Source: Holophagales bacterium
GTDB lineage: Bacteria > Acidobacteriota > Holophagae > Holophagales > Holophagaceae
Reading direction: 5' to 3'
DNA length: 20,168 nucleotides
NCBI GenBank assembly: GCA_031256155.1
Contig: JAIRRD010000003.1
Span: forward strand, 1-20,168
How positions within the stretch are numbered: position 1 is the stretch's first letter; each line of letters starts with the position of its first letter. A model generated the notes under the pieces. The model did no database searches and had not been told where the DNA came from. It saw only the letters and a list, made by a program, of their open reading frames with translations. Made by a program: the position numbers and the translations under genes. Positions 1 to 20,168 of this stretch are shown here, in pieces.

Positions 1-519
1 AAATAAATAAATAAATAAAAATATAAGTATAAACAAAAATATTCGAAAAATTCTATATTTAATAAGTAAATCTCGAAGTGTAGATGCAAGTAAAGCGCTA
101 CTTAGACAGATAGTCAGAAATCCAATTAAACTAAAATGATAATTAAAACTTTTAAAAATCAAATGCACATGAACACTAAAAAACAATAATAAAAAAGTAA
201 CTGGAGAGGCTATGGCATTTATAAATCTGATGAAAATCAGATCGATTTTTGAAAATGGTAGTTGAGGAAAAACTGTTGGTAATACCGGTTTATTTATTAT
301 TGTCCATAAAATTATCCATATCAAATAAAGAATTAATATAATAATATTTGAAGTATGAGAATTATTTTTAATTAGTAGAGTAATATAGTCTATTAGTCGA
401 ACCCATAATGGTACCAGTACAATAATAAAAATTAGTGATGAATATTTGTTAAACGAGCTTGCTTTAGAGCGCCAAATAATTGAACATTCTTGGTAAACTA
501 GTTTTATAAGTCGATCCAT
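1..519 (-). CDS. Membrane permease subunit of an ABC exporter (partial, runs off the left edge)
   Basis: A minus-strand reading frame opens with ATG at 519 and stays open for 173 codons to base 1, so the C-terminus lies outside the window. The product is very hydrophobic, with Ile/Leu/Phe-rich membrane segments at about residues 28-42, 58-72, 95-118 and 130-150, and again at the truncated end, separated by short Lys/Asn-rich loops. The N-terminus (MDRLIKLVYQECSIIWRSK) looks like the cytoplasmic lead-in of an ABC-2-type permease. The start lies 16 bases inside the end of the ATPase gene, which implies translational coupling and identifies this as its likely membrane partner. No specific family motif is recognised, so the substrate is unknown. 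The stretch is strikingly AT-rich compared with the rest of the window, which may indicate acquisition from another genome. Confidence 0.7.
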   Translation of the reverse strand, partial: MDRLIKLVYQECSIIWRSKASSFNKYSSLIFIIVLVPLWVRLIDYITLLIKNNSHTSNIIILILYLIWIILWTIINKPVLPTVFPQLPFSKIDLIFIRFINAIASPVTFLLLFFSVHVHLIFKSFNYHFSLIGFLTICLSSALLASTLRDLLIKYRIFRIFLFILIFLFIYLF

Positions 520-1253
520 TCTATATCCCTCATTTCCAATGGTGGATTAAATTTAAAATAAAAAGATTCAAGATTTGTATTTGAAGAAATAATGTTATGA
601 TAATATTCATCAATAAGCACCTTTCCAGAAGAAAGTATAACACAACGATCTATGATTTTTTCCAATAGATTAAATTGATGGCACGCAATGATGATGGCGA
701 TGCCTTTTTTTGATAATAATTTGAGGAGTGATTGTATACGATTCGAAGAAATTACATCAACTCCTTCAAAGGGTTCGTCTAAAATTAAAATTTTTGGACT
801 GTGCAGTAATGCAAGGCAAAGTGCAACTTTCTTTTTAGTTCCAAAAGAAAGCTGATAAGGAAAATATTCTTGATATTTAAGCAAATCAAAATAGTTTAAT
901 AAATATTCAGACCTGAAAAGAGAATCTTGTTTATCTATTCCATAAGCATTGGCCACCAACAATAAATTTTCCTTAATTGTAAGCACATCAACTAAGGCTA
1001 GTGATTCTGGCATAACACCCAAGTGCCGTTTAAGATGGCCATTATTTAGATTAAGTTCCTGATTAAGAACTGAAATGCTTCCAGTGGTTGGTTTAATTAT
1101 AGCTGATAACATTCCCAGAATTGTTGATTTGCCAGATCCATTGTTACCAATAATACATGTGATTTCTCCAGAGTGAAGCGATAATGAGAAATCACTAATA
1201 ACAAAAACACCTTGATATTGCTTTGATAGATTATGCGATTCAAGAACTATCAT
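504..1253 (-). CDS. ABC transporter ATP-binding protein
   Basis: A 249-residue ABC ATPase that would energise the overlapping membrane subunit. Visible motifs are Walker A GNNGSGKST (residues 36-44), a divergent signature LSFGT (135-139, instead of LSGGQ), Walker B ILILDEP (155-161) and the switch histidine in ACHQ (H192). The frame could open upstream at a TTG (1290-1292), but the ATG at 1251-1253 is preferred. It is preceded by an AGGGG about ten bases away, and the protein then begins MIVLESHNLSKQY, the normal N-terminal strand of the fold. The length fits an ABC-2-type exporter ATPase, such as those for drugs, bacteriocin immunity or surface polymers. The short, AT-rich gene and altered signature make a specific role unassignable. 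Confidence 0.85.
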   Translation of the reverse strand: MIVLESHNLSKQYQGVFVISDFSLSLHSGEITCIIGNNGSGKSTILGMLSAIIKPTTGSISVLNQELNLNNGHLKRHLGVMPESLALVDVLTIKENLLLVANAYGIDKQDSLFRSEYLLNYFDLLKYQEYFPYQLSFGTKKKVALCLALLHSPKILILDEPFEGVDVISSNRIQSLLKLLSKKGIAIIIACHQFNLLEKIIDRCVILSSGKVLIDEYYHNIISSNTNLESFYFKFNPPLEMRDIEWIDL

Positions 1254-1309
1254 GGTTGTATGACCCCTGTAAATATCTGAAAACCCGTACAACAGTGTAG
1301 TGCTTTAAG

Positions 1310-1337
1310 ATTATTAGTCCATACTTAAGTAAGTCAA
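1310..1337 (-). promoter_or_regulatory. Candidate sigma-70-type promoter for the ABC genes
   Basis: On the minus strand TTGACT (1337-1332) is followed after 16 bases by AATAAT (1315-1310), each matching five of six consensus positions. The predicted start would leave a leader of about 50 bases before the ATG at 1253. It lies in the gap between the end of dnaK and the ABC genes and would let them be read independently of dnaK. Confidence 0.45.
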
Positions 1338-1382
1338 CTGCAAAATCAATAGAAGCGGCCAAAACAATCACAATTTCTTGTA

Positions 1383-1418
1383 TATAGCAGTTCAACTACA
1401 ATAAGTTGAACTGCTATA
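1383..1418 (-). repeat. Solo 36-bp palindrome, family A repeat unit
   Basis: Two perfect 15-base arms (TATAGCAGTTCAACT and its reverse complement) flank a six-base loop that reads ACAATA on the plus strand and TATTGT on the minus strand. The same TATTGT loop and similar arms form the 5' part of the long family A elements. It lies 13 bases after the dnaK stop. No T-run follows it on either strand, so it is not a canonical terminator, although it could block or protect transcript ends. The TA-ended, fully palindromic form suggests a minimal mobile unit. Confidence 0.85.
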
Positions 1419-1431
1419 ACGTCAACACGAC

Positions 1432-3315
1432 CTAATTAACAACTTCCGCATCAATAACATCGTCGTCTTTTTTCTTTTCTTCCGATGGGGCCGATGCTGA
1501 TGGGGCTGAAGGAGCATCCTGTTTGTACAGGTGTTCTGCCATCTTGTGACTCTTATTATTTAAGTTTTCAAGGGCTTGTTTGATTTTGTCGGCATCCAGA
1601 CTACTGAGAGCTTCTTTGCCTTGGGTAATGGCATCTTCGATTTCTTTTTTGTCTGTTTCGGGGATTTTATCGCCATTTTCTTTCAGCAGTTTTTCAAGCT
1701 GATAGATGGTTTGATCTAAGACGTTTTTGTCTTCCAACAGCTTTTTGCGTTTTTCATCATCGTTCTTGTGGCTTTCAGCTTCACGGACTTTGGCTTCAAT
1801 TTCATCTTTGGAAAGTCCGGTTGAGCCTGTGAGTGTGATGCTGGCATCTTTGCCTGTGGCTTTATCTTTTGCTGTTACATGGACAATGCCGTTGGCGTCA
1901 ATGTCAAAAGTGACTTCGATTTGAGGCATGCCGCGCGGTGCGGGCGGAATGCCACCTAAATGGAATTGGCCGAGCAGTTTATTGCCTTCAACTAATGGAC
2001 GCTCGCCCTGGAATACCTCAATGTCAACGCCGGGCTGGTTGTCAACCGCTGTTGTATAAACCTCGCTTTTGCGTGTTGGAATGGTTGTGTTGCGCGGGAT
2101 AATGACGCTCATCTGACCGCCGTTTGCGTTTATACCAAGTGATAGTGGCGTGACATCCAGAAGCAGTACGCCCTTGACATCGCCTGCAAGGACGCCGCCC
2201 TGGACAGCGGCTCCAACGGCAACTACTTCATCTGGGTTGACGCTCTTGTTAGGCTCTTTGTTAAACAGGGTTTTGACCATTTCCTGCACTTTTGGAATGC
2301 GGGTAGAGCCACCAACCATCACTACTTCATCAATCTGTGAAGGGTTCAGTTTGGCATCTTTCATAGCGTTTTCACAGGTGACTTTGAGTTTGTCGAGTAT
2401 GGACTGAATCATCATCTCGAATTTAGCTCGGCTGAGTGTGCCGGTTAAGTGCTTAGGACCACTGTTGTCGGCAGTGATGTAAGGCAGATTGATATCAGTC
2501 TGCGTGGTGCTGGATAGCTCACACTTTGCTTTCTCGGCAGCCTCTTTGAGGCGTTGCATGGCATCGGCTTGCTTGCGGAGGTCTATGCCTTCAGTTTTCT
2601 GAAATTCTTCCAACAACCAGTCAATGATGGCTTGGTCAACATTGTCTCCACCAAGGTGTGTATCGCCATTGGTAGATTTGACTTCAACAACGCCTTCTGA
2701 AACTTCAAGGATGGAAATGTCAAATGTCCCGCCCCCAAAGTCAAAAACGGCTATGGTGCCATCTTTCTTTTTATCCAGTCCGTAAGCCAAGGCGGCGGCT
2801 GTTGGCTCGTTGATAATCCTCTTGACTTCTAGTCCGGCAATAGCTCCAGCGTCTTTGGTCGCTTGGCGTTGAGCGTCGTTGAAATAAGCGGGAACAGTGA
2901 TTACCGCTTCTGTCACTTTTTCGCCAAGATAGGCTTCCGCTGTGTCTTTCATTTTGGTGAGGATCATAGCGCTGATTTCTTCCGGGCTTAGTTGTTTATC
3001 CAAAACGGCTATGGAGCAGCCGCCTTTGTTGGAGCGCTCAACGGCATATGGAACTAATCGCTGTTCTTTATCGGAATCCGCGAAGGGCAAGCCCATAAAA
3101 CGCTTGATTGAAAAGACAGTACTCTTCGGCTGGGCAACTGCTTGCCGTTTTGCTGTAGCGCCAACCAGACGCTCAGAAGTTTTTGGATTGAATCCAACTA
3201 CGGACGGAGTTGTATTTGTGCCTTCAGCGTTTGGGATGATTTTTGGCTGCCCGCCCTCCATTACGGCTACGCAGGAATTAGTGGTGCCAAGGTCAATTCC
3301 GATTATTTTACCCAT
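1432..3315 (-). CDS. dnaK: Hsp70 chaperone DnaK
   Basis: Cytoplasmic ATP-driven chaperone, 627 residues, a usual length. The ATPase domain shows the phosphate loop IDLGTTNS (7-14), the Hsp70 signature [11 protein letters not shown] (191-201) and the third signature [12 protein letters not shown] (332-343). The interdomain linker VLLLDVT (383-389) leads into the substrate-binding domain, then a charged helical lid, and a tail ending [11 protein letters not shown], in place of the more common DVVDAEFEE-like ending. An AAGGAG Shine-Dalgarno sits six bases before the ATG. It follows a nitroreductase gene by 28 bases on the same strand and is probably co-transcribed with it. The usual partners grpE, hrcA and dnaJ are absent from the neighbourhood, and there is no CIRCE operator upstream. 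Confidence 0.98.
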
Positions 3316-3343
3316 TTTAGCTCCTTTGTTTAGTCAAAGATGG

Positions 3344-3874
3344 TCATTTGACTGATTGAGGCGTTTCAAAGAAAACAGTTTCTTTGAGCGGTTTGCGTGT
3401 GGTTTGATGGCGATCAGGCGAAGCTGCTTTGTCATTTGCATAACCGATGGCAAGAATATTCACCGGTTCCCATGCGTTTGGGAGATTTAGCTCTTTCTTA
3501 AGAACGTCAGGATTGAAGTAGCATATCCACAGACTGCCCAAACCCAGTTCAGTGGCTTGCAGCATCATGTGGTCTGTAATAATGCTCGCGTCAATATCCA
3601 ATATGTTTTTGCCATCAAAAGGCCTGATCCACGCCGTTTCACGCTCAGCGCAAACCAGGATTACCAAAGGCGCACCAAAGGTATTGGTCGCTTTGGATAT
3701 TTTTTCAAGGTATTCCTGCCGTTGGATGACCACAAGCCTTTGCGGCTGACAGTTGGCTCCTGTTGGCGCAACGCGCCCAGCTTCCAAAATAGTTTGCAGT
3801 TTTTCCTGTTCTACAGCATTTGGCTTGAAGTTACGAACAGAATACCGCTTCTTCGCCAGTTCTAAAAAAGACAT
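3344..3874 (-). CDS. Nitroreductase-family flavoprotein
   Basis: A 176-residue member of the FMN-dependent nitroreductase superfamily, whose enzymes use NAD(P)H to reduce nitro compounds, quinones or flavins. The N-terminal RYSVRNF carries the family Arg-x-Ser-x-Arg FMN-phosphate motif. APTGANCQPQ (36-45) is the usual second FMN-contact segment, and a Gly-rich LGLGSLWIC (110-118) with a later LAIGYA (141-146) complete the compact family fold. It is a short form without insertions, so substrate prediction is not possible. An AAGGTG ribosome site precedes the ATG at 3872-3874. It is the first gene of a likely nitroreductase-dnaK transcript driven by the promoter at 3921-3950, which suggests stress-induced expression. 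Confidence 0.9.
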   Translation of the reverse strand: MSFLELAKKRYSVRNFKPNAVEQEKLQTILEAGRVAPTGANCQPQRLVVIQRQEYLEKISKATNTFGAPLVILVCAERETAWIRPFDGKNILDIDASIITDHMMLQATELGLGSLWICYFNPDVLKKELNLPNAWEPVNILAIGYANDKAASPDRHQTTRKPLKETVFFETPQSVK

Positions 3875-3920
3875 ACAACACCTTTTTGCAAAACTCAGGG
3901 ATGCCTACACCCCATAATTT

Positions 3921-3950
3921 AAGTATGGGCATAGAAATTTTTTTGTCAAG
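3921..3950 (-). promoter_or_regulatory. Heat-shock (sigma-32-like) promoter of the nitroreductase-dnaK operon
   Basis: On the minus strand CTTGACA (3950-3944) is followed after 14 bases by CCCATACTT (3929-3921). From memory, the proteobacterial sigma-32 consensus is CTTGAAA, 13-15 bases, CCCATnT, so both boxes and the spacing fit closely. The same bases also contain TTGACA with CATACT 16 bases later, so a sigma-70 reading is possible. A start about seven bases downstream gives a leader of roughly 40 bases. No CIRCE-type inverted repeat is visible nearby. Confidence 0.6.
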
Positions 3951-4189
3951 CATAGTTTAGTAATAAAAGTAATAAAATTTTAGTCTATCATTATCAAATT
4001 TATATTTTTCAATTATTTCAATATGATTCGCTTCTTTTTTTGAGAGTGTTCAACTGGTAATGATTCAAGGTCAAAACAATCCGCCAAAACACAAGGCGTT
4101 CTCGCCAAATATCATCACAAATGCAGCACTCTCCGGCAAACTTGAGGCAGGAATATCGCATAAAGTCAAACTTGAAGAGCAAAAGACAA
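3951..4189. other. Gene-poor stretch between nitroreductase and yacG
   Basis: Together with the promoter and the repeat at its ends, this is the only gap above 300 bases outside repeat clusters. It holds an AT-rich half (to about 4020) and then open frames on both strands: a 44-codon plus frame (4060-4194) without a ribosome site, and a longer minus frame that overlaps yacG. Neither resembles a known protein. It may be decayed coding sequence, but I cannot support a gene. Confidence 0.4.
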
Positions 4190-4225
4190 AATAGCGGTTC
4201 AACTACAATAACTCGAAGTGCTATA
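4190..4225 (-). repeat. Degenerate solo 36-bp palindrome, family A repeat unit
   Basis: The left arm TAGCGGTTCAACT (4192-4204) and loop ACAATA match the unit at 1383. The right arm ACTCGAAGTGCTA has about four mismatches or wobbles, so the hairpin is decaying. It sits ten bases before the yacG start, and its TA-rich right end forms a TATAAT box at 4222-4227. Confidence 0.7.
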
Positions 4226-4227
4226 AT
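4222..4227 (+). promoter_or_regulatory. TATAAT box created at the repeat end, upstream of yacG
   Basis: A perfect TATAAT spans the junction between the terminal CTATA of the repeat and the following bases, only eight bases before the yacG ATG. A weak TTCAAC lies 18 bases upstream inside the repeat. If used, yacG would be transcribed leaderless or with almost no leader. The -35 match is poor, so this is tentative. Confidence 0.3.
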
Positions 4228-4235
4228 CTGATGGA

Positions 4236-4424
4236 ATGAAGCGATACAGTTGCCCGATATGCCGATGCTCTGTTCAATGGGAAAATAATCCCTGGCGGCC
4301 TTTTTGTAGCGAGCGTTGCAAACTGATAGACCTTGGAGCATGGAGTGGCGAGAACTATCTAATATCTGATAAGCCGGAAATTGAAAACGACGAGATATGG
4401 AGTGAAATTGCTCCAGACATTTGA
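4236..4424 (+). CDS. yacG: YacG/DUF329 zinc-ribbon protein (DNA gyrase inhibitor family)
   Basis: A 62-residue protein with the YacG zinc knuckle: C6-x2-C9 at the N-terminus and C24-x3-C28 in PFCSERCKLIDLGAW, followed by a short acidic tail. In E. coli YacG binds GyrB and inhibits gyrase; that role here is by family only. The length is normal. There is no good Shine-Dalgarno before the ATG, whose upstream sequence is the end of a family A repeat. It lies 38 bases before trmD on the same strand and probably leads a yacG-trmD-rplS transcript. The more usual rpsP and rimM neighbours of trmD are missing. Confidence 0.88.
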   Translation: MKRYSCPICRCSVQWENNPWRPFCSERCKLIDLGAWSGENYLISDKPEIENDEIWSEIAPDI

Positions 4425-4462
4425 CATTTGAGCTATAGGCTATTCTGACACTGGATTCTTTT

Positions 4463-5248
4463 ATGCAGTTTGACGTTTTGACATTATTTCCTGAATTTTT
4501 TGACGCTGCCCGCCTAGGTGTTACCGGAAGGGCTTTCAGGGAATTAGGGCATCAACTTAATATATATAATTTTCGAGCTTTTGCTGATAATGTTCATGCT
4601 CACGTTGATGACGCCCCATTTGGCGGCGGCCCGGGAATGGTGCTTTGCCCTGATGTACTGAGAGATGCGTTGAAAAGTGTCTCGGTGTTTGAGCCAAGAA
4701 AAATAATCCACTTTAGCCCTGCCGCACCTCCGCTAACGCACAAAAAGGTGTTGGAACTGATAGGTTTTTCTCAGCTAATACTCATTTGTACCCGATATGA
4801 GGGGGCTGACCAGCGGGCGATAGAACTTTATGTGGACGAAGAAATCAGTATCGGCGAGGCCGTTGTCTCGGGCGGTGAATTGCCTGCGCTGTTTCTCATT
4901 GATGCGGTGTGCAGGTGGCTACCAGGGGTGCTGGGGAATAATGAAAGCGCTGAACGAGACAGCTTTGCCAATGGTTTGTTGGACTACCCCCACTACACGC
5001 GCCCTGAGATGTTTGAGGGCATTGATGTACCTAAAGTTCTCAGATGCGGTAATCATTCTGCCGTTGCGCTTTGGCGTTTAAGGGAATCCATGATACGCAC
5101 AAAAAAAATGAGACCTGATTTGTGGAATCTTTTTCTTAGAGACCGGGTTAATGAACTTTCGAGCTCGGAACAATGGGCCGCATGGCAAGCAGAGCATCCT
5201 GAGGATTGCGATAAAGACAAGCCAAAGGGATGGAAGGGCTTTGTTTAG
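4463..5248 (+). CDS. trmD: tRNA (guanine-N1)-methyltransferase TrmD
   Basis: SPOUT-class enzyme that uses S-adenosylmethionine to methylate G37 of tRNAs, preventing frameshifting; 261 residues, a normal length. Recognisable blocks are FDVLTLFPEFF (3-13), PFGGGPGMV (52-60), the knot segments CTRYEGADQR (109-118) and GEAVVSGGELPA (131-142), and DSFANGLLDYPHYTRPEMFEG (166 onward). D166 probably aligns with the catalytic aspartate of E. coli TrmD (D169). The knot loops are slightly unusual: most relatives have CGRYEG and GDYVLSGGE. The ribosome site is weak (TGGA). It sits downstream of yacG and upstream of rplS, the conserved trmD-rplS order. Confidence 0.97.
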   Translation: MQFDVLTLFPEFFDAARLGVTGRAFRELGHQLNIYNFRAFADNVHAHVDDAPFGGGPGMVLCPDVLRDALKSVSVFEPRKIIHFSPAAPPLTHKKVLELIGFSQLILICTRYEGADQRAIELYVDEEISIGEAVVSGGELPALFLIDAVCRWLPGVLGNNESAERDSFANGLLDYPHYTRPEMFEGIDVPKVLRCGNHSAVALWRLRESMIRTKKMRPDLWNLFLRDRVNELSSSEQWAAWQAEHPEDCDKDKPKGWKGFV

Positions 5249-5293
5249 AAATTTGCGCTTGGCAAATACTTGTTTTTAGATAAACTAATGAAT

Positions 5294-5311
5294 CCGCGAT
5301 GCGGTTTTTTT
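5294..5311 (+). terminator. Short GC hairpin with T-run between trmD and rplS
   Basis: CCGC (5294-5297), a three-base loop, GCGG (5301-5304) and seven T residues form a small intrinsic-terminator shape 45 bases after the trmD stop. The stem is only four strong pairs, plus two A-U pairs beyond a mismatch. Partial termination or attenuation before rplS is more likely than a full stop. Confidence 0.45.
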
Positions 5312-5319
5312 CGTGCCAT

Positions 5320-5343
5320 GTCCTGAGAGCGTTTTTACAGGAC
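5320..5343 (+). promoter_or_regulatory. Hairpin in the rplS leader
   Basis: GTCCTG (5320-5325) pairs with CAGGAC (5338-5343) around a 12-base loop, ending 13 bases before the rplS GGAG ribosome site. Ribosomal-protein leaders often fold to bind their own product, and L19 leaders are known in some phyla. I do not recognise a described L19 motif, so a regulatory role is inference. Confidence 0.35.
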
Positions 5344-5365
5344 CGCTGGCTCAAATGGAGTTGTC

Positions 5366-5722
5366 ATGAATATTATCGACCGTCTTGAAGCTGGCCTTGT
5401 CAGAAAAGACCTTCCAAGAATCACACCTGGCGATACCGTAAAGGTTCACGTCAAGGTCAAGGAAGGTGAAAAAGAACGTATTCAGATTTTCCAGGGCGTT
5501 GTCATTGGTATCCGCGGCGGCGGAACAAGAACCTCTTTTACAGTGCGCAAAGTTAGTTCCGGCGTGGGAGTAGAACGTATTTTCCCGCTTAACAGCCCAA
5601 CAATCAGCAAGATGGAAGTACTACGCCATGGTAAGGTGCGGCGCGCTAAACTCTACTTCTTACGTGAAAAACTGGGTAAGGCTGGACGCTTAAAAGAAAT
5701 CAGAAAAGAATCTGCTGAATAG
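5366..5722 (+). CDS. rplS: 50S ribosomal protein L19
   Basis: A 118-residue L19, at the interface of the large and small subunits. The family is plain from the N-terminal helix [10 protein letters not shown], the core [19 protein letters not shown], the signature [21 protein letters not shown] (about 45-62), [15 protein letters not shown] and the basic end [21 protein letters not shown]. Length and motif spacing are normal. GGAG lies six bases before the ATG. It follows trmD by 117 bases that contain a short terminator-like hairpin and a second stem-loop, so it may be regulated separately from trmD. A family B repeat begins four bases after its stop. Confidence 0.98.
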
Positions 5723-5726
5723 TTGT

Positions 5727-5799
5727 TATAGTCGTTTTACTTGTGGAGCCTAACAATGCTCCACAAGTAAAATGTGTGGATGCGCCAGACTGCGCCGTA
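5727..5799 (+). repeat. Family B structured repeat, copy 1 (partial)
   Basis: It starts TATAGTCG and contains a perfect 15-base hairpin: TTTTACTTGTGGAGC (5735-5749), an eight-base loop, and its complement (5758-5772). The segment 5731-5799 matches 6305-6373 at 60 of 69 positions by my count. The match ends exactly where the CYTH stop codon begins (5800), so this copy lacks the 3' half seen in copy 2. No T-run follows the hairpin. Confidence 0.8.
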
Positions 5800-6279
5800 T
5801 CAAATGGAATTGCCGCCCCACTGCTTAAATGGGTTTTTGTGCAGGCTGAAGTTGAAATACCTTTGATCTGTTGAGACTTCGTCTGTGACAAATTCTGGTA
5901 GCACTATATCTTCGCGTTCAGACTCCAGTTCAATTTCAGCAACAATCAGTCCATCATTTTCTGCGTGAAAAACGTCAATTTCCCACAGCTTGCCGTTGTG
6001 GGTTTCTCTGTGGCGATGCTTTTCTATATGAGGCTTTTTGCAAAACAGTTCCAATAGGAGTTCTGCATCTTTATCAGGGATTTCATATTCAAATTCGCAT
6101 CTGGTAAAATTTGCAATCAGGCTTTTTATACCCAAAAAAGCCTTTTGCCCGGCGATGCGTACTCTTATGACACTTTCAACGCTTGCGCTGATATATCCTT
6201 GTTTGTAATAAGTACCTTCATCTATGGGTTTCCATAAATCTGTATTTACAAGGAATTTGCGTTCGATTTCCAGATTCAT
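5800..6279 (-). CDS. CYTH-domain protein (triphosphate tunnel metalloenzyme family)
   Basis: A 159-residue CYTH protein; relatives are inorganic triphosphatases, thiamine triphosphatases or class IV adenylate cyclases acting on triphosphates with a divalent metal. The N-terminus MNLEIERKFLV carries the family ExExK motif (E4, E6, K8). Later segments VIRVRI and FLGIK, the acidic FEYEI, WEIDVF and IVAEIELESE supply the alternating charged strands of the tunnel. I chose the ATG at 6277-6279, preceded by AGGTGG. An in-frame upstream extension of 60 codons is possible, but it is encoded by a family B repeat and is not real coding. The gene is bounded on both sides by family B copies and lies downstream of ubiD. 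Its substrate cannot be predicted. Confidence 0.88.
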   Translation of the reverse strand: MNLEIERKFLVNTDLWKPIDEGTYYKQGYISASVESVIRVRIAGQKAFLGIKSLIANFTRCEFEYEIPDKDAELLLELFCKKPHIEKHRHRETHNGKLWEIDVFHAENDGLIVAEIELESEREDIVLPEFVTDEVSTDQRYFNFSLHKNPFKQWGGNSI

Positions 6280-6300
6280 GAATCCACCTGTATTTTTGCA

Positions 6301-6463
6301 TGTAGTCGTTTTACTTGTAGAGCATAACAACGTTCCACAAGTAAAACGCGCGGATGCGTCAGACTGTGCCGTAATGGAGCGAACCGCCGACAGGCGGGGA
6401 GCGCTATGGGAGGCGTAGGCGATGCATACCCGGTTGTTACGGTTGTAAAGTGCATTCACTATA
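6301..6463 (+). mobile_element. Family B structured repeat, copy 2 (full length, MITE-like)
   Basis: It runs from TGTAGTCG (6301) to CACTATA (ending 6463), with imperfect inverted ends (about 10 of the outer 16 bases match). The 5' hairpin has a TTTTACTTGT arm (6309-6318) and an ACAAGTAAAA arm (6337-6346) with an eight-base loop. A CCGCC/GGCGG hairpin lies near 6386. The left 69 bases repeat the copy at 5731. No protein is encoded, so this is a non-autonomous element. Its right end overlaps the ubiD stop codon. Confidence 0.7.
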
Positions 6464-7925
6464 TCCCGTATTCGTTCCAGCGGGCTTCAATTTTTTCTAT
6501 TATTTCTTTTGTGAATACCAAGTCTTTAGGCCATTCTCTCTTGTAACTGTCAAAGGGTTTGTTTTTTCGCGTGGCGTCTATTCCTGTTTTGCTGCCATAT
6601 GAAAATGTGTCGCTGGCGTGGTCCAGGACATCTAACGGGCCTTCTGTGAACAGCATGTCACGTTTTGGGTCAACATTGGATGTTATGCGAAACAGAACTT
6701 CCCGCATGTCATGTGGGTCAATGTCTTCGTCAACAATGATAATGCACTTGGTAAACATCATTTGCCCCATGCCCCAAATGGAATGAATCACTTTATTGCA
6801 ATGGCCCGGATACTCTTTTTTCATGCTTATGATTACCAAGTTATGAAACGCTCCCGCCGCTGGCAGGTGCATATCGCGTATTTCGGGGAGCATCAGGCGC
6901 AAAAGAGGGAGAAATATGCGCTCAGTGGCTAATCCAAGGTACGCGTCTTCCTGGGGCGGACGACCAACTACTGTTGCCGGATAAACAAAATTCCGGCGAT
7001 GTGTTATGGCCTCAACGTGCATTACAGGGTAATCGTCTGCCAGGCTGTAATAACCGGTGTGGTCGCCAAAGGGGCCTTCTCTGTGCAATTCAGACGGGTC
7101 AACCCAGCCCTCTATCACAAGTTCCGAATCCGCAGGCACTTCTATATCGTTAGTAATGCATTTGACCATTTCAATGCCGCTGTCGCGCAGGAAACCTGTG
7201 AAGATGACTTCTGAGATAAATGGCGGAAGTGGGGCAGTTGCGGCATACAGCAGCGCCGGGTCTCCGCCAAACGCAACGGCGACCGGCATACGTTCGCCGG
7301 GCAAATAACCGCTTTTTGCTTTAGCTCCGTCATGGTGAAGTTGGGTGTGGAAACCTAGTGTGACATCATCGTAAACCTGCAGACGATAAAGCCCCATGTT
7401 GCGCCGTCCGTCTTTGTAGCAAACATGGCTCATGCCCATAGTTATGAAAGGGCCGCCGTCTTCCGGCCAGGTTGTGAGTACAGGCAGTTCGCTGAGTTTG
7501 ACGTCGTGTCCTTTCTTTACTATTTCCTGACATATACCGCTGCGGACGGTCTTTGGCATCCAGGCGGATATACTTGCTAACATCGGCAGTTTTGTGAGTT
7601 TATCAAAAAATCCGCCGCCGGGTTTAGGAAGCGCTTCGGCAAATAGTTTTTCTATGCGGTCTCCGACATAGTCCAAACCGCGCTCGTTTTTATCAAGACC
7701 AAGTGCCATTTCCATGCGCAGACGGCTTCCATACACGTTTATCGCCACTGGTATTTGATTGTTTGTTGGATGTTCAAACAGCAAAGCACTGCCGCCTGAC
7801 GGCTGTTTCACAATTTTATCGGCAATTGCGGCTATTTCCAAGTATGGATCTACTTCTACAGATACGCGCTTTAATTCACTGGCCGATTCAAGTTGGTTGA
7901 GGAAGGATTGAAAGTCACGAGCCAT
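6459..7925 (-). CDS. ubiD: UbiD-family prenylated-FMN decarboxylase (quinone biosynthesis)
   Basis: A 488-residue UbiD family member, full length for the class. UbiD enzymes decarboxylate aromatic acids with prenylated FMN; this one most resembles those acting on polyprenyl-hydroxybenzoate or a menaquinone precursor. Hallmarks are MGLYRLQVYD (about 176-185), the central EGPFGDHTGYYS (283-294), HRRNFVYPATVVGRPPQED and DIDPHDMREVLFRI. The partner flavin prenyltransferase UbiX is not in the window. The ATG at 7923-7925 lies only ten bases after the tRNA-His CCA end and has no Shine-Dalgarno, so the two may be co-transcribed. The stop codon TAG is the terminal TATAG of a family B repeat, so the natural C-terminus may have been altered by a few residues. 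Confidence 0.88.
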   Translation of the reverse strand: MARDFQSFLNQLESASELKRVSVEVDPYLEIAAIADKIVKQPSGGSALLFEHPTNNQIPVAINVYGSRLRMEMALGLDKNERGLDYVGDRIEKLFAEALPKPGGGFFDKLTKLPMLASISAWMPKTVRSGICQEIVKKGHDVKLSELPVLTTWPEDGGPFITMGMSHVCYKDGRRNMGLYRLQVYDDVTLGFHTQLHHDGAKAKSGYLPGERMPVAVAFGGDPALLYAATAPLPPFISEVIFTGFLRDSGIEMVKCITNDIEVPADSELVIEGWVDPSELHREGPFGDHTGYYSLADDYPVMHVEAITHRRNFVYPATVVGRPPQEDAYLGLATERIFLPLLRLMLPEIRDMHLPAAGAFHNLVIISMKKEYPGHCNKVIHSIWGMGQMMFTKCIIIVDEDIDPHDMREVLFRITSNVDPKRDMLFTEGPLDVLDHASDTFSYGSKTGIDATRKNKPFDSYKREWPKDLVFTKEIIEKIEARWNEYGI

Positions 7926-7935
7926 AAATATTTAA

Positions 7936-8013
7936 TGGGGCGGCTGAGGGGACTCGAACCCCCGACACCAGGAATCACAATCCTGTGCTCTAACCAGCTG
8001 AACTACAGCCGCC
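7936..8013 (-). tRNA. tRNA-His (anticodon GTG)
   Basis: A complete cloverleaf on the minus strand. The acceptor GCGGCTG pairs with CAGCCGC, with an encoded extra G at -1 opposite C73, the identity element of bacterial tRNA-His, and an encoded CCA. The anticodon stem CAGGA/TCCTG closes the loop TTGTGAT, giving anticodon GTG. The T-arm is GGGGG-TTCGAGT-CCCCT. The span includes G-1 and CCA. It lies ten bases upstream of ubiD on the same strand. Confidence 0.97.
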
Positions 8014-8163
8014 ATTGAAAATTACAAGCTATCACAAGGTTTGTTTTTTTTCCAGTGGAAACCTTTTCCAATCTTGTATCATTTTGGGGCTAAGAGTTGC
8101 TTGTGGGATGGATTTTATCCGCCTTGAACATTCTTGTGCTTTTGATTTGATATAAGGAGTGAC

Positions 8164-9720
8164 ATGAATAGTCAGATAAAGCAGGTAGTTGGATTGACAG
8201 TGTTTGCGTCCGTCTGCATGGCCATTGGAATGGGGCTTGGGCGTGGCTGGATCGTCACGGCTCAGGCGGACAAACCTGTTGCTGTAAACGTCAGACCTCT
8301 TGACCATATGCAGCCCATTGTGGAAATAGCTGAAAAACTGAATCCAACGGTCGTGTACGTTGAAAACATCAGCTATGTCAAAGTCAGAAACAATAATCGT
8401 TTTTTCTCTGGTCCAGACAGCTTCTTTGATTATTTCTATGGGCCGACACCCAGGCAGAATCCTTCGCAAGATGATACGGAAATCCCCCGAACGAGCGGAG
8501 GTTCTGGCTTTTTTATTAGCCATGATGGCGAGATTCTGACAAATAGTCACGTTGTTGAAGGTATAAATGGCAGCGAGAATCCGAAAATTGTTGTTAAAAC
8601 AACTGATGGTAAGCGCTATCCGGCCATTGTCATTGGTAAAGACAAGGCTCTGGATGTTGCTCTGATAAAGATTGATATTCAACATGCTCCCTATGTGAAA
8701 TTAGGAGATTCGGATTCCATCAAAGTCGGTGAATGGGTTGTTGCAATAGGTAACCCATTGGGCCTGGAGCATACTGTTACTCAGGGGATTATCAGCGCCA
8801 AAGGACGGACAAGTAATGTTATGGGCGCTGATGACAATTTGGTTGCCGGTTTTTTGCAGACTGATGCTGCTATTAATCGGGGTAATAGTGGTGGACCTTT
8901 GTTTAACCTCAATGGTGAAGCGGTTGGTATCAATGCCGCGATTCGTGCAGATGGCCAAAATATTGGATTTGCAGTGCCAATCACACCCGTTAAACACATA
9001 CTGCGCGAACTTCGCACGGGCAAACCTTTAAGCCGTGGCTGGCTTGGTGTTAACACAAGTGACCTTGATCAAGATTTTCAGGAAAGTTTAAATGCAAGCG
9101 AAGGTGCGTTGGTTCAGGGTGTATCTAAATCATCGCCTGCGGAAAAAGTCGGTATTAAGCGCCTGGATGTGATTGTCGGCGTTGATGGTAAGCCCGTTAA
9201 ATCAAGCAGCGATCTTGTTGACGCAATTGCCTCCCGTCGTGATGGCGATGTTGTTAAGTTGGAATTGATTCGCAATGGACGCAGACAGATAATTTCCGTG
9301 ACACTTGGCGACCGCAGAAATATAGATCGCGATAGTGATTCAGACGATGGTTCTTCAACTGATAGCTCTAGGAAAGAATCTGCTGGTAGTTTGAATTTAG
9401 AAAAAACTTATGGATTCAGGGCCGAGGCCTTGAACGCTCAGACACGCAGAACCTATCAAGTTCCAGATGATGTCACCGGCGTTGTTATTACTAAGGTGCA
9501 GCCTCGTTCTTCAGCTTCAGATAAGCGACTGGCTGCCGGAATGATTATTCAGAGTGTTGGAACCAAAGAAATTAAGAATATTGATGAATTTCGCAGCGAA
9601 GTTCAAAAGTTCAACGGCAAAGCCATCATTCTGTCGCTTCGGGCAAGAGAGGGCAGAGGTTCAGATGGTTTCTCAGAGCCTTTTTCTGTAGCTATTCCGG
9701 CAATGCAAACAAATAAATAA
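8164..9720 (+). CDS. degP: HtrA/DegP-family periplasmic serine protease with two PDZ domains
   Basis: Envelope quality-control protease, 518 residues. An N-terminal hydrophobic segment (about 7-33, ending TAQA) looks like a signal peptide or uncleaved anchor, so the enzyme acts in the periplasm. The trypsin-like domain has the catalytic triad H129 (TNSHVV), D164 (ALDVALIKI) and S242 (GNSGGPL). PDZ1 follows at about 290-378, and PDZ2 at about 420-505. Between them is a Ser/Asp-rich linker with repeated DSD and SS runs (about 390-408). The LA-loop between strands is short and Phe-rich (FFSGPDSFFDYFYG), typical of DegQ/MucD-type proteins. AAGGAG lies four bases before the ATG. It is divergent from tRNA-His. 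The symbol is by family; degQ or mucD would be equally fair. Confidence 0.93.
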   Translation: MNSQIKQVVGLTVFASVCMAIGMGLGRGWIVTAQADKPVAVNVRPLDHMQPIVEIAEKLNPTVVYVENISYVKVRNNNRFFSGPDSFFDYFYGPTPRQNPSQDDTEIPRTSGGSGFFISHDGEILTNSHVVEGINGSENPKIVVKTTDGKRYPAIVIGKDKALDVALIKIDIQHAPYVKLGDSDSIKVGEWVVAIGNPLGLEHTVTQGIISAKGRTSNVMGADDNLVAGFLQTDAAINRGNSGGPLFNLNGEAVGINAAIRADGQNIGFAVPITPVKHILRELRTGKPLSRGWLGVNTSDLDQDFQESLNASEGALVQGVSKSSPAEKVGIKRLDVIVGVDGKPVKSSSDLVDAIASRRDGDVVKLELIRNGRRQIISVTLGDRRNIDRDSDSDDGSSTDSSRKESAGSLNLEKTYGFRAEALNAQTRRTYQVPDDVTGVVITKVQPRSSASDKRLAAGMIIQSVGTKEIKNIDEFRSEVQKFNGKAIILSLRAREGRGSDGFSEPFSVAIPAMQTNK

Positions 9721-9725
9721 TAACA

Positions 9726-9758
9726 ATTCCACATGAAATGTGCCATTGCATGTGGAAT
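9726..9758. repeat. Ten-base inverted repeat after htrA
   Basis: ATTCCACATG (9726-9735) and CATGTGGAAT (9749-9758) are perfect arms around a 13-base loop that itself holds a competing CACAT/ATGTG pairing. It begins six bases after the htrA stop. No T-run follows, so it is a transcript-end hairpin or operator rather than a clear terminator. Confidence 0.55.
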
Positions 9759-9846
9759 GAAGTCTGTTGATATGACGAGGTACAGTCGGGAATTTGACTA
9801 AAATAAAAAGGGTTTACACTTTACAGTTATTGAAGATTACCCCGAA

Positions 9847-9891
9847 AAATTCCATATCGAAATTGCGTTCCGCAATTTCGATATGGAATTT
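9847..9891. repeat. Perfect 21-bp hairpin with 3-base loop
   Basis: The arm 9847-9867 (ending GAAATTGCG) is exactly complementary to 9871-9891 (beginning CGCAATTTC), with only TTC between. It lies in the 232-base gap between htrA and the next operon, 61 bases before the start at 9953. There is only a weak T-rich tail (TGTTGCTTG). It could terminate htrA transcription, be an RNase III substrate, or be a remnant of an inverted insertion. No second copy was seen in the window. Confidence 0.75.
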
Positions 9892-9952
9892 GTTGCTTGA
9901 TACCATAAGTTTGAAATCAATGTAGAATACTTGTTTAGGCAAGGATTGCGCT

Positions 9953-11380
9953 ATGGGGCAACGGTTGCTGGTTCTAGACACGGACAGCACGTTTATTGAT
10001 GAACACAGGTTGGCACTTGAATTCGATTTTGATGTGGATTACATAGACAGCCATGACAACATTATAAAGGTGTTGGAGGATGGCGGTTACGCTGCGATTT
10101 TGATTGGGGTAGAAGTTGCTGAAAATCGCGGTTATGCAGTGTGTGCAAGTATTCGCAACCGTTCTTCCCTGTCAAGTCTCAAAATCGCGTTAATCAGCTC
10201 TAAAGCTACCAAAGAAGATTTTGTCAGACATGGTAAATTAAGGGTTCGCGCTGATCTTTACCTGTTTAAGCCCATTGAAACTGGCGCATTGATTTCCGAG
10301 TTAAAGGCTTTTATGCCTTCAAAGGCATCTGATTTGGACAACGCATATGACGCTCCTATTGAGGTCCATACGAGTGAAGAACGCCTTAAAAGCTCAAACA
10401 GCATAGAGCTGACAAAAGAGGATGAATCATTGCCAGTTTCGCCTGTGATTGAGCCACAAGCTGAAACAGCTTGGTTGATAGAAGGTCGGCATGAAAATCA
10501 GGAAACACAAAACCAAAATAATACAATCACCGCTACTCTTGAGAAAATAGGAGTACATGAAGACCTCACCCCGACACATAATTATTTGTCAAAGGCCAAA
10601 GACCAGCAAGGACTTTTAACTTCAACTGATGACTTAGAGGCCAGAGTCCATAATCTGGAAGCTGAATTACAGGCAAAGACTGCCGTTCTGCTAGAACTTC
10701 AAGAAGAAAACCAGGAACTACAACACCGCAACACTTCTATTACCGTCAACATTGAAGAGTTGGAAGCGCATCAAAAAAATGCAGAGGCCCTACAGTGCCG
10801 TTTGCAAGAAGCCGAAAAACAATTAAAATATTTAGAATCGGGCGCATCTTTGGAAGATTATGCAAATGAAAGTTTGCGCAATCGTTTAAAAGGTGCTATA
10901 GCGGAAAAACAAACTCTGTTACAGCAAATTGAAACATTAACTCAGGAAATTGCAGAAAAAAATTTGCAGGCAGTAGCGTTTCTCAAATCGAAGGAAGAAC
11001 TGTTGCAACAGTTGTTGGATGTTGAGGAGAGCAGACATCGCCTTGAGCAGGAATTTGAAGTGCGTGTTGAAACTGAACGCAGGCTCCTTATATCTCGCCT
11101 GGATGATTATCAAGATTCAGGACCAGCAACTCGCAAACGGATCAGCGAATTGGAAGATGTTTGCACCGCAAAGACAAAAGAACTGGAATTCATCCGCGCC
11201 GCCCACAGTGAAGAAATACGGCGATTGACAGAAGATTTTGAGAGTCAAAGACAAAACTTGATTTCTTTTATCAATACGCGACAGGAAGAAATTCGCTCGG
11301 TATTGAGCGGTATGGATGAAGCAAGGGAAGCATTGACAAAATTACTGGTCGGCAATCTTGCTACAGAAGGTGGTTCATAA
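9953..11380 (+). CDS. FrzS-like pseudo-receiver plus coiled-coil protein
   Basis: A 475-residue cytoplasmic protein in three parts. Residues 1-125 form a response-regulator receiver fold: acidic D9/D11 near the first strand, conserved K106 in LYLFKPI, and an S/T switch around S82. The phosphoacceptor aspartate is missing, however, and ILIGVEV (49-55) has Gly or Val where Asp is expected. Residues 126-225 are a low-complexity Glu/Asn-rich linker. Residues 228-470 are an almost continuous Glu/Gln/Leu coiled coil. The segment around ENRGYAVC...HGKLRVRADLYLFKP recalls the pseudo-receiver of Myxococcus FrzS, a polarity protein for gliding motility, as far as I remember its sequence. An AGGA lies seven bases before the ATG. 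The gene overlaps the next by one base (TAATG). Function here is inferred to be scaffolding or polar localisation. Confidence 0.75.
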   Translation: MGQRLLVLDTDSTFIDEHRLALEFDFDVDYIDSHDNIIKVLEDGGYAAILIGVEVAENRGYAVCASIRNRSSLSSLKIALISSKATKEDFVRHGKLRVRADLYLFKPIETGALISELKAFMPSKASDLDNAYDAPIEVHTSEERLKSSNSIELTKEDESLPVSPVIEPQAETAWLIEGRHENQETQNQNNTITATLEKIGVHEDLTPTHNYLSKAKDQQGLLTSTDDLEARVHNLEAELQAKTAVLLELQEENQELQHRNTSITVNIEELEAHQKNAEALQCRLQEAEKQLKYLESGASLEDYANESLRNRLKGAIAEKQTLLQQIETLTQEIAEKNLQAVAFLKSKEELLQQLLDVEESRHRLEQEFEVRVETERRLLISRLDDYQDSGPATRKRISELEDVCTAKTKELEFIRAAHSEEIRRLTEDFESQRQNLISFINTRQEEIRSVLSGMDEAREALTKLLVGNLATEGGS

Positions 11381-12696
11381 TGGTGGCTGGCCGCCTGCTT
11401 TTCATAGTTTTGCTGCTGATCCTGGGAGCTTTTTTGGTTTTGGCCGAATTTGCGATTGTGCGTGTCAGACCAACACAGCTTGAATCACTGTTGGAAAAGG
11501 ACTCACGGGCGCATCATGCCTTGGAAGTGCAGCGCCATTTGCAGACTCATCTTTCTTCTATTCTGGTAGGAATAAGCCTTTGTGCAGTTGGCTTTGGTGC
11601 GCTGGGTGAAGATTTGTTAGCCAAATGTTTAAGGGATTGGCTGGTTTTTATGCCGGGTTCAGGTTTTATTCCATGGTCCAGCATTTCCGTGGGACTGGCT
11701 TCTTTTACAGCCCTTATAATCATGACCACCATTAATGTTGTGCTTGCCGAATTAGTCCCGCGAAGTTTTGCCATTCGCAATTCAACGCTATGGGCATTGA
11801 GGACAGCCAAGCCGCTGTTATTCTGGTCTCGTTTTTCCAGCCCTCTTACAATCGCTCTTTCAACCCTTAGCCGTTGGGTTGAGCGATTGTTAGGATTGCC
11901 CATGGGAAGCGAGTATCCCGAAGACCTTTTGCCTTCTGAAGACGAATTTAAGCGATTACTTGCCCACAGCCAGGCAAGCGGTGAACTGGAACTTAACAAA
12001 GCCGAATTGATTGAGAACGTGTTCAGCTTTTCCAAGCGCACAATTATAGAGATTGCAATCCCCAGAGGCAGTGTTGCCACTGTGGATATTCGTAAAAACT
12101 TTAAAGAAAATTTAGCTTTTATACGTGATACAGAGCATTCGCGCATTCCGCTGGTAGATGGCGACCTGGATCATGTGATTGGCGTTATCCACCTGAAAGA
12201 TCTGTTATGGCGCTTGCGTGATGAAGAAGAACCTGATTTGAAGTCATTGGCTCGCCCAGCGTTTTTTGTGCCGGAAATGCGCCGCATACAAGACCTTTTG
12301 TTGGATTTTCAGCGAAAAAAACAGCACCTAGCGCTTGTGGTAAACGAGCATGGCGGAGTGGACGGAATTGTGACGCTGGAGGACGTAATTGAGGAATTGG
12401 TTGGTGAAATACAGGATGAGTTTGATAATGAAGTGACACAGCTTACACGTATTAACTCCGGTGCCTGGCTGGCACAGGGAACAGTGACGTTGGAGCAGTT
12501 GGAAGATCAGCTTGGACTAAAGCTGGAAGTCGACACCGATGCCGTGACGCTTGGTGGGTATTTTCAGGAGAGGCTGGGCAGGGTGCTTCGTATTGATGAT
12601 GAAATCACTATTCAGGAATGGCAAGTCCGTGTACTGGAGATGAGCGGCATGGCACCCAGGAAATTCTTATTCAAACCAATTAATTCAAAATCCTGA
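11380..12696 (+). CDS. CorC/HlyC-type membrane protein (DUF21, CBS pair, CorC_HlyC domain)
   Basis: A 438-residue hemolysin-C/CNNM-type protein. Residues 1-185 are a DUF21 membrane domain with hydrophobic segments near 5-25, 60-80, 100-125 and 140-165, and the typical VLAELVPRSFAIRN motif. A CBS-domain pair follows (about 205-330), with IPRGSVATVD, HSRIPLVDG and the end GGVDGIVTLEDVIEELVGEIQDEFD. The C-terminal CorC_HlyC domain (about 345-430) carries WLAQGTVTLEQLEDQLG. Family members are linked to magnesium or cobalt efflux and other ion transport, but the true substrate is not fixed. The start codon overlaps the stop of the FrzS-like gene, and its stop overlaps the next start (TGATG), so the operon is translationally coupled. 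Confidence 0.92.
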   Translation: MVAGRLLFIVLLLILGAFLVLAEFAIVRVRPTQLESLLEKDSRAHHALEVQRHLQTHLSSILVGISLCAVGFGALGEDLLAKCLRDWLVFMPGSGFIPWSSISVGLASFTALIIMTTINVVLAELVPRSFAIRNSTLWALRTAKPLLFWSRFSSPLTIALSTLSRWVERLLGLPMGSEYPEDLLPSEDEFKRLLAHSQASGELELNKAELIENVFSFSKRTIIEIAIPRGSVATVDIRKNFKENLAFIRDTEHSRIPLVDGDLDHVIGVIHLKDLLWRLRDEEEPDLKSLARPAFFVPEMRRIQDLLLDFQRKKQHLALVVNEHGGVDGIVTLEDVIEELVGEIQDEFDNEVTQLTRINSGAWLAQGTVTLEQLEDQLGLKLEVDTDAVTLGGYFQERLGRVLRIDDEITIQEWQVRVLEMSGMAPRKFLFKPINSKS

Positions 12697-13526
12697 TGAA
12701 CAGTATAGATGCTTTTATATTTGCGGCGGGCCTTGGTACCAGGATGGGGCCACTCTCATCCGCACTACCGAAACCAGCCTGGACTCTCAGAAACAGACCG
12801 CTGTTACAGTGGGCCGCTGATGCTCTGAGATATGCCGGATGCGTAAAAATTGCGTGTAACGCCCATCATCACGTCAATATTATTAAATCCATTGCTGAGG
12901 ACATTGAAGTAATTGAAGAAGAAGTATTGCTTGGAACAGGTGAGCCGCTCCGGCGCGTTGCAAGTCGCATTGCATCGGAGGGACTGTTGGTTTGGAATGC
13001 TGATGTAATAGCTGATGTACCTTGGGCGCATCTGCGCTGTGAACATGTTTCAAGAAGTGCCGGTGTCAGTTGGCTGTTAGTCCCTCACCCCGGCGGCCCG
13101 TGGACTGAGTTGTACCTGAATGCAGACGGAAGGGTTTTACCTCGTGGGACAAAAGGCCCAAAGGGGCCTTATCTGTTTACCGGTGCTGCATGTTGGAGTT
13201 CTGAGGCAGCCAGTGCCATACCGGAAAAATGCTTTGACGTAAGAGATTTTTTGGCTGCTTATTCCAACCATCTGGGCATAGTTGTCGAGCCCTTTCATTG
13301 GCTGGAAATTGGTACGCCGGATCAGTTGATTCATGCTGCCGACAAACTGGCTCCAGATTATGAAGGTCGCGTTTCGGGATGCTATATTCATCCGACCGCT
13401 GTTGAATCACGGAAAATTACACGATGTATTCTAGGCCCTGGTGCCGAACTTTATCCCGATGCAAAAGACCATGACGCATTCTGGTTCCTTGATGCTAAAA
13501 ATCAGGTTCGTCTGGCGTTAAAATGA
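12696..13526 (+). CDS. murU: Sugar-1-phosphate nucleotidyltransferase, MurU-like
   Basis: A 276-residue NTP-transferase. The nucleotide-binding signature AAGLGTRM (10-17) with PKP (25-27) and the metal-binding NAD (101-103) are clear. LLGTGEPLR (79-86) replaces the more usual GTGGP loop. Nearest named relatives are mannose-1-phosphate guanylyltransferases and MurU, which makes UDP-MurNAc from MurNAc-1-phosphate in peptidoglycan recycling. The MurU assignment rests largely on the adjacent AmgK-like kinase, three bases downstream, which would supply the sugar-1-phosphate. The C-terminus carries a short left-handed-helix-like stretch (GCYIHPTAV, CILGPGAEL), longer than in minimal MurU. Its start overlaps the stop of the CorC-like gene by one base. 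Confidence 0.75.
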   Translation: MNSIDAFIFAAGLGTRMGPLSSALPKPAWTLRNRPLLQWAADALRYAGCVKIACNAHHHVNIIKSIAEDIEVIEEEVLLGTGEPLRRVASRIASEGLLVWNADVIADVPWAHLRCEHVSRSAGVSWLLVPHPGGPWTELYLNADGRVLPRGTKGPKGPYLFTGAACWSSEAASAIPEKCFDVRDFLAAYSNHLGIVVEPFHWLEIGTPDQLIHAADKLAPDYEGRVSGCYIHPTAVESRKITRCILGPGAELYPDAKDHDAFWFLDAKNQVRLALK

Positions 13527-13529
13527 CTA

Positions 13530-14522
13530 ATGGACGAACGATTAGATAAAGTTGCCGTAGCGTGGAATTTAACAGAACTAAGCCCAATGCTTGGCGATGT
13601 TGGTACAAGGCGTTATTTTCGCGCCAAACAGCCATCGGGCGACACGGTCATTCTTGTTTTATATCCCGACATCATTCCAGGCATTGATGACCCTTTTCAA
13701 GATTTCATTTCACTTCACAGCTATGTGAATACAATATTGCGTGTACCCGAAATTTATAAATATGATAATTATCATAGAGCCATGTTGTTAGAAGACCTTG
13801 GCGATTGTTCACTTGAAGACCATATGGCGCACTTTCCGCAAGAAGAGTTGTTCTGGGCTGATAGGGTCGCCGTGGAATTGCTGGATTGGATTGGCCCATT
13901 GACCATGGCGGCTCCCAAAGAATCCTTTTTTATGCTTCGTTCTTTTGACAAAGCCAAGTTTGATTTTGAGTGGTCCTTTTGCAGAGAACACTTTTTCAAT
14001 GGTCTTTTACAAAAAAAACCACCCCTATGGCTGGATCGAATGATGGAACAAATTCACGGGTATTTAATACCAAAGGCGAAATATTTGGTTCACAGGGACT
14101 TTCATGTTCGCAACCTCATGGTTTCAGGCCACAGACCCGTGACCATTGATTTTCAAGATGCCCGCCTAGGGCCAGCCACATACGATCTGGCCTCCATTTT
14201 ATTTGATGGCTACTGGGATTGGAGTATGGAAGCCAAGCAAATTATTGTGTCCAAAATGAAAGCCAGTTTTAACTCAGACATTGATTTTTGGAGCGAGTTG
14301 AATTCCGTTGCATTGCAGCGCAATTTAAAAGCCCTTGGCACATTCGCCTTTCAGCTTCGCCAAAATAAAACCAGATACGCACAAGCTATACCGCGCACAC
14401 TCTGCCACATTCAAAGCCACTTCGAGCGCCTTTCGCATGGCGAAGGCGTGATTCAATCAGAGCACTGGCACAAATTAGCAAACGAAAGAATACACATAGA
14501 ATGGCCAAACGCATTGCAATGA
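13530..14522 (+). CDS. amgK: Anomeric sugar kinase of the aminoglycoside-phosphotransferase fold, AmgK-like
   Basis: A 330-residue kinase. The active-site block LVHRDFHVRNLM (186-197) holds the catalytic D190, and TIDFQDARLGPATYDLAS (205-222) holds the metal-binding D207/D210. GTRRYFRAKQP near the N-terminus and LLEDLGDCSLEDH (86-98) fit the APH-fold lobe. HRDFHxRNLM and the DFQDAxxGPxxYDLAS wording are characteristic of AmgK, which phosphorylates the anomeric hydroxyl of MurNAc/GlcNAc and bypasses de novo UDP-MurNAc synthesis (the fosfomycin target route). It starts three bases after the MurU-like gene, the usual partner. It is the last gene of the operon, and a family A palindrome begins two bases after its stop. 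Confidence 0.82.
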   Translation: MDERLDKVAVAWNLTELSPMLGDVGTRRYFRAKQPSGDTVILVLYPDIIPGIDDPFQDFISLHSYVNTILRVPEIYKYDNYHRAMLLEDLGDCSLEDHMAHFPQEELFWADRVAVELLDWIGPLTMAAPKESFFMLRSFDKAKFDFEWSFCREHFFNGLLQKKPPLWLDRMMEQIHGYLIPKAKYLVHRDFHVRNLMVSGHRPVTIDFQDARLGPATYDLASILFDGYWDWSMEAKQIIVSKMKASFNSDIDFWSELNSVALQRNLKALGTFAFQLRQNKTRYAQAIPRTLCHIQSHFERLSHGEGVIQSEHWHKLANERIHIEWPNALQ

Positions 14523-14523
14523 A

Positions 14524-14559
14524 TATATCAATTCAACTTATTGTAGTTGAACTGCTACA
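14524..14559 (+). repeat. Solo 36-bp palindrome, family A repeat unit
   Basis: Arms TATATCAATTCAACT and AGTTGAACTGCTACA flank the loop TATTGT. The arms differ from the perfect unit at 1383 by three bases in total. It begins two bases after the kinase stop codon and lies 22 bases from a long family A copy. Confidence 0.75.
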
Positions 14560-14581
14560 ACTCACTCCTCTCAAACTCCCT

Positions 14582-14706
14582 TATAGCAATTTGCGCTTTC
14601 ATAGTCCATTTACGGCGAGCCAAGCCCGTCTATGGACTACGAGCGGCCGTGATTCGCAAGCGAATCCCGGCATAGCGGTTTAACTACAATAAGTTAAACC
14701 GCTATA
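14582..14706 (-). mobile_element. Family A structured repeat, full-length copy R1 (reverse orientation)
   Basis: A 125-bp element read on the minus strand from TATAGCGGTTTAACT (ending at 14706) to AAATTGCTATA (14582). Ends are inverted (TATAGCGGTTT versus TATAGCAATTT) and TA-flanked. In order it has three hairpins. H1 is the terminal 36-bp palindrome with loop TATTGT. H2 is GATTCGC-TT-GCGAATC inside GCCG/CGGC. H3 is an outer stem TAGTCCAT/ATGGACTA around GGCTCGCC. It differs from the copy at 20053 by about five bases over their shared length, so one of the two moved recently. It encodes no protein. Confidence 0.85.
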
Positions 14707-14781
14707 TCTATCATTGGCACAGAGGGCAACTTCCTGTAGCATCAATTACTGCACATCGCATTTTTGCGATCAGAGGGTTGA
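14707..14781 (+). other. Leader of the PLP-enzyme gene with small hairpin
   Basis: Between the repeat and the start at 14782, ATCGCA (14755-14760), a TTTT loop and TGCGAT (14765-14770) form a six-pair hairpin directly before the GAGGG ribosome site. I looked for SAM- or SAH-riboswitch cores, expected for a methionine-pathway gene, and saw none. Confidence 0.3.
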
Positions 14782-16047
14782 ATGCAGGAAAACCATGACA
14801 TAAAGCCGCAGACTTCTATTTTCAACGATGGCTATGACCCCAGGCGCTCCGATGGCGCAGTCATCCCCCCCCTTTTCCGCTCATCAACCTATCTTTTCAA
14901 TGATGCAGAGGAAGGTAAACGGGCATTTGAAATCGTTTACGGCATATCCCCCGCAAAAGAGGGCGAAACGCCGGCACCCATCTATTCCCGCGTCAGCAAC
15001 CCCACCTGCGAGATATTGGAAAAAAGAGCCATAGCATGGGATGGTGCCGAAGAAGCCGCTTTATTCTCAAGTGGCATGGGGGCCGTAACCAGCACCTGTC
15101 TGACTTTTTTAAAGTCAGGGGACACCATTTTATTTTGCGAACCCATTTATGGCGGCACCGAACATTTTTTCAACAACATACTGCCCCGTTTCAACATCAA
15201 TGCCAAATGCTTTCCAATTGGCGCAAAAACGGATGTCATTGATAACATAGTCAAGGACGACCCAACGATAAAGGCCATATACCTGGAATCTCCAGCAAAC
15301 CCAACAATGATGGTCTGCAACGTTCCCGGCACAGCGGAAATAGCTAAAAAGTATTCCACACCCGACAAAAGGATTCTGGTCATTGTTGACAATACCATGA
15401 TGGGCCCCATATTTTCCAGCCCACTTAAGCTGGGAGCTGACATTGTTTTGTATTCTGCAACAAAGTTCTTTGGTGGACATTCTGATCTTATCGCTGGCTT
15501 TTCCATGGGTAGCAGGGAACTGATAACCCAGATAAAGACATTCAGAACAATACTTGGTTCCAACTCTGACCCTGACACTGCGTGGCTTATCCACCGTTCC
15601 CTTAGCACTCTCCAGCTGAGGATGGAAAACCAGCAGAAGACAGCCGCCAGACTGGCCGAATTTCTCCTCACGCATCCTTCGGTAGAAAAAGTGGCCTATC
15701 CGGGTCTCCCCGGTATGGGTCAGTACCAGAATGAACTCCTGAAACAGCAGTTCACAGGCAGCGGTAGCTTGATATGTTTCTGCGTCAAAGGCGGGGAAGC
15801 AGAGGCATACCGCTTCCTCAACGCAGTTAAATGTATAAAGCTGGCCGTAAGCCTCGGAGGTACGACTTCCCTGGTAGAGCATCCATTCACCATGACGCAC
15901 TCAGACATGGCCGCAGAACAAAAACTTAAAGCAGGCATAACAGAAAACCTGATTCGCTTTAGTGTGGGACTTGAAGACACAGATGACCTCATAGCCGATC
16001 TGAGACAAGCACTCGAAAAAATTGCGTCCCCGGATAAAAATGGTTAA
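14782..16047 (+). CDS. Cystathionine gamma-synthase-family PLP enzyme (Cys/Met metabolism)
   Basis: A 421-residue fold-type I PLP enzyme of the Cys/Met metabolism family, which includes cystathionine gamma-synthase, O-acylhomoserine sulfhydrylase, cystathionine lyases and methionine gamma-lyase. Clear features are YSRVSNPT (68-75), the cofactor loop SSGMGAVTS (96-104), ESPANPTM (169-176), the metal-free PLP aspartate in VDNTM (202-206) and the Schiff-base lysine K228 in YSATKFFGGHSD. The loop YGGTEHF lacks the cysteine of true methionine gamma-lyases (YGCT), which argues for a biosynthetic or cystathionine-cleaving role. Downstream hom, lysC and asd supply homoserine, supporting methionine synthesis. 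GAGGG precedes the ATG. Codon use looks richer in C than its neighbours, and repeat elements flank it in opposite orientation, so separate acquisition is possible. Confidence 0.88.
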   Translation: MQENHDIKPQTSIFNDGYDPRRSDGAVIPPLFRSSTYLFNDAEEGKRAFEIVYGISPAKEGETPAPIYSRVSNPTCEILEKRAIAWDGAEEAALFSSGMGAVTSTCLTFLKSGDTILFCEPIYGGTEHFFNNILPRFNINAKCFPIGAKTDVIDNIVKDDPTIKAIYLESPANPTMMVCNVPGTAEIAKKYSTPDKRILVIVDNTMMGPIFSSPLKLGADIVLYSATKFFGGHSDLIAGFSMGSRELITQIKTFRTILGSNSDPDTAWLIHRSLSTLQLRMENQQKTAARLAEFLLTHPSVEKVAYPGLPGMGQYQNELLKQQFTGSGSLICFCVKGGEAEAYRFLNAVKCIKLAVSLGGTTSLVEHPFTMTHSDMAAEQKLKAGITENLIRFSVGLEDTDDLIADLRQALEKIASPDKNG

Positions 16048-16085
16048 AAGTTGTAAGCGCCTCAGTTTTGTTATATTACGTCAAA

Positions 16086-16213
16086 TAGAGCAGTTTAACT
16101 TTGAGAAGCTAAACTGCTCTAAGCTGGGGTTTGCTTGCAAATCACAGCTGCGTAGTGCTCTCAGGCAAGCTTTGCTTGCCGTAAAGAGAGCATCACAAGC
16201 GCAAAATGCTCTA
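16086..16213 (+). mobile_element. Family A structured repeat, full-length diverged copy R3, upstream of hom
   Basis: A 128-bp element from TAGAGCAGTTT to AAAATGCTCTA. The layout matches R1: terminal palindrome, GGTTTGC/GCAAATC hairpin inside GCTG/CAGC, then TGCTCTC/GAGAGCA around GGCAAGC/GCTTGCC, then AAGCG and the inverted end. Primary sequence is well diverged from R1, but the changes fall in matching pairs, so every helix is kept. It ends at 16213, where the AGGAG ribosome site of hom begins. Confidence 0.8.
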
Positions 16214-16224
16214 GGAGTAATGAT

Positions 16225-17481
16225 TTGATATATGTAGCTATTTTGGGTTATGGAGTTGTCGGTTCAGGTATTTGGCAAGTACTGGCGCAAAACCGTACAT
16301 ACATTGAAAGAAAAGCGAGTCAGCCCATTGAAGTCAAACGTGTACTGGATACACGCAAATTCCCGGGCAATCCTGTTGAAAAAGTTCTGACAAGTGATTA
16401 TGCGGATATTTTAAAAGATAAGGACATTCAAATTATTGCCGAAGCTATCGGCGGGCTTGAACCAGCATATTCCTATGTAAAGCAGGCATTACTGGCAAAT
16501 AAGCATGTTTGCACATCCAATAAGGAGCTTGTAATTAAGCATGGTGCCGAATTGCTGGCTCTTGCGAAGGAGCGCGGGCTGAATTTTATGTTTGAAGCCA
16601 GTGTTGGAGGCGGAATCCCGATTGTGCGGCCTATGAACTTATCTCTGACAACAGATGAGGTTATTGGTGTAGCAGGTATTTTGAACGGTACAACCAACTA
16701 CATCCTTACGCAAATGAGCATGGTTAATAAGAATTTTGAGGAAGCTCTGGCAGAAGCACAAGAACGCGGGTACGCGGAAAAAAATCCAACAGCAGATGTA
16801 GAAGGTTACGATAGTTGCCGCAAATTGGCTATTTTACTTTCACTTGCGATTGGCCGGCAGGTGAACTATGAAGCCATACATACCGAAGGCATCACAGCAC
16901 TAACTCAGGAAGACTTCGCTTTTGCGACGCATTTCGGATATGTGATAAAACTGATGGCGGATGGACGCATCACTTCTATGGGAATAGAAGCACTGACGGT
17001 ACCAATGTTGATTCACAGTAGCCATCCTTTGTCCATGGTGGCGGATGTATTCAATGGTGTGCTGGTGCAAGCCAGAATGACAGATAGTGTTATGTTCTTT
17101 GGCAGAGGCGCAGGAAAATTACCCACAGCCAGCGCAGTAGTCAGTGATATAGTGGACATCTCCAAACATCTGGATCAGCATATTGAGCATATCTGGTCAA
17201 CTGAATCGGCAATGCTTCTTCCATTGTCAAGCTACAGAAGGCAAAAAATGATTCGTGTATCCTTTAACGACAGAGAACGTGCCATGTCTCTCATCCAGGA
17301 ATACATGGAACCTGCTTCCATTGTTGAAATCTCGGAATATTCAGGTCAACTGGCCTGGTTATCGCAGTGTGAGCCGGAAAATAAAACCATTGAAAAACTG
17401 GCACGTTTGGCAGAAAGCAAGGTTTTTATTGGCGAACCGCGTATTCTGCGTATATTTGAGCCAACTAAATCAGATGAGTAG
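16225..17481 (+). CDS. hom: Homoserine dehydrogenase
   Basis: A 418-residue NAD(P)-dependent enzyme reducing aspartate semialdehyde to homoserine, the branch point to threonine and methionine. Seen are the Rossmann GxGxxG (G8, G10, G13), the TSNKE block with K100, EASVGGGIPIVRP (125-137), GILNGTTNYILT (151-162), and NPTADVEGYDSCRKLAIL with D191 and the catalytic K200. A C-terminal ACT-like regulatory region (about 350-410) suggests threonine feedback. The start is TTG (16225-16227), seven bases after AGGAG. An ATG-ATT-TGA triplet series (16220-16228) overlaps the TTG in another frame. The family A repeat forms its immediate leader, and a second copy separates it from lysC. Confidence 0.96.
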   Translation: MIYVAILGYGVVGSGIWQVLAQNRTYIERKASQPIEVKRVLDTRKFPGNPVEKVLTSDYADILKDKDIQIIAEAIGGLEPAYSYVKQALLANKHVCTSNKELVIKHGAELLALAKERGLNFMFEASVGGGIPIVRPMNLSLTTDEVIGVAGILNGTTNYILTQMSMVNKNFEEALAEAQERGYAEKNPTADVEGYDSCRKLAILLSLAIGRQVNYEAIHTEGITALTQEDFAFATHFGYVIKLMADGRITSMGIEALTVPMLIHSSHPLSMVADVFNGVLVQARMTDSVMFFGRGAGKLPTASAVVSDIVDISKHLDQHIEHIWSTESAMLLPLSSYRRQKMIRVSFNDRERAMSLIQEYMEPASIVEISEYSGQLAWLSQCEPENKTIEKLARLAESKVFIGEPRILRIFEPTKSDE

Positions 17482-17524
17482 CCAAGTCATTTCAGAGTGC
17501 CTTATGTATTGCGTATGGAACCGC

Positions 17525-17640
17525 TATAGATTGGATAATGCAGCAGTTCAACTTATTGTAGTTGAACCGAAATGTCAGTATTTGTTTGCAGGCGGGCTTT
17601 GTCTGCCGTTAAGCGAGCAATACAAGCGAAAATAGCTATA
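17525..17640 (+). mobile_element. Family A structured repeat, rearranged copy R4, between hom and lysC
   Basis: The H1 palindrome (arms 17539-17553 and 17560-17574, loop TATTGT) is recognisable but decayed on its right arm. H2 is missing. H3 is kept as GGCGGGC/GTCTGCC inside GTATTTG/AGCAATAC, followed by AAGCG and the end AAAATAGCTATA. TATAGATT at 17525 is the best 5' terminus. An extra AACCGCTATA just before it looks like the right end of an older copy, so nested insertion is possible. The element stops one base before the GGGGG ribosome site of lysC. Confidence 0.65.
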
Positions 17641-17653
17641 TGGGGGTCATAAT

Positions 17654-18886
17654 TTGCTGATTGTACAGAAATACGGCGGTTCATCGGTTGCCAATGCAGA
17701 CAAAATTGTAAATGTAGCCAAACGCATTACAAACACTTTCAAAAAAGGGAATAAGGTGGTTGTAGTACTATCAGCGCAGGGTGACGTAACGGATGAACTA
17801 TTAGCTAAGGCAGCTGAAATCAATCATGAAGCCAGCAAGAGAGAGTTGGACATGCTACTCTCCACAGGTGAGCAGCAGTCAGCAGCACTTATGGCAATAG
17901 CTATTCACAAAGAGGGGTATCCGGCTATTTCGCTCAATGCTTCACAGGTAGGCATCCACGCTACTCGCAAGTATGGTAATGCACGTATAAAAAATATAGA
18001 AACCGAGCGCATTACAGCGGAACTTGAACGCAACAATATAGTTATCGTCGCAGGGTTTCAGGGTGTCAATCGTTATGGAGACATCACCACTTTGGGACGC
18101 GGCGCATCAGATACAACGGCTGTTGCGCTTGCTGCGGTATTAGGGGCAGCTTTATGTGAGATATACACAGATGTGGATGGGGTATACACTGCCGATCCAC
18201 GCATAGTGAAAAATGCAAAAAAAATAGATGTTATAGGCTTTGATGAAATGCTGCATCTGGCTTCGCTGGGTGCTTGCGTACTACACAACCGAGCCGTAGA
18301 AATGGCTCAGCGGTACCGAGTGAAATTGGTACTGCGTTCAAGCCTCTCAGATGCAGACGGTACGTTGATTAAGGAGGAATCTAAAGTGGAAAAAGTATAT
18401 GTCAGTGGGCTGGCTGTAGATAAAGACATTGCGCGTGTTTCAGTTATAGGTATTTTTGACCGTCCAGGAATGGCATATCAGATATTCTCATTAATGGCAC
18501 GGGAAAAAATTTCGATAGATTTGATTTTGCAGGCTATTAACAGTAACACAACCAAAGACATAACTTTTACAGTGCCAAAGAGCGATCTGAAAACCACATT
18601 GTCTTTGCTGGAAGCCAACCGCAGCATAATTGGCTTTGAAGCACTCAGTTATGATGACAAAGTAGCCAAACTGTCCGCAGTAGGCGCAGGCATGGCATCC
18701 AACTACGGCATAGCCTCCACAATGTTTGAAGCCCTGTACGACTGCGATGTCAATATTATAATGATTACTACTTCAGAGATAAAAATTTCCGTACTGATAG
18801 CCGAGTGTGATGCCGACAAAGCTGTCAACGCAGTGCATGAAAAATATATGCAAATGTCGCACTTCGGAACACCAAACAAACTTTAA
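17654..18886 (+). CDS. lysC: Aspartokinase
   Basis: A 410-residue aspartate kinase, the first step of the lysine, threonine and methionine pathway. The kinase domain has KYGGSSV (6-12), LSTGEQ (69-74), FQGV (135-138), TTLGRGASDTTAVALAA (145-161; relatives mostly have GRGGSD) and YTDVDGVYTADPR (171-183). Two ACT domains follow: about 262-335 (VIGIFDRPGMAYQIFSLM) and about 340-405 (LSAVGAGMASNYG), the feedback site for lysine and/or threonine. The start is TTG (17654-17656), seven bases after GGGGG. The single-domain length matches the monofunctional alpha-subunit type, and an in-frame internal start with a strong ribosome site could give a separate beta subunit. It lies 172 bases after hom and 19 before asd. 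Confidence 0.96.
   Translation: MLIVQKYGGSSVANADKIVNVAKRITNTFKKGNKVVVVLSAQGDVTDELLAKAAEINHEASKRELDMLLSTGEQQSAALMAIAIHKEGYPAISLNASQVGIHATRKYGNARIKNIETERITAELERNNIVIVAGFQGVNRYGDITTLGRGASDTTAVALAAVLGAALCEIYTDVDGVYTADPRIVKNAKKIDVIGFDEMLHLASLGACVLHNRAVEMAQRYRVKLVLRSSLSDADGTLIKEESKVEKVYVSGLAVDKDIARVSVIGIFDRPGMAYQIFSLMAREKISIDLILQAINSNTTKDITFTVPKSDLKTTLSLLEANRSIIGFEALSYDDKVAKLSAVGAGMASNYGIASTMFEALYDCDVNIIMITTSEIKISVLIAECDADKAVNAVHEKYMQMSHFGTPNKL
18371..18886 (+). promoter_or_regulatory. Internal ribosome site and GTG start for an aspartokinase beta subunit (start at 18386)
   Basis: Inside lysC, AAGGAGG (18371-18377) lies eight bases before an in-frame GTG (18386-18388, codon 245). Translation from there would give a 166-residue protein holding both ACT domains. 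This is the best Shine-Dalgarno in the whole operon. From memory, Bacillus subtilis lysC makes its beta subunit from an internal start at nearly the same codon. Whether it is used here is inference. Confidence 0.6.
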
Positions 18887-18905
18887 TGTATAGATGGGAT
18901 AGAAT

Positions 18906-19892
18906 ATGAAATCATTCAGATGTGCCATAGTAGGTGCTACAGGTATGGTTGGCCGCATGTTTGCACAAATACTTTGCGAACGAAAACTACCCATTGAAAA
19001 ACTCTACTTGTTTGCGTCCGCACGTTCCACCGGACAAACCATAGAATTTGAAGGACGTGAATTGGTCATAGAGGAACTGACACCCGATGTATTTGACAGA
19101 GGTATAGATGTCGCGTTGTTTGCCGTAGAAAATGATTTCAGCAAAAAATATGCGCCCATAGCTGTCAAAAAAGGCTGCATTGTAGTGGACAATAGCTCTG
19201 CATGGCGCATGAATCCTGATGTGCCGCTTGTGGTGCCTGAGGTGAACAGAGATGACATAGCATTGCATAAAGGAATCATTGCCAACCCAAACTGTTGTGC
19301 CGTTCCGGCTGTGGTAGCTCTCAATCCGTTACATAAAAAATTTGGTGTAAAACGAGTTGTCTTTTCCACATACCAGTCCGTTTCCGGTGCTGGCGCGAAT
19401 GGGTGGCAGGACTTAACAGATACCCTGGCAGGACAGCCACCCAAACATTTTCCATATACCATTGCCCACAATGTAATTCCGCATATTGACCGATTTGGGG
19501 ATGACGGTTACACCGGCGAAGAAAAAAAACTCATTGCGGAAATAGGCAAAATACTTCACGCGCCCCGCATAAAAGCCACAGCAACAACAGTTCGCGTACC
19601 GGTTTACACAGGTCATAGCCTGTCTGTTAATATCAGCCTGGAAAAATCCTTCGACTTGTCCGAAGTGCGTAACCTGCTTGATACCGCACCAGGTGCTGTA
19701 CTGATGGATGATCCGGCAAACAATATCTATCCAATACCAACCATAGCTGCGGGTACGGATTTGGTATATATCGGACGCATCCGGCGAGATGATAGTTTTG
19801 AAAACAGTTTGAATATCTGGGTTGTAGCTGACAACGTGCGTAAAGGTGCAGCAACCAATGCTGTACAAATTGCGGAACTGGCACTGTTTTAA
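18906..19892 (+). CDS. asd: Aspartate-semialdehyde dehydrogenase
   Basis: A 328-residue enzyme that reduces aspartyl phosphate, the lysC product, to aspartate semialdehyde, used by hom and by the lysine/diaminopimelate branch. The N-terminal nucleotide motif is VGATGMVGRMF (9-19), with SARSTGQ (38-44), VVDNSSAWRM (93-102), the catalytic NPNCCAVP with C130, the substrate segment STYQSVSGAGANGW (about 154-167), and RVPVYTGHS later. The residue after the catalytic cysteine is a second cysteine (C131), where serine is common. The ribosome site (GGGA) is weak. It lies 19 bases after lysC, and its TAA overlaps the ATG of the broken MFS gene by one base. Confidence 0.96.
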   Translation: MKSFRCAIVGATGMVGRMFAQILCERKLPIEKLYLFASARSTGQTIEFEGRELVIEELTPDVFDRGIDVALFAVENDFSKKYAPIAVKKGCIVVDNSSAWRMNPDVPLVVPEVNRDDIALHKGIIANPNCCAVPAVVALNPLHKKFGVKRVVFSTYQSVSGAGANGWQDLTDTLAGQPPKHFPYTIAHNVIPHIDRFGDDGYTGEEKKLIAEIGKILHAPRIKATATTVRVPVYTGHSLSVNISLEKSFDLSEVRNLLDTAPGAVLMDDPANNIYPIPTIAAGTDLVYIGRIRRDDSFENSLNIWVVADNVRKGAATNAVQIAELALF

Positions 19893-20065
19893 TGAATAAT
19901 TTGAAAAAAGAGTTTGCCACTATTTACGCAGGACAGGCGTTTTCCCTTTTGGGTTCGTCCGTTGTGCAGTTTGCTGTTATCTGGTGGCTGACAATACAGA
20001 CGGAATCCGCCATTGTACTCACATTGGTTACCCTTGTTGCTTTTATACCGAATATAGCGGTTTAA
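19892..20065 (+). pseudogene. MFS transporter gene, interrupted by a repeat element
   Basis: The frame opens with ATG overlapping the asd stop (TAATG), which suggests translational coupling. It encodes the first helix and a half of a major-facilitator protein: KKEFATIYAGQAFSLLGSSV, then VQFAVIWWLT, then IVLTLVTLVAFIPN. This is the typical N-terminus of MFS_3-type exporters, in which FIPx is normally followed by an LGPxAG loop. Here the reading passes at 20053 into a family A element and stops at TAA (20063-20065) after 57 codons. About 54 codons are native. The rest of the gene may resume beyond the window. As it stands, a functional carrier of about 400 residues cannot be made from this frame. 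Confidence 0.85.
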
Positions 20066-20168
20066 CTTATTGTAGTCAAACCGCTATGCCGGGATTCGCT
20101 TGCGAATCACGGCCGCTCATAGTCCATAGGCGAGCTTGGCTCGCCGTAAATGGACTATGAAAGCGAAA
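20053..20168 (+). mobile_element. Family A structured repeat, copy R2, inserted in the MFS gene (cut by the window edge)
   Basis: It starts TATAGCGGTTTAACT and carries the complete three-hairpin series: H1 with loop TATTGT, H2 GATTCGC/GCGAATC, and H3 TAGTCCAT/ATGGACTA around a perfect GGCGAGC-TTG-GCTCGCC. It reaches AAGCGAAA at the window end. Only the last few bases, expected to end in CTATA, are missing. It is nearly identical to R1 on the opposite strand, and its H3 inner hairpin is the best preserved of all copies, so it may be the youngest. Confidence 0.88.

Follow-up and report, generated by a model that had tools for sequence, protein, structure and literature searches.

Short, protein-free repeats of a Holophagaceae genus (Acidobacteriota) are, in all likelihood, non-autonomous DNA transposons (MITEs) moved in trans by IS630 (Tc1/mariner) transposases. 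We favor an IS630-driven family because of the copy number, the insertion at TA, and the match of the left end to IS630 ends of the same genus. Like other bacterial MITEs, the elements are shorter than ∼200 bp, carry no transposase gene, occur in many copies and have TIRs.

Copies, subfamilies and distribution

The window, a stretch of 20,168 nt, holds four long copies and lone copies of their left-end palindrome (Table 1). A covariance model (R1) was built from 33 copies and run on the window's own genome. R1 matched all four places that a sequence-only reading of the window had grouped as one repeat family, and it supports 17539 as the start of the third copy instead of 17525. The layout proposed there for all four, with TATAG ends, a TATTGT loop and CTATA, fails for the copy at 16086 because its ends are TAGAGC/GCTCTA and its loop is different. 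When folds were compared with dinucleotide shuffles, three of the four copies gave z scores of -4.8, -7.4, and -7.9 (in no case equaled by any of 200 shuffles), and the copy at 17525 folded near its shuffles (z -1.8; 11 of 200 as good). By Pfam, the 14582 copy is flanked by an APH-family gene and a gene for a Cys/Met-metabolism PLP enzyme. The 16086 copy is followed directly on its 3' side by GGAG and then by a homoserine dehydrogenase frame; the 17539 copy is located between the homoserine dehydrogenase and aspartate kinase genes, and the hom-lysC junction of the same-genus genome G002 leaves no room for it. The copy at the contig edge lies inside an open frame starting at 19892, and a promoter-like site (10 of 12) overlaps it.

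Table 1. Long copies, parts of the 16086 copy, and lone palindromes in the window
Feature	Position	Strand	Basis
Full-length copy, TATAGC subfamily	14582..14706	-	R1 142.6 bits; fold z -7.4
Full-length copy, TAGAGC subfamily	16086..16213	+	R1 129.5 bits; close copies elsewhere in genome
Hairpin 1, left-end palindrome (left TIR and its inverted repeat)	16086..16121	+	fold; pair count
Hairpin 2	16122..16149	+	fold; pair count
Hairpin 3, long nested stem	16150..16202	+	fold; both partners changed in 11 of 13 outer pairs
Unpaired right end with right TIR	16203..16213	+	sequence
Decayed copy	17539..17640	+	R1 63.8 bits
Copy ending at contig edge	20053..20168	+	R1 122.2 bits; sequence
Lone 36-bp left-end palindrome	about 1383..1419	.	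sequence; palindrome pattern search
Lone left-end palindrome, decayed	4191..4226	.	sequence
Lone left-end palindrome, decayed, adjoining the 14582 copy	14525..14560	.	sequence

In the window's own genome (G000) the element is 125-128 bp long, and it has imperfect TIRs of ∼11 bp. The ends define two subfamilies, one with TATAGC and one with TAGAGC at both ends; in two hybrids from one genome (L108 and L112) the two ends of each copy differ. A form of 186-188 bp with a longer right end was found in genome G003.

The 1.62-Mb draft (69% complete) gave at least 146 R1 matches at E ≤ 1e-3 (150 of 1322 candidates scored), in agreement with the expectation of many copies per genome; the opposite situation named in the sequence-only reading, a genome with no further copies, is thereby contradicted. 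The density is about one match per 11 kb among the matches listed, and 35 of the matches in a hand list reach a contig end within one base. The source genome is that of an uncultured bacterium and belongs to a Holophagaceae genus of the Acidobacteriota, which corrects the earlier attribution of the neighboring genes to a deltaproteobacterial type. In a family-wide model search of 77 genomes (stricter filters, at most 45 candidates scored per genome), all four genomes of the genus and none of the 73 others matched. A draw from the whole phylum gave matches in two of 396 genomes, both of the genus (at most eight candidates scored per genome), and an exact pattern found no match in viral contigs, phage records, or plasmid records. 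We concluded that the element is restricted to one Holophagaceae genus among the genomes searched.

TA insertion and the IS630 partner

Empty sites were examined with 51 joined-flank queries, each with both 45-nt flanks, against paralogs. Fifteen queries matched elsewhere across the junction; 11 of the matches were gap-free, and for 10 of these one or more paralogs had TA (five long, one short, and four weak cases). Long, gap-free empty sites holding just one TA belong to L003 (65 nt), L025 (87 nt), L030 (74 nt), L099 (79 nt), and L100 (48 nt), and the short one to L031 (35 nt); those of L003 and L025 fall inside other copies of the MITE family. About half of the paralogs of L025 and L099 have another junction dinucleotide, and for L291 every one of the 33 gap-free paralogs shows CA or CG there, these paralog counts including overlapping loci and thus not being counts of independent places. 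We concluded that copies insert at TA with duplication of the target site, L291 being one contrary case. The five long and one short TA empty sites, together with an element sequence free of gene-length open frames, bear out the proposal of a protein-free, TA-inserting MITE. Nor are copies always orthologous and without empty sites, since empty sites exist at paralogous places and the hom-lysC copy is missing from G002.

Matches to DDE_3 were found in all four genomes of the genus, in G000 only as two pieces whose open frames measure 102 and 69 aa. Five IS copies with a transposase frame were examined (L040 in G000, L079 and L081 in G001, L059 in G002, and L071 in G003); in each, a distance of 14-17 nt separates the stop of the frame from the outer edge of a TATAGC end. 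Compared with ten such IS ends, left MITE ends (TATAGC copies of G000, and those of G001 and G002) share 17-23 of 25 nt, the best matches being 22 (G000), 23 (G001), and 23 (G002) of 25 nt, vs. 13-16 of 25 nt for the same left ends against another IS630, L051. Right MITE ends match weakly, at 10-19 of 25 nt to the matching IS ends and 10-15 of 25 nt to L051. The left ends of TAGAGC copies reach at best 19 (G000) and 18 (G003) of 25 nt against IS ends. No TAGAGC-type end of the MITE family was found in the DDE_3 loci of the genus; IS630 relatives with TAGAGC ends exist outside those loci. A second MITE-like family, 140 bp long, has a 20 of 25 nt match to an L051 end.

L081, an IS reduced to 303 bp by internal deletion, retains both ends and is an intermediate of the kind expected for an IS-derived MITE. 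When the N-terminal part of the transposase served as query, the search reached a single left end (L251) and recovered no complete IS630 of the matching type from the four genus genomes, in which this type occurs as fragments and contig-edge pieces only (the G000 draft being 69% complete). The earlier suggestion of an IS630-type transposase with the same ends is thus upheld for the left end (22-23 of 25 nt), with a weak right end and no complete IS recovered. By these end comparisons, the family appears to share its ends with a resident IS630, strongly at the left and weakly at the right; the proposed partner, predicted to be about 1 kb long, would have ends like TATAGCAATTCAATTTATTGTAGT.

In the proposed mechanism, the transposase would recognize the inverted repeats at the element's ends, TATAGC or TAGAGC, and the element would be excised and then placed into a TA, which would be duplicated. 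Cut and paste by the IS630 transposase is suggested by analogy with ISY100 (IS630 family, Synechocystis), for which the available part of the source gives 24-bp TIRs, TA duplication, and cut and paste in vitro (PMC2170065); ISY100 is a model of mechanism, itself autonomous and not the partner of the Holophagaceae MITE family. Movement may have been recent.

A different mode of spread, that of REP/RAYT-like elements, with copying by a Y1 (IS200/IS605-like) transposase via single-strand hairpins, would fit the stable hairpins on one strand, and a TnpB-like frame was noticed by eye in L040. Y1 transposition is not known to yield inverted ends and TA empty sites. Both were observed here and the element end matches an IS630 end, and on these grounds the Y1 element, a highly improbable explanation, was rejected.

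The hairpin core

The left TIR and an inverted copy of itself pair to form a 36-bp palindrome, and the right end is unpaired in the consensus fold. We concluded that the element has an unusual build, in which the left end forms a palindrome by itself and three hairpins stay paired despite turnover of their arms between lineages. The palindrome is also found on its own, outside long copies. Its pattern (at most one mismatch), which also picks up some long copies by their left part, occurs at 58 places in the own genome vs. none for a reversed-pattern control, which excludes chance. Since such lone 36-bp copies exist, the left palindrome with its two opposed TIRs may also move alone; 29 deduplicated cases from more than one genus genome gave no convincing empty site, so that their independent movement is unproven.

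Pairing in the hairpins exceeds that in shuffles by three measures, each with 0 of 500 shuffles as high: 97.4% of cells are paired (85.1% in shuffles), 199 cells carry double changes (55.9), and the covariation score is 0.48 (0.24). Slid structures pair 30-43% of cells. Both partners have changed in 21 of 36 pairs; when lineage consensuses are compared, a difference affects both partners in 7-14 pairs and a single partner in 1-4. These results would suit a core that the host selects as a cis RNA or regulatory module (leader, terminator, or processing site), with mobility as its means of spread. So would the flanks: a ribosome-binding-like sequence abuts the right end in 16 of 116 flanks and the left end in 4 of 112 (p 0.009), in a test made after the pattern had been noticed, on flanks pooled from G000-G003 that include nested copies and other repeats resembling ribosome-binding sites; with a start codon behind, the counts are 20 (right) vs. 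10 (left; p 0.08). Against such a host-selected RNA, further pair types are not above shuffles (41 vs. 44.4; 500 of 500 as high). Stem changes on one side only, counted in 43 copies of the main subfamily, gave A-C in 32 cells (16 distinct) and G-U in 36 (14 distinct), about equal frequencies, as changes at the DNA level would give. These 43 are the copies complete in the fetched stretch, 36 cut copies having been set aside; 37 begin with TATAGC and 39 end with GCTATA. In the 33-copy set, G-U is weakly ahead of A-C (18 vs. 10 distinct). Scans of the region for promoters and terminators gave counts near chance (13 vs. 10.6 and 6 vs. 5.7), and Rfam at gathering thresholds found in the window one tRNA only, and no family at the elements. 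We consider host selection of the core as a cis RNA or regulatory module unlikely.

Another tentative and rather doubtful possibility is that selection maintains the core as a mobile module whose ends can be exchanged and whose arms turn over with their pairing preserved, and that it acts as DNA or as leader RNA. The exchangeability would show in one fold having TATAGC or TAGAGC ends (L108 and L112) and in the 186-188-bp form of G003. As DNA, the module could be a cruciform or transposase-accessory site with arms copied from one another; as RNA, a leader placed before ribosome-binding sites. For the IS630-driven MITE family, the core may have been retained in that core-bearing source copies spread better, or in that palindrome arms were copied from one another.

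Comparison with known elements

The comparisons below are by description and draw on parts of the cited papers. RUP of pneumococcus is 107 bp long, encodes no protein, and inserts at TA in 108-110 copies; its TIRs resemble those of a resident IS630, and IS630-Spn1 has been proposed as its mover (PMC2229807, PMC3049150). The Holophagaceae element is likewise protein-free, high in copy number, and TA-inserting with IS630-like TIRs. The RUP TIRs pair with each other (PMC3049150), whereas here the left TIR is self-paired and the right one unpaired, and the RUP host belongs to another phylum. Nezha of cyanobacteria is also a MITE, in a different host, with a resident ISNpu3-like IS proposed as mover on TIR similarity (PMC3049150). 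CIR of Caulobacter and Brucella shares the TA ends and has independent 5' and 3' stem-loops instead of end-to-end pairing; it differs in its GANTC motif, and the available part of PMC2229807 tabulates no TIR and names no IS partner for it.

Correia elements have a TATAG-type end. Correia/NEMIS of Neisseria has TA at its ends and target duplication, with ∼107- and 155-bp forms and more than 120 copies (PMC2229807, PMC10969869), and is similar in these features, size and copy number included. It differs in host, in a 24-bp TIR paired end to end, and in the promoters, IHF site, and RNase III cutting reported there. The likeness to Correia claimed in the sequence-only reading stands for the TATAG-type end, insertion at TA, size, and absence of a transposase gene, and breaks down at the fold, which has no end-to-end TIR pairing. 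TA insertion, size, and the lack of a transposase gene are also common to RUP. A true Correia/NEMIS element acquired from Neisseria by transfer would account for the ends, the TA insertion, and the similar size; it is extremely unlikely, given the occurrence in only one Holophagaceae genus among the Acidobacteriota genomes searched, with diverged subfamilies there, the lack of matches in phage or plasmid records, and ends that follow the local IS630. Correia membership, compared by description only, is unproven and disfavored, and the Holophagaceae family is comparable to RUP and more loosely to Correia.

A search of titles and abstract starts, with ISfinder and most subscription papers outside its scope, found no paper naming the family. 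The main text of PMC10969869 has no occurrence of 'acidobacteri' and PMC7024585 none of 'repeat' in the parts available, and in that of PMC8841776 MITEs appear only in the reference list. The family therefore appears unreported in the literature searched, as had been suspected, and its kind, the IS630-driven MITE, is already known.

With this family, the Holophagaceae (Acidobacteriota) join the hosts of IS630-driven MITEs. The element probably helps to break assemblies of such genomes, because it occurs about once per 11 kb and so many of the listed matches lie at contig ends. Its deep covariation without a coding role offers a clean case for asking whether MITE hairpins are selected as RNA, selected as DNA, or kept by arm-to-arm correction.

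Copies and anatomy of the element

The four places singled out by the sequence-only reading proved to be copies of one family, all of them returned by covariance model R1, which was built from 33 copies. The draft genome that contains the window as contig C218 (G000; 1,624,342 bases, 288 contigs, 69% complete) gave at least 146 R1 matches at E<=1e-3 (150 of 1322 first-look candidates scored), a count that may be too low because it is close to the 150 candidates scored. On a hand list, 35 matches reach contig ends to within one base and two more end within 6 bases; since two such ends may be parts of one physical copy, the true copy number is uncertain both upward and downward.

The element opens at the left with a 36-bp palindrome carrying the terminal repeat at both its start and its end (TATAGCGGTTTAAC...GTTAAACCGCTAT). 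A small hairpin follows, then a long nested one, then AAGCG; the right end (..AAATTGCTATA) is unpaired. Lone 36-bp palindromes are also present outside long copies: by hand comparison, 13 of the 18 exact palindrome matches listed for G000 are clear of any R1 match, 4 lie within long copies and one, on contig C29, overlaps an R1 match by 2 bases. A second subfamily in G000 has the ends TAGAGC and GCTCTA. End types within one copy are mostly concordant; L108 (TAGAGC left, GCTATA right) and L112 (TATAGC left, GCTCTG right) are hybrids. Two copies of the related genome G003 (L269, L270) begin with TAGAGCGATTCAACTTTGA and end 186-188 bp on with CTCAAAATTGAATTGCTATA or ..GCTCTA.

Other repeats and frames were also seen (table). 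A second MITE-like family of G000, about 123-140 bp, has the left end TATAGCGGTTC.. and the right end ..GGGAAT(T/G)GCTATA. Sequence like a further repeated palindrome of the window (TAGTCGTTTTACTTGTGGAGC.., with a tail) hosts or borders MITE insertions elsewhere in G000 (L099, L304). A possible third type of mini-element is represented by palindromes (TATAGCGGTTCCAT.. and similar) that are about 52-55 bp long. A ribosome-binding-like sequence abuts 16 of 116 right ends vs. 4 of 112 left ends (G000 to G003, p 0.009), in a flank test devised after the pattern was seen and including some flanks that are other repeats.

Coordinates of family copies and neighbouring features
Feature	Sequence	Position	Strand	Remark
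Family copy	window	14582-14706	-	R1 match
Family copy	window	16086-16213	+	R1 match
Family copy, decayed	window	17539-17640	+	R1 match
Family copy, cut by contig end	window	20053-20168	+	R1 match
Second MITE-like family	L012	1634-1773
Second MITE-like family	L031	1633-1772
Second MITE-like family	L003	2933-3072
Second MITE-like family	L117	382-504
Repeated palindrome with tail	window	5729-5799
Repeated palindrome with tail	window	6303-6373
57-aa hydrophobic open frame	window	19892-20062		directly after aspartate-semialdehyde dehydrogenase gene, ended by 20053 copy; no Pfam match; by eye, beginning of putative membrane protein
TnpB-like open frame (by eye)	L040	1-807		beside IS630 remnant of G000
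Palindrome, TATAGC..GGAAC..GCTATA type	L039	274-328
Palindrome, TATAGC..GGAAC..GCTATA type	L040	1593-1644

Pairing in the hairpins

In the 33-copy alignment standard pairs fill 97.4% of 1186 cells (shuffles, 85.1%), both-side changes occur in 21 of 36 pairs, and pairing falls to 30-43% of cells when the structure is shifted by 1-3 columns. The covariation score was 0.48 vs. 0.24 in shuffles, which ignore the relatedness of copies, the tested structure being derived from the same alignment; further pair types were no more numerous than in shuffles (41 vs. 44.4). A lineage-by-lineage comparison shows two-sided differences in 7-14 of the 36 pairs and one-sided ones in 1-4, so stem arms have changed with pairing preserved. 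Among 43 main-subfamily copies, stem positions vary less (119 changes in 90 positions vs. 106 in 35 elsewhere), and one-sided stem changes show no strand preference (36 G-U vs. 32 A-C cells; 14 vs. 16 distinct); a smaller copy set favoured G-U over A-C (18 vs. 10 distinct).

Empty sites and the IS630 partner

The flanks of 51 copies were joined with one TA and sought in genus loci; paralog counts include overlapping loci. Five copies have long paralogous empty sites with no gap at the junction and TA in at least some paralogs: L003, a TAGAGC copy nested in a TATAGC copy (100 of 103 with TA), L025, nested in an older copy (25 of 54, remainder TG), L030 (22 of 24), L099 (31 of 65, remainder AA or GA) and L100 (4 of 4). 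L031 has a short empty site (35 nt, TA in 2 of 2), and four additional gap-free cases are all weak. L291 contradicts TA insertion (0 of 33). In a comparison across species, the 17539 copy of the window lies within the 172 bases that separate the hom and lysC frames; in the same-genus genome G002 these frames overlap, leaving no space for it.

All four genus genomes carry DDE_3 (IS630) matches. In the IS630 type nearest to the family, the frame stops 14-17 nt short of the right end's outer edge (5 copies); the G000 right end (L040) reads TATAGCAATTCAATTTATTGTAGT inward. Against ten ends of this nearest type, left MITE ends matched at best 22 (G000), 23 (G001) and 23 (G002) of 25 nt. With the general TATAGC signature excluded (nt 9 to 25), the left ends of these three genomes scored 11-16 of 17 vs. 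5-8 against L051, a second IS630 of G001. Seventeen of 100,000 random 17-mers of the window scored >=15 against the G001 end, presumably the window's own copies. TAGAGC copies resemble these ends less, reaching at most 19 (G000) and 18 (G003) of 25; for right MITE ends the match is weak (10-19 of 25). L051 is about 1 kb with both ends present; its right end agrees with the L012 left end of the second MITE-like family at 20 of 25 nt.

The two DDE_3 pieces of G000 and its two matches to the nearest transposase type are all fragmentary, the partner left end was found in L251 and in L081, a 303-bp copy with an internal deletion, and no complete partner transposon was found in G000 to G003. Public data contain many relatives of the transposase, with 1375 of 1874 candidate proteins reaching E<=1e-10; P0062, among the best 120 of the 1375, has 311 aa and also bears helix-turn-helix domains. 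Transposition would be cut and paste with TA duplication, as follows from the IS630 family; PMC2170065 describes this in vitro for its member ISY100.

Host range and classification

R1 matches occurred in 4 of 77 family genomes, comprising all four of the genus, with none in the 73 others; a phylum draw gave 2 of 396 (G000 and G003). Both searches used stricter filters than the G000 scan and scored a limited number of candidates. The element was absent from the phage and plasmid records searched, and viral contigs gave no match to the exact pattern. The genus belongs to Holophagaceae, which taxonomy places in Acidobacteriota, and the earlier 'deltaproteobacterial' label finds no support. Contig C22 of the same-genus relative G001 matches WRHW01000022.1 at 100%, which identifies G001 as the MAG 'Holophagaceae bacterium isolate Nt197P3bin133', and PMC7024585 gives sample Nt197 as Neocapritermes taracua, a humus-feeding termite; we infer a termite gut as the origin of G000 itself.

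Correia elements have TA ends and size in common with the Holophagaceae element. By working, the closest known case is RUP with IS630-Spn1, alike in size, copy number and TA insertion as described in PMC2229807 and PMC3049150. The two ends of RUP pair with one another, and those of the MITEs that PMC2229807 reviews generally do likewise, whereas the left end of the Holophagaceae element is folded back on itself, a difference in build and not in kind. We therefore class the element among the IS630-driven MITEs, as a new family.
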